Source: Oscillospiraceae bacterium NTUH-002-81
GTDB taxonomy: Bacteria > Bacillota > Clostridia > Lachnospirales > Lachnospiraceae
Assembly: GCA_032620915.1 (NCBI GenBank)
Contig: CP136052.1
Span: 155,001 to 219,000, forward strand
Direction of reading: 5' to 3'
DNA length: 64,000 nt
Numbering within the stretch: position 1 is the first letter of the stretch; each line of letters opens with the position of its first letter. Both the position numbers and the translations under genes were made by a program. This document shows positions 1 to 64,000 of the stretch, one piece after another. The notes below the pieces were generated by a model. The model worked only from the letters and a program-made list of their open reading frames with translations. It searched no databases and was not told the origin of the DNA.

Positions 1-2384
<2,384 letters not shown>

Positions 2385-2644
2385 AAGAACTTGGAGAGCG
2401 GCATGGAGCAGCTGGAGGCGGAGAAGAATGTTTACATTCTGAGACGCTGACAGATGGGACATGACATTCGCGAAGCGAAAGGCAGCGAGAAGAAGCGAAG
2501 CGGATTCGAGCTGACCGCCGCGGAGTGTTCAAAGAGTGCGTTGGTCGTTCGAACGAATGAAGATGAGTTCGAACTTCCGACAGTGGTTCAGGAAAAACGG
2601 ATGTAATACAATATGTGGTTTTGAAGGTACATGCCTTTTTATAT
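2385..2644. other. rRNA-tRNA spacer without 5S rRNA
   Basis: A 5S rRNA is expected after 23S in many Firmicutes operons, but no 5S-like sequence (for example the conserved CCGAACACGGAAGTTAAGC-type core) is seen. The spacer is GC- and purine-rich in its first half and contains two copies of the self-palindrome GTTCGAAC near 2549 and 2569. No open frame in it looks like a gene. Confidence 0.6.
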
Positions 2645-2716
2645 TCCTCGATAGCTCAATGGTAGAGCATTCGGCTGTTAACCGAAGGGTTGTTGGTTCG
2701 AGCCCAACTCGGGGAG
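2645..2716 (+). tRNA. tRNA-Asn (GTT)
   Basis: A full cloverleaf can be drawn: 7-bp acceptor (TTCCTCGA... pairing TCGGGGA), D arm GCTC/GAGC, anticodon loop CTGTTAA with anticodon GTT, and T arm GTTGG-TTCGAGC-CCAAC. The discriminator is G and CCA is not encoded (CTA follows). It sits downstream of the 23S gene and is probably part of the rRNA transcript, although a weak TACAAT -10-like box lies at 2607-2612. Confidence 0.95.
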
Positions 2717-2719
2717 CTA

Positions 2720-2752
2720 AAGATTCGATCATATGGTCGGATCTTTTTTTAT
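2720..2752 (+). terminator. Intrinsic terminator after tRNA-Asn
   Basis: An 11-bp stem (2720-2730 with 2735-2745, some G.U pairs, ATAT loop) runs directly into a T-tract. It ends the rRNA/tRNA transcript. Confidence 0.9.
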
Positions 2753-2860
2753 TGTCATAAACAAAGCAAGATCTGCAATTACAGTTAGTGTTGACTTAAA
2801 CGACTTTTCTATGCTACCATTCATATAGCACATTTGCACTGCATAACCGCTACAGTACAA

Positions 2861-2981
2861 ACTGAGCAGGCGACAAGAACTTCACAGATACAGGGAAGCT
2901 CCTGTTGGCCGGGCCATATATGGCAGCAGATGAATTTATTTTTGCATATTTTCGGAAAACAACAGCATCTGTGGGACAGTA
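2861..2981 (+). ncRNA. NiCo (czcD) riboswitch aptamer
   Basis: The sequence carries the conserved blocks of the NiCo riboswitch family in order: ACTGAGCAGGC at 2861, GCCGGGCC near 2909, GGCAGCAGATGAA near 2927, and CATCTGTGGGACAGT at 2966-2980. The outer stem pairs AACTG with CAGTAGTT. The family binds Co(II) or Ni(II) cooperatively at a four-way junction and controls metal-efflux genes. The next gene, a cation diffusion facilitator, fits exactly. A terminator overlapping the aptamer 3' strand implies an ON switch: metal stabilises the aptamer and prevents termination. Confidence 0.9.
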
Positions 2982-3010
2982 GTTACGATTGTTCCATGGG
3001 TGTTTTTTTT
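2966..3010 (+). terminator. Riboswitch-controlled terminator
   Basis: CATCTGTGGG (2966-2975), which is also the 3' strand of the NiCo aptamer, can instead pair with TCCATGGGTG (2993-3002) in a 10-bp stem with G.U pairs. Eight T residues follow (3003-3010). The two folds are mutually exclusive, as needed for transcriptional control. Confidence 0.85.
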
Positions 3011-3085
3011 ATACAAATATATAAAAATATAGTGGAATCATGACGGGGAAACAGCAATATATTTATATTCATTGGGGGACTAAAA

Positions 3086-4285
3086 ATGGGAAAGAATCAT
3101 ATACTAAATCGACTGATCCATCTGGCGGTAAAAGACAGCGAGGATATACAGGATCCGAAAGCACGGCTGGCTGTGGGAAAACTGTCCGGCGCCATAGGCA
3201 TTGTGTGCAATCTGATCCTGGCAGGCAGTAAGCTGCTGGTGGGGATGCTGGCGTCTTCCATGTCTATCATGGCAGATGGCCTGAATAATCTGTCTGATGC
3301 GGCCAGCTCCATCGTGACACTGATCGGCTTCCGGCTGGCAGAGAAGCCTGCGGATGCAGACCATCCCTACGGGCATGCCAGATACGAATATCTGTCCGGC
3401 CTGGCGGTGGCCGTGATGATCATTCTGATCGGATTTGAGCTGGCGAGAAACTCTGTTGAGAAAATTTTGCATCCGACGGCGGTGGAATTTTCTCTGGTAA
3501 CTGGCGTCGTGCTGATTTTCTCCATTCTGGTAAAATCCAGCATGTTCTGGATGAATGAAAATCTGGGAAAAATGATCCACTCCAACACGTTGGCAGCGAC
3601 CGCTGCGGACAGCCGCAACGATGTCATCACCACCGGTGCGGTGCTTCTGGCTTCCCTGGTGGAAGTTTTTACCGGATTCCAGATTGATGGATTTATGGGA
3701 TTGGCAGTTGCGCTTTTCATTCTGTACAGCGGTGCCAACCTGGCGAAGGAAACGATTTCTCCGTTGCTGGGAGAGGCGGCCAACCCGGAACTGCAGAAAA
3801 TCATCGTGGACTGCGTGACATCCTGTCCGAAGGTGCTGGGCTGCCATGACCTGATGGTGCATGATTATGGCCCGGGCCAGCGTTTTGCCAGCGTGCATGT
3901 GGAGATGGACAAGGACGAGGATCCATTGGTATGCCATGAGCTCATCGATGGTATGGAGCGGGATTGCCTGAACAATCACGGCATTCACCTTGTCATTCAC
4001 TACGACCCGGTGGTAACGGACAATCCGCAGCTGGAACGGATGAAAGAGATTGTGGCATCTATACTGAAAGTGCGCGATACGCATATGACGATCCATGATT
4101 TTCGGATGGTGCCGGGAGAAAAGCATATCAATCTGATTTTTGATATTGCGCTGCCCACAGAACTGCAGGGAAAGGAAAAAGAAATCCAGGGTGCGCTGGA
4201 GGAGGCACTGAACAATTTGGGAGACAGTACTTATCAAACCGTCATTACCTTCGATCCCATCGCTTTTAACGGTGGAGAAGCATAA
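3086..4285 (+). CDS. Cation diffusion facilitator (CDF) efflux transporter
   Basis: 399-residue membrane transporter that exports divalent metal in exchange for protons. The N-terminal two thirds show six hydrophobic segments with the family signature: ADGLNNLSDAA (D64, N68, D71) in TM2, HPYGHARYEYL at about 93-103, and a second site in TM5 with D175 and D179. Typical family members are about 300 residues. The extra length is a second C-terminal cytoplasmic ferredoxin-like segment: HDLMVHDYGPG near 252 and THMTIHDFRMVPG near 332 look like two related copies. The start ATG follows GGGGGAC at a suitable distance. The upstream NiCo riboswitch points to Co(II)/Ni(II) as the substrate; this is inferred from regulation, not from the protein itself. 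Confidence 0.92.
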   Translation: MGKNHILNRLIHLAVKDSEDIQDPKARLAVGKLSGAIGIVCNLILAGSKLLVGMLASSMSIMADGLNNLSDAASSIVTLIGFRLAEKPADADHPYGHARYEYLSGLAVAVMIILIGFELARNSVEKILHPTAVEFSLVTGVVLIFSILVKSSMFWMNENLGKMIHSNTLAATAADSRNDVITTGAVLLASLVEVFTGFQIDGFMGLAVALFILYSGANLAKETISPLLGEAANPELQKIIVDCVTSCPKVLGCHDLMVHDYGPGQRFASVHVEMDKDEDPLVCHELIDGMERDCLNNHGIHLVIHYDPVVTDNPQLERMKEIVASILKVRDTHMTIHDFRMVPGEKHINLIFDIALPTELQGKEKEIQGALEEALNNLGDSTYQTVITFDPIAFNGGEA

Positions 4286-4327
4286 AAAACGGGTCAAAAA
4301 ACGCAGGGAAAATAATTGGAAAATCCC

Positions 4328-4356
4328 TTGCAAATACGCAAAATATATGATATGAT
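4328..4356 (+). promoter_or_regulatory. Promoter of tRNA-Glu/tRNA-Cys
   Basis: TTGCAA (4328-4333) and TATGAT (4351-4356) are separated by 17 bp, about 50 bp upstream of the first tRNA. Confidence 0.75.
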
Positions 4357-4413
4357 AATGTCTGCTGTGACGGAAAGGATTGTGTTAGATTTTCTTCGTT
4401 TTGGCAGACATAT

Positions 4414-4485
4414 GGCTCCATGGTCAAGCGGTTAAGACACCGCCCTTTCACGGCGGTAACAGGGGTTCAAATCCCCTTGGAGTCA
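4414..4485 (+). tRNA. tRNA-Glu (TTC)
   Basis: Acceptor GGCTCCA pairs with TGGAGTC, the anticodon stem CCGCC/GGCGG encloses CTTTCAC with anticodon TTC, and the T arm is AGGGG-TTCAAAT-CCCCT. CCA is not encoded. Confidence 0.96.
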
Positions 4486-4489
4486 CTGT

Positions 4490-4560
4490 GGCGACATAGC
4501 CAAGTGGTAAGGCGTGGGTCTGCAACACCCTGATCACCAGTTCAAATCTGGTTGTCGCCT
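4490..4560 (+). tRNA. tRNA-Cys (GCA)
   Basis: Acceptor GGCGACA pairs with TGTCGCC, the anticodon loop CTGCAAC gives anticodon GCA, and the T arm is ACCAG-TTCAAAT-CTGGT. It lies 4 bp after tRNA-Glu and shares its promoter and terminator. Confidence 0.95.
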
Positions 4561-4564
4561 CTCG

Positions 4565-4592
4565 AAAACCTCGATAAAATCGGGGTTTTTTT
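4565..4592 (+). terminator. Terminator of the tRNA pair
   Basis: Stem AAAACCTCGAT / ATCGGGGTTTT with an AAA loop, followed by a T-tract. Confidence 0.9.
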
Positions 4593-4660
4593 GTACTTAA
4601 AATGTATGTAAGTGTATGTAACCCTCAAATGATAAAACTTCAGCGATGTTTTTTCATGCG

Positions 4661-4693
4661 TGTCTTTCCTGTAAAGACATAGCGTGCTATAAT
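4661..4693 (+). promoter_or_regulatory. Extended -10 promoter with overlapping inverted repeat
   Basis: TGCTATAAT (4685-4693) is an extended -10 box. A 19-bp inverted repeat, TGTCTTT-N5-AAAGACA (4661-4679), occupies the -35/spacer region and could be an operator. It precedes the 83-residue gene at 4739. Confidence 0.55.
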
Positions 4694-4738
4694 AAACGCA
4701 GAGTGTTTTGGCAAAGGATGCCAGAAAGGAGAACAACG

Positions 4739-4990
4739 ATGCTTGAATTTCGATATGACACACAGCTGCTGATCGAGGGCGAAGGCCTGGACGAGGATGT
4801 GATCAGCGATTATTTTACAGAGAATTTCAAAGGGGATTGCCTGCTGGCAGTGGGCGATGAGGATCTGATCAAGATTCATTTCCACACAAATGAGCCCTGG
4901 AAGGTGCTGGAATACTGCGCAACACTGGGTGAGATTTACGATATTGTGGTGGAAGATATGGATCGTCAGGCGAGAGGACTGAAAGGATAG
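4739..4990 (+). CDS. Small protein resembling the C-terminal domain of FakA/YloV (DAK-like) proteins
   Basis: 83 residues. The sequence matches the last part of the fatty-acid kinase FakA / dihydroxyacetone-kinase-like YloV family: a stretch reading LLAVGDEDLIKIHFHTNEP (about residues 39-57) followed by EDMDRQARG. In FakA this region is the final domain of a roughly 550-residue protein, after the DhaL kinase and middle domains. Here it stands alone with its own promoter and an AGAAAGGAG ribosome site 8-10 bp before ATG 4739, so it is not an obvious leftover. An upstream in-frame start at 4646 lacks a ribosome site and precedes the promoter. The function is unknown; a regulatory or fatty-acid-binding-partner role is only a guess. 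Confidence 0.72.
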   Translation: MLEFRYDTQLLIEGEGLDEDVISDYFTENFKGDCLLAVGDEDLIKIHFHTNEPWKVLEYCATLGEIYDIVVEDMDRQARGLKG

Positions 4991-4999
4991 GAGACACGT

Positions 5000-5608
5000 A
5001 TGGCAGAAATAAATGAGAATGAAGTATTATATATGCTGACCATTCCGCGGTTTAATATGCCGGACTTCGGCTCTCTGGACGAGGATTATCTGTGTCGGGA
5101 GGATCAGCTGACCTGGTATGTGAGTGAGGATGATCTGGAGTGGCTGGAGCCTGTGGAGGTGCTGGCGAGAAGTCAGGTGAGCGCTGCAGATCTGGACTGC
5201 GAGTATGTGGACGGCGAATTTGAGACGTGGAATTTCTGGGTAGGGGAAGCTGATGCCCAGTGCGTATATATCCAGCAGGATGAGACGTATTTCCGCTATG
5301 TGAAAGTGGATGCCAGGGACGTGCTGATGATCCATCGCCCGGAGATTGAGACAGACAGTGTGGAGGCGAAGCGTTTCGCGTTCCGGCGTATCGGCGAAGT
5401 GTCCGGTTTTTCCGGCATTTTTGAGCTTTCGGAGATCTCTGACCGGGAGTGGGCCGGAGAGAAGGAGAGCCTTCATAACCGGATTTCTTCGAACCTGTAC
5501 TATATGGAGCGGGAATTTGAGACTCTGCAGGAGATGCTGGAGGATGTCAGACAGCCTCGCCCGGTACAGCTGCGGAGATTTTTTGAAGACATTCTGGAAC
5601 AAAAATAA
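5000..5608 (+). CDS. Conserved-looking hypothetical protein, acidic
   Basis: 202-residue, strongly acidic, soluble protein with many Glu and Asp and no signal peptide or membrane segment. It starts 9 bp after the stop of the 83-residue gene with a GGAGAC ribosome site, so the two are probably co-transcribed. The C-terminal part (about 150-202) is rich in heptad-like Leu/Glu and may be helical. I do not recognise a family. Codon use and GC match neighbouring genes, so it is very likely real. Confidence 0.75.
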   Translation: MAEINENEVLYMLTIPRFNMPDFGSLDEDYLCREDQLTWYVSEDDLEWLEPVEVLARSQVSAADLDCEYVDGEFETWNFWVGEADAQCVYIQQDETYFRYVKVDARDVLMIHRPEIETDSVEAKRFAFRRIGEVSGFSGIFELSEISDREWAGEKESLHNRISSNLYYMEREFETLQEMLEDVRQPRPVQLRRFFEDILEQK

Positions 5609-5663
5609 TTTATGAATTTTTAGAATTAATTAATGATTTAGTCAAAAAACCTTCAATATCTTT

Positions 5664-5672
5664 TGTTATACT
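5664..5672 (+). promoter_or_regulatory. Extended -10 promoter
   Basis: TGTTATACT (5664-5672) is an extended -10 with a weak -35 region. The predicted RNA start near 5679 would exclude the in-frame starts at 5677 and probably 5683. Confidence 0.5.
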
Positions 5673-5718
5673 GATTTTGCAAATGAGGGAAAACAAAGGG
5701 TATTGGAGGATTTTTAAT

Positions 5719-6342
5719 TTGAGTTATACAACCTATTATGAAAGACGACAGAAGATCGCGAAGCACGAGGCAGAGCAGCTGGAACATCTGCTGGAGAAGC
5801 AGGCGATGCCGGAGCAGAGAAATCTGGTGACGAGACGGCTGCGTTTTGAGAATATGATCGAGAAAACACCCCAGGGGCGTTACAGCATCTGCATGTTGAA
5901 TTTTGACCCGGAGCAGATTTATCTGGAGTTCAAACACCTGCAGCGGGGCATTACCTACAAGAAGATCAGCCGGATTTCCAAAGAGGATTGTCTGCGGATC
6001 TTGGAGGGTGACGTGGACTGGATGGCGGACAGCAAGGATAAGCTGTATCAGGAATTTTGCCGCCAGGTGCAGCTGAACTGCATTCGCCAGGGCAATGTGG
6101 TGGAGACGTGCAAGACCGTTTATCAGTGGAAAGCGGATTATATTTGCCTGAAACGTTCCATCAGAAGCATCCGCAGCAACGGCTACAGTTTTCTGGATCC
6201 GGATGTTTACATGATCTCCTGCCTGGACTGCAGTGAAGTGGAGCTGACCCAGAAGAAGGCGGTGACGCTGCCCCGGTACATTGAGTCGGTGATGCATGGA
6301 AATGATGTGGAGCAGCAGGACGGCGTGGCGTTTGTTCTGTAA
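5719..6342 (+). CDS. Hypothetical protein
   Basis: 207-residue basic-acidic mixed soluble protein beginning MSYTTYYERRQKIAKHEAEQ. I place the start at TTG 5719 because GGAGG at 5705-5709 lies 9 bp upstream; the longer frame back to 5677 would start at or before the predicted RNA start. The N-terminal 40 residues are helical and charged. The middle contains LEFKHLQRGITYKKISRISK (about 86-105) and Cys residues cluster near MISCLDCSE (about 171-179). No family is recognised. Confidence 0.7.
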   Translation: MSYTTYYERRQKIAKHEAEQLEHLLEKQAMPEQRNLVTRRLRFENMIEKTPQGRYSICMLNFDPEQIYLEFKHLQRGITYKKISRISKEDCLRILEGDVDWMADSKDKLYQEFCRQVQLNCIRQGNVVETCKTVYQWKADYICLKRSIRSIRSNGYSFLDPDVYMISCLDCSEVELTQKKAVTLPRYIESVMHGNDVEQQDGVAFVL

Positions 6343-6359
6343 AAGAGATGTAAGAATCG

Positions 6360-6455
6360 CGAATTTTTCGCTTTTCGCTGCTACGCAGCTGCTTTCTGCT
6401 CATGAAAAGGCGCTCCCTTCGTCTGTTCACAAGAACAGACAAGTGAACTGTAATC
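6360..6455 (-). repeat. Palindromic intergenic repeat, copy 1 (partial)
   Basis: Read on the minus strand this contains TTACAGTTCACTTGTCTG, then TTGTGAACAGACG, then TTTTCATGAGCAG. The same order and similar sequences occur at 13365-13458. It lies between the 207-residue gene and the FMN riboswitch promoter. It is probably a member of a dispersed palindromic repeat family. Confidence 0.45.
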
Positions 6456-6474
6456 ATGTTGAGAAAAAAATTTC

Positions 6475-6503
6475 TGTACAAATGGTAGAAATAGTGTTAT
6501 ACT
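6475..6503 (+). promoter_or_regulatory. Promoter of the riboflavin operon
   Basis: TGTACA (6475-6480), 17 bp, then TATACT (6498-6503) preceded by TG (6495-6496), an extended -10. It lies about 30 bp before the FMN aptamer. Confidence 0.65.
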
Positions 6504-6535
6504 TCATTCGTAATCAAGTTAATAGAGAGAATAAA

Positions 6536-6666
6536 TTCTTCAGGGCAGGGTGCAATTCCCTACCGGCGGTATAGCCCGCGAGCGGTCTGCGCCAGCAGAT
6601 GCAGCAGATTCGGTGACTGTGTGAACAGAACTCCGAAGCCGACAGTATAGTCTGGATGAAAGAAGA
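6536..6666 (+). ncRNA. FMN riboswitch (RFN element)
   Basis: Nearly perfect match to the RFN consensus: CAGGGCAGGGTGCAATTCCC at 6541, TACCGGCGGTATAGCCCGCGA near 6560, the AGATTCGGTG block near 6607, ACTCCGAAGCCGACAGTATA near 6630, and AGTCTGGATGAAAGAAGA at the end. P1 pairs TTCTT (6536-6540) with AAGAA (6660-6664). FMN binding represses the downstream riboflavin operon. Confidence 0.97.
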
Positions 6667-6814
6667 CGGAAGCTGAACAAGCTTTATTTATTCGCGTTCC
6701 CGGTGTCAGAACCAAGTGTTTGGCATCGGCCCATTGTTGTATGATTGCCGACTGTGGTATTTGGATCACCGCATAAGCAAGGATGACAGCTGGAATAGAT
6801 TGATAGAACGTTGA

Positions 6815-6847
6815 AGCCCTGAACGAAAGTGTTCAGGGCTTTTTTGC
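6815..6847 (+). terminator. Terminator of the FMN riboswitch expression platform
   Basis: Perfect 10-bp stem AGCCCTGAAC / GTTCAGGGCT (6815-6824, 6831-6840) followed by T6. It lies about 150 bp after the aptamer, a rather long expression platform; the antiterminator strand is not obvious by eye. Confidence 0.9.
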
Positions 6848-6884
6848 TGTGTAAATGCAGCATTTTGGAAAAGCCTCCGAACAC

Positions 6885-8009
6885 ATGTCAAGGGAGGCGA
6901 AGAATATTCAGAAGGAAGATTACATGCGGCGGGCCCTGGTTTTGGCCGGGAACGGCTGCGGGCACACGTCACCGAATCCGATGGTGGGGTGTGTGATTGT
7001 AAAAAATGATCGGATCATTGGGGAAGGCTGGCATGCATACTGCGGTGGCCTGCATGCAGAGCGAAATGCGCTGAAAAACTGTACAGAGGATCCGTCAGGC
7101 GCAGATCTGTATGTGACGCTGGAACCCTGCTGTCATTACGGCAAGACCCCACCGTGCACAGAGGCCATTATCCAAAACAAAATCCGAAAGGTGTATGTGG
7201 GATGTATGGATCCCAACCCGAAGGTGGCAGGCAAAGGTGTGGAGATTTTGAGAAAGCAGGGCATTTTGGTGGAAACCGGGGTGCTGGAAGCGGAGTGTCT
7301 GCGGGCAAACGAGGTGTTTTTCCATTATATCACGACGAAAACCCCGTTCGTGGCCATGAAATATGCCATGACACTGGATGGGAAAATTGCGGCAGTGACC
7401 GGAGATTCCAGGTGGGTGACCGGGGAAGCGGCGCGCAGCTATGTGCATGCGTTGCGGAAACGCTATACCGGCATCATGGCAGGTATCGGGACAGTGATGG
7501 CGGATGATCCGCTGCTGAACTGTCGGACGGAGGCGGGTGTGGATCCGGTGCGGATCATCTGTGACAGCTGCCTGCGTATCCCGCTGGACAGCCAGCTGGT
7601 GAAGACAGCCGGAAAAATTCCTCTGATCGTGGCAGGAGTGCCTGCACGCTGGACGGAAGTGCAGCAGGAGAAAGAAAAGGCGTTGCTGGCAGCGGGCGTG
7701 ACTGTTCTGCATTCACCCGGAGAAAAGACAGTGGATCTGCCGTGGCTCATGCGGGAACTGGGAACCCGGGACATAGACGGTATTTTGCTGGAGGGCGGCG
7801 GCGAGCTGAACGGGGCTGCGCTGGAAGCAGGCATTGTACAGAAGGTATATGCCTTTATTGCTCCGAAGCTGATCGGTGGTACGGGAGCCAAAGGTCCGGT
7901 GGGCGGCCTGGGACTTAAGAAAATGTGCGAGGCCAGAGCGCTGACAGACATAGAAATACAACAGCTGGGGCAGGACATCTGCATCAGTGGGCGACTGGGA
8001 GGCGTGTAG
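6885..8009 (+). CDS. ribD: Bifunctional riboflavin biosynthesis deaminase/reductase RibD
   Basis: 374 residues. Catalyses deamination of the pyrimidine product of GTP cyclohydrolase II and then reduction of its ribosyl side chain. The N-terminal zinc deaminase domain shows HAE (about 57-59) and PCCHYGKTPPC (about 81-91). The reductase domain follows from about 150, with KYAMTLDGKIA and LLEGGGELNGA. The start is uncertain: ATG 6885 has no clear ribosome site, an in-frame ATG exists at 6855, and GGGAGG at 6892-6897 would best fit an ATT at 6906. Homologues begin a few residues before the EDYM segment, so any of these gives a complete domain. First gene of the FMN-regulated operon. Confidence 0.95.
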   Translation: MSREAKNIQKEDYMRRALVLAGNGCGHTSPNPMVGCVIVKNDRIIGEGWHAYCGGLHAERNALKNCTEDPSGADLYVTLEPCCHYGKTPPCTEAIIQNKIRKVYVGCMDPNPKVAGKGVEILRKQGILVETGVLEAECLRANEVFFHYITTKTPFVAMKYAMTLDGKIAAVTGDSRWVTGEAARSYVHALRKRYTGIMAGIGTVMADDPLLNCRTEAGVDPVRIICDSCLRIPLDSQLVKTAGKIPLIVAGVPARWTEVQQEKEKALLAAGVTVLHSPGEKTVDLPWLMRELGTRDIDGILLEGGGELNGAALEAGIVQKVYAFIAPKLIGGTGAKGPVGGLGLKKMCEARALTDIEIQQLGQDICISGRLGGV

Positions 8010-8657
8010 ATGTTTACCGGAATTGTGGAAGAGATCGGAACCATCCGTTCTGTCACGAAAGACAGCAAACGGTTTGTATTGGATATTGGTTGCAGCAGGG
8101 TGCTGGAAGGCACAAAGAAAGGCGACAGCATCGCAGTAAACGGTGTTTGCCTGACTGTGACAACCCTGCACATGGGTGGCTTTACGGCAGACGTCATGCC
8201 GGAAACGGCACACAGGAGTAATATTTCCCGGATGAGCGGCGGTACCCGCGTCAATCTGGAGCGGGCCATGGCGGCAGATGGCCGGTTTGGCGGACATATT
8301 GTATCCGGTCATGTAGATGGCATGGGAACGATCCGACAGGTGGAGGAAGATGCGAATGCGGTGTGGTATACGGTGGATGCCCCTCCGGAGCTTCTCCATT
8401 ATATCGTGGAAAAAGGCTCCATCACCATCGACGGCATCAGCCTGACGGTGGCTTATGTGGATGATGCGTGCTTCCGGGTGTCCATCATTCCCCACACACG
8501 GGCGGTGACGATCCTTGGTGCGAGAAAGCCCGGGGATATCGTCAATCTGGAAAATGATATTATCGGAAAATATGTGGAAAAGCTGATGAAGCCGATGGAA
8601 ACAAAGAAGACCGACAGCGGGATCACGGAAGCGTTTTTGCTGGAAAACGGATTTTAA
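8010..8657 (+). CDS. ribE: Riboflavin synthase, alpha chain
   Basis: 215 residues, the usual length. Dismutates two 6,7-dimethyl-8-ribityllumazines to riboflavin. It begins with the diagnostic MFTGIVEEIG and has two internally repeated lumazine-binding barrels: GVCLTV near 49, GGHIVSGHVDG near 95, ISLTVAYV near 150. The ATG directly follows the ribD stop (TAG-ATG), so translation is coupled. Confidence 0.97.
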   Translation: MFTGIVEEIGTIRSVTKDSKRFVLDIGCSRVLEGTKKGDSIAVNGVCLTVTTLHMGGFTADVMPETAHRSNISRMSGGTRVNLERAMAADGRFGGHIVSGHVDGMGTIRQVEEDANAVWYTVDAPPELLHYIVEKGSITIDGISLTVAYVDDACFRVSIIPHTRAVTILGARKPGDIVNLENDIIGKYVEKLMKPMETKKTDSGITEAFLLENGF

Positions 8658-8715
8658 AATCAGATGGAATAAGAACAATCCCTGTCTGAAAGGGAAAAGG
8701 AGGAACAGACAATGA

Positions 8716-9951
8716 ATGAGAATAAAAAAGGAAATTGCAACGGTGGAGGAAGCGTTAGAGGACATCCGGGCAGGAAAAATTATTGTGGTGATCGATGACC
8801 CTGACCGGGAAAATGAGGGAGACCTGATCTGCGCGGCAGAATTTGCCACCCAGGAAAATGTAAACTTTATGGCCTGCTATGCCAAGGGGCTGATCTGCAT
8901 GCCCATGAGCCGGGAACTGTGTGAAAAGCTGGGACTGGAGCAGATGGTATCCGTGAATACAGATAATCATTCTACTGCATTTACGGTTTCTATTGACCAT
9001 GTGGACACTACCACCGGTATTTCTGCTTATGAGCGTTCTGTCACTGCCATGAAAGCAGTGGAGGATGACGCAAAGCCCGGAGATTTCCGGCGGCCGGGAC
9101 ATATGTTCCCTCTGCAGGCCAGAGAAGGCGGCGTGCTGAAGCGCACCGGCCATACAGAGGCAACCGTGGACCTGATGAAGCTGGCGGGACTGAAGCCCTG
9201 CGGTCTGTGCTGCGAGATCATGCGGGAAGACGGTACCATGATGCGCACATCCGAATTGCTGGAATTTGCGGCGGCTCATGAGCTGACCGTGATCACCGTG
9301 GCAGACCTGGTAAGATACCGGATGAAGACCGACAGCCTGGTACGCAAAGCGGCACAGGCGAAAATGCCGACCAAATACGGTGAGTTCACCATTCACGGCT
9401 ATGAAAACACCCTGAACGGTGAGCATCATGTGGCGCTGACCATGGGGGATATTGACAATGGCGAGCCGGTGCTCTGCCGGGTACATTCCGAGTGCCTTAC
9501 CGGAGATGTATTTGGTTCCAGACGGTGCGACTGTGGTGAGCAGCTGGATGCAGCTCTCCGCCAGATCGCCAAAGAGGGCCGGGGCGTGCTGCTGTACATG
9601 CGTCAGGAAGGCCGGGGCATTGGCCTTATCAACAAGCTGAAAGCCTATGCACTGCAGGAACAGGGCTATGACACTGTGGAAGCGAATATCAAGCTGGGAT
9701 TCCCCGCAGACTTGCGCGATTACGGCATCGGTGCCCAGATTCTGGCTGACCTGGGAGCAAAGCGGCTGCGCCTGCTTACCAACAATCCGAAAAAAATCAG
9801 TGGCCTTGCAGGTTATGGCATTACCATCGAGGAGCGCGTGCCCATCGAGATGACAGCCAACAAGGACGACCTGTTCTATCTGTACACCAAGCAGAACCGG
9901 ATGGAGCACATGACCAATTATCAGTACCATAAGAAAACAAAAAGTGTATAA
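8716..9951 (+). CDS. ribBA: DHBP synthase / GTP cyclohydrolase II, RibBA
   Basis: 411 residues, full length. The N-terminal domain makes 3,4-dihydroxy-2-butanone 4-phosphate ([11 protein letters not shown] near 27; [11 protein letters not shown] near 131; GHTEATVDL near 145). The C-terminal domain opens GTP, with zinc ligands in SRRCDCGEQ near 273 and [12 protein letters not shown] near 298. Odd start: AAGGAGG (8697-8703) is ideally spaced for ATG 8712, but that frame closes after 28 codons. The functional frame uses ATG 8716. Removing one A from the A6 run at 8724-8729 would give [14 protein letters not shown] from ATG 8712, so the start may hide a homopolymer error. Confidence 0.95.
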
Positions 9952-10096
9952 TTCCACAGAAAACCTGATGAACAGGGCGGATCTGGTTGTAATACCTTAT
10001 GAAAAACAGTCCATGTGTCTCGTTTAATGCGGGATTTGAAAATAATCTTGTGAGAAAAAAATAAAAATACGCAAAAAAGAATGGGAGGATATCATA

Positions 10097-10558
10097 ATGA
10101 GAAAATTAGAAGGAAAAGTTGTAGGAAGTCAGATGAAGATGGGCATTGTTGCTGCCCGGTTTAATGAGTTTATCGTATCCAAGCTGGTGTCCGGAGCGGA
10201 GGATGCACTGGTGCGTCACGGTGTAGACACCGACGATGTGGACATTGCATGGGTGCCCGGCGCCTTCGAGATTCCGCTGATCGCCCAGAAAATGGCAAAA
10301 AGCGGAAAGTATGACGCGGTGATCTGCCTGGGTGCAGTCATCAAGGGTTCCACCAGCCACTATGATTACGTGTGCGCAGAGGTTTCCAAGGGCGTGGCCC
10401 AGGCAGGACTGAATACCGGTGTACCGGTGCTCTTTGGTGTGCTGACCACAGACAACATCGAGCAGGCCATCGAGCGCGCAGGCACCAAGGCAGGCAACAA
10501 GGGTTACGATGTGGCATGCACCGCCATCGAGATGGTCAACCTTATGAAAAATATGTAA
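10097..10558 (+). CDS. ribH: 6,7-dimethyl-8-ribityllumazine synthase
   Basis: 153 residues, usual length. Condenses the RibD product (after dephosphorylation) with the RibB product. Family marks: [11 protein letters not shown] near 19, [10 protein letters not shown] near 54, [16 protein letters not shown] near 78, GVLTTDN near 115. A GGGAGG site precedes ATG. The 145-bp spacer from ribBA contains no terminator that I can see, so it probably belongs to the same operon. Its last 17 bp overlap the convergent HAD gene. Confidence 0.97.
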
Positions 10559-11192
10559 TCACGTCGCGGGCGCTGCCTGCGATATACACGGCGTAATCCC
10601 GGTATTGTGCGGCTGGATATTTCATATCCGGAATGCAGATGGCCGGGATTTTCCCGTTGTGGGCAGCCAGCAGGCCGTTCTCGGAATCCTCCAGCACCAG
10701 GGCGTCCTCCGGGGCAATGTCGAAATGGCGGCAGGACAGCAGAAAGATCTCCGGGTCCGGTTTGCTGTGGCTCACCTGATCCCCGCCGGTGATCCTGGAA
10801 AAATAGCGGGCCAGACCGGCCTGTTCCAGATAGCGGTTCACGTGGTCGGTAGGGGTGGAAGAAGCCACGCAGCAGGGAATCTGCCGGGCGGTGAAAAATT
10901 CCAGCAGTTCGGGAATCCCTTCTTTGACGGGAATGGTGTGGTGCTCCGTCCAGTCGTTCATGGCCAGACGGGCCCTGCGGCTGACCTCCCGATGCGGATA
11001 ATCCGCCCCATAGATTTCCCGTACCCGCGCGGCCAGGGTGTCGCCGCCCACGCCCAGCGTCAGGGCATATTTTTCCGGTGTGATCTCATAGCCGAGATCA
11101 GCAGCTGCCTTTTGCAAAAATCCCATAAACAGGCGTTCAGAATCAAAAATCAGGCCATCCATATCGAAAATGGCAAGCTTGGGAGTGTTCAT
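10542..11192 (-). CDS. HAD-superfamily hydrolase, beta-phosphoglucomutase-like
   Basis: 216 residues. HAD motif I is [11 protein letters not shown] (about 9-19), with the two catalytic Asp. Motif II lies in [11 protein letters not shown] (about 110), and motif III/IV around [10 protein letters not shown] and [13 protein letters not shown] (about 150 and 169). A helical cap follows motif I, as in the PgmB/YcjU class, so it acts on a small phosphorylated metabolite. The coding end overlaps the ribH end by 17 bp, in convergent orientation. The riboflavin pathway needs a HAD phosphatase for the RibD product and none is otherwise seen here; that role is possible but the opposite orientation gives only weak support. 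AAGGAGG precedes the ATG. Confidence 0.88.
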
Positions 11193-11366
11193 AGGTTGTG
11201 TCCTCCTTTGGTATTGCCTTCATTTTAGGGGATAACGGTGAAAATGTAAAGCTTACAAAAATGAACGGCAAAGCATCGAAGATGAAAAAAGATCATACCC
11301 AGTGAAAAAGATTGTGCTATAATGATGACAGGATCATAAAGAAAGTAAAGATAGAGGAGGCATGGA
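11193..11366. promoter_or_regulatory. Divergent spacer with sortase promoter
   Basis: Between the HAD and sortase genes. An extended -10, TGCTATAAT (11315-11323), reads toward the sortase; the -35 region is weak. GAGGAGG lies at 11354-11360. No gene is seen. Confidence 0.55.
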
Positions 11367-11662
11367 ATGGAAGAAATACACACATCGCCGGAAAAGCCGA
11401 AGAAAAAAAAGGCCGGTGAGTGCAGATGGTCAGGAGCGTCCACGAAAGCGCCCGGCGGATGAAGGAGATGCCCCGAGACCGCGCAAGCGTCCGACAGATG
11501 GCGGAGATACACCAAGATCAAAGAAACGAGAAACGAATCGAGACGGGCAGGAAGAATTGCGTCCACGAAAACGCCCGACAAATATAGAAGGATCTGTAAA
11601 GCCGAAGAAACATGCTTCGCAGGGAGAAAGGAAGTCAGGCAAGAAGCGCCGCAAAAAAAAAG
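11367..11662 (+). pseudogene. Frame-broken basic N-terminal leader of the sortase gene
   Basis: ATG 11367 lies 6 bp after GGAGG and begins MEEIHTSPEKPKKKK. At an A8 run (11403-11410) the coding frame must skip one base to continue in a Lys/Arg/Pro-rich frame with imperfect repeats of the type RPRKRPADEGD, RPRKRPTDGGD, RPRKRPTN. At an A9 run (11653-11661) it must skip one base again to enter the sortase frame (KKKKQRMDTL). With one A fewer in each run the whole would be a single sortase with an about 100-residue basic cytoplasmic tail. Either two sequence errors, or slippage-prone tracts. The repeat-rich coding character of the middle frame is clear; its true status is not. Confidence 0.55.
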
Positions 11663-12439
11663 AAACAGCGGATGGACACGTTGAGTCTGGTGCTTCTGCT
11701 TGTGGCCATCGTGGTATTTTGTTTTTCGGCATTTTCGCTGATCCGCATTGGGCTGAATTATAAAAAAGGAACAGACACGTACCAGGAGCTGGAGGCAGCA
11801 GTGGTGACGGAGGCGACCCCGGACGGCACAGAAGCGCAGCCGGACAACGCCGATACCCGGGCCATGGCCTATACGCCTCCTTACGTGAATTTCGATAACC
11901 TGCTGCAGATCAACCCGGAGACGGAAGCGTGGATTTTGCTGCCGGACACGAAGATCAATTACCCCATCGTGAAGCACACGGACAACGCCTATTATCTGAA
12001 TCATATGATTGACGGCACGTCCAACAGCGCGGGTACATTGTTTATCGACACGAACAACAGCAACAACTTTGCTGATCAGAATACCATCGTCTACGGCCAC
12101 AACATGAAGAACGGTTCCATGTTCGGCCAGCTGAAAAAGTACGGCAAGGAAGATTTTTACAAAGAGCACCCGTGTTTTTATCTGTACACGAAGGATGGCG
12201 TGTGGCAGTATGACATTTTCTCTGTCCGTGTAGTGGATGAGCTCAGCGACAGCTATACGATGACCTTTGCATCCACCGATGCGTACCGCAGCTATCTGGA
12301 TCAGGCTGTGCGCAAGTCCATGTACGACACCACGGCGACGGCAGATGTGACGGATTCCATCATCACGCTGTCCACCTGCACCAGCAAGGACACCGACCGA
12401 CTGATCGTGCAGGCTGTTAAAGGAGAACAGATTCGCTGA
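11612..12439 (+). CDS. Class B sortase
   Basis: 275 residues in this frame. A membrane-anchored transpeptidase that links surface proteins to the cell wall. A short basic N terminus is followed by one membrane segment (about 25-45). The catalytic domain has the His in IVYGHNMKN (about 161), the Cys in TLSTC (about 252), and the Arg in DTDRLIVQA (about 260). Spacing and sequence fit SrtB. ATG 11612 has no good ribosome site; the strong one is at 11354, which suggests that the natural protein starts at 11367 with a long basic tail (see the leader entry). No LPxTG-type substrate is visible in this window, but the large surface protein at the window end is incomplete. Confidence 0.88.
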   Translation: MLRREKGSQARSAAKKKKQRMDTLSLVLLLVAIVVFCFSAFSLIRIGLNYKKGTDTYQELEAAVVTEATPDGTEAQPDNADTRAMAYTPPYVNFDNLLQINPETEAWILLPDTKINYPIVKHTDNAYYLNHMIDGTSNSAGTLFIDTNNSNNFADQNTIVYGHNMKNGSMFGQLKKYGKEDFYKEHPCFYLYTKDGVWQYDIFSVRVVDELSDSYTMTFASTDAYRSYLDQAVRKSMYDTTATADVTDSIITLSTCTSKDTDRLIVQAVKGEQIR

Positions 12440-12631
12440 TTAGATGATGAAGGTGTTGCAAATTGCCAGATAGAAAAATTCTGAGAACAAAATGGAAAGA
12501 TTGGTGGACAACACTGTCATTCATAAAAAATCAGATGTCAGTATTTGAAAAATGTAAGAAGACAGATGAATATGTGAAAATGACGGCAGATTGACATGTG
12601 ACATTATAAAAGAGAGAGGAGGCAGTCTGAT
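12440..12631. other. Spacer, no gene seen
   Basis: AT-rich, with TTGACA at 12591-12596 and TATAAA at 12605-12610. These are too close together to form one standard promoter. A GAGAGGAGG ribosome site serves the first sirtuin. Confidence 0.4.
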
Positions 12632-13351
12632 ATGACCCCAGAAGAAAAATTACAGGAGCTGATCTCCGGTTCGAATAACATTGTATTTTTTGGCGGCGCC
12701 GGCGTATCGACGGAGAGCGGCATTCCGGATTTCCGCAGCGTGGATGGCCTGTATCATCAGAAATACGACTATCCGCCGGAGGAAATTTTGAGCCATTCCT
12801 TTTTCCTGTATCATACGGAAGAATTTTACCGGTTTTACAAAGATAAAATGCTTTGCCTGGATGCCAAGCCCAACCGGGCCCATGAGAAGCTGGCCGAGCT
12901 GGAAGCGGCGGGCAAGCTGAAAGCGGTGGTGACCCAGAACATCGACGGGCTGCACCAGATGGCGGGAAGTAAGAAGGTGCTGGAGCTGCATGGTTCGGTG
13001 CACCGCAATTACTGTCAGAAGTGCGGCAAATTTTACGATGCGGCGTACATGCTCCATGCGGAAGGCATTCCTCGGTGCAGCTGCGGCGGCACCATCAAGC
13101 CGGATGTGGTGCTTTACGAGGAAGGCCTGGACAACGGCATTTTGTCCGAGGCGGTGCGCTGCATTTCCGAGGCAGATGTGCTGATCATCGGCGGTACGTC
13201 GCTGGTGGTGTATCCGGCGGCGGGACTGGTGAATTACTACAACGGCCATAAGCTGGTGGTGATCAACAAATCGCCGACGCCCATGGACCGCAAGGCTGAC
13301 CTGGTCATTGCGGGCAGCATCGGGGAAGTGCTGGGCAATATCCGCGTGTAA
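12632..13351 (+). CDS. NAD-dependent protein deacylase, sirtuin (copy 1)
   Basis: 239 residues, a minimal SIR2-family enzyme. It removes acetyl or related acyl groups from lysine using NAD. Motifs: GGAGVSTESGIPDFRS (about 21-36) for NAD binding, TQNIDGLH (about 104) with the catalytic His in ELHGSVH (about 121), a CxxC...CxC zinc site (YCQKCG and RCSCGG), and GGTSLVVYP (about 189). It resembles the class with HSFFLYHTEEFYRFYKD in place of the usual cofactor loop. It is followed 143 bp later by a close paralogue, so the pair arose by tandem duplication. Confidence 0.95.
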   Translation: MTPEEKLQELISGSNNIVFFGGAGVSTESGIPDFRSVDGLYHQKYDYPPEEILSHSFFLYHTEEFYRFYKDKMLCLDAKPNRAHEKLAELEAAGKLKAVVTQNIDGLHQMAGSKKVLELHGSVHRNYCQKCGKFYDAAYMLHAEGIPRCSCGGTIKPDVVLYEEGLDNGILSEAVRCISEADVLIIGGTSLVVYPAAGLVNYYNGHKLVVINKSPTPMDRKADLVIAGSIGEVLGNIRV

Positions 13352-13364
13352 CTGTTGAAGATTC

Positions 13365-13458
13365 GTTACAGTTCACTCGTATATTTCTGTGAACAGATTT
13401 CATGCTCGCATGAAAATCTGAATGCAGGAATATACGAATGGCGCTTTTGAACTGTGAC
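13365..13458 (+). repeat. Palindromic intergenic repeat, copy 2 (complete)
   Basis: The outer arms GTTACAGTTCACTCGTATAT and ATATACGAATGGCGC...GAACTGTGAC are imperfect inverted repeats. Inside is a hairpin CAGATTTCATGC-TC-GCATGAAAATCTG (13394-13420). The same hairpin design with the TC turn and the GAATGGCGC..CTGAACT arm recurs near 49470-49643, and parts recur at 6360-6455 and 27136-27156. Whether it is a mobile MITE-like element or a transcript-folding element is unknown. Confidence 0.6.
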
Positions 13459-13494
13459 GATCATGTCTTTGAGGGGAGAAAGAGAGCATGAAGA

Positions 13495-14322
13495 ATGGAT
13501 TTGGAAACTGCGGCAATGCTGCAAAAGATGGTTGATGAGAGTGACCATATCGTGTTTTTCGGCGGAGCAGGCGTATCCACGGAGAGTGGCATCCCGGATT
13601 TTCGAAGCCGTGATGGTCTGTTTCGGCAGAAATATAAATATTCACCCCAGAAAATTTTGAGCAAACCTTTTTATAAGGAGAAACCCGAAGTTTTTTATGA
13701 ATTTTACCGGGAAAAAATGCTCTGGCCGGACGCCTGTCCCAATGCGGCCCACAAAAAGCTGGTGGAGCTGGAGGAGGCAGGCAAGCTGTCTGCTATTGTG
13801 ACCCAGAACATTGACGGGCTGCATCAGAAGGCGGGAAGCAAAAAGGTGCTGGAGCTGCACGGGTCTGTGCATCGGAACTACTGTACCAGATGCGGGAAAT
13901 TTTATGATCTGGATACGATGCTGCATACCGAGGGCATTCCCCGGTGCAGCTGCGGCGGCATGATCAAGCCGGATGTGGTGCTGTACCAGGAAAAGCTGAA
14001 AATGGACGTGATCATGGAGGCTGCGAAGGTCATTTCCGAGGCAGATATGCTCATTATCGGCGGCACCTCCCTTTCGGTGTACCCGGCCAACCGGCTGATC
14101 AAGAATTTCAAGAAGCCCAACCGGGTGCTGATCAACAAAAATATCGCAGGCATGGAGTACCGGGCCAGACTGGTCATCGCGGACAGCATCGGGGAAGTAC
14201 TGGGCGGTATCCAGGTAAAAAAGGAGCAGGAGGGGCAGGCAGAGCCCCCACAGCAGGAGAGCGACAGGCGGGACCGGCAGAGTCTCCATAAAATAGGAAG
14301 AACAGCGTGGAGCCACGCATAG
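13495..14322 (+). CDS. NAD-dependent protein deacylase, sirtuin (copy 2)
   Basis: 275 residues, closely related to the preceding sirtuin throughout: the NAD motif, TQNIDGLHQ, ELHGSVHRNYC and RCSCGG are conserved. It has an about 35-residue hydrophilic C-terminal extension (rich in Gln, Glu, Arg) absent from copy 1. Start: ATG 13495 is 16 bp after GGAG (13475-13478). ATG 13488 has ideal spacing but is out of frame and closes after 15 codons, so the start region may contain a one-base error. Confidence 0.93.
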   Translation: MDLETAAMLQKMVDESDHIVFFGGAGVSTESGIPDFRSRDGLFRQKYKYSPQKILSKPFYKEKPEVFYEFYREKMLWPDACPNAAHKKLVELEEAGKLSAIVTQNIDGLHQKAGSKKVLELHGSVHRNYCTRCGKFYDLDTMLHTEGIPRCSCGGMIKPDVVLYQEKLKMDVIMEAAKVISEADMLIIGGTSLSVYPANRLIKNFKKPNRVLINKNIAGMEYRARLVIADSIGEVLGGIQVKKEQEGQAEPPQQESDRRDRQSLHKIGRTAWSHA

Positions 14323-14341
14323 GCTCCGGAAAGGAAGTGCG

Positions 14342-14525
14342 ATGGAATACGAGGTTGGCGATATCGTCAAACTGAAGAAAAAAGCACCCCTGCGGGAGCT
14401 TTGAATGGGAAATCCTCCGTGTGGGTGCGGACTTTCGTCTGAAGTGCACCGGCTGTGGCCATCAGATCATGATCGCCCGCAAACTGGTGGAAAAAAATAC
14501 AAGAGATTTGCGAAAAAAGCCTTGA
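14342..14525 (+). CDS. DUF951 family small protein (frame broken by one base)
   Basis: A 60-residue gene with a typical DUF951 layout: EYEVGDIVKLKK at the start, then HPCGSFEWEILRVGADFR, then the zinc-ribbon-like CTGCGHQIMIAR. As given, the frame stops early. One A too many in the A6 run at 14378-14383 shifts it; with five As the frame runs to TGA 14523-14525, exactly 60 codons plus stop. AAGGAAG lies before ATG 14342. It starts 20 bp after the second sirtuin. Members of this family are usually about 60-70 residues, found near rpsF in Firmicutes; the function is unknown. Confidence 0.8.
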
Positions 14526-14540
14526 AAAAAGGCTTTTTTT
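14513..14540 (+). terminator. Terminator overlapping the DUF951 stop codon
   Basis: Perfect stem AAAAAAGCCTT (14513-14523) / AAGGCTTTTTT (14529-14539) with a GAAAA loop and a T-tract. The TGA of DUF951 lies at the stem-loop boundary. Confidence 0.85.
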
Positions 14541-14562
14541 ATGTTATCATCAATATTCGTGA

Positions 14563-14642
14563 TATATTAACTGCTCGCATCAGGGCAGCAATCCTTGCTC
14601 CCATCAGATGGGGAGCCAGAGACCATAAGGAGGTAAAACAGC
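14563..14642 (+). promoter_or_regulatory. rpsF leader with hairpin
   Basis: A TATATT -10-like box at 14563-14568 is followed by an untranslated leader holding a hairpin, GCTCCCAT (14597-14604) / ATGGGGAGC (14608-14616), and the AAGGAGG ribosome site. In many bacteria the rpsF leader binds the S6:S18 complex for feedback control; whether this hairpin is that element I cannot confirm. Confidence 0.35.
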
Positions 14643-14930
14643 ATGACAAAATATGAATTAGCTCTTGTTGTGAATGCAAAACTCGAAGATGAAGAGAGAC
14701 TGGCAACAGTCGAGAAAGCCAAGGAGTACATCACACGTTTCGGCGGCGTGATCACCAACGTGGATGACTGGGGTAAGAAGAGACTTGCTTACGAGATCCA
14801 GAAGATGAAAGAGGGCTTCTACTACTTCATCCAGTTTGACGCTGAGACATCCGCTCCGGCTGAGATCGAGAAACACGTTCGCATCATGGAGAATGTTATC
14901 AGATATTTATGCGTAAAGCAGGAAGCATAG
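14643..14930 (+). CDS. rpsF: 30S ribosomal protein S6
   Basis: 95 residues. It binds S18 and 16S rRNA in the platform of the small subunit. Typical start TKYELALVVNAKLEDEE and the conserved WGKKRLAYEIQKMKEGFYY (about 41-59). First of the conserved rpsF-ssb-rpsR operon; AAGGAGG precedes the ATG. Confidence 0.97.
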   Translation: MTKYELALVVNAKLEDEERLATVEKAKEYITRFGGVITNVDDWGKKRLAYEIQKMKEGFYYFIQFDAETSAPAEIEKHVRIMENVIRYLCVKQEA

Positions 14931-14955
14931 GACCCAGACAGAAGAAGGAGATTCA

Positions 14956-15399
14956 ATGAACAAAGTAATCTTAATGGGGCGTCTGACAAGAGACCCGGAA
15001 GTAAGATATTCTCAGGGCGAGAACGGAAGCGCAGTTGCACGTTTTTCCCTGGCTGTTGACCGGAGATTCAAGAGAGCCGGAGATGCAGAGGCAGATTTCT
15101 TCAACTGTACGGCATTTGGCCGTCAGGCAGAGTTTGTTGAGAGATATCTGAAGCGGGGAACAAAGATGGTTGTGACCGGCAGAATCCAGAACGACAACTA
15201 CACGAATAGAGATGGCCAGAAGGTCTACAGCGTGCAGATCATCGTTGAGGAACTGGAATTTGCTGAGAGCAAGGCAGCAGCAGGCAGCAATGATGGGGGT
15301 TATCATCAGCCTGCAGACAGACCTTCACCGGCCGCTGCAGTTGGCGATGGCTTCATGAACATTCCGGACGGAATTGATGAGGAGCTGCCATTTAACTAA
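14956..15399 (+). CDS. ssb: Single-stranded DNA-binding protein
   Basis: 147 residues. OB-fold at 1-105: MNKVILMGRLTRDPEVRYS, FNCTAFGRQAEFVERYLKRG, and VTGRIQND. It is followed by a flexible Gly/Pro/Ser tail and the acidic tip DGIDEELPFN, which recruits replication and repair partners. It lies between rpsF and rpsR, the standard Firmicutes order. Confidence 0.97.
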   Translation: MNKVILMGRLTRDPEVRYSQGENGSAVARFSLAVDRRFKRAGDAEADFFNCTAFGRQAEFVERYLKRGTKMVVTGRIQNDNYTNRDGQKVYSVQIIVEELEFAESKAAAGSNDGGYHQPADRPSPAAAVGDGFMNIPDGIDEELPFN

Positions 15400-15465
15400 A
15401 CAATATTTCAGTGTTTTCCTATAATAATGTTTTATAACAGGAATCCGAACAGGAGGTAAATAATC

Positions 15466-15726
15466 ATGGCATTCAAAAATGATAGAAGCGATTCTCCGAT
15501 GAAGAGAAGAGGCGGACGCAGAAGAAAGAAAGTTTGCGTATTCTGTGGCAAAGAGAACAACGAGATCGATTACAAGGACGTTAATAAGTTAAAGAGATAT
15601 GTCTCCGAGAGAGGCAAGATTCTTCCGAGAAGAATCACCGGCAACTGTGCAAAGCATCAGAGAGCACTGACCGTTGCGATCAAGAGAGCAAGACATATCG
15701 CAATTATGCCTTACGTTCAGGACTAA
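15466..15726 (+). CDS. rpsR: 30S ribosomal protein S18
   Basis: 86 residues. Typical features: [20 protein letters not shown] with a CxxC pair (about 24-27), [15 protein letters not shown] (about 52), and the basic [13 protein letters not shown] tail. The extra Cys residues suggest a zinc-binding (C+) form. AGGAGG precedes the ATG. Confidence 0.97.
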
Positions 15727-15931
15727 TTTTGAACAGTCACGGAGCTGTTGCAATGCAGATGAGCAGTCATTTGCGGAGCAGCGGCTCCTTTTCGTTTCGT
15801 ATACATATCTTACAGACAAATTCTATCGTTTTTTTCCGCTTCCCCTTTACATACAAAGATGGTATAATAAAAGCTGTTCATTTATCGTTATTTCCCGCCC
15901 CGGTCAGGTGCGGGACACCGGAGGAACAGGT
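15727..15931. other. Spacer before gdpP
   Basis: 205 bp. Contains TATAAT at 15863-15868 without a clear -35, and GGAGG at 15920-15924 for the next gene. The gdpP reading frame is open through this stretch, but no upstream start has a ribosome site. Confidence 0.5.
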
Positions 15932-17977
15932 ATGAAGAAAAAGTTAAAGCTTAAGGGACAGCTTCGTTCTTATATGCAGTGGCCGATCATGCTGACGGTG
16001 CTTCTGGCCGCCATGAATCTCTGGATCTATGTGATGGATGTACGCATTGGTATGGTGATGAGCGTTTTCATCGGGATCTATGTGGTTACGGTCATTATTC
16101 TTTATGTATATAACAAGCCGCTGATTTTGAATGAGCTGATTTCCTTTGCCACACAATATGGGCAGGTGCAGAAGTCCCTGCTGAAGGAGCTGGCAGTGCC
16201 TTATGCGCTTCTGGACGACCAGGGGAAGATGGTGTGGAGAAATGAAGCGTTTATGGATGTGGTAGGCGCGGACAATGCGCGGAAGAAGTCGATCTTCGCT
16301 ATTTTACCGGAGCTTCACCGGGAGGATATGCCCGATGAGGAAGGCGTGAAGAGCTGCCATATCCACTATGAAGACCGGGATTTCCGGGCAGATTTCCGTA
16401 AGATCACCATTGACGGCATGCTGGAAAACAACAGTCTGGTGGACACCACCGATTACGAGGGGTATCTGGTGGCGCTCTATCTTTTTGACGAGACGGATCT
16501 GAACATCGCTATCCGGGAAAATCGGGAGCAGCGCATGGTCAGCGGCCTGATCTATATTGACAACTACGATGAGGCACTGGAGAGCATCGAGGAAGTGCGG
16601 CAGTCTCTGCTGGGTGCGCTCATCGAGCGAAAGATCAACAAATACATTGCCGGTGTGGAAGGCATTGTGAAAAAGCTGGAGAAGGATAAGTATTTCGTGA
16701 TCTTCAAGTACAAGTATCTGCGCCAGCTCAAGGAACAGCGTTTTGACATTATGGACGATGTGAAAACGGTGAATATCGGCAATGAGATGCCCATCACTCT
16801 GAGTATTGGTATCGGTATCGGCGGCAGCACGTATGCCCAGAATTACGAGTATGCCCGCACGGCCATCGACCTGGCACTGGGCCGGGGCGGCGATCAGGCG
16901 GTGCTGAAAGAGGGCTCTTCCATTTCCTATTACGGCGGCAAGAGCAAGACCGTGGAGAAGACCACCCGTGTGAAAGCCCGTGTGAAAGCCCAGGCGCTGC
17001 GGGAGATCATTCAGACGAAGGATCGAGTCATCATCATGGGGCACAAGCTGTCGGATGTGGACGCGTTCGGCGCTGCAGTAGGTATTTACCGGGCCTCTGT
17101 GTTCCTGAATAAAAAAGTAAATATCGTGGTCAATGAAGTAACCACTTCCCTCCGTCCGCTGATGGACAGCTTCCTTGCCGGTCAGGACAAGGCGGAGGAT
17201 ATCGTCATCAAGAGCCCCCAGGCCATTGAACGGGCCGACGGCAGCACGGTGGTGGTTGTGGTGGATACGAACCGGCCCAGCTACACCGAGTGTCAGGAGC
17301 TTCTGAACAAATGCAAGACCATTGTGGTGCTGGATCATCACCGCAGAGGCGGCGAGGTCATCGAGAATGCGACGCTGTCGTACATCGAGCCCTATGCATC
17401 CTCTGCCTGCGAGATGGTGGCAGAGATCCTGCAGTATTTTGACGATGGCCTGAAGATCAAACAGTCCGAGGCTGACTGCCTGTATGCGGGCATCATGATC
17501 GACACGGACAACTTTATGAGTAAGGCAGGCGTGCGTACCTTTGAGGCAGCAGCCTTCCTGAAGCGGAGCGGCGCGGATATCACCAGGATCCGAAAACTGC
17601 TTCGCTATGACATGACGGAATATAAGGCGCGTGCTGAGGTGGTACGCAAGGCGGAGATTTATCAGGGCGTATTTGCCATTTCCGTATGCGAGGGCGACGG
17701 GCTGGAGAGCCCCACCATCGTCGGTGCCCAGGCGGCCAACGAGCTGCTGGATATCATCGGTGTGAAGGCGTCCTTTGTGCTGACCCAGTACAATCATACG
17801 ATTTATGTCAGTGCCCGCGCCATCGATGAAGTGAATGTACAGATTATTATGGAACGGCTGGGCGGCGGTGGCCATATGACCATTGCCGGTGCGCAGCTGG
17901 GAGATGTGACTCTGGATGAGGCCAAGAGCATTTTGAAGGAGACACTGAATAAAATGCAGGAAGAAGGAGCGTTATAA
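15932..17977 (+). CDS. gdpP: Cyclic-di-AMP phosphodiesterase GdpP
   Basis: 681 residues. Membrane protein that hydrolyses c-di-AMP, a messenger controlling potassium and wall homeostasis. Two membrane helices (about 20-65), a PAS-like domain (about 75-150), a degenerate GGDEF domain (about 170-300), and a DHH/DHHA1 module. The DHH module shows SDVDAFGAAVG near 372, VVVDTNRP near 443, VLDHHRRGG near 466 and GGGGHMTIAGAQ near 645. The start ATG 15932 has GGAGG 7 bp upstream; the frame extends further upstream without support. It directly precedes rplI and dnaB, the usual Firmicutes order. Confidence 0.95.
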   Translation: MKKKLKLKGQLRSYMQWPIMLTVLLAAMNLWIYVMDVRIGMVMSVFIGIYVVTVIILYVYNKPLILNELISFATQYGQVQKSLLKELAVPYALLDDQGKMVWRNEAFMDVVGADNARKKSIFAILPELHREDMPDEEGVKSCHIHYEDRDFRADFRKITIDGMLENNSLVDTTDYEGYLVALYLFDETDLNIAIRENREQRMVSGLIYIDNYDEALESIEEVRQSLLGALIERKINKYIAGVEGIVKKLEKDKYFVIFKYKYLRQLKEQRFDIMDDVKTVNIGNEMPITLSIGIGIGGSTYAQNYEYARTAIDLALGRGGDQAVLKEGSSISYYGGKSKTVEKTTRVKARVKAQALREIIQTKDRVIIMGHKLSDVDAFGAAVGIYRASVFLNKKVNIVVNEVTTSLRPLMDSFLAGQDKAEDIVIKSPQAIERADGSTVVVVVDTNRPSYTECQELLNKCKTIVVLDHHRRGGEVIENATLSYIEPYASSACEMVAEILQYFDDGLKIKQSEADCLYAGIMIDTDNFMSKAGVRTFEAAAFLKRSGADITRIRKLLRYDMTEYKARAEVVRKAEIYQGVFAISVCEGDGLESPTIVGAQAANELLDIIGVKASFVLTQYNHTIYVSARAIDEVNVQIIMERLGGGGHMTIAGAQLGDVTLDEAKSILKETLNKMQEEGAL

Positions 17978-17979
17978 TT

Positions 17980-18426
17980 ATGAAGGTTATTTTATTACAG
18001 GATGTCAAAGCCCTTGGAAAAAAGGGAGAACTGGTCAATGTCAATGACGGCTATGCGAGAAACTTTATCCTGCCGAAGAAGCTGGGCGTGGAGGCCAACA
18101 GCCAGAACATGAACGATTTGAAGCTGCAGAAGGCCCACGAGGAGAAACGGGCGCAGGAGATCTACGAGGAAGCCAAGGAATTTGGTGCAAAGATCGCAGC
18201 CTCCAGCGTGCGGGTAACGATTAAGACCGGCGAGGGCGGCAAGATTTTCGGTTCCGTTTCCTCCAAGGAGATCGCACAGGCAGCACAGGAGCAGCTGGGC
18301 ATGGACATCGATAAGAAGAAAATGCAGCTGGCAGCACCCATCAAGTCTCTGGGAACCCACATGGTGCCGGTGAGACTGCATCCCAAGGTGACAACGGAGC
18401 TGAAAGTTATCGTGACCGAGGCGTAA
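17980..18426 (+). CDS. rplI: 50S ribosomal protein L9
   Basis: 148 residues. Begins MKVILLQDVKALGKKGELV with the GYARNFILPK signature (about 24-33), a long central helix, and a C-terminal domain (LGTHMVPVRLHP). It starts 2 bp after the gdpP stop, so the two are translated together. Confidence 0.97.
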   Translation: MKVILLQDVKALGKKGELVNVNDGYARNFILPKKLGVEANSQNMNDLKLQKAHEEKRAQEIYEEAKEFGAKIAASSVRVTIKTGEGGKIFGSVSSKEIAQAAQEQLGMDIDKKKMQLAAPIKSLGTHMVPVRLHPKVTTELKVIVTEA

Positions 18427-18653
18427 GTTGAAAGCTACCTGTCTGGGCAGCCTGTGAGTGGGTGCTGGATCAGGCGGTGGAACGATTTTGTGTGCGGAAT
18501 CGGAGTCGTACATCAGCCTTGGCTGAGTAGTACATGAGAGAGCTTGAGATTTGTACGCAATGAAAACAGAGTGATAACGAAGGGATAAGGGCGGGCTGCT
18601 GCAGGAGAATGCAGCTGTCCGCCTTTCTGGATAAAAAGGATGGAGGGTGAACT
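18427..18653. other. rplI-dnaB spacer with hairpin
   Basis: 227 bp, no gene. A GC-rich hairpin (about 18587-18625, GGCGGGCTGCTGCA / TGCAGCTGTCCGCC) with a weak T-run just precedes dnaB and may be a partial terminator or attenuator. Confidence 0.45.
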
Positions 18654-20012
18654 GTGGAAGAGGCCGTAATCAAGCGGATCATGCCGCACAGCGAAGAGGC
18701 GGAGCAGTCAGTGGTCGGTTCCATGCTGATGGACAAGGATGCCATTCTTGTGGCGTCGGAGATCATCACCGGGGAAGATTTTTATGCAAAACAGTACGGC
18801 ATCGTCTTTGATGCCTGCGTGGAACTTTATAATGAAGGTAAGCCGGTGGATCTGATCACGCTGCAGGATCGTCTGCGGGAAAAAGATGTGCCGCCGGAGG
18901 TGAGCCGCCTGGAGTTCGTCCGGGAACTGCTGACCTCGGTGCCCACCTCTGCCAATGTCAAATATTATGCGGAAATTGTGCGGGAGAAGTCTATGCTGCG
19001 CCGCCTCATCAAAGTGACGGACGAAATTTCCAATACGTGTTATGCGGGAAAAGAGAAGCTGGAAGACATTCTGGAAACGACGGAGAAAAAGGTGTTTGAC
19101 CTGGTGTCCAAGGGCGATACTGGCGAGTTTGTGCCCATCCGTCAGGTGGTCATCAACGCGCTGGACCGTATCGAGGCGGCCTCCAAGACGAAAGGAAACG
19201 TCACCGGCGTGGCCACCGGCTTCATTGATCTGGACTACCGGACAGCAGGGCTGCAGCCCTCTGACCTGATCCTGATCGCCGCCCGTCCTTCCATGGGAAA
19301 AACGGCGTTTGTGCTGAATATCGCTCAGTATGTGGCCTTTCGGAGCAACATCACCGCGGCTATTTTCAGTCTGGAGATGTCCCGGGAACAGCTGGTGAAC
19401 CGCCTGCTGTCCCTGGAGTCTCACGTAGACGCCCAGGCCATCCGTAACGGTAATCTGGCGGATGCAGACTGGGAGAAGCTCATTGAGGGCGCGGGCATCA
19501 TCGGCCGGTCAAACCTGATCATTGACGACACTCCCGGCATCAGCGTGGCAGAGCTGCGTTCCAAATGCCGGAAATACAAGCTGGAGCACAATCTGGGCAT
19601 TGTCATCATCGACTACTTACAGTTGATGTCCGGCGGCGGCAGAAGCACCGATTCCAGGCAGCAGGAGATTTCCGATATTTCCCGTTCCCTGAAAGCACTG
19701 GCCAGAGAACTGAACGTGCCCGTGGTGGCGCTGTCTCAGCTGAGCCGTGCGGTAGAGCAGCGGCCGGATAAGCGGCCCATGCTGTCCGACCTTCGAGAAT
19801 CCGGCGCCATCGAGCAGGATGCCGATGTGGTTATGTTCATTTACCGTGATGAATATTATAACAAGGACTCTGAGAAAAAGGGCCTGGCCGAGATCATCAT
19901 CGCCAAGCAGAGAAACGGCCCGGTGGGCACCATCGAGCTGGCATGGCTGCCGCAGTACACCAAGTTCGGTAATCCAGAGCGGGATGTGTCCGGCGGTTAT
20001 GGTGGAGAGTGA
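18654..20012 (+). CDS. dnaB: Replicative DNA helicase DnaB
   Basis: 452 residues, standard length. Unwinds DNA at the fork as a hexamer. An N-terminal domain (about 10-110) is linked to a RecA-like C-terminal ATPase with Walker A ARPSMGKTAF near 210, Walker B IIDYLQLM near 317, the Arg finger region LSQLSRAVEQRPDKRPMLSD, and GPVGTIELAW near 422. Starts with GTG 18654 after GGAGGGTGAACT. No intein or insertion is seen. Confidence 0.97.
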   Translation: MEEAVIKRIMPHSEEAEQSVVGSMLMDKDAILVASEIITGEDFYAKQYGIVFDACVELYNEGKPVDLITLQDRLREKDVPPEVSRLEFVRELLTSVPTSANVKYYAEIVREKSMLRRLIKVTDEISNTCYAGKEKLEDILETTEKKVFDLVSKGDTGEFVPIRQVVINALDRIEAASKTKGNVTGVATGFIDLDYRTAGLQPSDLILIAARPSMGKTAFVLNIAQYVAFRSNITAAIFSLEMSREQLVNRLLSLESHVDAQAIRNGNLADADWEKLIEGAGIIGRSNLIIDDTPGISVAELRSKCRKYKLEHNLGIVIIDYLQLMSGGGRSTDSRQQEISDISRSLKALARELNVPVVALSQLSRAVEQRPDKRPMLSDLRESGAIEQDADVVMFIYRDEYYNKDSEKKGLAEIIIAKQRNGPVGTIELAWLPQYTKFGNPERDVSGGYGGE

Positions 20013-20090
20013 TGTGTATCAGGTTCGACAAAAAAATGTAGTTGTGGCGAACGTTGTCAATGAAAAACTGGAAAATTCTGGAAATAATCA

Positions 20091-20119
20091 TTGTTCCATC
20101 ATTTCCGGTGCGCTATAAT
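20091..20119 (+). promoter_or_regulatory. Promoter of the MerR-like gene
   Basis: TTGTTC (20091-20096), 17 bp, TATAAT (20114-20119). Confidence 0.7.
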
Positions 20120-20161
20120 AGCACTGATGAATGATAAGAATTATTTTCAGGAGGGGAAGTC

Positions 20162-21025
20162 ATGAGTGAGATACGCTATATGATTTCAGAGACAGCGAAG
20201 CAGGTGGATGTGGAAGCGCATGTCTTACGCTATTGGGAAGAAGAACTTTCACTCCCTATCGACAGAAATGAGATGGGACACCGGTACTATACAGAAGATG
20301 ACATTACTCTTTTTAAAAATATCAAGGAACTGAAGGAGCGGGGCTTCCAGCTGAAAGCCATCAAAATGCTTCTGCCGGAGCTGAGGAGAAATGGCAGGCT
20401 GGACATGGACAAGCTGCTGAAACAGCGGGAGGCGCTGAACCAGGCGGTGGAGGAGGCGGAAACGCCGGATTCCTCCCAGATGCAGACAGTCTCGAAAGCA
20501 GCGACAGGTCAGAAAACACAGGCTATCCCAAAGGCGCAGGCTACTCAGAACGTGCAGATGACAGAGAGCAACACGCAGGAAACCATTGAGGGAAAACGAA
20601 AGACCAGAGCGGATTCGGAGAAAAATACCGGAGAACAGATAAAAAGTGAGGAGTTGCCAGCTGAAGAGGCGCAGGTAACCGCGCCGACAGCGCCAGCGGA
20701 AGGGGATCGCATGCAGCAGTTCCAGATGATCCTGGGAAATATCGTGCTGAAAGCATTACAGGAGAATAACCGGGAACTGAGCCGTTCGGTCAGCGATCAG
20801 GTCAGTGACCAGGTGAGCGACAATGTGCTGAAGGAAATGGATTATCTTATGCGTGTCCGGGAAGAACGGGAGGACGAGCGGTTCAAGAAGCTGGATGAAA
20901 CCATCCGTCTGACCCAGCGCTCCAGAAAGGAAGCGGCAGCGGCCCGGGTGGAGGCCAGAAGGCTCAAAAAACTGGAAAAGAAAGAGAAGAAAAAGAGCCG
21001 GGGCGGACTGTTTGCGAAGCGTTGA
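20162..21025 (+). CDS. MerR-type HTH protein with long coiled-coil tail
   Basis: 287 residues. The N-terminal MerR-like winged helix (about 5-75) reads YMISETAKQVDVEAHVLRYW and GHRYYTEDDITLFKNIKEL. The middle is a low-complexity Gln/Thr/Ala/Glu linker (about 95-185). The C-terminal third is a charged coiled coil (SDQVSDQVSDNVLKEMDYLM, then a very basic Lys/Arg/Ala end). The architecture resembles DUF3967-containing and RacA-like DNA-binding proteins rather than a small-molecule sensor, so a nucleoid or chromosome-organising role is possible. Its position after dnaB fits that, but this is inference. Confidence 0.82.
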   Translation: MSEIRYMISETAKQVDVEAHVLRYWEEELSLPIDRNEMGHRYYTEDDITLFKNIKELKERGFQLKAIKMLLPELRRNGRLDMDKLLKQREALNQAVEEAETPDSSQMQTVSKAATGQKTQAIPKAQATQNVQMTESNTQETIEGKRKTRADSEKNTGEQIKSEELPAEEAQVTAPTAPAEGDRMQQFQMILGNIVLKALQENNRELSRSVSDQVSDQVSDNVLKEMDYLMRVREEREDERFKKLDETIRLTQRSRKEAAAARVEARRLKKLEKKEKKKSRGGLFAKR

Positions 21026-21085
21026 GCTCATGCCAGCATGACGCACGCTTTTGCCTGAAAATCTGCTTGGCTCTGAACGGATCAA

Positions 21086-21143
21086 AATAATAAAGGGTGC
21101 TGCAAGTCATCGGGATTGATGACGGGCGGCACCCTTTATTATT
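21086..21143. terminator. Bidirectional terminator between convergent genes
   Basis: Long stem: AATAATAAAGGGTGCTGC (21086-21103) pairs with GCGGCACCCTTTATTATT (21126-21143), with an inner GTCATC/GATGAC pair. A-rich and T-rich flanks allow termination of both the MerR transcript and the minus-strand pfl transcript. Confidence 0.85.
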
Positions 21144-21166
21144 CAAATGAAGCCTGGGCGAGAAGA

Positions 21167-21337
21167 TTACTCCTGCTCAATAGCTCCGGTCGGGCAAGAA
21201 CCTGCACATGCACCACAGTCGATGCAAGCGCTGGAATCGATCTCGAATTTGCCTTCGCCCTGAGAAATTGCTCCAACAGGACATTCTCCCTCACATGCTC
21301 CACAACATACACAAGTGTCATTGATAACGTATGCCAT
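21167..21337 (-). CDS. 2[4Fe-4S] ferredoxin
   Basis: 56 residues, the clostridial ferredoxin size. Two cluster motifs: CVCCGACEGECP (about 8-19) and CIDCGACAGSCP (about 37-48). It is a small electron carrier for reductases and hydrogenases. Start at ATG 21337 after GGAGGAGACT; the frame extends upstream to 21481 but without a ribosome site. Downstream of pflA on the same strand; it could reduce the radical-SAM cluster of PflA, but this is only an association. Confidence 0.93.
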   Translation of the reverse strand: MAYVINDTCVCCGACEGECPVGAISQGEGKFEIDSSACIDCGACAGSCPTGAIEQE

Positions 21338-21477
21338 AATAGTCTCCTCCTTAAAAATAAATAAATTAGATGCTAATATTATAGCGTAGAAGTCTGTCCC
21401 TCCTGCGCTATGCTTTATTCTAATACAAAAACCCGGATTATACAAGGGGAAAATTTTCAAAAAATGTGATTTTTTTA

Positions 21478-22245
21478 TCAATTACAAAATGAGCTGCGAA
21501 GCTCCGCGCGTCGCTGTTTTACTCCCCTGATGATTTCGGCCCGCAGCTCGGGAGCCCGGGCTTTGTCCATGGGCGGGATACCCTGCAGCGGATAATCAAT
21601 GCCCAGCTGCTCGTATTTGGCAATGCCCATGGTGTGATAGGGCAGCACATCCAGTGCCCGCAGGGTTCGAAGACCGCCGATGAAATATCCCAGACGGTAC
21701 AGGGACTCTGCGTCGTCGGTGATGCCGGGAACGACCACATGGCGGATCCAGATGGGAATTTTCTGATCGGACAGGTACCGGGCAAAAGCCAGAATACCGT
21801 CGTTGGGCTGTCCGGTGAGGATGCGGTGTTTCTCGGGATCGATGTGCTTGATGTCCAGCATGACCAGATCGGTGGACTGCATCAGGCGGTCAAAGGCTTC
21901 CATCCGGGTCGGGTTATCCGGCTGAAAGGTGATGCCGGAGGTGTCCAGGCAGGTGTGGATGTCCTTTGCTTTGGCTTTTTCGAAAAGCTCGGTGACAAAT
22001 TCGATCTGCAGCAGCGGTTCGCCGCCGGTGACGGTAAGGCCGCCGTTCTGATAGTAGACCCGGTTGCGCTCGTAAGCGGCCAGAATCTCGTCCGTGTCCA
22101 TCATCTGGCCGATGGCCGGTGTCCATGTATCGGGATTGTGGCAGTACTGGCAGCGCATGGGACATCCCTGCACAAATACCACATAGCGGATGCCGGGGCC
22201 GTCTACCGTGCCGAAGCTTTCCTGTGAATGTACATAACCTTTCAT
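21478..22245 (-). CDS. pflA: Pyruvate formate-lyase activating enzyme
   Basis: 255 residues, usual length. Radical-SAM enzyme that takes an H atom from the glycine of PFL. N-terminal signature CPMRCQYCHNP (CxxxCxxC, about 29-39) binds the 4Fe-4S cluster; GGEPLLQ near 79 binds SAM; IRHVVVPGITD near 180. Start ATG 22245 with GGGAGACT upstream. It lies downstream of the radical subunit gene in the same orientation. The 213-bp spacer contains a hairpin (about 22270-22306). Confidence 0.96.
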   Translation of the reverse strand: MKGYVHSQESFGTVDGPGIRYVVFVQGCPMRCQYCHNPDTWTPAIGQMMDTDEILAAYERNRVYYQNGGLTVTGGEPLLQIEFVTELFEKAKAKDIHTCLDTSGITFQPDNPTRMEAFDRLMQSTDLVMLDIKHIDPEKHRILTGQPNDGILAFARYLSDQKIPIWIRHVVVPGITDDAESLYRLGYFIGGLRTLRALDVLPYHTMGIAKYEQLGIDYPLQGIPPMDKARAPELRAEIIRGVKQRRAELRSSFCN

Positions 22246-22458
22246 GATGGCAGTCTCCCTTCGAAAGAGAATGCCTGCCAATGCGCCGTTGGACGCAAAA
22301 GCAGGCTGTTCTAAGTTATAAATATTCTGCGAGGTGCAAGAGCGCCGGCAGCGCCCATCATGCACTAATGAGAAGCTGCACAGCGTCATAGAACCCCGTA
22401 TCGCAGCTGCATTCCGGCGCTGTCTGTCCGACAACAGTCGAAATGCATTATGAAAATT
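22246..22458. other. Spacer between radical subunit and pflA
   Basis: No gene seen. It contains an inverted repeat GCCTGC...GCAGGC with an inner TGCG/CGCA pair near 22271-22306 and is otherwise unremarkable. It may be a processing or attenuation site in the pfl transcript. Confidence 0.35.
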
Positions 22459-22701
22459 TTACAGAGATTCGTGCATGGTTCTTGCGATTACCTCATCCTG
22501 CTGTACCTTTGTCAGCTTGATGAAGTTTACGGCATATCCGGATACACGGATGGTAAGCTGCGGATATTTCTCCGGGTGTGCCTGTGCGTCCAGAAGGGTC
22601 TCTCTGTTTAATACGTTTACATTTAAGTGGTGGCCGCCTTTCTGTGCGTAGCCGTCCAATAAACCAACCAGGTTATCAACCTGTGCCTGTGTTGCTGCCA
22701 T
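22459..22701 (-). CDS. Stand-alone glycyl-radical subunit of split pyruvate formate-lyase
   Basis: 80 residues equivalent to the C-terminal radical domain of PflB. It contains [20 protein letters not shown] (about 13-32), the [17 protein letters not shown] segment, and the radical loop RVSGYAVNF (about 53-61) whose Gly is the radical site, ending in ARTMHESL. It starts with ATG after AAGGAGGACTTCACT, so it is an independent gene and not a truncated read. Because the catalytic chain encoded upstream lacks this domain, this small protein must supply the radical. E. coli YfiD (GrcA) is a longer spare part for an intact PFL; here the subunit appears obligatory. Confidence 0.9.
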
Positions 22702-22718
22702 AGTGAAGTCCTCCTTGT

Positions 22719-22946
22719 CTATTTTTCTTTGCGGATCGTCTCGTCAATCGCGTCATCAATGGTCGGAACCTTGCAGGCGATATTTCCCTTGGCGCAGTCC
22801 ATACAACCGGTGTCTACGGTGCGGGAAATGCTGCTGCCTGCACTCTGGTTGACTTCCACGCCCAGATGCCCTGCGCCTTTGGCGGCGGAGCCATCCAGGA
22901 AAGCGATGATGTCGTCCAGTAATTTATCGTTGTCGATATTTTCCAT
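22719..22946 (-). CDS. Small Cys-containing protein between the PFL pieces
   Basis: 75 residues, start ATG 22946 after GGGGAG with 8-bp spacing. The N-terminal half (about 8-34) resembles the beginning of the radical domain: [17 protein letters not shown] against [18 protein letters not shown], about 11 of 24 positions identical by eye. Instead of the Gly loop it continues into [17 protein letters not shown], a CxxC-x6-C arrangement (about 48-58), then an acidic helix. There is no signal peptide. I do not know this family. Possible roles are metal or thiol protection of the radical enzyme, docking of the radical subunit, or assembly; none is shown. Confidence 0.8.
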
Positions 22947-23022
22947 GATAAAATCTCCCCTGTCATTCGGTGATCTGTTTTCCATAGCCGGATCACCTGT
23001 TTATGAGTAGATTCCCTTTTTA

Positions 23023-25068
23023 TTATTTATCCAAACCCAAATCAATGTCAAGGTCTCCGGCGATGACTTTGTCATCCTTGCCCAGCGCCCCCGGAATGAT
23101 GGAGAAGGTGTTGGAAATTCCATCCTGGGAATCCAGGAACGGCAGTTTGGCAACAGAGGACAGGGATGCAACGGCACCGTGGCTGTCTCTGCCGTGCATC
23201 GGGTTGGCACCCGGTGCAAATGGAACGCCCTTCTGACGGCCGTCCGGTGTGCTTCCGGTATTTTTACCATATACCACGTTGGAAGTGATGGTAAGGATGG
23301 AAGTGGTGGGGAAACCGTCTCTGTATACGTGATGTTTGCGGATCATATTCATGAAAGTGGTGACAAGCTTCTTTGCCAGTGCGTCCACACGGTCATCGTC
23401 GTTGCCGTATTTCGGGAAATCGCCCTCGGTCTCAAAGCCGGTAACAATGCCGTCCTCATCCCGGATGACTTTGACCTTCGCATATTTGATGGCGGACAGG
23501 GAGTCAGCCACTACGGACAGGCCTGCGATACCGGTTGCAAAATATCTCTTTACATGCTTGTCATGCAGTGCCATCTCCAGACTCTCATAGCAATATTTGT
23601 CATGCATATAGTGGATAATGTTCAGGATGTTGACATACACGCCGGCCAGCCATTCCATCATATCCTCATACTTGTCCCAAACATCGTCGAAGTCCAGATA
23701 TTCGCCGGTTACCGGTCGGTATTTCGGGCCGATCTGCTTCTTGGTCATCTCATCCACACCACCGTTGATCGCATACAGCAGGCACTTTGCCAGGTTTGCA
23801 CGGGCACCGAAGAACTGCATTTCCTTGCCGACTCTCATGGAGGATACGCAGCATGCGATGGCATAATCGTCACCGTGGGTCACACGCATCAGGTCATCGT
23901 TCTCATACTGGATGGAAGAGGTGTTGATGGAAGTCTTCGCACAGAACTTCTTGAAGTTCATCGGAAGTCTGGTGGACCACAGCACGGTCAGGTTCGGCTC
24001 GGGAGCCGGGCCCAGGTTGGTCAGGGTGTGCAGGAAACGGAAGGACATCCTGGTTACCATGTGGCGTCCGTCAATGCCCACGCCGCCGATGGACTCGGTT
24101 ACCCAAACCGGGTCGCCGGAGAACAGGTCGTTGTACTCGGGGGTACGTGCGAATTTGATCAGACGCAGCTTCATGATGAAGTGGTCGATGAACTCCTGGA
24201 TCTGCTCTTCTGTGAAGGTGCCCTCTTTTAAATCTCTCTGTGCATAGCAGTCAAGGAAGGTGGAAGTACGTCCCAGGGACATAGCCGCACCGTTCTGCTG
24301 CTTGACAGCTGCCAGATAGCCGAAGTAAACGGCCTGGATGGCTTCCTGTACGTTGGAAGCGGGCTTGCGGATGTCACAGCCGTAAATATCGCCTAATTTA
24401 ATCAGCTCTTTCAGGGCCTTGATCTGCTCGGACAGCTCCTCTCGGTCACGGATCACATCGTCGGTCATGATGTGGGAGGTGGAGTCCTTCTGGGCGATCT
24501 TGTCCTCGATGAGGCGGTCAACGCCGTACAGTGCGACCCGGCGGTAATCGCCGATGATACGTCCGCGGCCGTAAGCGTCCGGAAGACCGGTAACGATGTG
24601 GGCGGAACGGCAGTCTCTCATCTCCTGGGTGTAAGCGTCAAATACACCGGCATTGTGTGTTTTTCTGTGGATGGTGAAAAACTCAACAACCTCCGGGTCC
24701 AGCTCATAGCCGTTGTCCTCGCACGCCTTCATGGCCATACGGATTCCGCCGTAAGGCATCATGGCACGCTTGAAAGGCTTGTCTGTCTGGAAACCAACGA
24801 TGGTCTCTTTATTTTTGTCCAGATACCCTGCTGCGTGAGAGGTGATGGTAGATACCACCTTGGTATCCATATCCAGCACGCCGCCTGCCTCCCGTTCCTG
24901 ACGGGAAAGATCCAGTACCTGGTCCCATAAATCTTTGGTGTTCTGTGTAGGGCCTGCAAGGAAAGCGTCGTCTCCGTCATAAGGCTCGTAATTCTTCTGA
25001 ATGAAGTCTCTGACATCAACCTCGGTTTCCCATGCGCCGCCTGTGAAATTTCTCCACTCTGGTCTCAT
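23023..25068 (-). CDS. pflB: Pyruvate formate-lyase catalytic chain lacking the glycyl-radical domain
   Basis: 681 residues; intact PflB is about 750-760. Converts pyruvate and CoA to acetyl-CoA and formate. The chain carries the PFL barrel ([20 protein letters not shown] at the start), the catalytic Cys-Cys pair in [11 protein letters not shown] (about 406-407), and [12 protein letters not shown] near the end. It stops at a TAA-TAA pair right after the [11 protein letters not shown] segment, where the E. coli enzyme continues into its radical domain. That domain is encoded separately at 22459-22701. The junction contains no homopolymer and no fragment of the domain, so this is a true gene split. 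GGAGGG precedes the ATG. Confidence 0.95.
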
Positions 25069-25118
25069 TTTTAATACCCTCCTGTTTGTTTGAAAAGTTT
25101 TGCTGTTTCTGTGCCCTC

Positions 25119-25148
25119 ATTATATGCAGAAATGCCTGTTAGCGTCAA
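25119..25148 (-). promoter_or_regulatory. Promoter of the pfl operon
   Basis: On the minus strand TTGACG (complement of 25143-25148), 18 bp, TATAAT (complement of 25119-25124). An inverted repeat TACTTT-N9-AAAGTA lies just upstream (about 25159-25180) and may be an operator. Confidence 0.75.
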
Positions 25149-25221
25149 GCAACTGTGTGTACTTTTTGAAATACAAAGTATGTTTTTTTTAGTTTCAAAA
25201 CCGATTGTTAAAATAAAAACA

Positions 25222-25272
25222 TTGACAAAAGTCTGAAATCGGACTAAACTGTAAAAAGTCTGAAATCGGACT
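25222..25272 (+). promoter_or_regulatory. marR promoter with two operators
   Basis: TTGACA (25222-25227) and TAAACT (25245-25250), 17 bp apart. AGTCTGAAATCGGACT, an imperfect palindrome, fills the spacer (25230-25245) and is repeated identically at 25257-25272 around the RNA start. A regulator bound here would block RNA polymerase, so autorepression by the MarR protein is likely. Confidence 0.8.
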
Positions 25273-25326
25273 TTTTAAATGTGGGGAATGGAAGAACTGA
25301 GAAACCAATGGAAACGGAGGAAAATC

Positions 25327-25812
25327 ATGGAAATGGGTGCAAGAGGAGCTCTTGTGGAGTTTAACCGGATATGTAAGGAAAATAATGAGATTTATCACGG
25401 GGTGACCCGGGCTCTGGGATTGACGGACTGTGCGTTCTGGATCCTGTACACGCTGCGGGAGTCGGAAGGGGAATATACCCAGAGAGATTTGTGTGCGGTA
25501 TTGTGTGAGCCCAAGCAGACGGTGAATTCCGCGTTGAAAAAGCTGGAGCAGGAGGGGCTTTTAGAGCTGCGCCCCATGAGTGACAAGCGGAGCAAACGGG
25601 TGCACCTGACGGTAAGGGGGCGGCATCTGGCTTCCCAGACGGTGGATCTGGTGCTGGAAGCAGAGTATGACAGTATCGGGGAGCTTTCCGCGAAGGAACA
25701 GAGCAACCTTCTTTATTTATATAAGAAATATACCCGTCTGCTGGCTTTCCATATGGGAAAGCTGACGGAGGCATTGGAAGAGGAAAAGGAGAAGAAAAAG
25801 CATGAGGATTAA
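25327..25812 (+). CDS. MarR-family transcriptional regulator
   Basis: 161 residues. A winged-helix dimer: helix-turn-helix around YTQRDLCAVLCEPKQTVNSA (about 56-75) and the wing GLLELRPMSDKRSKRVHLT (about 84-102). MarR proteins repress efflux genes and are released by small ligands. Start ATG 25327 lies 6 bp after GGAGG; an upstream in-frame ATG at 25279 lacks a site and is very near the RNA start. The stop overlaps the MATE start by 11 bp, so regulator and pump form one autoregulated operon. Confidence 0.92.
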   Translation: MEMGARGALVEFNRICKENNEIYHGVTRALGLTDCAFWILYTLRESEGEYTQRDLCAVLCEPKQTVNSALKKLEQEGLLELRPMSDKRSKRVHLTVRGRHLASQTVDLVLEAEYDSIGELSAKEQSNLLYLYKKYTRLLAFHMGKLTEALEEEKEKKKHED

Positions 25813-27134
25813 ATTATCGGATCATTTTACGTATGGCAGGCTCATCCGTTTTTGCCTGTCTCCGATGATCATGATGATATTTACGTCGATTTACGGCGTG
25901 GTGGATGGGCTGTTTGTGTCAAACTATGTGGGGAAAATCCCCTTTGCGTCCATCAACCTGGTGATGCCCTTTCTCATGATGGTGGGCGGCATCGGGTTTA
26001 TGCTGGGCACCGGCGGCAGTGCGCTGACGGCTATGACACTGGGAGAGGGAGACCAGGAGCGGGCCAACCGGTATTTTTCCATGATCGTGCTGTTTACGGT
26101 GATCTGCGGCATTTCTGCCACTGTGCTGGGCATTGTATTTCTGCCGGATATCGTGCGGCTGCTGGGCGCAACGGAGGTGATGATGGAGGACTGTCTGGTG
26201 TACGGCCGGATTTCCATGGCATTTACGACGCCTTTCATGCTGCAGAGCGTGTTTCACACCTTTCTGACCACAGCAGAAAAACCGAAACTGGGGCTGATGG
26301 CTACGGTGGCTGCCGGAGTGACCAACATGGTGCTGGATGCTCTGTTTGTGGCGGTCTTTGACTGGGGGTGTGGCCGGTGCGGCGCTGGCCACCGGGATCA
26401 GTGAATCCGTGGGCGGTTTCCTGCCGCTGGTGTATTTTCTCCGGCCCAATGACAGTCTGCTGCGGCTGCGGCGTGTCCGGCTGGAGCTACGACCCCTGGT
26501 GCTGTCCTGTACCAACGGTGCCTCCGAGCTCATGTCCAGCATTTCCTCTTCGCTGGTGGGGGTGGTGTACAACTATCAGCTGCTGCGGTTTGCCGGGGAG
26601 GACGGCGTGGCTGTGTATGGCATCCTCATGTATGTGCAGTTTATTTTCGTGGCGATCTTCATCGGCTACACCATCGGTACGGCGCCGGTGGTGGGCTATC
26701 ATTACGGGGCGGATAACCGGGAGGAACTGAAAAACGTGCTGCGCAAAAGCGTCTGTCTCAATGGATTGGCCGGTGTGGTCATGCTGGTGCTGGGCAGAAC
26801 CGGTGCGGGTCTGTTTGCCCGGATCTTTGTGGGGTATGATGCCGGGCTGGTGGACATGACCGTCCATGCGTTCCATATTTTCGCCTTTGGCTTCCTGCTG
26901 GCAGGATACAATATTTTTGTCTCGTCCTTTTTCACTGCGCTGAACAACGGCGCCGTGTCAGCGGCAGTATCCTTCCTGCGGACGCTGGTTTTCCAGATGC
27001 TGGCGGTCATCGTGCTGCCCATGCTCTGGGAGGTGGATGGCATCTGGTGGTCCGCACTGGCGGCGGAGATCGCGGCATTTGTCATTTCCACGATGTTTTT
27101 GCTGGGGAAGAGAAAACGATATGGGTATTTGTAG
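25802..27134 (+). CDS. MATE-family efflux transporter (frame broken by one base)
   Basis: About 443 residues when read across a one-base error. The first part (25802-26363) encodes six hydrophobic segments starting RIKLSDHFTYGRLIRFCLSP with GVVDGLFVSNYVG; the second part continues with GVAGAALATGISESVGG and six more. The frame shifts in a G5 run at 26364-26368: with four Gs it reads DWGVAGAALAT without interruption. MATE proteins export drugs or metabolites using Na+ or H+. The substrate is unknown; regulation by the adjacent MarR suggests a toxic compound. Either a sequence error or a recent pseudogene. Confidence 0.87.
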
Positions 27135-27135
27135 G

Positions 27136-27156
27136 CGCTCTCTTCGAGTGAACTGT
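27136..27156 (+). repeat. Fragment of the palindromic intergenic repeat
   Basis: GGCGCTCTCTTCGAGTGAAC followed by TG matches one arm of the repeat seen at 6360-6455 (GGCGCTCCCTTCG...GTGAACTG). Short and partial. Confidence 0.3.
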
Positions 27157-27203
27157 TTTTGAAAAATTTAAGAAAATTGCATAATGACGGGGCACTAAAT
27201 TAT

Positions 27204-27212
27204 TGCTATAAT
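27204..27212 (+). promoter_or_regulatory. Extended -10 promoter of the GH18 gene
   Basis: TGCTATAAT at 27204-27212; no convincing -35. Confidence 0.55.
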
Positions 27213-27297
27213 AGTTAAGATATCAGGATTGCGAAAGATATCGGAGCAATCTGTAGGTATGATAACAGAAGAGGATCAAAACTAAGGAGGTGCCTGC

Positions 27298-29136
27298 ATG
27301 GCGAATCGCACAAGCAGCAGGAACAATTATAATAGAAGCAGCAACAGGAACAGGCGCAGGAGACGGCGTTCCCGGAACCGGAGACGGCGGATGATGCCGG
27401 TGCTGGCAGGGGTACTGTTTATCGTTCTGGTGCTGGCGGTGGTGCTGATCGCGGGTGTGATCCGCAAGTATTCCCTGTCCGATGAGCGGGCAGATCAGAT
27501 GGCGTATTTCGGTCTGGAGGCGGACGATGAGGTGGCAGTGATCCTGCAGAACGAGCAGGCAGAGCTGCACGGATTGCTTATCGACGGACAGCCGTATGTG
27601 AATTTTGAGACGGTGCAGAACAGCCTGAACTCCCGTTTTTACTGGGATGCCAATGAGAATCAGCTGCTGTATGCGCTGCCGGACAATCTGGTGAAGGTGC
27701 CGGTGGGCTCTTCCGAATATTATATCGGCAAGGACCGGCAGAATTTCAACTATAATATTGTAAAAACCGAGGGCAACGATACGTATGTGGCGCTGGACTT
27801 TGTGAAGCAGTATACCGATCTGGAATATCAGCTCTATGACAGTCCCAACCGGGTGGAGATCCTGTATCAGTGGGGCACCCAGAATGTGGCGACGCTGAAG
27901 GATGATGAGGCGGTACGGCAGAAGGCAGGCATCAAGAGCCCGATCCTGACGGACGGCAAGAAGGGGGATACCCTGACGGTGCTGGATACCGAGGAGGGCA
28001 TTGAAGACTGGACGAAGGTGCGCACGGCGGACGGTTATATCGGCTACGTGCGTAACAAGCGGCTGGGCAGTGTGGAGGCGCAGGAGCTGGCGTCCTCCGG
28101 GGATTTCCAGGCGCCGGTTTACACGAACATTTCCAAAGATTATACGATCAACATGGCATGGCATAACGTGACGACGGCAGCAGCCAACGACACGGTGCTG
28201 AGCACCATTGCCTCCACCAAGGGGCTGACCACCATTTCTCCCACCTGGTTTACCATCGGGGACAATGACGGCAACCTGGATTCCATCGCTTCTGCGGAGT
28301 ATGTGAATTACGCCCACCAGAGCGGCCTGGAAGTGTGGGGCATGATCGACAATTTCAAGGAAGGTGTGGACACCTATGAGGTGCTTTCCTATACCTCCAA
28401 GCGGGAAAATCTGATCAATCAGCTCATTGCCCAGGCGATCCAGTATGGTCTGGACGGTATCAACGTGGATTTTGAGAAGCTGAGCAGTGAGACCGGCATT
28501 CATTTTATCGAGTTTGTACGGGAACTGTCCATCAAGTGCCGGAGCAACAATCTGGTGCTGTCTGTGGACAACTATGTGCCCAAGGCTTATTCTTCCCATT
28601 ATTACCGGGCGGAGCAGGGCGTGGTGGCAGATTACGTGATTATCATGGGATACGATGAGCATTTCGCAGGCTCCGAGGAAAGCGGTTCAGTGGCTTCCAT
28701 CGGTTTTGTCCGGGACGGCATTGAGCAGACGCTGGCAGAGGTACCGGCGGAGAAGGTCATCAATGCGGTGCCGTTCTACACCCGTCTGTGGCAGGAGACG
28801 CCGAAGACCGAGGAGGAGATCGCCGCAGAGGACACCACGGCAGTGGATTACAAGTACATTCCGTACAAGCTGAGCAGCCAGGCACTGGGCATGCAGGCGG
28901 TGGAAGATGTGCTGACGGCCAACGGCGCGACCCCGACCTGGGATGACACGACGGCGCAGTATTATGCGGAATTTGAAAAAGATGGCTCCACCTTTAAGGT
29001 GTGGATGGAGGAAGAGAAGTCCATCGAGGAAAAAGCAAAGCTTCTGAAAGAATATAACCTGGCTGGTATTGCCGAGTGGAAACTGGGCCTTGAAAAATCT
29101 TCCATCTGGGATATAATCTTGAAGTATGTCAATTAA
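27298..29136 (+). CDS. Membrane-anchored GH18-family glycoside hydrolase with SH3-like domain
   Basis: 612 residues. An extremely basic cytoplasmic N terminus (RNRRRRRRSRNRRRR, about 17-31) precedes one membrane segment (about 33-55). Next are a stalk with a copper-amine-oxidase-like or beta region (about 80-190), an SH3-like segment (about 215-265, VRTADGYIGYVRNKRLG), and a GH18 barrel (about 290-612). The catalytic motif is DGINVDFE (about 386-393), with the acid Glu last. Relatives such as SleL/YaaH act on N-acetylglucosaminyl bonds of peptidoglycan, especially spore cortex. Here it is likely an outward-facing wall hydrolase. AAGGAGG precedes the ATG. Confidence 0.9.
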   Translation: MANRTSSRNNYNRSSNRNRRRRRRSRNRRRRMMPVLAGVLFIVLVLAVVLIAGVIRKYSLSDERADQMAYFGLEADDEVAVILQNEQAELHGLLIDGQPYVNFETVQNSLNSRFYWDANENQLLYALPDNLVKVPVGSSEYYIGKDRQNFNYNIVKTEGNDTYVALDFVKQYTDLEYQLYDSPNRVEILYQWGTQNVATLKDDEAVRQKAGIKSPILTDGKKGDTLTVLDTEEGIEDWTKVRTADGYIGYVRNKRLGSVEAQELASSGDFQAPVYTNISKDYTINMAWHNVTTAAANDTVLSTIASTKGLTTISPTWFTIGDNDGNLDSIASAEYVNYAHQSGLEVWGMIDNFKEGVDTYEVLSYTSKRENLINQLIAQAIQYGLDGINVDFEKLSSETGIHFIEFVRELSIKCRSNNLVLSVDNYVPKAYSSHYYRAEQGVVADYVIIMGYDEHFAGSEESGSVASIGFVRDGIEQTLAEVPAEKVINAVPFYTRLWQETPKTEEEIAAEDTTAVDYKYIPYKLSSQALGMQAVEDVLTANGATPTWDDTTAQYYAEFEKDGSTFKVWMEEEKSIEEKAKLLKEYNLAGIAEWKLGLEKSSIWDIILKYVN

Positions 29137-29176
29137 AAAAGTGCAGAAAGTTTTGCAGGAAAGAGAAATAAAAGAC

Positions 29177-29216
29177 AGGGCGTGAACCGGATGCAGAAAA
29201 GGGACACGCCCTTTTC
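29177..29216 (+). terminator. Terminator between GH18 gene and metF
   Basis: AGGGCGTG (29177-29184) pairs with CACGCCCT (29205-29212), followed by TTTTC. The loop is long (20 nt). Confidence 0.65.
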
Positions 29217-29247
29217 TTAAAATGAAGAACATCTGAAGGAGAAAAGC

Positions 29248-30114
29248 ATGAAGATCAGAGACATTTTGCAGAAAGACCGACCGACCATTTCTTTTGAGGT
29301 ATTCCCTCCGAAAACCATGGACAACTATGCTTCCGTGGAAAAGGCGACCATGAAGATCGCAGAGCTGCAGCCGGATTTTATGAGTATTACCTACGGCGCA
29401 GGCGGCGGCACCAGCGCCTACACCATTGATATCGCAGCCAATCTGATGAAAACCTACAACACACCGGTGCTGACCCATCTGACATGCGTATCTTCTACCA
29501 AAGAGAAGGTGCATGAGGTGCTGGGCCAGATGAAGGATCACGGCATTGAGAACGTGCTGGCACTGCGGGGCGATATCCCGGCAGCCTCCGAGTTCCCCCT
29601 TCCGGGCCAGTATCATTATGCGGCAGAGCTCATTGAGGATATCAAGAGCCAGGGCGATTTCTGTATCGGCGCAGCCTGCTATCCAGAGGGACATGTGGAG
29701 GCCCCCAACCAGCGGGAGGACATGCGCCATCTGAAAGAAAAGGTGGACGCAGGCTGTGATTTCCTGACGACCCAGATGTTTTTTGACAACAGTGTGATGT
29801 ACAGCTTCCTGTATCAGATCCGGGAAATGGGTATCACCGTGCCGGTGCTGGCCGGTGTTATGCCGGTGACGAACAAAAAACAGATCAAGAGAAGCTGTGA
29901 GCTGTCCGGCACTTACCTGCCCACCCGGTTCAAGCGGATGGTGGACAAGTTTGGGGACGACCCGGCTTCCATGAAGCAGGCAGGTATCGCCTATGCCACC
30001 GAGCAGATCATTGACCTCATTGCCAACGGCGTGAAGGGCATTCATGTATATTCTATGAACAAGCCGGAGATCGCCCAGGCAGTGATGCATAATTTATCAG
30101 AAATTCTGAAATAA
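29248..30114 (+). CDS. metF: Methylenetetrahydrofolate reductase
   Basis: 288 residues. Reduces 5,10-methylene-THF to 5-methyl-THF, the methyl donor for methionine synthase. The N terminus ISFEVFPPKT (about 14-23) holds the catalytic Glu. FMSITYGAGG near 47 and LALRGDIP near 107 contact FAD; IGAACYPEGH near 139. AAGGAG precedes the ATG. It heads a methionine cluster with the two MetH pieces, although no SAM or cobalamin riboswitch is seen upstream. Confidence 0.96.
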   Translation: MKIRDILQKDRPTISFEVFPPKTMDNYASVEKATMKIAELQPDFMSITYGAGGGTSAYTIDIAANLMKTYNTPVLTHLTCVSSTKEKVHEVLGQMKDHGIENVLALRGDIPAASEFPLPGQYHYAAELIEDIKSQGDFCIGAACYPEGHVEAPNQREDMRHLKEKVDAGCDFLTTQMFFDNSVMYSFLYQIREMGITVPVLAGVMPVTNKKQIKRSCELSGTYLPTRFKRMVDKFGDDPASMKQAGIAYATEQIIDLIANGVKGIHVYSMNKPEIAQAVMHNLSEILK

Positions 30115-30125
30115 GCCGGAAAGCG

Positions 30126-30803
30126 GTGAGGACGTTGAAAGATCGGCAGAACTTGAATGAGCGGGAAATTTTGCGCTATCTGGGCTACAAAAGCGGCCAG
30201 GAGGCGGATGCCCGGACCCTGCAGCTCATTGCCCAGGAAGAGGAGGAGCTTTTCCGGACGGCGGAGTTCCGGTCTGTGTACCGGATCTTTCCGATCAGAC
30301 AGGTGACGGAAGACGCGGTGGATTTTGGGTTTACTTGTATCCACAGTCGAAATCTGGCCAAAAACTTAAAGGGCTGCGGACAGGCGGCATTTCTGGCGGC
30401 CACGCTGGGCAGCGGGGTGGAGCATCTGCTCTGGAAATACAACCGGCTGCAGGTGAGCCGGGCGGTGGTGCTCCAGGCCGTATCGGTGGAAGCCATTGAG
30501 GAATACTGCGATGCCTGCGAGGAGGAGATCCTGGCGGCGCTTTCTTCCGGCGGGGAAGGGCCTTACTATCTGCGGCCCCGTTTCAGTCCGGGGTACGGCG
30601 ACCTGCCGCTGGAATTTCAGAGAGAGTTTTTGCAGATCCTGGAGACGCCGAAGAAAATCGGTGTGACGCTGACGGACAGCCTGCTGATGATGCCCTCCAA
30701 ATCGGTGACGGCTATCATCGGCATCAGCCGGGAGGACAGCCACTGCATTCGGCAGGGGTGTGAGAGCTGCGCGCATACGGACTGCGCATATCGGCGCAGC
30801 TAG
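30126..30803 (+). CDS. Separate MetH reactivation-domain protein
   Basis: 225 residues. Matches the C-terminal activation domain of cobalamin-dependent methionine synthase, which binds SAM to remethylate oxidised cobalamin. The key motif is RFSPGYGDLPLEFQ (about 156-169), followed by LMMPSKSVTAIIGIS near 181-195. A C-terminal Cys group (HCIRQGCESCAHTDCAY) is an addition that could bind metal or a cluster. Start is GTG 30126, 11 bp after the metF stop. The MetH encoded downstream lacks this domain, so the two should work in trans, as described for Thermotoga-type split MetH. Confidence 0.9.
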   Translation: MRTLKDRQNLNEREILRYLGYKSGQEADARTLQLIAQEEEELFRTAEFRSVYRIFPIRQVTEDAVDFGFTCIHSRNLAKNLKGCGQAAFLAATLGSGVEHLLWKYNRLQVSRAVVLQAVSVEAIEEYCDACEEEILAALSSGGEGPYYLRPRFSPGYGDLPLEFQREFLQILETPKKIGVTLTDSLLMMPSKSVTAIIGISREDSHCIRQGCESCAHTDCAYRRS

Positions 30804-31002
30804 AACGAGGCCAAAGACGCAGACAGGACAGACATCATGAATGGAAGAATGTCAAAGCTGCGAGCGGAACGGATGTTGCAAGTGGCATGACAGCACGGGC
30901 AAATGGCGAATCGCGCCAATACAAGCGGGCTGGGGGCAGACTGGTGAAATGGCAGATACGAAAGATAAAAAAGAATCAAAGCCCACAGGAGGAAAGTAAG
31001 TT
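30804..31002. other. Spacer before metH, no gene seen
   Basis: 199 bp, purine-rich on the plus strand, no promoter, terminator or riboswitch recognised. It ends with AGGAGG for metH. Confidence 0.4.
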
Positions 31003-33402
31003 ATGGATATCATGAAAGAGATCGACCGGCGGATCGTATTCTGGGACGGCGGTATGGGAAGTCTTTTGCAGGAGCGGGGGCTTCAGCCCGGAGAACTGCC
31101 GGAGACATGGAATATACTGCACCCGGACATTGTGACGGAGATCCACAGGGAGTACATCGAGGCCGGTGCGGACATTATCGATACGAATACCTTCGGGGCA
31201 AACCGGCTGAAATTCCCGGACGACGGGGAATTTCCAGTACCGGAGCTGGTACGCGCGGCGGTGAAAAACGTGCGGGAGGCGGAAAAACTGGCGGGCAGAA
31301 AGGTGTTTGCGGCGCTGGATATCGGCCCCACCGGAAAGTTGTTAAAACCGCTGGGCGACCTGGGTTTTGAGGAAGCCTATGACCTGTTTGCCCAGGTGGT
31401 GCGTGCCGGGGAGGAAGCCGGTGCAGACCTGGTGCTGGCAGAGACCATGAGCGACAGCTACGAGGTGAAAGCGGCCATTCTGGCGGCCAAGGAAAACAGC
31501 CATCTGCCGGTGATGGCGACGATGATTTTTGATGAGAAGGGCAAGCTGCTCACCGGAGGAAATGTGGCGTCCACGGTGGCGCTGCTGGAAGGACTGGGCG
31601 TGGACGCTCTGGGCATCAACTGTGGTCTGGGCCCGGTACAGATGGAGGGCATTTTGCTGGATCTGCTGCAATATGCTTCCGTGCCGGTGATCATGAACCC
31701 CAATGCAGGCCTGCCCAGAAGCGAAAACGGCAAGACCGTGTATGACATCAATGCGGAGGAATTTGCGGAGGTTATGGAGCGGATGGTGCGCCATGGCGTG
31801 CGGGTGGCAGGCGGCTGCTGCGGTACGACGCCGGAGCACATCCGGCAGCTGCGCAAGCGGTGCGAGCATCTGACACCGGTGCCGGTGGTGCCCAAGAACA
31901 GAACCTTCGTGTCCTCTTATGCCAACGCGGTGGAGATCGGCCCCAAGCCGGTGATCATCGGTGAGCGCATCAACCCCACCGGTAAATCCAAGTTCAAGCA
32001 GGCGCTGCGGGATCACGACATGGACTACATTTTAAAGGAAGCAGTGACCCAGCAGGATGCGGGGGCGCACATTCTGGATGTCAACGTGGGCCTGCCGGAG
32101 ATCGACGAGCCGTCCATGATGGAGGAGGCCATCCGGGAGCTGCAGACGGTGACCGACCTGCCGCTGCAGATCGATACGTCTGATTTCACCGCCATGGAAC
32201 GGGCCATGCGGATTTATAACGGAAAACCGCTGATCAATTCTGTCAACGGCAAGGATGAGGTGATGGACGCGGTATTTCCGCTGGTGAAAAAATACGGCGG
32301 CACAGTGGTAGCCCTGGCCCTGGATGAGAACGGCATCCCGGACAATGCGGACGGGCGGATCGCCATTGCCAGACGGATTTATGCAAAAGCGGCTTCCTAC
32401 GGTATTGCGGCCAAGGACATCATCATCGACGGCCTTGTCATGACCATCAGCTCTGACAACCGGTCGGCGCTGGCGACGCTGGAAACGCTGCGGCGCGTCC
32501 GGGATGAGCTGGGCGGCCATACGATCCTGGGCGTGTCCAACATTTCCTTCGGACTTCCGGCCAGACCGAACATCAACGCGGCATTTTACACCATGGCCAT
32601 GCAGAACGGCCTGAGCGCCGCCATCATCAACCCCAATTCCGAGGATATGATGCGGGCGTATTTCAGCTACTGTGCGCTGGCCGGGCTGGACGAAAACTGC
32701 CAGGACTATATTGCCCGGTATGCGGGCCAGACGACGGCGGCACCGGCAGCAGCCAAGGGCGACCTGCCCCTGCAGGAATGTATCCGCAAAGGGCTGAAAG
32801 AACAGACGGCAGCAGCCACCGCAGCGCTTTTGAAAACCACGGCGCCGCTGGATGTGATCAATCAGGAACTGATCCCGGCGCTGGATGTGGTGGGCAAGGG
32901 GTTCGAGAAGGGCACCGTATTCCTGCCCCAGCTGCTTATGAGCGCCGAGGCGGCCAAGGCAGCCTTCGATGTGATCAAACAGCAGATGGCGGACAGCGGC
33001 GTGGTGCAGGAGAAAAAAGGCAAGATCATTCTGGCCACCGTCAAAGGTGACATTCACGATATCGGCAAAAACATTGTAAAGGTACTGTTGGAAAATTACA
33101 GCTATGACGTCATTGATCTGGGCCGGGATGTGCCGCCGGAGACCATCGTGGAGACGGCGCTGGCGCAGCAGGTGAAGCTGGTGGGCTTAAGCGCCCTCAT
33201 GACCACCACTGTGCCCAGCATGGAGGAGACCATCCGTCAGCTCAACGCAGCTGATCCCACCATCAAGGTCATGGTGGGCGGTGCGGTGCTCACCCAGGAA
33301 TACGCGGACACCATTCACGCCGATGCCTACTGCAAAGACGCAATGGCATCCGTCAACTACGCCGGACAGGTGCTGGGGCGTAAAGAGGGACAGGGAGTAT
33401 GA
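31003..33402 (+). CDS. metH: Cobalamin-dependent methionine synthase without activation domain
   Basis: 799 residues; full MetH is about 1200. Transfers the methyl group from methyl-THF via cobalamin to homocysteine. Order: homocysteine domain (about 1-290) with zinc ligands in INCGLG (about 206) and [10 protein letters not shown] (about 270); pterin domain (about 310-570; [17 protein letters not shown]); cobalamin cap (about 590-670); and B12-binding domain with DIHDIGKN (about 683-690, His as the lower axial ligand). It ends after the B12 domain. The missing reactivation domain is the separate gene at 30126. The stop overlaps the next gene by 4 bp. Confidence 0.96.
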
Positions 33403-34391
33403 AAAAGAGAAAAATAGCCGGAGCCTTGCTGGCGCTGGCACTGTTGGCGGGGCTGTGCATAACAGGCTGTGGAAGTTCCGCGGGCGACGATAAGGGAGAT
33501 GTCAGAACCGGGACAAATGCGGAAGTGCAGACAGATGAGGCGGATTCCGGCGTGTCAGATACAACAGATGTAGACGAGATTGCTGGGAATGCCCCGGATT
33601 TATCCGTGGGCGGCGGCTCGTTAAATGAGAAGCTGAACAGTGATGCGGTGCAGTCTGCACTGGGAAACGAAAACGGCTCTGAAACTGCAGAAAGTCAGGA
33701 TACTTCCGTGCAGAATGGGGATGCCGTTCCGGCAGAGAACAGCAATGCGGCGGGCAGCGGCAACGGTCATCTGGTGGCCATAGATGCCGGGCATCAGGCC
33801 AAGGGCAACAGCGAGAAGGAGCCCATTGGCCCGGGGGCTTCCGAGACGAAGGCCAAGGTGGCGGGCGGCACCTCCGGCAAGGCCAGTGGTCTGGCAGAAT
33901 ACCAGCTGACGCTGCAGGTGGCGCTGAAATTGCAGACAGAGCTGGAAAGCCGGGGCTATCAGGTGCTGATGATCCGTACCCAGAACGATGTGAACATCAG
34001 CAACAGCGAGCGGGCACAGATGGCAAACAATGCAGGCGCGGACGCTTTTGTGCGCATCCATGCCAACGGTTCCGACAACACATCGGTGAAAGGGGCCATG
34101 GGCATCTGTCCTACCAGCAAGAATCCCTATTGCGCCAACATTTATGCCAGCAGCAGAAAGCTGACGGACTGCATCATGAATGCTTTTCAGGCAGCCACTG
34201 GCGTTTCCAAGGCGACGGTGTGGGAGACGGACACCATGAGCGGCATTAACTGGTGCCAGGTGCCGGTGACCATCGTGGAAATGGGCTATATGTCCAATGC
34301 GGAGGAAGATGCCCTCATGGCGACAGAGGATTATCAGGCAAAAATGGTACAGGGCATGGCTAACGGGCTGGATCAATTCTTTTCGCAGTAA
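33399..34391 (+). CDS. Lipoprotein N-acetylmuramoyl-L-alanine amidase (Amidase_3)
   Basis: 330 residues. A lipoprotein signal peptide ([19 protein letters not shown]...) ends in a lipobox, ITGC, with Cys about 25. A disordered acidic Ser/Asp/Asn-rich linker (about 26-122) leads to a zinc amidase domain (about 124-330): VAIDAGHQ with the first His, the Glu/His region, VRIHANG near 224, and [11 protein letters not shown] near 290 with the catalytic Glu. It cleaves the bond between muramic acid and the stem peptide outside the membrane. ATG overlaps the metH stop (ATGA). Confidence 0.92.
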
Positions 34392-34603
34392 GAAGAGATA
34401 AGACATCACAGCACGCTTTGAAGCAGGAAAAGGAATCGATGATCTGCTGGATAGGATAGAAGATATCAAGTGTCACAGAACGAGCCGAAACAAGGCAGGG
34501 GATTGCTGACCTGCCGGAAGGAATAATCCATTCGTGTGCCATGCATGAATACGGATGTGAAAAAGATTTGTTATGCAGCAGATAGGGATGTAGGAGGAAA
34601 GAG
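34392..34603. other. Spacer, no gene seen
   Basis: 212 bp. A GGCAGG...CCTGCC hairpin lies near 34496-34517. TAGGAGG precedes aroE. No promoter stands out. Confidence 0.35.
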
Positions 34604-35458
34604 ATGCAGAATATTACAGGATATACGAAGGTGTACGGGATCATCGCGGACCCGATCCGCCACAGCATTTCTCCGCTGATGCACAACACCGCTTTCGGGG
34701 CGCTGGGCATCGACGGCGTGTATGTGGCCTTCGAGACGCCGGAGGAGCAGTTTGACGCGGGCGTGCGGGGCTTAAAGGCGCTGGGCATCCAGGGCTTTAA
34801 CGTGTCCATGCCTTACAAACGGCGGATCATGGATTATCTGGACGAGATTTCCCCGGCGGCCCGGCTGGCCGGAGCGGTGAATACTGTGGTGCGGGAGGGC
34901 GATCGCTATGTGGGATACCTCACCGACGGTACCGGATTTTTGCAGGCGCTGGCCACAGAGGGCATCGACATTGCCGGGAAAAAACTGGTGATCCTGGGAA
35001 AAGGCGGCGCAGCCACGGCCATCAGCGTGCAGGCGGCGCTGGACGGGGCGGCGAAGATCACCATTTTCAACCGGTCAGACGCTTCCGAAAATGCTGAACT
35101 GATCCGCAAAGCCACCGGCTGTCAGGCGGAGGCGTATTCCATCGCGGACACCACCACGCTGCGGCAGAAGCTGGAGGAGGCAGATCTGCTGGTAAATGCC
35201 ACCAATGTGGGTATGGGCAATCTGCAGGGGCAGTGCCTCATCCCCGATGCGTCCTATCTGCATCATGGGCTGTTTGTGGCAGACATCATTTACAATCCGA
35301 AGAAAACGGCGCTTCTTGCCATGGCAGAGCAGGCCGGACTTCCCACTGCCAACGGGCTGGGTATGCTGCTTTATCAGGGCGCCGAGGCGTTCCGCCTGTG
35401 GACAGGGCAGGATATGCCGGTGGATGTGGTGAAGCGGACGGCTTTTCCGGAATTATAA
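34604..35458 (+). CDS. aroE: Shikimate dehydrogenase
   Basis: 284 residues. NAD(P)-dependent reduction of 3-dehydroshikimate in the aromatic pathway. Substrate site: HSISPLMHN (about 22-30), FNVSMPYK (about 65-72, catalytic Lys), AVNTVV (about 93) and TDGTGF (about 107-112). Nucleotide fold: ILGKGGAATAISVQA (about 128). The TDGTGF form resembles the YdiB/quinate-type branch, so quinate use is also possible. A strong terminator follows. Confidence 0.93.
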   Translation: MQNITGYTKVYGIIADPIRHSISPLMHNTAFGALGIDGVYVAFETPEEQFDAGVRGLKALGIQGFNVSMPYKRRIMDYLDEISPAARLAGAVNTVVREGDRYVGYLTDGTGFLQALATEGIDIAGKKLVILGKGGAATAISVQAALDGAAKITIFNRSDASENAELIRKATGCQAEAYSIADTTTLRQKLEEADLLVNATNVGMGNLQGQCLIPDASYLHHGLFVADIIYNPKKTALLAMAEQAGLPTANGLGMLLYQGAEAFRLWTGQDMPVDVVKRTAFPEL

Positions 35459-35476
35459 CAACCCGAATAACCCATT

Positions 35477-35521
35477 TCCCCGGGGCATATACTTTTGTGA
35501 GTGTATGACCGGGGATTTTTT
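35477..35521 (+). terminator. Terminator that also covers the next gene's ribosome site
   Basis: TCCCCGG (35477-35483) pairs with CCGGGGA (35509-35515), and an inner arm CATATAC / GTGTATG extends the stem; TTTTTT follows. The GGGGA arm is also the only ribosome site for ATG 35522. An RNA reading through would have this site paired. Confidence 0.75.
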
Positions 35522-36220
35522 ATGAGAAAAAATAAGCTGGAACTGCTGATGAGCCTTCTGATCCTGTTGGCGGCCTGGGTGCTTTCCCGGGAGGCGGCCC
35601 AGACGGCGGTGTCCGCGGATGCGGTGAAAAACGGAGCGCAGACATTTGTGGTGGTCATTGATGCCGGGCACGGCGGGGAGGATCCGGGAAAGGTGAGCGG
35701 GAGCGGCACGCTGGAAAAGGACATCAACCTTGCCATCGCCCTGCGGCTGGAGCGGATGCTGCAGGCGGCGGATGTGAAAACGGTGATGACCAGACGGGCG
35801 GACGAGGGGCTGGACAGCCGGAAAAACGGCAGCAAAAAGGTGGAGGATCTGAAAAACCGCTGTGCGCTGATCAGTAAATCGAAACCGGACTGTGTGGTAA
35901 GCGTGCATCAGAACAGTTATCAGGATGCGGCTATCCGCGGGGCGCAGACGTTCTATTATGCGGACTCGGCGGAGGGCAAACGGCTGGCCCAGCTCATCCA
36001 GCAGCAGCTCATTTCCCATGTGGCGCCGGATAACCACCGGGAGGCGAAAGGCAATAAAAGTTATTACCTGCTGAAGAAAACAGACGCGCCCATCGTCATC
36101 GCAGAATGCGGTTTTTTATCAAATCCCGAGGAAGAAAAACTGCTGAAAACGGCGGAATATCAGGAAAAAACAGCCTGGGCAATTTATATGGGCGTGATGG
36201 CGTTTCTCAATGCCGGATAA
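35522..36220 (+). CDS. N-acetylmuramoyl-L-alanine amidase, CwlD-like
   Basis: 232 residues. One N-terminal membrane or signal segment (about 6-22), then an Amidase_3 domain with zinc ligands: VVVIDAGHGGEDPG (about 42-55, His), TLEKDINLAIALRLE (Glu), VSVHQNSY near 126 (His), and VIAECGFLSNPEEE near 194 (catalytic Glu). Its length and layout match CwlD, which with PdaA makes muramic-delta-lactam in spore cortex; a vegetative role is equally possible. The start is ATG 35522; its ribosome site lies in the terminator stem of aroE. Confidence 0.87.
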   Translation: MRKNKLELLMSLLILLAAWVLSREAAQTAVSADAVKNGAQTFVVVIDAGHGGEDPGKVSGSGTLEKDINLAIALRLERMLQAADVKTVMTRRADEGLDSRKNGSKKVEDLKNRCALISKSKPDCVVSVHQNSYQDAAIRGAQTFYYADSAEGKRLAQLIQQQLISHVAPDNHREAKGNKSYYLLKKTDAPIVIAECGFLSNPEEEKLLKTAEYQEKTAWAIYMGVMAFLNAG

Positions 36221-36229
36221 GGAAAAGTA

Positions 36230-36258
36230 TTTACTTTATTTTCTAAAATGTTTATAAT
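36230..36258 (+). promoter_or_regulatory. Promoter of the Sua5 fusion gene
   Basis: TTTACT (36230-36235), 17 bp, TATAAT (36253-36258). Confidence 0.8.
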
Positions 36259-36296
36259 GAAATAACTCCAAATAGTAGACGGGAGGAATTTTCTGA

Positions 36297-37811
36297 ATGA
36301 ATACAACAATACTTAATGTGAGCGGAGATTCCGCGGACGACGTTAAGATTGAGGCGGCAGGCAATCTTCTGAAGGAAGGCAAGCTGGTGGCGTTCCCCAC
36401 AGAGACCGTGTACGGGCTGGGCGCCAATGCGCTGGACGAGGAGGCCGCTGCCAGAATATACAGTGCCAAGGGCCGGCCGTCGGATAATCCGCTGATCGTG
36501 CATATCGCGGACTGGGATGCGCTGGGGCTGATCGTCAAGGAGATTCCGCCGGAGGCGAAGCTTCTGGCTGATAAGTTCTGGCCGGGCCCGCTGACGATGA
36601 TTTTCAAGAAAAGTGACCGGGTGCCGTATGGAACCACCGGCGGTCTGGAGACGGTGGCCGTGCGCATGCCCAGCCATCCGGTGGCCATGAAGCTCATCCG
36701 GGCAGGCGGCGGTTACATTGCAGCGCCCAGTGCCAACACGTCAGGGCGTCCTAGCCCCACCCGGGCGGAGCATGTTAAAGAGGATCTGGACGGACGGATC
36801 GACATGATCCTGGACGGCGGCGAGGTGAACATCGGCCTGGAATCTACCATTGTGGATCTCAGTGAGGGCGTGCCCACCATTCTGCGTCCGGGCTACATTA
36901 CGAAAGAGATGCTGGAAGAGGTGCTGGGAAAAGTCGAAGTGGATCAGGCTATCATCCGGGACGATTCCAACATCGTGCCGAAAGCGCCGGGCATGAAATA
37001 CCGCCATTATGCGCCCAAGGCCGATCTGGTGGTGGTGGAGGGCGAGCAGGCCCTGGTCACTGCACGGATCAATGAGCTGGTACAGGAAAAACAGGAGCAC
37101 GGCATGCGGGTGGGCGTCATCTGCACCGAGGAGACGAAAGATCTGTACAATGCGGACGAGATCCGTTCCGCAGGCAGCAGGCAGGATGAAGAATCCATCG
37201 CCCGCCATCTGTTTGCGGTGCTGCGGGAATTTGATGAGCTGGACGTGGACTGCATTTACTCGGAATCCTTTGAGGGGCCGGGACTGGGACAGGCCATCAT
37301 GAACCGCCTGTTAAAAGCCGCTGCCCATCAGGTGATCCATATCAACAAGCGGGGCGTCAGCCGTCTCAACCGTATTTTGTTTGTCAGCAACAGCGCCAAC
37401 ATCATGGGCCCCATGGCGGAAGGCATCGCCAGACGGGAGCTGGAGGGCGTGAATATCGAGGTGCGAAGCCGGGGACTGGTGGTACTTTTCCCAGAGCCGG
37501 TGAACCAGAAGGCCGAAGCGGTGATGATCAGCAATGGCATCCGCATGGACGGCTATATGTCCAAGCAGCTGACCCGGGAGGACATGGGCGACGCCTGTCT
37601 GGTGCTGACCCTGAATGAGAAGCAGAAAGAGCGGATCAACGAGGAGTACCCGGAACAGAAGCAGGTGTACACGCTGAGCGAATTCAGCGGCGTGGAGGAC
37701 ACCCAGAACCCCTACGGCGGGGAGCTCACCGACTATGGGCGCTGTTTTGAACAGGTGGAAAAAATGGTGAAGCGGACGATTGCCCGGCTGAGAAGAGAAC
37801 ACAGTATTTAA
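36297..37811 (+). CDS. Sua5/TsaC threonylcarbamoyl-AMP synthase fused to a degenerate low-molecular-weight phosphatase domain
   Basis: 504 residues; the usual Sua5 is about 345. The YrdC domain (about 15-205) reads FPTETVYGLGANA, KGRPSDNPLIVHI, PSANTSGRPSPT, and makes threonylcarbamoyl-AMP for the t6A37 modification of tRNA. A Sua5 domain follows (about 240-345), after APGMKYRHYAPK. Residues about 358-504 resemble a low-molecular-weight tyrosine/arginine phosphatase, but the P-loop reads FVSNSANIMGPMAEGI where active enzymes have CxGNxCRSPMAE. Nucleophile Cys becomes Ser and Arg becomes Met; the acid-loop Asp is Asn (NPYGG). The third domain therefore looks catalytically dead. An active YwlE-like enzyme is often a separate gene near Sua5. 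Confidence 0.92.
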   Translation: MNTTILNVSGDSADDVKIEAAGNLLKEGKLVAFPTETVYGLGANALDEEAAARIYSAKGRPSDNPLIVHIADWDALGLIVKEIPPEAKLLADKFWPGPLTMIFKKSDRVPYGTTGGLETVAVRMPSHPVAMKLIRAGGGYIAAPSANTSGRPSPTRAEHVKEDLDGRIDMILDGGEVNIGLESTIVDLSEGVPTILRPGYITKEMLEEVLGKVEVDQAIIRDDSNIVPKAPGMKYRHYAPKADLVVVEGEQALVTARINELVQEKQEHGMRVGVICTEETKDLYNADEIRSAGSRQDEESIARHLFAVLREFDELDVDCIYSESFEGPGLGQAIMNRLLKAAAHQVIHINKRGVSRLNRILFVSNSANIMGPMAEGIARRELEGVNIEVRSRGLVVLFPEPVNQKAEAVMISNGIRMDGYMSKQLTREDMGDACLVLTLNEKQKERINEEYPEQKQVYTLSEFSGVEDTQNPYGGELTDYGRCFEQVEKMVKRTIARLRREHSI

Positions 37812-38010
37812 CAGTTGGAAGATGCACCAGTGAAAAAGCGTGCAGAGGGATAGCGAGCAGTACAGGCGTGTCGATGCCATGCGTTGTGCGAGGTACAAAT
37901 GAATAGAGCGCTGTGCAGACGAGCTGACACCGTACGGTGTGCATAGTGGAATGGTGAATCGGCAGGCGGCATGTAAGCAGAATAGAAAAAAGAAACGGAG
38001 GAGTACACAG
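37812..38010. other. Spacer, no gene seen
   Basis: 199 bp with several short palindromes (for example CCGTACGG near 37931). The dCMP deaminase frame is open back to 37939, but only ATG 38011 has a ribosome site (CGGAGGAG). Confidence 0.4.
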
Positions 38011-38496
38011 ATGAGCGATAAGAGACAGGATTATATTACCTGGGATGAGTATTTCATGGGCGTGGCCAAGCTTTCCGGCATGCGTTCCAAAGACCCGAAT
38101 ACGCAGGTGGGAGCCTGCATCGTCAGTGACAGCAACAAGATTCTGTCCATGGGCTACAACGGCTTCCCTGTGGGCTGCTCCGATGATGAATTCCCGTGGG
38201 CCCGGGAAGGGGAACCGCTGGACAACAAATATCTGTACACAACCCACAGTGAGCTGAACGCGATCCTGAACTATCGCGGCGGCAGCCTGGAAGGGGCGAA
38301 GTTGTATGTGACGCTCTTCCCGTGCAACGAGTGTGCCAAAGCCATCATTCAGGCGGGCATCCGCACGCTGATCTACGACGATGACAAATACATGGACACG
38401 CCGTCCGTCATTGCGTCCAAGCGGATGCTGGACGCAGCCGGTGTGCGGTATTATAGATATAAACGGACAGGAAGAGAGATTTCCATGCAGCTTTAA
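38011..38496 (+). CDS. dCMP deaminase (ComEB-type)
   Basis: 161 residues. Zinc deaminase converting dCMP to dUMP for thymidylate synthesis. Zinc site THSELNA (about 78-84; HSE in place of the commoner HAE) and PCNECAK (about 104-110). Substrate region GYNGFPVGCSDDEFPW (about 50-65). GGAGG lies about 10 bp before ATG 38011. Confidence 0.94.
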   Translation: MSDKRQDYITWDEYFMGVAKLSGMRSKDPNTQVGACIVSDSNKILSMGYNGFPVGCSDDEFPWAREGEPLDNKYLYTTHSELNAILNYRGGSLEGAKLYVTLFPCNECAKAIIQAGIRTLIYDDDKYMDTPSVIASKRMLDAAGVRYYRYKRTGREISMQL

Positions 38497-38562
38497 CACA
38501 TTCTATGTAGCGACAGCTGCGAGGGTGATGTGAGATTTGAAGAGGTTGAGAACTTAAAAAGA

Positions 38563-38599
38563 AGAACTGTCAGCTTCCCATAAAAGAAGTGACAGTTCT
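38563..38599. repeat. Inverted repeat downstream of dCMP deaminase
   Basis: GAACTGTCA (38564-38572) pairs with TGACAGTTC (38590-38598), with a TTC/GAA inner pair. No long T-tract follows on either strand, so termination is only possible. Confidence 0.4.
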
Positions 38600-38668
38600 C
38601 ATGTGTTGTTCTGCATGTGAATAAAGTTTCTGCTGGCAAGGCTTGTGCGTTTGCAGAGGATTGTTTAT

Positions 38669-38911
38669 TTACTCTCCGATGGCCTGTTTGAGTGCCTTGG
38701 ACAGCTGGTCAGGGCAGGAAGTCGGGCGGGGACCGCAGTGAATGCCTTCCAGACGGCGGATGGCTTCATGCACGTCCATGCCCTCCACGAGCGCAGCCAC
38801 ACCCTGGGTGTTGCCGTTGCATCCGCCGACGAACTCGACAGATGTCACGATGTTGTTTTCAACTTCTACGTTGATGAGCTGGGAACAGACGCCCTTTGTC
38901 TTATATACCAT
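38669..38911 (-). CDS. TSCPD domain protein
   Basis: 80 residues. Matches the small TSCPD family (the C-terminal piece of some class II ribonucleotide reductases found alone): VEFVGGCNGNTQGVAALVEG (about 26-45), CGPRPTSCPDQLSKAL (about 59-74). Three conserved Cys suggest metal binding. The family's function is unknown. AGGAGGAAAAGATT precedes the ATG. It is the only minus-strand gene between 25068 and 64000. Confidence 0.88.
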   Translation of the reverse strand: MVYKTKGVCSQLINVEVENNIVTSVEFVGGCNGNTQGVAALVEGMDVHEAIRRLEGIHCGPRPTSCPDQLSKALKQAIGE

Positions 38912-39114
38912 AATCTTTTCCTCCTAAAGTATGTTTTGTATCAAAGCCTATCCATATTCACAAAGCGATCGTGCATAAGAAATCCCATGATGGCGATATG
39001 CCTCAAAGAGGTTTCCTATGAAAAGCGATGTGAAGAGATGAGACTTTCAAGATAGTATAACACCGAAGGAAAAATTTTTCTATAAAAAATCAAGAAGAAA
39101 AGGATGAACAAATC

Positions 39115-39816
39115 ATGAAACGAATTGGAATTATCGGTGCAATGGAAGAAGAAGTTGCACTGTTGAAAGAACAGATGCAGATCGAGAAAAGGGTGGAGAA
39201 AGCGTCCATGGAATTCTGTGCCGGAAAATTAAACGGTCAGGAGGCCGTGGTGGTGCGCAGCGGCATTGGCAAAGTCAACGCCGGTATCTGCACTCAGATT
39301 CTAGTGGATCTGTTCGAGGTAGATGCGGTGATCAACACCGGAATTGCCGGTTCTCTGGATGCCAGAATCGACATCGGCGACCTGGTGATCTCCACGGATG
39401 CGCTGCATCACGACATGGATGCGGTGAACTTTGGCTATGCGCTGGGGCAGATTCCACGGATGGACACGCTGGCATTCCCGGCAGACGAGAAGCTCATCGA
39501 GACAGCGGCCCGGGTATGCGCAAAAGTGAACCCGGACATCCGCACCTGGACAGGCCGGGTGGTCAGCGGCGACCAGTTCATTTCTGACAAGGCCACCAAA
39601 GACCGGATCATCAGCAATTTCGGCGGCTTCTGTACCGAGATGGAGGGCGCAGCCATCGCCCAGGCTGCTTACCTAAACAAGATTCCGTTTGTGATCCTGC
39701 GGGCCATCTCCGACAAGGCGGATGACAGCGCCACCATGGATTACCCGGCATTCGAGAAAAAAGCCATCGAGCACAGCGTGCGACTGGTGCTGGGCATGAT
39801 GGAGGCTCTGGCGTAA
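39115..39816 (+). CDS. mtn: 5'-methylthioadenosine/S-adenosylhomocysteine nucleosidase
   Basis: 233 residues. Cleaves the glycosidic bond of MTA and SAH, recycling methyl-cycle products. IGIIGAMEEEVALLK at the start, VVVRSGIGKVNA near 43, INTGIAGSLD near 74, and the active-site segment CTEMEGAAIAQAA near 172. The catalytic Asp is in RAISDKAD near 199. Together with metF and metH it serves the methionine/SAM cycle, though it lies 5 kb away in its own unit. Confidence 0.96.
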   Translation: MKRIGIIGAMEEEVALLKEQMQIEKRVEKASMEFCAGKLNGQEAVVVRSGIGKVNAGICTQILVDLFEVDAVINTGIAGSLDARIDIGDLVISTDALHHDMDAVNFGYALGQIPRMDTLAFPADEKLIETAARVCAKVNPDIRTWTGRVVSGDQFISDKATKDRIISNFGGFCTEMEGAAIAQAAYLNKIPFVILRAISDKADDSATMDYPAFEKKAIEHSVRLVLGMMEALA

Positions 39817-39858
39817 AACTGTAGAGGGTGAACGATGGCGCTGCTGGAATCATATTTG

Positions 39859-39875
39859 TTCAGACACTGTCTGAA
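39859..39875. promoter_or_regulatory. Perfect 17-bp palindrome
   Basis: TTCAGACA-C-TGTCTGAA. A second site with the same CAGACA-N-TGTCTG core lies 58 bp downstream. Probably a dimeric repressor site; the regulator is not known. Confidence 0.5.
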
Positions 39876-39918
39876 TGCGCAGAATATGAGGACATTTTAT
39901 CTTGCGTATCCAATTTTC

Positions 39919-39931
39919 CAGACAGTGTCTG
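39919..39931. promoter_or_regulatory. Second CAGACA-N-TGTCTG palindrome
   Basis: CAGACAGTGTCTG, upstream of the promoter at 39975. It shares the core with the palindrome at 39859. Confidence 0.5.
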
Positions 39932-39974
39932 TTAAATTGATGAAAGTTGTCGATGAATTGTGCGGCTCCTTCTC

Positions 39975-40003
39975 TTTCCATTTTTTACCAGTTCATGTAT
40001 AAT
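39975..40003 (+). promoter_or_regulatory. Promoter of the membrane-protein gene
   Basis: TTTCCA (39975-39980), 17 bp, TATAAT (39998-40003). Confidence 0.65.
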
Positions 40004-40039
40004 AACTGTAAAAATCTGGAAATGGAAGGAGCGTTTTTT

Positions 40040-41023
40040 ATGCTTGAAAAAATGACGGATCTCCAGTTTGTACTGTACGTGCTGGCCGGGATCAGTGCTG
40101 TCGTTTTGTTACAGAAGATAATCGTATCCTTGATTTACAGACACCTGAAGAAAGAGACGGATGGGCTGCCCACCGTCAATGATCGCTGGATGAAGCAGCT
40201 GAAGCTGAAATACGAAAATACATACAAGATCAACAGCCACATGGCGGATACCCGGCTGTACGTGGACAGGCAGGTAGAGAAGCTGAAATTCTTTCACGCC
40301 CATCTGGCGGGGATGAATTCATTTTACCGGAAAGCGCAGCTCATCTGTATTTTGCTGGGCGGGACAAGCTATGCGCTGGCGGTCCGGGCCGGGCGCACCG
40401 TGGCCGATTGTCACCTTTTTTTCGTCATGGGCATTTTGGCGGCGGTGTTTTTGCAGCTGCTGGATTGTCTGTCGGGCAATGAACGCTCCGAAAAAATTGT
40501 AAAACAGAACATCACGGATTATTTTGTCAATATTCTGGAGCCCAAGCTGGTGGAGCCGGAGGCATTTGCCGGGACACAAGTGTTCGGCAGTGCCGGATAC
40601 CGGGGAGAAAGATTTGCAGATGTGCAGCCACAGCGCGGAGCAGAAAATGGGAGAAGTGCCGGGGAAGGATATGCCGGGGGAGTCACTGATAAAAGAGTGG
40701 CAGAAAGTACAGGAGATCAGGAGTTGCGAAATAGAGAAATGCTATCGGATATGCAACAAAAAGAAGAAACTGGATCGATGGCCCGTGAAAAAACGGCGGC
40801 TGCCCGTGCGTCCGGTCGGTGGCAGTCGTTGAAGCCTTCTTACGGAAACGGCTGGGAAGATTTCCCGGAGGAAAACGCTTTTGCCGCAGCTGGGAGCATT
40901 TCCGACGTGGACGGACAGGTTTTTTCGGCTGGGGAGAAGGAGCTGGCAGCAGGCGGACAGTGTGTTTCTCGGGAGGAAGAGGATAAGATCGTCCGGGAAG
41001 TGCTGAAAGAATTTTTGGCGTGA
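40040..41023 (+). CDS. Membrane protein of unknown function with disordered tail
   Basis: 327 residues. One N-terminal membrane segment (about 8-28, FVLYVLAGISAVVLL), a basic stretch, and two more hydrophobic segments (about 95-145). From about 185 to the end it is a low-complexity Gly/Ala/Glu/Arg-rich tail, ending in an acidic helix EEEDKIVREVLKEFL. GGAAGGAG precedes ATG 40040; the frame extends up to 39947 but that lies upstream of the promoter. No family is recognised. The acidic C-terminal helix could be a docking peptide. Confidence 0.75.
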   Translation: MLEKMTDLQFVLYVLAGISAVVLLQKIIVSLIYRHLKKETDGLPTVNDRWMKQLKLKYENTYKINSHMADTRLYVDRQVEKLKFFHAHLAGMNSFYRKAQLICILLGGTSYALAVRAGRTVADCHLFFVMGILAAVFLQLLDCLSGNERSEKIVKQNITDYFVNILEPKLVEPEAFAGTQVFGSAGYRGERFADVQPQRGAENGRSAGEGYAGGVTDKRVAESTGDQELRNREMLSDMQQKEETGSMAREKTAAARASGRWQSLKPSYGNGWEDFPEENAFAAAGSISDVDGQVFSAGEKELAAGGQCVSREEEDKIVREVLKEFLA

Positions 41024-41029
41024 ATGCTC

Positions 41030-41058
41030 TTGATATATGAAAAACGATTTGATAGAAT
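41030..41058 (+). promoter_or_regulatory. Promoter of pgi
   Basis: TTGATA (41030-41035), 17 bp, TAGAAT (41053-41058). Confidence 0.75.
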
Positions 41059-41105
41059 GAGAGCAGAACAGGGAAAGGGTACCTGTAGAAGAAGGAGTGA
41101 ATCAC

Positions 41106-42452
41106 ATGGATAAAGTGACATTTGACTATTCCAGAGCGGAAGCGTTTATCAATCCCCATGAAGTGGCTTATATGGGACGTCTTGCAGAGGACGCAAGGAA
41201 GCTTCTGCTTTCCAGAGAAGGCGCCGGGAATGATTTCCTGGGATGGCTGGATCTTCCCGTAGATTATGATAAGGAAGAGTTTGCACGGATTCAGAAAGCA
41301 GCGAAGAAGATTCAGGAGGATTCCGAGGTTCTGATCGTCATCGGTATCGGCGGATCTTACCTGGGCGCGCGGGCTGCCATTGAATTTTTAAGACACAGTT
41401 TTTATAACAACGTATCCAAAGAGATCCGCAAGACGCCGGAGATCTATTTCGCAGGCAACAGCATCAGCGGCAGATACCTGAAAGGCCTCATCGATGTGCT
41501 GGGAGACCGGGATTTCTCCATCAACGTGATTTCCAAGTCCGGCACCACCACGGAGCCTGCCATCGCTTTCCGTATTTTCAAGGAGATCCTGGAGAAAAAA
41601 TATGGCAAAGAAGAGGCTGCCAAGAGAATTTATGCTACCACAGACAAGGCAAAGGGCGCTTTGAAAAATCTGTCCGACAGCGAGGGCTACGAGACTTTCG
41701 TTGTACCGGATGATGTGGGCGGACGTTTCTCCGTTCTGACCGCAGTTGGACTTCTTCCCATCGCAGTCAGCGGCGCAGATATTACCAAACTCATGGAGGG
41801 TGCCGCTTCCGCAAGAGAACGTGCCATCCGCGACGGTTTTGAGCAGAACGATTCCATGAAATATGCGGCTGTCCGCAATATTTTACACAGAAAAGGCAAG
41901 AGTATCGAGATCTTGGCAAACTACGAGCCCAGCATCCACTATGTATCCGAGTGGTGGAAACAGCTGTGCGGCGAGAGCGAGGGCAAGGATCACAAGGGCA
42001 TTTACCCGGCATCTGTTGACCTGACCACTGATCTGCATTCCATGGGACAGTTCATCCAGGACGGCTCTCGCGTCATGTTCGAGACCGTGCTCAGCGTGGA
42101 GGACTGCGACGATAAAGTGATGATCAATGAGGAAGCCGTGGATCTGGACGGCCTGAATTACCTGGCTGGCAAGGATATGGATTTCGTCAACAAGAGTGCC
42201 ATGACAGGAACGATGCTGGCGCACACCGACGGCGAGGTGCCGAACCTGCTTGTGACCGTACCGAAGCAGAACGAATTCTTCCTCGGCGAGCTGTTCTATT
42301 TCTTCGAGTTTGCCATTGCCATCAGCGGCTACCTGAACGGCGTGAACCCGTTTGACCAGGAAGGCGTGGAGAGCTACAAGCGCAACATGTTTGCCCTTCT
42401 TGGCAAGCCGGGATATGAGAAACAGAGAGAAGAGATTCTGAAGAGACTGTAA
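41106..42452 (+). CDS. pgi: Glucose-6-phosphate isomerase
   Basis: 448 residues, the short Firmicutes form. Interconverts glucose 6-phosphate and fructose 6-phosphate. [18 protein letters not shown] near 80, [18 protein letters not shown] near 140 (sugar-phosphate loop), catalytic Glu in the [15 protein letters not shown] region near 290, and [18 protein letters not shown] near 416 with the catalytic Lys. AAGGAG is 9 bp before ATG 41106. A strong terminator follows. Confidence 0.97.
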
Positions 42453-42510
42453 GCGCGGCGTTTCCTGCGGCGGGGGATGACCTGCGGCGGCAGAAAACAC
42501 TGTGGTTGAG

Positions 42511-42562
42511 AAAACCGGCCAAGATGCTGTTCCGTTGCGGAAAGCATTTAGGCCGGTTTTTT
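42511..42562 (+). terminator. Terminator after pgi
   Basis: AAAACCGGCC (42511-42520) pairs with GGCCGGTTTT (42551-42560), with inner ATGCT/AGCAT and TTCC/GGAA pairs, followed by T residues. Confidence 0.92.
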
Positions 42563-42823
42563 GCGCGAGCGACGAGCCAAAGTCTGTGTTTACACGAGGT
42601 TCTGGCGTTGCTAAGTGCTAGTGGAACTTGCTCATGTAGGATGCGATCAGAAAATATGGTTAGAGTAGTCGTCAAAATAAGTTTAGAACAAATACAGTTC
42701 ATAATAGAGTCAGAGAATTTGCGTTGGACTGTATTCGGAATGGATGATCGATCGTAGTTTTTTGTAAGTGGAACTGAGATTATGAATATTTTTGCCAGAA
42801 AGAGAAAAGGAGTTGGAAAAGAA
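42563..42823. other. AT-rich spacer, no gene seen
   Basis: 261 bp, clearly richer in A+T than the neighbours from about 42640. No convincing promoter, although one must lie here for the dehydrogenase gene because a terminator precedes it. Confidence 0.4.
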
Positions 42824-43777
42824 ATGAAAATCGTTATGCTGGAAAAAACATCCTTAGGGGATGATGTCAATATTTCTGCGCTGGAGCAGCTGGGAGAACT
42901 GGTGGTTTACGATACCTCCACGGAGGAGGAGACGAGAGAGAGGGTGGCGCAGGCCGACGTGATCCTGGTGAACAAGGTGCCCATGAATGCCCGCACGCTG
43001 GAAAAAGCGGCCCACGCGAAGCTGCTGTGTGTGACGGCCACGGGAACGAACATCGTGGACATGGATTACTGCCGCAGCCGGAATCTGCCGGTGACGAATG
43101 TGGCCGGGTATTCCACAGACTCTGTGGCACAGCACACCTTTGCGCTGCTGTTTTATGTGCTGGAAAAGCTGAACTGGTATGATGCTTATGTGAAATCCGG
43201 CGCTTACAGCCGCAGCGGCATGTTCTGCTGTCTGGATGAGAAGTTTTTCCAGTTAAAAGGAAAGACCTGGGGCATCATTGGTCTGGGCACCATTGGCCGG
43301 GAGGTGGCGCGGATCGTGGAGGCGTTTGGCTGCCGAATCCTGTGCTATTCTGCAACAGGCCGGAAATATGACACGCCCTATGAGCAGGTGGATCTGGAAA
43401 CGCTGCTGGGCGAGTCGGATGTGGTATCCATCCATGCGCCGCTGAATCCGGCCACGGAAAATCTCATGACGAAAGAAAAATTTGCCATGATGAAAAAGAG
43501 CGCCATCCTCATCAATGTGGGCCGGGGCCCCATCGTCAATGAAAAGGATCTGGCGGAGGCGCTGAACGCGGGTGTCATTGCCGGTGCCGGACTGGATGTG
43601 CTGAGCGCGGAGCCCATGAAAGCGGACAATCCGCTGCTGGCGGTACAGGACAGCCGGAAATTGGTCATCACCCCGCATATCGCCTGGGCATCGGTGGAAG
43701 CCAGACAGAAGCTGGTGGACGAAGTGGCGGAAAATGTGCGGGCATGGATGAACGGAACGCCGCGGAATCTGGTATAG
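42824..43777 (+). CDS. D-isomer-specific 2-hydroxyacid dehydrogenase
   Basis: 317 residues. NAD-dependent reduction of 2-keto acids, such as glycerate/hydroxypyruvate or lactate/pyruvate. Rossmann motif GIIGLGTIGREVARI (about 148-162), catalytic Arg in INVGRGPIVNE (about 226-236), Glu in LDVLSAEP (about 254), and His in TPHIAWAS (about 283). SVAQHTFALLFYVLEKLN near 100 resembles the glycerate dehydrogenase branch. Start ATG 42824 with AAGGAG upstream; a further ATG at 42782 in frame lacks a site. Confidence 0.92.
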   Translation: MKIVMLEKTSLGDDVNISALEQLGELVVYDTSTEEETRERVAQADVILVNKVPMNARTLEKAAHAKLLCVTATGTNIVDMDYCRSRNLPVTNVAGYSTDSVAQHTFALLFYVLEKLNWYDAYVKSGAYSRSGMFCCLDEKFFQLKGKTWGIIGLGTIGREVARIVEAFGCRILCYSATGRKYDTPYEQVDLETLLGESDVVSIHAPLNPATENLMTKEKFAMMKKSAILINVGRGPIVNEKDLAEALNAGVIAGAGLDVLSAEPMKADNPLLAVQDSRKLVITPHIAWASVEARQKLVDEVAENVRAWMNGTPRNLV

Positions 43778-43810
43778 AAGTTGATAGAGATGGAGAGGAA
43801 CGGAAGGGGA

Positions 43811-45265
43811 ATGGACAAGCAGAGTTTGACGCGGCTCCAGCGGCAGCTGACCGGAAAATATGTGGCGACCAACGGATTGTTCTGGATGGCTTACGTGTGC
43901 ATCTGGGGCTTCGGTGCGGTCTATCTGAAAGGAAAAGGCTTTTCCAGCACGGAGACGGGCATCATCACCGCGCTGGGCGGCCTGATCTCTGTGGTTTTTC
44001 AGCCATTGCTGGCGGCCAGGATGGAAAACGGCGGCCGCCTGTCGGTGCGGCAGGCGTTCATGCTCTGCCTGGGGGCAGCCTGTATTTGTGATGTGGTGCT
44101 GCTTGTGTGCCCGGCAGCGGCGGCGTTGGCGCTGGCCTGCCTGTTCCTGGCAGTGATGGCGCTGTTTCAGATGAATTCAGCGGTGCTGAATTCTCTTGGC
44201 ATGGAATATGTGAACCTTGGCATACCGGTGAACTATGGTCTGGCCAGAGGGGCAGGCTCCGTCTGCTTTGCCCTGCTGTCACTGGCACTGGGATTTGTGA
44301 CGGAGCGCTTCGGTGTGGATGCGCTGATTGTGCTGTCACTGGTATTCAGCCTGTGCCTCATCGGACTGCTGGCGACATACCAGAGTACCCGTAAGTTGAA
44401 GGAAATGTATGGGCTTGGCAGCCGAGTGCCTGAAAAAGTCAATTCAAGTTCTCCCCAACCGGAGGATTCTTCTCATCCAATAGATTCGACGAAATTCGAC
44501 GCTGACAGTTCACAGAAGGCAGAGGCAGGCAATGTTGCACCAACAGCTATGCCACCAACAGAGAATTCGTCAGCGAGCACAACCGCAACAACACATCTAT
44601 CAGCAACCGCAACTCCGGCGTCAGAGATTGACTCCATCGCAGCCCGGCGCACACGGGAGCAAGACGCATCAGTCCCCTCCCCCGGCATGCGCGCCATGTT
44701 CGCCGCTGACCGGGGGCTTCTCATCCTGCTCCTGGGCTTTTTCCTGATTTTTGTGGGCCATTTCATGAACAATACCTACATGATCGACCTGGTGGGGCGG
44801 TTTGGCGGTTCGGATGCGGACATGGGCATCGCCACGGCGTTTGCGGCGTCCCTGGAACTGCCCGCAATGATTTTGGTAAATTTTCTTGTGAAACGAATTT
44901 CTTCGGCCAATGTTTTGCGGATCAGTGCTGTTTCCTATGTGATGAAAACCGTGATCCTGCTGGGGGCTGTGAACATGCCGGTACTGCTGCTGTCCCAGCT
45001 GTGCCAGTTCGGGGCCTATGCGTTCTTTGTTCCGGCCTCCGTGTACTACATCAACGAGCGGGTGCCCGATCAGTACAAAGTCACGGGCCAGTCGGCGCTG
45101 GGCATGGCGACCATGGGGCTGGGCGGCGCTGTAGGCAACTTCCTGGGCGGCCGGGTGCAGGATGTGTTCGGTGTCTCCGGCATGGTGGTGGTCTGCGTGA
45201 CCTGCACCATTGTCGGGGCGATGTTTACTTTTGCCGGATTGGGAAAAAACCACGCCAAAAATTAA
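43811..45265 (+). CDS. MFS transporter, nucleoside/oligosaccharide-proton symporter-like
   Basis: About 484 residues, twelve hydrophobic segments. The first half begins KYVATNGLFWMAYVCIWGFG, the second GLLILLLGFFLIFVGHFMNN. Between TM6 and TM7 there is an unusual hydrophilic loop of about 95 residues (about 200-295), rich in Ser, Thr, Ala, Pro and Asp, with codon use and base composition unlike the rest. The start is uncertain: ATG 43811 directly follows GGAAGGGGA, ATG 43790 and TTG 43781 are in frame. It follows the dehydrogenase by about 30 bp, so they are likely co-transcribed and the permease may import a related acid or sugar. Confidence 0.85.
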   Translation: MDKQSLTRLQRQLTGKYVATNGLFWMAYVCIWGFGAVYLKGKGFSSTETGIITALGGLISVVFQPLLAARMENGGRLSVRQAFMLCLGAACICDVVLLVCPAAAALALACLFLAVMALFQMNSAVLNSLGMEYVNLGIPVNYGLARGAGSVCFALLSLALGFVTERFGVDALIVLSLVFSLCLIGLLATYQSTRKLKEMYGLGSRVPEKVNSSSPQPEDSSHPIDSTKFDADSSQKAEAGNVAPTAMPPTENSSASTTATTHLSATATPASEIDSIAARRTREQDASVPSPGMRAMFAADRGLLILLLGFFLIFVGHFMNNTYMIDLVGRFGGSDADMGIATAFAASLELPAMILVNFLVKRISSANVLRISAVSYVMKTVILLGAVNMPVLLLSQLCQFGAYAFFVPASVYYINERVPDQYKVTGQSALGMATMGLGGAVGNFLGGRVQDVFGVSGMVVVCVTCTIVGAMFTFAGLGKNHAKN

Positions 45266-45294
45266 AAAGAAAATTAGAAAATAGGGAAATTTCC

Positions 45295-45323
45295 TTGACT
45301 GCCTCCAAAGGATATCTTATATT
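45295..45323 (+). promoter_or_regulatory. Promoter of the type IV pilus operon
   Basis: TTGACT (45295-45300), 17 bp, TATATT (45318-45323). The roughly 90-base leader has two hairpins: GGCAGGT/ACCTGCC (about 45328-45357) and GAATG/CATTC followed by TTTTT (about 45364-45393). The second could act as an attenuator. No c-di-GMP riboswitch consensus is seen. Confidence 0.8.
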
Positions 45324-45419
45324 TATGGCAGGTTAGTCTTTTTAAATGAGACCTGCCGCAGAAGGAATGTCCTGTATTGCAGCATTCTTTTTGGCGGGCA
45401 GGCAGAAGGAAGCGAAAAA

Positions 45420-47111
45420 ATGGCTTTACGACGAGAGAGAATGCGTCTGGGTGACATTCTTGTCAAACAGCACGTGATCACAGAAGAACAGCTGAAACAG
45501 GCGCTGGATCTGCAGAAGGGAACGGGCAAGAAGATCGGTGAAGTGATGGTGGACAGTGGCATCATCACAGACGATATGATCGTCAATGCCCTTCACATGC
45601 AGCTGGGGCTGAAGATCGTGCGCCTCACCGGCGTGGTGATCCCCAGGGAAGTGCGGGATCTGGTCAATGTCAGCCTGTTGAAAAAATATGAGTGCATCCC
45701 CTTTGAGCTGGATGCCTATAATGCGAATATTTTACATCTGGCCATGGCAGACCCCATGGATATGGCGGCCATCGATGATATTTCCATCGTGACGAATCTG
45801 CAGATCGAGCCGTACATTGCTTCGGCGAAAGAGATTCGGGCGGCCATCGACCGGTGCTATGGAGCCATGGAGACCATGGACGCAGCCAACCGTTTTACAA
45901 GAGAGCGGGCCATGCTGCGGGGAGAGACCGACGAGATCGAGGAAGCCGATGTCAGTGACGCGCCTATCGTACAGCTGGTGCGTTCCCTCATCGAGCAGGC
46001 CATCCGACAGAGAGCCAGCGATATTCATATAGAAGCGCTGGAAGAGAAGGTGCGCGTCCGTTATCGAATCGACGGTGCCCTTTATGAAAAAATGGTATAC
46101 GACAACAGTCTGCTTCCGGCCATTGCGACCCGTATCAAGATCATGGGCGGCATGGACATTTCCGAGAAGCGCAAACCCCAGGATGGCCGTATGACCGTGA
46201 CGGTAGACCGGCAGGAGTACGACATCCGTATTTCTTCGATCCCCACGGTACACGGGGAGAAGATCGTGATGCGTCTTTCTTCCAAATTAAGCTTGACCCG
46301 GGAGAAAAAGCAGCTGGGCCTTTCCGAGGAGGAGCTGGCACATTTTGATCATATGATGTCCAGCCCTTACGGCATTATTTTCGTCACGGGCCCGACCGGA
46401 AGCGGTAAATCCACGACGCTGTACACAGCGCTCAGTGAATTAAATAAAGAAGCGGTCAACATTGTCACTGTCGAAGACCCGGTAGAGGCGGACATTGACG
46501 GCATCAACCAGATTCAGGTCAACCCCAAGGTGGATCTGACATTTGCGTCTGCTCTTCGTTCCATCCTCCGTCAGGACCCGGATATCATCATGATCGGTGA
46601 GATCCGTGACCAGGAGACGGCGTCCATTGCTGTGCAGGCGTCCATCACCGGCCATCTGGTGGTGTCCACCATGCATACGAACAATGCCGTGGGAACGCTG
46701 AACCGTATCGCGGACATGGGCATTGAGCGGTATCTGGTGGCCGATTCCATGATCGGTGTCATCGCCCAGCGTCTGGTGCGGAAGCTTTGTCCCCATTGCC
46801 GGAAAAAACGGCTGGCAACGGTGGAGGAAAAGCGGCTGCTGCGGGTGGCGCCGGAGGCGGAGACGGAAGTGTATGAGCCGGTTGGCTGTAATTTCTGCAA
46901 TCACACCGGTTACTTTGGCCGGATAGGTGTCTTTGAGATCATGGAAGTCAATGAGGAGATCCGTACCCTCATCAGTACCAATGCCGGGACGGAGGAGCTG
47001 ATCGCCGCTGCCAAGCGCAATGGCATGCGTACCCTGCGGGAAAACGGCATCCGCTATGTGCTGGACGGCACTACGTCCATGGACGAGATGCTGAAAGCTT
47101 CTTACGAATAG
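45420..47111 (+). CDS. pilB: Type IV pilus assembly ATPase PilB
   Basis: 563 residues. Cytoplasmic hexameric motor for pilus extension. An N-terminal MshEN-type domain (about 5-150; RLGDILVKQHVITEEQLKQA), known in relatives to bind c-di-GMP, precedes the GspE/PilB ATPase. Walker A GPTGSGKSTT (about 323-332), Asp box around VEDPVEADIDGINQIQV, Walker B IIMIGEIRDQETA (about 387), His box VVSTMHTNNAVG. A zinc Cys4 motif (LCPHCRKK...CNFCNHTG) near 458-500 is typical. First gene of the operon. Confidence 0.96.
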   Translation: MALRRERMRLGDILVKQHVITEEQLKQALDLQKGTGKKIGEVMVDSGIITDDMIVNALHMQLGLKIVRLTGVVIPREVRDLVNVSLLKKYECIPFELDAYNANILHLAMADPMDMAAIDDISIVTNLQIEPYIASAKEIRAAIDRCYGAMETMDAANRFTRERAMLRGETDEIEEADVSDAPIVQLVRSLIEQAIRQRASDIHIEALEEKVRVRYRIDGALYEKMVYDNSLLPAIATRIKIMGGMDISEKRKPQDGRMTVTVDRQEYDIRISSIPTVHGEKIVMRLSSKLSLTREKKQLGLSEEELAHFDHMMSSPYGIIFVTGPTGSGKSTTLYTALSELNKEAVNIVTVEDPVEADIDGINQIQVNPKVDLTFASALRSILRQDPDIIMIGEIRDQETASIAVQASITGHLVVSTMHTNNAVGTLNRIADMGIERYLVADSMIGVIAQRLVRKLCPHCRKKRLATVEEKRLLRVAPEAETEVYEPVGCNFCNHTGYFGRIGVFEIMEVNEEIRTLISTNAGTEELIAAAKRNGMRTLRENGIRYVLDGTTSMDEMLKASYE

Positions 47112-47127
47112 GAAAGAAAGATACAAT

Positions 47128-48195
47128 ATGTACATATTAGATGATATTTTGAAACAATCGGTATCCGCAGGCGCTTCCGACATTCATTTCAGTGTGGGAC
47201 GCCCGCCCTATTACCGGATTGACGGTGTGCTCTCCCCTGCGGGGGAGGAACCGCTGATGCCCCGGGAGCTGAGCGATCTGCTTCTTGGCATTCTGGACGA
47301 GGCACACCGGCAGGAACTGGGACAGACCGGACAGACAGACTTGGCCTACGCCATTTCGGGCGTCGGTCGGTTTCGTGTGAACATTTTCCGGCAGAGGGGA
47401 ACGTACGCGGCGGCCATGCGCTGTCTGCCTTTTACGATCCCTGACGCGGACAGTTTGCACATTCCGCCCCAGGTACAGGGGCTGACGGAGAAGCGGCGGG
47501 GGCTGGTTCTCGTGACCGGGCCCACCGGAAGCGGCAAGTCTACCACGCTGGCTTCCCTGGTGGACATCATCAACCGGAATTATCCGTATCACATCATCAC
47601 GCTGGAAGATCCCATCGAGTATCTGCACAGACACCAGAAGTCCATCGTCAACCAGCGGGAGATCGGCAGTGATTCCCAGAACTACGCCCAGGCACTGCGG
47701 GCGGCTCTCCGGGAAGACCCCGATGTGATCCTGGTGGGAGAGATGCGTGACCTGGAGACCATTTCCACGGCGCTGACAGCGGCGGAGACCGGCCATCTGG
47801 TATTTTCCACGCTGCATACCATCGGCGCGGCCAAGACCATTGACCGGATCATCGATGTATTCCCGCCGGATCAGCAGCAGCAGGTGCGGATCCAGCTGGC
47901 GTCCGTATTGGAGTGCGTCATTTCCCAGCAGCTCCTTCCGAAGGCAGACGGCCATGGCCGGAGAGCGGCGCTGGAGATTCTGTTTGCCAATCCCGCTGTG
48001 CGGAATCTGATCCGGGAAAATAAATCCTTCCAGATCACGTCCTTCATGCAGACCGGGCGAAAATACGGTATGCAGACCATGGACGATGCCATTTATGACC
48101 TGTTTCTGGGCAGGGAGGTGGACGCGGAGACTGCGATCTCCTATGCGCAGGATCCGGTGGCCATGACTGAAAAGGTAGATTTTAAAGAATTTTGA
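47128..48195 (+). CDS. pilT: Type IV pilus retraction ATPase PilT
   Basis: 355 residues, standard PilT length. Powers pilus retraction and twitching. Walker A GPTGSGKSTTLAS (about 130-142), Asp box LEDPIEYLHRHQKSIVNQRE, Walker B DVILVGEMRDLETI (about 200), His box VFSTLHTIGAAKTIDR. The AIRNLIRE-like segment in relatives reads AVRNLIRENK here (about 291), the PilT-specific signature. It starts 16 bp after pilB. Confidence 0.96.
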   Translation: MYILDDILKQSVSAGASDIHFSVGRPPYYRIDGVLSPAGEEPLMPRELSDLLLGILDEAHRQELGQTGQTDLAYAISGVGRFRVNIFRQRGTYAAAMRCLPFTIPDADSLHIPPQVQGLTEKRRGLVLVTGPTGSGKSTTLASLVDIINRNYPYHIITLEDPIEYLHRHQKSIVNQREIGSDSQNYAQALRAALREDPDVILVGEMRDLETISTALTAAETGHLVFSTLHTIGAAKTIDRIIDVFPPDQQQQVRIQLASVLECVISQQLLPKADGHGRRAALEILFANPAVRNLIRENKSFQITSFMQTGRKYGMQTMDDAIYDLFLGREVDAETAISYAQDPVAMTEKVDFKEF

Positions 48196-48224
48196 TAGAT
48201 ATTTTACAGAAAGGGCGGTAAAAC

Positions 48225-49439
48225 ATGCCGGGATTTTCTTATGTGGCAGTCGATCAGACTGGCAGAGAAACAAAGGGCAGTATGGATGCCGAGAACCGGG
48301 AACGGGCGGCGGAGCAGATCCGCAAAAGCGGCCTGGTGCCCCTGTCCATCAAGGAACAGGGCGTCCTGAACAAAGAAATAGATTTTTCTCTGGGCAGAAA
48401 AGTAAAGCCCAGGGATCTGAGTGTGTTCTGCCGTCAGTTCGTCAGTATCACCCAGGCAGGCGTGCCCATGAAGGAAGCGCTGCAGATGCTGGCGGAGCAG
48501 ACAGAAAACAAATGGCTGAAACGGGCGATCTTCGATGTGCTGACCAACGTGGAGAAGGGTAATACCCTGGCGGATTCCATGATGGCTTATCAGGATATTT
48601 TTCCGGGCATCATGGTGAGCATGGTGCGGGCCGGAGAGTCCTCCGGTAACCTGGAGATGGCGTTTTCCCGTATGGCCGTACATTTTGAAAAGCAGGCCAA
48701 GTTAAAGGCCACCATCCGCAAGGCCACCATTTATCCGATCATTCTGATCTGTGCGGCCATCGGTGTGGTAGCGGTGATGCTGCTGTTTGTCATTCCCATC
48801 TTCATCGACATGTTTGCCGATCTGGATGTGGAAATGCCGGCGCTGACCATGGCGGTCATGAACACCAGTGAATGGACGGCGTCCCACTGGTACGTCATCC
48901 TCATTGTCATTGTGGCGGTGGTGGCTGCCTACCATGCATTCTACCGTACCGACGACGGGCGGCGGATCATCGACGAGATCAAGATGCACATGCCGCTGTT
49001 CGGTAAGCTGACGGTGAAATCCGCCTGCGCGGAATTTGCCCGTACCATGAGCACCCTGCTGGCGGCAGGCCTGTCCACGGTAAGCTGTCTGGACATTGTA
49101 TCCGGCATCATCAAAAACATTCATTATGTCAACGCGCTGCAGAAGGCAAAGGAAGAGATCATGAAGGGTATCCCGCTCTCCGAACCGCTGCAAAGCTCCG
49201 GCATCTTTCCGCCCATGGTTTATCACATGACCGGCATCGGTGAAGAGACCGGTAACATCGAGGACATGCTGTCCAAGCTGGCCGACTACTACGACGAGGA
49301 AGTGGAGATCACCACCCAGAGTATCCTGGCGGCTATGGAACCGCTGATCATCGTTTTTATGGCAGTCATTGTCGGTACGCTGGTGATTGCCGTTATCCTG
49401 CCCATCGGTGCCATGTATGAGGGACTGGATAAGCTATAG
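48225..49439 (+). CDS. pilC: Type IV pilus platform protein PilC
   Basis: 404 residues. Inner-membrane core on which pilins are assembled. Two GspF domains: about 70-190 (LSVFCRQFVSITQAGVPMKE) and about 275-395 (CAEFARTMSTLLAAGLSTVS), each followed by membrane helices, with a last helix LIIVFMAVIVGTLVIAVILP. Follows pilT by 29 bp with AAAGGGCGG. Confidence 0.95.
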   Translation: MPGFSYVAVDQTGRETKGSMDAENRERAAEQIRKSGLVPLSIKEQGVLNKEIDFSLGRKVKPRDLSVFCRQFVSITQAGVPMKEALQMLAEQTENKWLKRAIFDVLTNVEKGNTLADSMMAYQDIFPGIMVSMVRAGESSGNLEMAFSRMAVHFEKQAKLKATIRKATIYPIILICAAIGVVAVMLLFVIPIFIDMFADLDVEMPALTMAVMNTSEWTASHWYVILIVIVAVVAAYHAFYRTDDGRRIIDEIKMHMPLFGKLTVKSACAEFARTMSTLLAAGLSTVSCLDIVSGIIKNIHYVNALQKAKEEIMKGIPLSEPLQSSGIFPPMVYHMTGIGEETGNIEDMLSKLADYYDEEVEITTQSILAAMEPLIIVFMAVIVGTLVIAVILPIGAMYEGLDKL

Positions 49440-49645
49440 CACAAGTTCAGCCATGGTTTGGAATCGGGCTGCGTTCGTGCTCGCACGAAAAGCAGACGAT
49501 GACAAAGCATGAGGTGAGCGCCAGATTATGAGCAAAAAGAGCTGCGAAGCAGCGGGAAGCGCTGGAAGCGCGTTTTGCGAATGGCGCGTCTGAACTTCGT
49601 GCGAGACAGCCAGCCATGCGAATGGCGCGTCTGAATTTGTTACAT
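49440..49645 (+). repeat. Palindromic intergenic repeat, copy 3 (extended)
   Basis: Contains the hairpin CTGCGTTCGTGC-TC-GCACGAAAAGCAG (about 49469-49496), the same design as at 13394-13420. Two direct copies of GCGAATGGCGCGTCTGAA lie at 49577 and 49618, matching the GAATGGCGC arm at 13437. It fills most of the pilC-pilA gap. Confidence 0.6.
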
Positions 49646-49788
49646 ACCCGCTCCTGCGATTGGGAACCGCATAAAAAGTTTCCGCACGCATTTATTTACG
49701 GATGTGCCGCGGCCTGATAGGGGGACTGCGATCATCATATACACTCTCGGTATATAGAGAAAAATGATCAAGAAGGAGATTGAAAAAC
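49646..49788 (+). promoter_or_regulatory. pilA leader with hairpin
   Basis: TGATCAT (49729-49735) can pair with ATGATCA (49764-49770), with an inner ATATAC/GTATAT pair, directly before the AAGGAG ribosome site of pilA. It could stabilise the pilin mRNA or control its translation. No clear promoter boxes are seen. Confidence 0.45.
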
Positions 49789-50241
49789 ATGTTTAAGTCA
49801 CTGAAGAAGAAAAACAACAAAGGTTTTACTCTGGTAGAGCTGGTTATCGTAGTAGCAATCCTTGCTATCCTGGTAGGTATCCTGGCACCCCAGTATACCA
49901 AGTACGTGGAGAAGTCCAGAAAAGCTGCTGACGCAAGCAACCTGGAGAACCTGGTAACTGTAGTGAAGACTGCCGCAGCTGACAGTACAGATACGATTCC
50001 TGCTGATACCTATACAATTAGCATTGGAACTACAACAACGGTAACTGCTGGTCAGACTGCAAGCAAGACTGCAATTGAAGCAGCATTGACTGAGTTTGCT
50101 GGAGGAGACTGGGCTACTACAGCGCTTAAATCTAAAAAATGGAATCAGGATACTATTAGTGCAACAATTGTTGTTGATGATAATGGTGCTGTTACTGTTA
50201 CATACAGCCCCGATACTCTCAAAAATACAGCTGGTAACTAA
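49789..50241 (+). CDS. pilA: Major type IV pilin
   Basis: 150 residues. A short Lys/Asn-rich leader ends in KKNNKG, and the mature protein begins FTLVELVIVVAILAILVGIL with the key Glu5. The long N-terminal helix continues to about residue 60; the rest is a Thr/Ala-rich globular domain without Cys. Its leader type and abundance position suggest the major subunit. The 3' half is richer in A+T and uses codons such as ATT, GTT and GAT that are rare in neighbours, as in fast-varying surface proteins. ATG 49789 is preceded by AAGGAG; TTG 49780 is in frame but unlikely. Confidence 0.93.
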   Translation: MFKSLKKKNNKGFTLVELVIVVAILAILVGILAPQYTKYVEKSRKAADASNLENLVTVVKTAAADSTDTIPADTYTISIGTTTTVTAGQTASKTAIEAALTEFAGGDWATTALKSKKWNQDTISATIVVDDNGAVTVTYSPDTLKNTAGN

Positions 50242-50304
50242 TTCCGGCCACAGTTAATCTGTATCCCAACCCGCAAATTCAGGCACGAAAGAAAGGAATC
50301 CCCT

Positions 50305-51069
50305 ATGCTTCTTTTCCTGGAAATGATTCCATACATGGTCATCTTCATATTCGGTATCGTCATCGGCAGCTTCTTAAATGTATGCATTTACAGAATGCCG
50401 TTGCACGAGTCCATCATCACCGCGCCTTCCCACTGCATGACCTGCGGCGGGAAGCTGCACTGGTATGATATGGTACCGGTATTCAGCTGGCTTTGTCTGA
50501 GAGGAAGATGCCGAAACTGCGGAACAAAGATTTCCGTACAGTACCCTGTGATTGAGGCACTTAACGGTGTTCTTTATGTGGTTGTATTTGCGGTCAATGG
50601 ACTGAACGGCGTCAGCGGCCTGTACTGCCTGATGGCATCAGCGCTGCTGACGCTCAGTCTGATTGACTGGAGAACGTATGAGATTCCATTGCCCATCAAT
50701 GGTGTCCTGTTCGTTCTTGGCATTGTGGAAACCGGACTGGATAGCGCCCACATTTTGTCCCATGTCATCGGCGCACTGTGCGTCAGCCTGGTGCTGGAGC
50801 TGATTTTTATCATCAGCGGCGGTCGGGCCATCGGCGGCGGGGATGTGAAGCTTATGGCAGCCTGCGGGCTGATCCTGGGCTGGAAGCGCATCATCCTGGC
50901 CTTTGTACTGGGCTGTATCATCGGTTCGGTGGTACATCTCATCCGCATCCGTGTCAGCGGTGCAGGTCATATGCTGGCCATGGGTCCTTATCTGTCGGCA
51001 GGGATATTCCTGGCGGCACTGTGGGGGGAACAGTGGATCAATTGGTATATGAGCATCTGCGGACTGTAG
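50305..51069 (+). CDS. pilD: Prepilin peptidase PilD
   Basis: 254 residues. Membrane aspartyl protease that cleaves prepilin leaders and N-methylates the new end. VIGSFLNVCIYRMP near 22, two CxxC pairs (CMTCGG, CRNCGT) as in bifunctional enzymes, and the two active Asp in LSLIDWRTYEIP (about 120) and GGGDVKLMAA (about 180). Seven to eight membrane segments. It lies between pilA and pilMN. Confidence 0.95.
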   Translation: MLLFLEMIPYMVIFIFGIVIGSFLNVCIYRMPLHESIITAPSHCMTCGGKLHWYDMVPVFSWLCLRGRCRNCGTKISVQYPVIEALNGVLYVVVFAVNGLNGVSGLYCLMASALLTLSLIDWRTYEIPLPINGVLFVLGIVETGLDSAHILSHVIGALCVSLVLELIFIISGGRAIGGGDVKLMAACGLILGWKRIILAFVLGCIIGSVVHLIRIRVSGAGHMLAMGPYLSAGIFLAALWGEQWINWYMSICGL

Positions 51070-51353
51070 GCAGATGCGTAACGGAAACAAAGAGGAAGGT
51101 TCCGTTATGAAACTATGTCTTTCGGAAGAAATGCCGGAAGGTATATTTTTGTAACTGAACGTGATGATACCAGGGGCGAAAGGCCTACATCCACGCGAGT
51201 TTACTCGTAAGTGGATGAAAGGCTTTGAGACCCGCCACGACATGAGCATAAAAGTGGGATGTTAATCCCACGATATGCGAATGTTGGGGAGAATTGTGGG
51301 AGTGCGTAGCACGGAACAATTCGTAGGTATCATAGATAATGGAGGAATGATCA
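51070..51353 (+). other. pilD-pilMN spacer with four consecutive hairpins
   Basis: No gene. Four inverted repeats lie in a row: TAACGGAA/TTCCGTTA (51079-51107); CATCCAC/GTGGATG with inner CGAG/CTCG (51188-51217); GTGGGAT/ATCCCAC (51254-51271); GAATTGT/ACAATTC with inner GTGC/GCAC (51291-51322). The dense structure suggests a folded RNA element in the pilus transcript. No match to a riboswitch I know. Confidence 0.5.
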
Positions 51354-52976
51354 GTGGGAAGATTTATCGGCATTGAGATAGATTCCGCCAGACTTCGGGT
51401 GGCGGAGATTGAAGAAAACGGAAAGAAACAGCGGATGCTCCAGTGTTTCAGCTTCCCTGTGCCCCAGGGCATGGTGGAGGACGGTGAGATCCGTGACACG
51501 GGAAATGTGGCAGATCTGCTGCTGGATGGCCTGGAAGCCCATAACATCCGGACGAAGAAGGTGTTTTTTGTGGCAGGCTCTTCCCGGATTGCCAACCGGC
51601 GTCTGAAGATCCCCATGGTAAAGAAAAAACAGATCCAGTCTCTGCTGGAGGAGAACAGCAGCGAGTATTTTCCGATCGATCTGTCCAAATATGTGCTTTC
51701 CTATACGATCATGCGAGAGATCACAGAGCCTGCAGAGGGCAACAAACCGGCGGTTCGTCAGTATGTGCTCATGGCCTGTGCGGCCCCCAAGAGCATTTCC
51801 ACCTCCTGCCGGGAGACAGCGGAGCTGGCAGGGCTGACCATGATCGGCATCGGATACACCGGTGACAGTGTATACCAGGCCGTGAAAGAAAAATATGCTT
51901 CCGGTGTCCATCTGCTGGCCAAGATCGAGATGGATCACTCTACCATCAGCATCATCCGGGACGGCGATCTGGCATTGCAGCGGACAGTCAGCTACGGCGT
52001 GGACGGCGCATTGGATGCCATGATGCAGGCGTCGGCCTTCGGAGAATTCCGGGATGAGTGGAGAGCTTACGAGCGTCTGCGCAGCAAGACATGTATCAAC
52101 AGCCGCCTGGAAGAGACGGAAACGCCGCCGGACACAGATCCGGCACTGGCAGAAGCGCGGGCAGATGTGACGGAAAGCTTTCGGTACCTGATCGGAAATA
52201 TTTCCCGTATCATGGACTACTATATTTCCCGTAATCCGGGTGTGACCTTTGATTCTGTGGATTGCTGCGGACTGGGCGCCGGGGTTAAGGGACTGGCCAA
52301 GCTGTTCAGCTATGAGCTCACCCAGCAGGTAACGGTGCTGAATAAGCTGGATGGCTACCCGGAACCGAAACTGGAAGGAAAGGACAGCCTGTATCTGTAT
52401 CTGTCCCTGGCTATGCCTTCGATTTCCGGCATCAACCTGATGGAGAAAATTTCCAAAAAGGAGCAGAAGGATCGGGATTCCTTAAGCGGAGCGCGGCTGA
52501 TTTTTGTGGTCGGAACGGCGGCGGGGCTGCTTTTGCTGGCAGTGGGACTGGGCAGCGTGATTTACCAGAGGGCGGCGAAAGCCAGCCTGGAGAGCCGGAT
52601 CGCTTCCAAACATGAGGTACAGGATATTTTTGATGCCTATACGGCAGCCAAAAATAAAGCAGACAGCTATGACCGTCTGTATGCTTACACCGAGACCCCC
52701 AATGAGAACCTGCGGGCATTTTTGGAGGAAATGGAGCAGAAGATGCCATCCAGCGTGGTGCTTGGCAGCTTCACGGCTACAGGCACGGATGTGACCTTCC
52801 AGCTGTATGCGGCAGATAAAGAGGAAGCGGCGCAGGCCCTGATCCAGATGCGCACCTTTGAAAGCCTGGATACGGTGAGCACATCGGGACTGGAGGAAAT
52901 GGAGAACGGCGAGGTGACCATGACGGTGGTGTGCACGTATGCAGAACCGGCGGTATTGGATAAGACTTCGAACTAA
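51354..52976 (+). CDS. PilM-PilN fusion protein
   Basis: 540 residues. Residues about 1-355 are PilM, an actin-like ATP-binding protein (GRFIGIEIDSARLRVAEIE, the beta-hairpin and IGYTGDSVYQAV, then MDHSTISIIRDG). After about 365 comes a membrane segment (LIFVVGTAAGLLLLAVGLG, about 382-400) and a PilN-like periplasm-facing domain (FLEEMEQKMPSSVVLGSF). Elsewhere these are two proteins linked by a short PilN peptide; fusion is known in clostridia (PilMN). It connects the cytoplasmic motor to PilO. Start is GTG 51354, 8 bp after GGAGG. Confidence 0.92.
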   Translation: MGRFIGIEIDSARLRVAEIEENGKKQRMLQCFSFPVPQGMVEDGEIRDTGNVADLLLDGLEAHNIRTKKVFFVAGSSRIANRRLKIPMVKKKQIQSLLEENSSEYFPIDLSKYVLSYTIMREITEPAEGNKPAVRQYVLMACAAPKSISTSCRETAELAGLTMIGIGYTGDSVYQAVKEKYASGVHLLAKIEMDHSTISIIRDGDLALQRTVSYGVDGALDAMMQASAFGEFRDEWRAYERLRSKTCINSRLEETETPPDTDPALAEARADVTESFRYLIGNISRIMDYYISRNPGVTFDSVDCCGLGAGVKGLAKLFSYELTQQVTVLNKLDGYPEPKLEGKDSLYLYLSLAMPSISGINLMEKISKKEQKDRDSLSGARLIFVVGTAAGLLLLAVGLGSVIYQRAAKASLESRIASKHEVQDIFDAYTAAKNKADSYDRLYAYTETPNENLRAFLEEMEQKMPSSVVLGSFTATGTDVTFQLYAADKEEAAQALIQMRTFESLDTVSTSGLEEMENGEVTMTVVCTYAEPAVLDKTSN

Positions 52977-52988
52977 GGAGCGCGAAAG

Positions 52989-53810
52989 ATGAGCCTGATA
53001 AAGACAAATATATCAACAAGAGATAAAAAACTGATCCTGATGTTCTCAGGCGTTGCCATCTTTGCCCTGGGATATTTTGTGGCGTTTCGCCCGCTCATGA
53101 GCAAAGCGGATGAGATGAAGACGGCCAACGAACCGCTGGAAGCCAAGCTGGCCCAGCTGGAAGAGATTGAGGAAAATAAAGATTACTATATTTCGGAAAC
53201 TGAGAATTATAACCAGAAGGTAACGGATTATACGGTCATGTTCCCGGCAGATGTGAAAGAAGAGGATGCCATCATCCTGGCCCGGGACATGGAGCAGAAG
53301 ACAGGTATCCGGGCATTCCAGCTGGATATCTCGCCCCAGGAGCTGACCTCTTCCCTGACGCTGGATGATTATGATGAGGACTTCAATGAGATCGAGCAGG
53401 AGACAGATGTGCAGCAGCTGGTGGCAGACAGCAGCGGGATGGAGCTCTACCGGATGCGCAATTCCTTTGATTTCAACGGTACCTATGATGCGGTGAAAAA
53501 TGTCATTGATGCGCTGATGCAGGATGGCAGGCGGATGACCGTTGACAGCCTGGACATTGATTTTTCCGCCTCCACCGGAGACGTGGGCGGCACCATGGTT
53601 GTCAATATGTATTCCATGACAGGAACCGGCCGGGAATACACGGCACCGGATACCGGCGTAACAAGAATGGGAAGCAGCAACCTGTTCGGCACGATTTCTT
53701 CCGCAGTGGGAGCGGATGCGGCAGAGGAACAGGACGGCACCGGCGCGGATAACAGCGCGGATGCGGGAACCGCAGGCAATGCGGACAATACAGATCATAC
53801 AGCACAGTAG
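52989..53810 (+). CDS. pilO: PilO-like pilus alignment protein
   Basis: 273 residues. A short cytoplasmic start, one membrane helix (about 14-34, LILMFSGVAIFALGYFVAF), a coiled coil (about 35-75), and a ferredoxin-like domain, as in PilO. A Gly/Ala/Asp-rich tail (about 235-273) is probably disordered. Starts 12 bp after pilMN; position and topology give the assignment more than sequence identity. Confidence 0.85.
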   Translation: MSLIKTNISTRDKKLILMFSGVAIFALGYFVAFRPLMSKADEMKTANEPLEAKLAQLEEIEENKDYYISETENYNQKVTDYTVMFPADVKEEDAIILARDMEQKTGIRAFQLDISPQELTSSLTLDDYDEDFNEIEQETDVQQLVADSSGMELYRMRNSFDFNGTYDAVKNVIDALMQDGRRMTVDSLDIDFSASTGDVGGTMVVNMYSMTGTGREYTAPDTGVTRMGSSNLFGTISSAVGADAAEEQDGTGADNSADAGTAGNADNTDHTAQ

Positions 53811-53895
53811 TAACAGTAGAGGGGAGTGGTTTTGGAGCCCCTCTATCTGTGCTTTTCGGAAGATGCAAAAAGAGAGGGAAAGGAGGGGACAGCCG

Positions 53896-55476
53896 GTGGA
53901 CAGAAAATCAAATAATCGTGGTTTCAGCCTTCTGGAGCTGATCATTGCAGTGAGTATTTTTGCCATTGCGGCAGCCATCCTTCTTCAGGCATTTGTGACC
54001 TCCGGCAGGATCAACCGCAAGTCAGGGGTCTACCTGGACGCGTCCACAGCAGCCCAGAATGTGATGGAGGAAATCAAGTCAAAGCCTTTTGAGGAGGTTG
54101 CGCTGGCTTTTGATTATCCGGTGGATGCGGTGAACGGTGGTCTGCGGCTGGGATTCCTGGCGGATCAGCAGAACCGGTATACAAATGGGGACCTGACCAT
54201 CAGAGAGGCCTTGAAAGACGGGGACACCTACCGGGATGTCCGTCTGTACCATCCGGCGGATCAGGATACTTCGCTGGTGACTGCCTCTATCATTTCTGAG
54301 GATAACGGAAAGACGTGGACTTTCAACCCGCGTACCACGGGAAAAAACAAGTCTCGCTATTATTTTGAGATCGCGGGGCTGCAGAGCGGTTCGGAAGAAT
54401 TTGACGCACTGGTGACCTTTGACGGCAGCACGGATTCCGGCTACAGTACAAAGACGGCCAGCAAGGCGGGAACCGGGAAAAATGATTATGAGGTGCCCAA
54501 TATTTCCCATCTGGACACAAAGACCAATGCGTTTCTCATCATGCCCATGAACTGGGATGAGACGGCCATGGAAACCATTGCTTCCCTGCAGCTGGAACAG
54601 GCCAGAAAACGCTGGACAGAGGAAAATGGATCGGCGACAGAAGAACCGCAGCGTCTGGATCCGTCTGATATTTATCAGCAGACGAAGCGGACACTGTATA
54701 TCAAGGTAGAGGAAAGCGGCGGCACCATCAAGGCAGAAGCCAAGTATACGCTGAATACCAACAGCTATGTGAAAACAGGCGGCGGCAAATATGCGCGGAT
54801 GGATATCTGCCCCTGTAACGGCAGGGCAGATGGCCAGAACGGCTGTTTTTGCACTTATGAGAGTGCTTACATGCCGTTTTACAGTTCCGAGGCAGGCAGT
54901 GAGCTAAAGAATCTGTTTGTATTTTATTATCCGAACTATGCGTCCACCAGCTCGGCGCATCCACTGGATGAGATTGTGTTTGAAAATACATCCAACTATC
55001 CGCTGCAGCTGTACGTGACCAAACAGCGGCCGGAGAATCAGGATGGCCAGGGAGGAAACACATCCCTTCCCACGGCTGCCCAGGAACAGAGATATCATAT
55101 GGCACTGACGGTGAAGGAGAACCCGTCGGCGCTGGGACAGTCAAACTGGAATACCAATCCCAGCCTGTACCGGGCAAAAACGGTGCTGCGCACCAATCTG
55201 GATACGAACATCAGCAATACCGCTGATGTGCTGAACCGTACAGCGGTCAACCAGATGAAGCTGGTCTACCAGGCTGTGTCGGGCACAGGCACCAATGAAA
55301 AAAGAGTAAGCGGCAGAAGTGCCAAACAGGTGCTTTCTGTCAATGGACTGGATGACAGAGAACAGGCGGACCGGATCTATACCGCCCGGGTAGAGATTTA
55401 CCGGGCCGGTGCGGCAGCCCGGAATTTTCCGGAGAGTGAACGGCTTGTGGTTCTGGAGGGAGCGAAAGAGAACTGA
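53896..55476 (+). CDS. Large pilin-like minor subunit (PilV/GspI-like)
   Basis: 526 residues, far larger than a normal minor pilin. Class III leader SNNRG followed by FSLLELIIAVSIFAIAAAIL with Glu5. A large exported domain follows, including a Cys-rich patch ICPCNGRADGQNGCFC (about 300). Start is GTG 53896, 9 bp after GGAGG; ATG 53864 in frame lacks a site. The start lies 85 bp after pilO. Its size suggests a tip or adhesin-like subunit. Confidence 0.88.
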   Translation: MDRKSNNRGFSLLELIIAVSIFAIAAAILLQAFVTSGRINRKSGVYLDASTAAQNVMEEIKSKPFEEVALAFDYPVDAVNGGLRLGFLADQQNRYTNGDLTIREALKDGDTYRDVRLYHPADQDTSLVTASIISEDNGKTWTFNPRTTGKNKSRYYFEIAGLQSGSEEFDALVTFDGSTDSGYSTKTASKAGTGKNDYEVPNISHLDTKTNAFLIMPMNWDETAMETIASLQLEQARKRWTEENGSATEEPQRLDPSDIYQQTKRTLYIKVEESGGTIKAEAKYTLNTNSYVKTGGGKYARMDICPCNGRADGQNGCFCTYESAYMPFYSSEAGSELKNLFVFYYPNYASTSSAHPLDEIVFENTSNYPLQLYVTKQRPENQDGQGGNTSLPTAAQEQRYHMALTVKENPSALGQSNWNTNPSLYRAKTVLRTNLDTNISNTADVLNRTAVNQMKLVYQAVSGTGTNEKRVSGRSAKQVLSVNGLDDREQADRIYTARVEIYRAGAAARNFPESERLVVLEGAKEN

Positions 55477-57899
55477 TGCGGAAGGATAAACAACAGTTTT
55501 TTGAAAAAAAGGACAGCGGTTTTTCGCTGATCACGGTGATGGTATCGGTATCCTTTATTGCCATCATGGGATTGCTGGTGCTGTATCTTTCGCTGAACAA
55601 TTTTCAGATGAAACACACCGACATCAAGGGAAAAGACAGCTTCTATACGGCGGAGCAGGCGCTGGAGGAGATCCGGCTGGGACTGCAGCAGGATGTGGGA
55701 GATGCTATGTCCCGGGCATATATTAAAGTTATGGAGACGTATAACCGGGAGTCTTCCACAGATGCTGTACTGGATGAGGTGCGGCAGCAGGATTTTGAGG
55801 CGGAATTCCTGGCACAGATACAGAAATTGCTGCGGGGCGGGGAGGATGACAATTCTCCCACACTGAAGAAGGGATATTATTCTCTCAGCCATTTGAAGGA
55901 TTATCTGGATCTGCCCCATAACAGCGCCTTTGATCCGGAAAAAGAGACGCTGCTTGTAACAACCCCCGCCTCTTCCGGCGGCTACAGCAGAGAGCCTCTG
56001 ATGGAAGTGGCAACGACGGCACAGGCAACGCGCCAGAATTTGACGGCGGGCATTTTGCTGCGGAACCTGAAGGTGGTCTATGTGGATCCCCAGGGGCTGG
56101 CTTCTATCATTGAGACAGATATCGCACTGGGCATTCCGAAGGTGCAGTTTCCGACACCGTCCACGCTGCCTGACCTGATGAATATGATCATTGTGGCCAA
56201 TGGCGGCATCATATGCCAGGGAAAAAAGGGCGCACAGACAACCATTTCCGGCAGCATTTATGCAGGAACCATCACAGGGGAGACTGCACTGGCCAAAGAA
56301 CCGGACACCTCCCTCTGGCTGCAGCCGGATGCCGATCTTGCCATCACGGCCGGAGACAAGGTGGTGACGGAGAATGAGATCCGCGCGGATAAGGGCAGCA
56401 GTTTTGCTGCCCGGACCGGTGTGAACCTCTGGGCAAAAGGGCTTCGTCTGTCCAGCGCCAGCGTACAGCTGCTGGGAACTACTTATTTTGCAGACGACCT
56501 GACGGTGGAACGGGGAACAGGAAGCACAGTGACGATCCAGGGCGAGTATTACGGATATGGGTATCCCACCACTGCCCGGGCGGACAGCAGCCGGAATAAG
56601 AACCGGTACGACAAACTTTCTGATGCGGATGTGAGCAGCGCCATCATTGTCAATGGCAGAGATACCACGCTGGACCTGTCCGGTGTGCAGAAAATGCTGC
56701 TGGCAGGACGCAGTTACGTGTCATCTTCTGCGTACAGCAGCGCCAACCGGCAGAATGCGGACGTGATGACCGGTGACAGCATCACGGTAAAGGGAACCCA
56801 GCTGGCGTACCTGGTGCCGTCTGCTTTGCTGAAAACAGCAGGGGTAACTGCCGGAAATCCCATGAGCTACCAGGAATATCAGAACAGCGGCCTGTCCGGG
56901 AAAGACGAGACAGATATGGTGTACTGGGATGCACCGGTGAGCGCCTGGGGCGGCCAGACCTTAAGAGAGATCGGTGTGGACAGCGCCAAGCCCATCCAGA
57001 CAGTTTTTTATAATGATAATGGCGGTTATGTTTATTTTTATCTGAATTTTACCGATGATCAGGCAGCATCGGATTTTATGCAGCAGTATTACGGACAAAA
57101 TGCATCCCAGAAGGCGAAGATGGATCGCTATCTGTCCTTTTACTTCGGGGAAAATGCCGGGGTGACAGTGAAGGATCCGGACAGCTACCTGCGTTATGTG
57201 ACCAATGGAAACGTGCTGACCTATGACGGAAACCATGCAGAAGGAAATCTTCTGGATGCCACAGATGCAGCAGGCAGCGATAAGCTGACCCAGGAGGAAA
57301 TCAATCTGCAGAACAGCTGGTATGCGTTGAACCGCAAGATGATCACCAGCGCGGACCTGCTCAATGGCGCGGTGGATGAGGGCAATGGCAGATCCCATGA
57401 TGAGACGGATGAGAGCCAGAGCGTGTTTGATAATCTGGTCAACGAGGCACAGATGAAAAAATTCCTGTCAGACAGGGAACCGGTCAGCCGGGTGTACACC
57501 TTTACCGCATCTGCAGACAATGGCGGTCTGCAGGCCATGTTCTGTGACAACAGCCAGACGCTGAAGATCAACCAGGCAATGGCAGACAAGCTTCGCCTTG
57601 TGATCACCACGGGAGATGTGCAGATCGGAGAAAATGTACAGTTCAAGGGGATCATTATGGCAAAAGGCCGGATTACCCTTTGTGCCGGTGCGCAGCTGGA
57701 ATCCGCACCGCTGGAGGCGGCCCGGGTGTTCCAGGGGGTTATGACCGATCAGGATGCGACGGTTTCTCCCAGAGATTTCTTCTGGGAAGGCGATAAATAT
57801 GTGCTGGGCAACAGTACCTCTGCCGGGGATGACAGCCAGAATGCGGATGTATATGATCTGGCAGATTATGTGAGCTATAAAAACTGGAGAAAAGAGTAG
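55476..57899 (+). CDS. Very large pilin-like protein lacking Glu5 (PilX/GspK-like)
   Basis: 807 residues. Pilin-type N terminus SGFSLITVMVSVSFIAIMGL, but position 5 of the mature protein is Thr instead of Glu, as in GspK-type tip subunits. A helical part (about 40-100) and a long beta-rich exported region follow, ending near WEGDKYVLGN. A segment at about 230-330 (GTITGETALAKEP, VVTENEIRADKGSSFAAR) is repetitive beta-helix-like. The ATG overlaps the preceding stop (TGATG). The length is exceptional for this family, so it may carry an adhesive head. Confidence 0.85.
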   Translation: MRKDKQQFFEKKDSGFSLITVMVSVSFIAIMGLLVLYLSLNNFQMKHTDIKGKDSFYTAEQALEEIRLGLQQDVGDAMSRAYIKVMETYNRESSTDAVLDEVRQQDFEAEFLAQIQKLLRGGEDDNSPTLKKGYYSLSHLKDYLDLPHNSAFDPEKETLLVTTPASSGGYSREPLMEVATTAQATRQNLTAGILLRNLKVVYVDPQGLASIIETDIALGIPKVQFPTPSTLPDLMNMIIVANGGIICQGKKGAQTTISGSIYAGTITGETALAKEPDTSLWLQPDADLAITAGDKVVTENEIRADKGSSFAARTGVNLWAKGLRLSSASVQLLGTTYFADDLTVERGTGSTVTIQGEYYGYGYPTTARADSSRNKNRYDKLSDADVSSAIIVNGRDTTLDLSGVQKMLLAGRSYVSSSAYSSANRQNADVMTGDSITVKGTQLAYLVPSALLKTAGVTAGNPMSYQEYQNSGLSGKDETDMVYWDAPVSAWGGQTLREIGVDSAKPIQTVFYNDNGGYVYFYLNFTDDQAASDFMQQYYGQNASQKAKMDRYLSFYFGENAGVTVKDPDSYLRYVTNGNVLTYDGNHAEGNLLDATDAAGSDKLTQEEINLQNSWYALNRKMITSADLLNGAVDEGNGRSHDETDESQSVFDNLVNEAQMKKFLSDREPVSRVYTFTASADNGGLQAMFCDNSQTLKINQAMADKLRLVITTGDVQIGENVQFKGIIMAKGRITLCAGAQLESAPLEAARVFQGVMTDQDATVSPRDFFWEGDKYVLGNSTSAGDDSQNADVYDLADYVSYKNWRKE

Positions 57900-58522
57900 T
57901 GGCAGTGAGAAAACACATGGAAACGGAGAAAAAGAATAAAGGCTATACGCTCATTGAGCTGGTGATCGTGGTGGCGATCTTTACGATATTGCTGGGCATT
58001 CTGTCCCCGTCCCTGAATGCCATTCCTTATTTTCGGATGCGCCGGGCGGCAGGCTCTGTCAATGAGGCGCTGAAACGGACGAAAACAGAGGCGATGAACC
58101 GGCTGGTGGGAGAGATGAAGCTGGAGTGGAAGGAAAACGACGGCTATTACATCAGCTATTATCTTGACCGGGGGAAAGTCGGCGGCACGTCCCATGTGCA
58201 GCAGGATCAGCCGGAGAAAATCGCTCCGGCCAACCTGACCATTACCTATACGGATAATCGGGGAACCTATGATTTGAAAACATTACCCAGCCATTCTCTG
58301 ATTCTTACCTATGACCGGGCCAGCGGCGCATTTCTTCCCATTCAGTCTCAGGTCGTTACCCAGGAACTGATCCTGTCGGATCTGGAGGCGGGAAAGGATG
58401 TTACGTTTTACCCCATCGGACGGAATCAGTACTGCCAGAAGATCACGGTTACCGCTGGGAATCACAGCCGGTCGGTGGTGCTGAACCAGAAGGCGGGCAC
58501 CTGTCAGCTGGTCAATGAGTAA
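57899..58522 (+). CDS. Pilin-like minor subunit (GspH/FimT-like)
   Basis: 207 residues. Leader ends KKNKG and the mature chain starts YTLIELVIVVAIFTILLGIL with Glu5. The C-terminal domain is beta-rich (LTITYTDNRGTYDL, DVTFYPIGR), as in FimT/GspH. Start is GTG 57899, overlapping the TAG stop of the previous gene by one base, with GGAG 9 bp upstream. Confidence 0.9.
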   Translation: MAVRKHMETEKKNKGYTLIELVIVVAIFTILLGILSPSLNAIPYFRMRRAAGSVNEALKRTKTEAMNRLVGEMKLEWKENDGYYISYYLDRGKVGGTSHVQQDQPEKIAPANLTITYTDNRGTYDLKTLPSHSLILTYDRASGAFLPIQSQVVTQELILSDLEAGKDVTFYPIGRNQYCQKITVTAGNHSRSVVLNQKAGTCQLVNE

Positions 58523-58551
58523 AAACAGATAGAAGAGGTAGGAGCGGCGCG

Positions 58552-59190
58552 ATGAAGAAGTGGCGTGAGGAAAAATTTGATAAAAGGATACGTCCGAAAA
58601 GAAAGCATCGGGTGTCTTCGTGTGGGGATAACCGAGGCGTGACACTGATGGAGATGGTGGTTTCTGTGGCGATCATCGGCATTTTTGGTGCCGTGGTGGC
58701 TGGGTTCGTGACTTCCGGCGCCAATTTTTACCGGAAATCTGCGGATACCGTGCAGGTACAGTCCGATATGCAAAATACGATGGACACGGTGGAAAATCAG
58801 ATCATGAACGCCAGTGAAGGGATCGGATATACGGATAACGGGGACACCCGGGTACTGACGACAAACCGGCGGACATTTGTGGCAACCGGCAGCATGACGC
58901 CTTATACGGATGTGATCACCTGGAAGGCAGCAGAGGAGAAACTTTATTATGCGCGGACAAGCACGGACAGTTCGCTGGCGGCAGCAGAGTCGGTGCTGGC
59001 AGAGCATGTCACAGATTTCAGCGTAGATATGAGCCAGGCCAAAAGCGAGGGTGTGGTTCGCTTTTCCATTACCATCAACAAACGGGGAAAAGAGGAAACA
59101 CAGGCATGTACCGTAACCCTTCGAAACGGTCTGGATATTGCCGGACAGCGGGACGGATATGATGCAGCAGAAATCATGCGGTGGATATAA
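58552..59190 (+). CDS. Pilin-like minor subunit (PilW/GspJ-like)
   Basis: 212 residues. A long basic leader (about 28 residues, MKKWREEKFDKRIRPKRKHR...) ends at Gly before VTLMEMVVSVAIIGIFGAVV, with Glu5. Its body (ENQIMNASEGIGYTDNG; KAAEEKLYYART) resembles GspJ/PilW. GGTAGGAG precedes the ATG. Last of the four pilin-like genes. Confidence 0.9.
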   Translation: MKKWREEKFDKRIRPKRKHRVSSCGDNRGVTLMEMVVSVAIIGIFGAVVAGFVTSGANFYRKSADTVQVQSDMQNTMDTVENQIMNASEGIGYTDNGDTRVLTTNRRTFVATGSMTPYTDVITWKAAEEKLYYARTSTDSSLAAAESVLAEHVTDFSVDMSQAKSEGVVRFSITINKRGKEETQACTVTLRNGLDIAGQRDGYDAAEIMRWI

Positions 59191-59205
59191 GGAGGCAATT
59201 TCCTC

Positions 59206-62200
59206 ATGAGAACATACAGAAAGCAGACCATGCAAAAAGGTGTGCAGAAAAAGAAGCACCAAAAAGTGCGCAAAAAAATACAGAAGAGATTGTATGGCGG
59301 TGCAGCGCTGGTACTTGCCGGTGCATGCGCCGCAGGTGTTTTCTGGCAGGGCAGTCTGTCGGCGGCGGCTTCGGCAGCCATGATGCCGGGCATCGAGACC
59401 ATTGTCAGCGAGAACACGGAAGAAAAACCATTCCGTATTCTGGAGCTGGTGGACAACAGTGCGGATGCAGAGCTTGGCTGGCTGGTCAAAGGGCAGGAGC
59501 CTTATATCAAACTGTATAGCTATACATACACGGACGGGGAGGGCAACACCCAAACCGTACATTTTAACAGTCTGGAGGAAGGGCTGCAGCGGCTGCCTGC
59601 GGAACAGCGAAAAGCATTTGCCATGAATGTGCGCCTGGATGCGGACGGACAGATCGACGGGGCGGCATCCACCGGCATCAGCACCGTGGAACGGAAAGAG
59701 ACCAAAGAGGAAGAGGCCCCGTTGTCTTATACGGATTATGAGGAAGCCTATTTCCTGACAGAGGATCAGAACGTGGATGACTGGAACGAGATCGTCCTTA
59801 CCGATGAGGAAGGAAACCAGCGGGTGGATACGGTGCAGGTCAACGGATCCTATGTGGAAAATCTGGCCGGTACGGGTAATTACCGGAAACAGGAGCAGCA
59901 GTATTATCCCATCCGGGAAGGTGTGGAGGCAGACCGTACGCAGCTTGGGAAATACCGGGAAAATATACAGAATTTTTCCTATATTGAGGATGAAACCGAC
60001 AGGGCAGCTTACTTTGTTACCTTTGCGGAAGTGCCCAATGAGGAAGTAAATGCGGCGCTGGAAGGAGATCCACAGGCAATTCTGTCCGAATATGATTATG
60101 CCAACGGCAAATACGGATATTATGAAAATGTATATGAGGCACTGACAGAGGAGACCGCGCAGCAGATTACTGCGGGAAATTACAGCTTTCCGGGAGAAAA
60201 TCCGGACATGGATGGTATTGCTGACAAGGCGCTGCTGGTGCAGGATCATTCTGCTGCCGGTGCAGCTTCCACCCATGGCGGCAGTCAGGACAATCCGATG
60301 ATTTACTGGGGAGAATCTATTGACAGTTATCCCTATTACAAATATACGCAGGCAGGTACCCTGTCAGAGGTGATGGCTGCCGCGGAGACTGCGGGCACTG
60401 CCGCGCAGCGAAACGATGGAGATATCACGGAAGAAGACGGGCAGTACTGGTACTGGCATGCGGATGCAGACGGCACACTGGAGCAGCTGGAGCTGAGCGT
60501 GGTTGTGGGGCGGCAGCCCGTGGATGATGCACATGTACAGCATATTTCCGAGGAAGTAACAGACAATTATTATTACCGGGTATGCCAGGTGTGGTTCTGC
60601 TGCCGGCCCGGGGAAAATGCGGTGACAGATCCTCTTTCCTACAGCTATTATGGCTGGTATTACCCGTCCTATCCCGACGGAGAAGACAGGTATCTTCCGG
60701 CGGGCGATCAGACGGCTACCCATTATGTATCTCTGGCGGAGTATGCGCTGGTGCCCGGCAACGGAGACTATGACTTTGTCCCGGGAGGAGATACTTCGGT
60801 TCCTGTACAGGTGGATCACCTGTATTACCGGGGCGGCTATGAAAACCATGACTGGATGAAACGGTATGTTTTTCATTTAAGTTCCGGGGAGGCCTTCGAC
60901 GATTTCCAGATGGAGGTGGACACCCGGCTGGCATCTGATTTTACGAAAAAAAATATATGCGGGATCGGAGGATATGGCGGGAACCGGTATCGGCACTGTG
61001 CTGGAAGATGCACAAGACGTAAACCCGGCGGATTATGATCTGATCTATGTGAACGGTTCTTTATCTGCACAGACGGCTCAGGCAGTTTTGGATTCCGGGA
61101 TTGCCTGCATCGTCAATGCCGACCGGGCCCAGACAGATGTGTTGAAAGATATCTTTGCAGCATTTATCAAAGATGCGGATGGGGATGGACACTATGTGAC
61201 CCAGTATGTATATTTCTTCCGTGATCAGAATGCGGCGGGAACGGCTATAAGCAGTCTGGTCAACACCGGCTTCCATCAGGCGCTGTCCGCAACACAGACA
61301 GAGGGATTTGAGGAGATAACAAAGTATATTCAGCAGGAAAACCGATATCGTGCCCTGGGAGAAGATGGCACCCAGCTGGATCCGCTGAGCGAAGAGCTGT
61401 CTCAGGCCCGGGCACTGGAGTATATCATCAACTACCAGTACAAACGAAACGTGGTGACGAAAGAAAACATCCGGGTGCTGGAAATCATGCCGGATGTGAA
61501 CTGCGGGCAGGTGACAGAGGAGGCGGTAAAGGAATGGATGGGGCTGGAAGGTGGTTCCAGGATCCGGCAGATCACAGCTTGCTGCTATGAACACAGTACA
61601 GGGGAAGGGCCGGAGCTTCTAACCGACCATGACACGACAACCTTTTGGCATTCCCAGTATAATAATAGAGCGCATACAGGAAAACATTATCTGGAAATTC
61701 ATTTTGTGGAACCGGAAACGGTGAGTGGTTTTCTGTACACGCCCAGGCCGGGAGCCGGTGGTGGTGGCCAGAATGGTATTCTGAAGTCCTGTCAGGTAGA
61801 TTTTTATGACGGGAACGGGAAACAGGTCACTGATAGCATTACAAAGGAAAATATCAGTTCTTCCAGTGACAGAAGTCAGAAGAAGGTTACCTTTGGAAAA
61901 ACGATTTCCAATGTGTCAGTTATGAAGATTACTTTTCTGACAACGGAGGGAAATGGAACGAATCAGGAGAATATGTTTGCTTCAGGAGCAGAGCTGGGCG
62001 TTGTTTGTGCCGGTGATGACGGTGTGACCACATCCGTGACTGTGGATCAGATGACTGCTTCGGAATTTGTCGGCCATAAAGAAGACATTCTTGCCAAATA
62101 CGATATGATCTATATCGGTGATGGAAAGCAAAGCACCAGCGATCCGCGCATCACCGGTGCCGAGAACCTGAGGTACAGTCACGTGGGCGCCGGGATCCGG

Positions 62201-64000
62201 ACAACAGAAAGTACCACGGAGCTTCACAAGCTGCTGGGACAGCTGGATAATGAGTATGATGCAACCTGGAGTCAGAATGGACTGCGCCGGTTTGCTCCGT
62301 TTAATACCTACGGGGAAAATGGTGGCGGCTATTTCCGCGGGTCCGGCAATGATATGACCCGCGTGCAGATGGAGGAATTGCTGGAATTTGTCAAGAGCGG
62401 TTACCCGGTGGTGCTGGGCTCATCCCTGGTAAATGGAAGCAGGGTGAATGCCGGTGAAGTGGATACCTCATCCTATTATTATGAATTTTTATCAGAGGCA
62501 ATTGCATACGATAATGTCATGAGCCTGTCTGATCTGACTGCAGGAAGAAAGAATCTGTCCTTTTTTGCCAACTTGTCCAAGCCGGTGATCCAGTTTACGG
62601 AGAAACCCAAGGATCCGCCGCGGCTGGGGGAGACGGCATCTGCGGACAGCGACTATGTTTCCGGGGAATTGCGGTATGTATTTACCATTGGCAATGACTC
62701 TGATTCTGCACCGGCCACGAACACGTATGACTGTGATCTGTATCTGGATCTGAACTTTGACGGTAACCTGTCACAGAAGGAATCTCAGAAAAAATATATG
62801 GTTATTCAGGATGCGGACGGCGTGGTGCTTTCTCCGGTGGAGGATGCAGATGGCAGTTCCCATTATGAATTGCGGGCCGGGAAAACATATACGATGACCA
62901 GAAAGCTTCCTTCAGATTATTTTAAACTGATTACCTGGAAGCTGGAGATCACCAGTAACCGGAACAGCTATATCCACACATCGGAGATCGGATATGCGAA
63001 GCAGAAAAATACCGGAGCCAAGCAGGTGATCAATGTTTTACAGCTCCTTCCCACCAGGTATACGTGGAAGCTGGAGACGGACAGCAACTTTACGCGGCTG
63101 GCCAGCCAGCTGGATGACTTTGATATCAACATAACGACAGAAGAGGTAACAAGGATCAACAGCTACAGCCGGGCGCAGATGGATCAGTTACTGTCCGACA
63201 AGCAGATGCTGGTATTGGGATTTGCGGATGTATATCAGGACATTTCCAATGCCAACGGACAGGTGGATGCCATCCTGGATTTTGTAAAATCAGGAAAGAG
63301 TATTCTTTTTGCGCATGATACGACTTCTTATGTCAATTATGATTACAATAAGATGTATAAGCAAATCGCTTCTACGGCTTATGGTGTGGATGAGAATACG
63401 AGTATTTACTGGGATCAGTGGTTGCATAATACGGCGAAGAATGTTACCTGGGGATTGTCCCTGAATACGGTATTGCGTTCTGTGGTGGGCATGGATCGGT
63501 ATGGCATTACCTCGGATGCCCGGTTGGGAACCCAGACGGTATCTGCCCTGTTAAAAAAAGGGCAGGCGCTGACAGATGGCAACAGCGTCAGCTTCGCAGA
63601 ACTGATGCAGGCAGCCGGTGATATTGCTTACCAGGCCGGCAGCAATCGAAGTACCAGTTATGCACAGACACAGGGGTACACCAATGGTCTGGTGGAATCT
63701 TATAAAATGGGTACGGGCAACACCCTGGTAACAAAAGCGACAAAACTGAATGACGGTGCCATCACCCAGTATCCGTTCCGTATGGGAGACACGCTGAATG
63801 TGGCGACAACCCATGGACAGTATTATCAGCTGGCGCTGGAGCAGGATCAGGATATCAATGGGAACAGCGACGGAGAGACAGATGTGGTTGTCTGGTATTG
63901 CCTTGCGGATAAGTATTATGCGAATTCGCCCAACGATGCCAGAAATAACTATTATTTCTACAGTAAGGGCAATGTGATCTACACGGGAGCCGGACATGAA
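59206..64000 (+). CDS. Giant surface protein of DUF5057 type, incomplete at window end and frame broken by one base
   Basis: About 1598 residues are visible; the end lies outside. A very basic start and one membrane or signal segment (about 32-58) are followed by KPFRILELVDNSADAELGWL (about 74-93), the hallmark opening of DUF5057-like proteins, and a second ILE-type motif (IRVLEIMPDVN) after 61460. Segments such as YDMIYIGDG, FVKSGYPVVLGSS and VIYTGAGHE suggest glutamine-amidotransferase-like folds. The frame breaks at an A8 run (60946-60953): the first frame stops at 61038, whereas with seven As the frame stays open to 64000. It is last in the pilus operon, 15 bp after a pilin, so a pilus-linked or wall-linked role is likely. 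GGAGG precedes the ATG. Confidence 0.82.

Follow-up and report, generated by a model that had tools for sequence, protein, structure and literature searches.

A divided pyruvate formate-lyase

The window (the whole 64,000-nucleotide stretch of DNA analyzed here) had been described in an earlier note as encoding a pyruvate formate-lyase (PFL) made of a catalytic chain and a separate 80-residue radical chain, which raises the questions of whether this division is genuine, whether the radical must always be supplied in trans, and what lies between the two genes. Profile scores confirmed the two chains, and six features were assigned to the locus:

25119..25148, minus strand: promoter-like site ahead of the core gene, TTGACG-18 nt-TATAAT, 11 of 12 consensus matches
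23023..25068, minus strand: PFL catalytic core, 681 amino acids; TIGR01255 positions 2-666 of 744, 1085 bits; Pfam PFL-like domain and first half of Gly_radical
22719..22946, minus strand: middle gene, 75 amino acids; likeness to the first half of the radical domain, then a cysteine tail (C48, C51, C58)
22459..22701, minus strand: GrcA3, stand-alone glycyl radical protein, 80 amino acids; NF038360, 160.2 bits, cutoff 158; Pfam Gly_radical 50-106 of 106
21478..22245, minus strand: PflA, the PFL-activating radical SAM enzyme; TIGR02493, 282 bits, cutoff 231.75; ORF 21478..22434
21167..21337, minus strand: two-cluster 4Fe-4S ferredoxin; NF058577, 83.5 bits, cutoff 65; ORF 21167..21481, start at an internal ATG

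The order on the minus strand is thus core, middle gene, GrcA3, pflA, and ferredoxin. The catalytic domain of the core scores above the TIGR01255 cutoff of 994.2 bits and contains the adjacent catalytic cysteine pair (IACCVSS; Cys406-Cys407, codons 23848-23853, counted by hand), which aligns with that of its relatives. The core ORF terminates in a double TAA and carries no glycyl radical loop, and its C-terminal tail is free of cysteine. The loop (RVSGYAVNF, with Gly55, counted by hand, at codon 22537-22539) is encoded by the separate GrcA3 gene, which covers TIGR01255 positions 664-744 and, as a stand-alone ORF scoring above the cutoff, belongs to NF038360. The distance between core and GrcA3 is 321 bp, within one base of the 322 bp given earlier. 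This gap had been taken to be noncoding; it is occupied by the 75-amino-acid middle gene, which has relatives in many genomes.

The split is genuine and does not result from an assembly or sequencing error, because GrcA3 was found in its own frame at all loci checked (111 of 111 in one set and 55 of 55 in another; the genomes of the two sets are partly common, both sets were retrieved via GrcA3 or its model, and the first two thirds of them are the best-scoring matches) and because the cores of other listed split genomes terminate near model position 663-677, as the window core does. The recurrence of split frames across the loci of relatives bears out the view that the junction is no frameshift artifact, and the pairing of core and GrcA3 is conserved in relatives.

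The radical had also been claimed to be supplied always in trans, a claim that a full-length pflB elsewhere in the genome would have undermined. A TIGR01255 profile search of the organism's genome (a single 3.62-Mb contig, 98.97% complete) found none, and the core stops before the radical domain, which supports a radical supplied by another chain. The matches obtained were the core, GrcA3, and, weakly, two glycyl radical enzymes of 854 and 784 amino acids; the former is a (2S)-3-sulfopropanediol dehydratase (NF048009), and the latter is PFL2-3-like only and below every cutoff shown. A further Gly_radical match belongs to the anaerobic ribonucleotide reductase NrdD. The nrdD locus (C1:496567-499887) consists of two overlapping frames of 229 and 384 amino acids, perhaps owing to a frameshift in the assembly.

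The start of PflA was placed at an internal ATG (MKGYVHSQESFGTVDGPG), and the TIGR02493 match begins at residue 67 of the longer frame. The ferredoxin encoded directly after pflA is a possible electron donor of PflA. Promoter-like sites are no more common in this region than in shuffled sequences, and it is the position of the site at 25119..25148 that speaks for it.

Distribution of the split and relation to known systems

The split PFL is widespread and not unique to the genome of the window. In a family sample of 150 genomes, one per genus, a stand-alone GrcA3 was present in 60 genomes and a full-length PflB in 59, with both in 3 (G085, G119, and G132), as counted from the top rows among the matches listed. 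At the class level, the stand-alone frame occurred in at least 16 of 293 genomes from 8 family codes, among the matches listed. Named holders of GrcA3 include Ruminococcus bicirculans, R. albus, Acetatifactor, and Collinsella, as well as metagenome-assembled genomes (MAGs) labeled Lachnospiraceae, Oscillospiraceae, Erysipelotrichaceae, and Gastranaerophilales (a biased set, the best 80 of 579 confirmed stretches).

At least in part, the split is already known, and as such it should not be called new, because NCBIfam already names GrcA3 and because the two best solved matches to the window core, PDB entries 38lb and 38la (Formate acetyltransferase), lack a radical domain; such cores have therefore been worked on by at least one group. 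In 38lb the chain goes beyond the core to a tail that bears cysteines, and the last residues of 38la are GKED. Neither entry was matched in a search with GrcA3, nor does either contain a relative of the middle gene. No description of a split PFL was found in the literature searched, and searches for a family, structure, or paper covering the middle gene or its exchange for a tail on the core (see below) likewise found none.

The window core is homologous to Escherichia coli PflB (TIGR01255; PDB 2pfl and 1h16) over positions 2-666 of 744 and shares with it the cysteine pair and the adjacent PflA, but its radical domain resides in another chain and the system includes a cysteine module. GrcA3 resembles E. 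coli GrcA/YfiD (PDB 6owr; TIGR04365) in being a stand-alone radical domain with RVSGYAV and probably, by homology, in its type of activase. Unlike GrcA, it has 80 rather than 127 amino acids and lacks the disordered N-terminal recognition half (TIGR04365 is matched at 65-126 of 126 only). Moreover, whereas E. coli GrcA repairs a complete PFL, no full-length PflB that could be rescued was found in the window's genome, where the core depends on GrcA3 as its sole source of a radical domain. Two papers assign GrcA a repair function in facultative anaerobes (PMC12288474, PMC12338860).

A middle gene that alternates with a cysteine tail

The middle protein matched no Pfam, NCBIfam, or PHROGs family. 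Its N-terminal 35 residues resemble the start of GrcA3 (profile match with 94.9% probability, E value of 4e-8; 93.6% and 2e-7 in a repeat with a larger profile), so that its homology to the glycyl radical domain is confined to the first 35 columns; the RVSGY loop is absent from all 26 middle proteins aligned. The invariant columns of this alignment are D18, H27, C51, A57, C58, and P61 (window numbering). The middle gene is under purifying selection, since its median dN/dS is 0.08 (10 computable of 12 chosen pairs), and it was detected at an E value of <1e-8 in 40 of the 150 family genomes. In L070, L071, L072, and L130 it begins before the core gene has ended, an overlap that suggests translational coupling.

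A second small family, unlinked to the PFL genes and with a conserved YHHGRCDVGSPWA block, was noted at L213-L218 (genomes G100, G112, G116, G060, G080, and G002). It is weakly similar to the first part of the middle protein; two members searched matched no Pfam or NCBIfam family, and a search of the window's genome for the YHHGRCDVGSPWA pattern found none.

Among 128 split loci that include a core, a middle gene is present at 83 and a cysteine-bearing core tail at 41; no locus has both, and 4 have neither. Besides the window, 72 of them come from the set of 80 named loci, 8 of which were set aside because no core was in reach, and 55 come from the family sample; 127 are distinct by their last 300 residues. 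A middle gene was counted when it lay between core and GrcA3 or beside them. Some of the loci had been used to build the first middle-gene profile, so that matches there arise by construction; the alternation with the tail does not. Cysteine makes up 7.0% of the core tails and 7.8% of the 35 C-terminal residues of middle proteins, compared with 1.4% of the core bodies and 0% of the core tails at loci that have a middle gene.

All 60 family genomes with a stand-alone GrcA3 possess the module, 39 as a middle gene and 21 as a core tail, and among the 56 genomes that have only a full-length PflB, no strong middle-gene match was obtained. The sole strong match outside split genomes was in G006, a 67% complete MAG in which no PFL or GrcA3 was detected. 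Among the four loci with neither form, those of G002 and G130 belong to genomes that encode the middle protein at an unlinked position; in G130 the order is core, pflA, GrcA3 (L194), not core, GrcA3, pflA, and its middle gene lies on another contig (L211). At the remaining two, L134 and L135, both from MAGs, no module was found in the core, beside it, or elsewhere in the genome. The module is hence not indispensable, because none was found in these two and chain 38la ends without a tail.

The two forms appear to carry the same motif, because C-x(1,2)-P-[TNS] is common to 81 of the 83 middle proteins and 30 of the 41 core tails (11 tails are without it); the longer pattern C-x(3,8)-A-C-x(1,2)-P fits 80 of the 83 middle proteins.

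A probable single split and two re-fusions

Two phylogenies were calculated, a quick tree of 148 cores, which gave a warning of long branches among the full-length rows, and a careful tree of 59 cores chosen from those 148. In both, the split cores and 5 full-length PFLs fall on one side of a branch (support of 99/98 in the 59-core tree) and the other full-length PFLs fall on the opposite side; the resulting clade holds 118 split cores and 5 re-fused ones. Three changes of the split label were needed throughout the 5-95% range of bootstrap trees. Because the five full-length rows are nested inside the split clade, the plain reading of the trees would be one origin of the split followed by two re-fusions. 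Middle gene and core tail were exchanged at least 8 times on the tree.

Of the re-fused enzymes, L055 retains cysteines in the linker that joins the core to the radical domain (DVTCGCEEVTC), and its last residues are CCM; it is the only one of 30 full-length PFLs with a linker cysteine and lies inside the split clade. L046, L048, L051, and L057 have short linkers without cysteine.

Proposed mechanism and alternatives

These data very probably reflect an obligate two-chain PFL that receives its radical from GrcA3 in trans and that nearly always includes a cysteine module, as gene or tail and never as both. Given a core that ends before the radical domain and a genome in which no complete PflB was found, PflA would by homology place the radical on Gly55 of GrcA3, and GrcA3 would provide the core with the missing strand and the Gly loop, from which the radical would pass to Cys406/407, much as GrcA does for damaged E. 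coli PFL. When GrcA3 is off, the barrel would stand open, and the middle protein (which retains a radical domain's N-terminal helix and strand, with no radical) may dock as a placeholder, while the cysteines of the middle protein or the core tail, present in one form or the other in nearly every split PFL, may protect or re-reduce the catalytic pair until fresh GrcA3 displaces the placeholder. We regard this docking and thiol step, taken by itself, as tentative. Fusion models reached mean pLDDT values of 68 and 60, with the middle protein and the tail mostly under 50, and do not decide the docking.

The middle protein or cysteine tail would thus work at the open radical site. In a different account, the middle protein acts in assembly or recognition: it would replace the first half of the radical domain and bring in GrcA3 and PflA, the cysteines being of minor importance. 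PMC8683613 reports that truncation of E. coli PFL at residue 695 makes its binding to YfiD too weak for detection, with 32-fold less radical acquired, and that good binding requires PFL residues 696-733 together with YfiD's own N-terminal half. Residues 696-733 are the stretch holding the first half of the radical domain, and it is to just this type of stretch that the middle protein is homologous. By analogy with these data, the natural pair would resemble the worst E. coli pair, and another contact should be needed, because the natural split core is without an equivalent of 696-733 and GrcA3 is without a YfiD-like N-terminal half. Recruitment is nonetheless rather unlikely: the 41 of 128 loci that lack the middle gene keep the cysteine tail and not the part resembling the radical domain, and two cysteines are among the columns that do not vary in the middle family. 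The cysteines, and not the helix-strand part, are common to all forms, which speaks more for thiol chemistry at the active site than for recruitment alone.

Alternatively, the module might bind metal (an Fe-S cluster or zinc) and serve as a structural or oxygen-sensing subunit. Small cluster-bearing subunits occur in 4-hydroxyphenylacetate decarboxylase and benzylsuccinate synthase, and the module could be likened to them: it has two or three conserved cysteines, most often spaced C-x2-C-x6-C (48 of 83 middle proteins), two copies could share a site in what is presumably a homodimeric core, and a ferredoxin gene comes after pflA in the window. The spacing varies widely, however, 22 of the 83 middle proteins and 27 of the 41 core tails have two cysteines only, and family searches matched no cluster-binding model. 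The variable spacing would fit redox chemistry better than a metal site and proves neither, and we consider metal binding rather improbable.

That the split is a decayed pflB and GrcA3 a mere repair protein as in E. coli, a notion suggested by the placement of GrcA3 in the same named group of autonomous cofactors, is scarcely credible, given that the 118 split and 5 re-fused cores form one clade under purifying selection (median dN/dS of 0.03 for cores, 12 pairs, and 0.02 for GrcA3, 11 pairs) and that 57 of the 60 genomes with stand-alone GrcA3 have no full-length PflB, among the matches listed, and thus nothing to repair.

A further version of a thiol function at the open radical site would make the middle protein a radical-less mimic that sits at the empty site and swings a dithiol tail to the catalytic cysteines, with the core tail as the same device in cis; as a whole, this version is doubtful. 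Class I ribonucleotide reductase has a C-terminal dithiol tail, which would be functionally comparable. If the mimic reading were true, PFL would alternate between an active state with GrcA3 and a state guarded by the mimic, in a dedicated cycle of standby and repair. In gut anaerobes, PFL supplies formate and acetyl-CoA metabolism, and it is destroyed by oxygen, which cleaves the chain at the radical glycine. The part at risk from oxygen is, in a split enzyme, a cheap separate protein. The retention of the module through at least 8 swaps between gene and tail, and in part in one re-fused enzyme, points to a further required step, which would stay hidden in work on E. coli PFL.

Additional GrcA3 genes

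A second, orphan GrcA3 with no PFL core within about 3 kb was observed at five loci (L205-L209, in genomes G031, G041, G080, G144, and G112, respectively), and all five genomes also have the split operon. Such orphans could be free spare radical carriers, and their occurrence in split-operon genomes is compatible with, and does not prove, an exchange of the radical carrier after oxygen damage. At L207 the orphan adjoins a frame with a WCGPC motif (thioredoxin-like by eye) and a regulator-like frame. In a Gastranaerophilales MAG, GrcA3 itself (L138:5007-5258) has its own cysteine tail, NSCGC.
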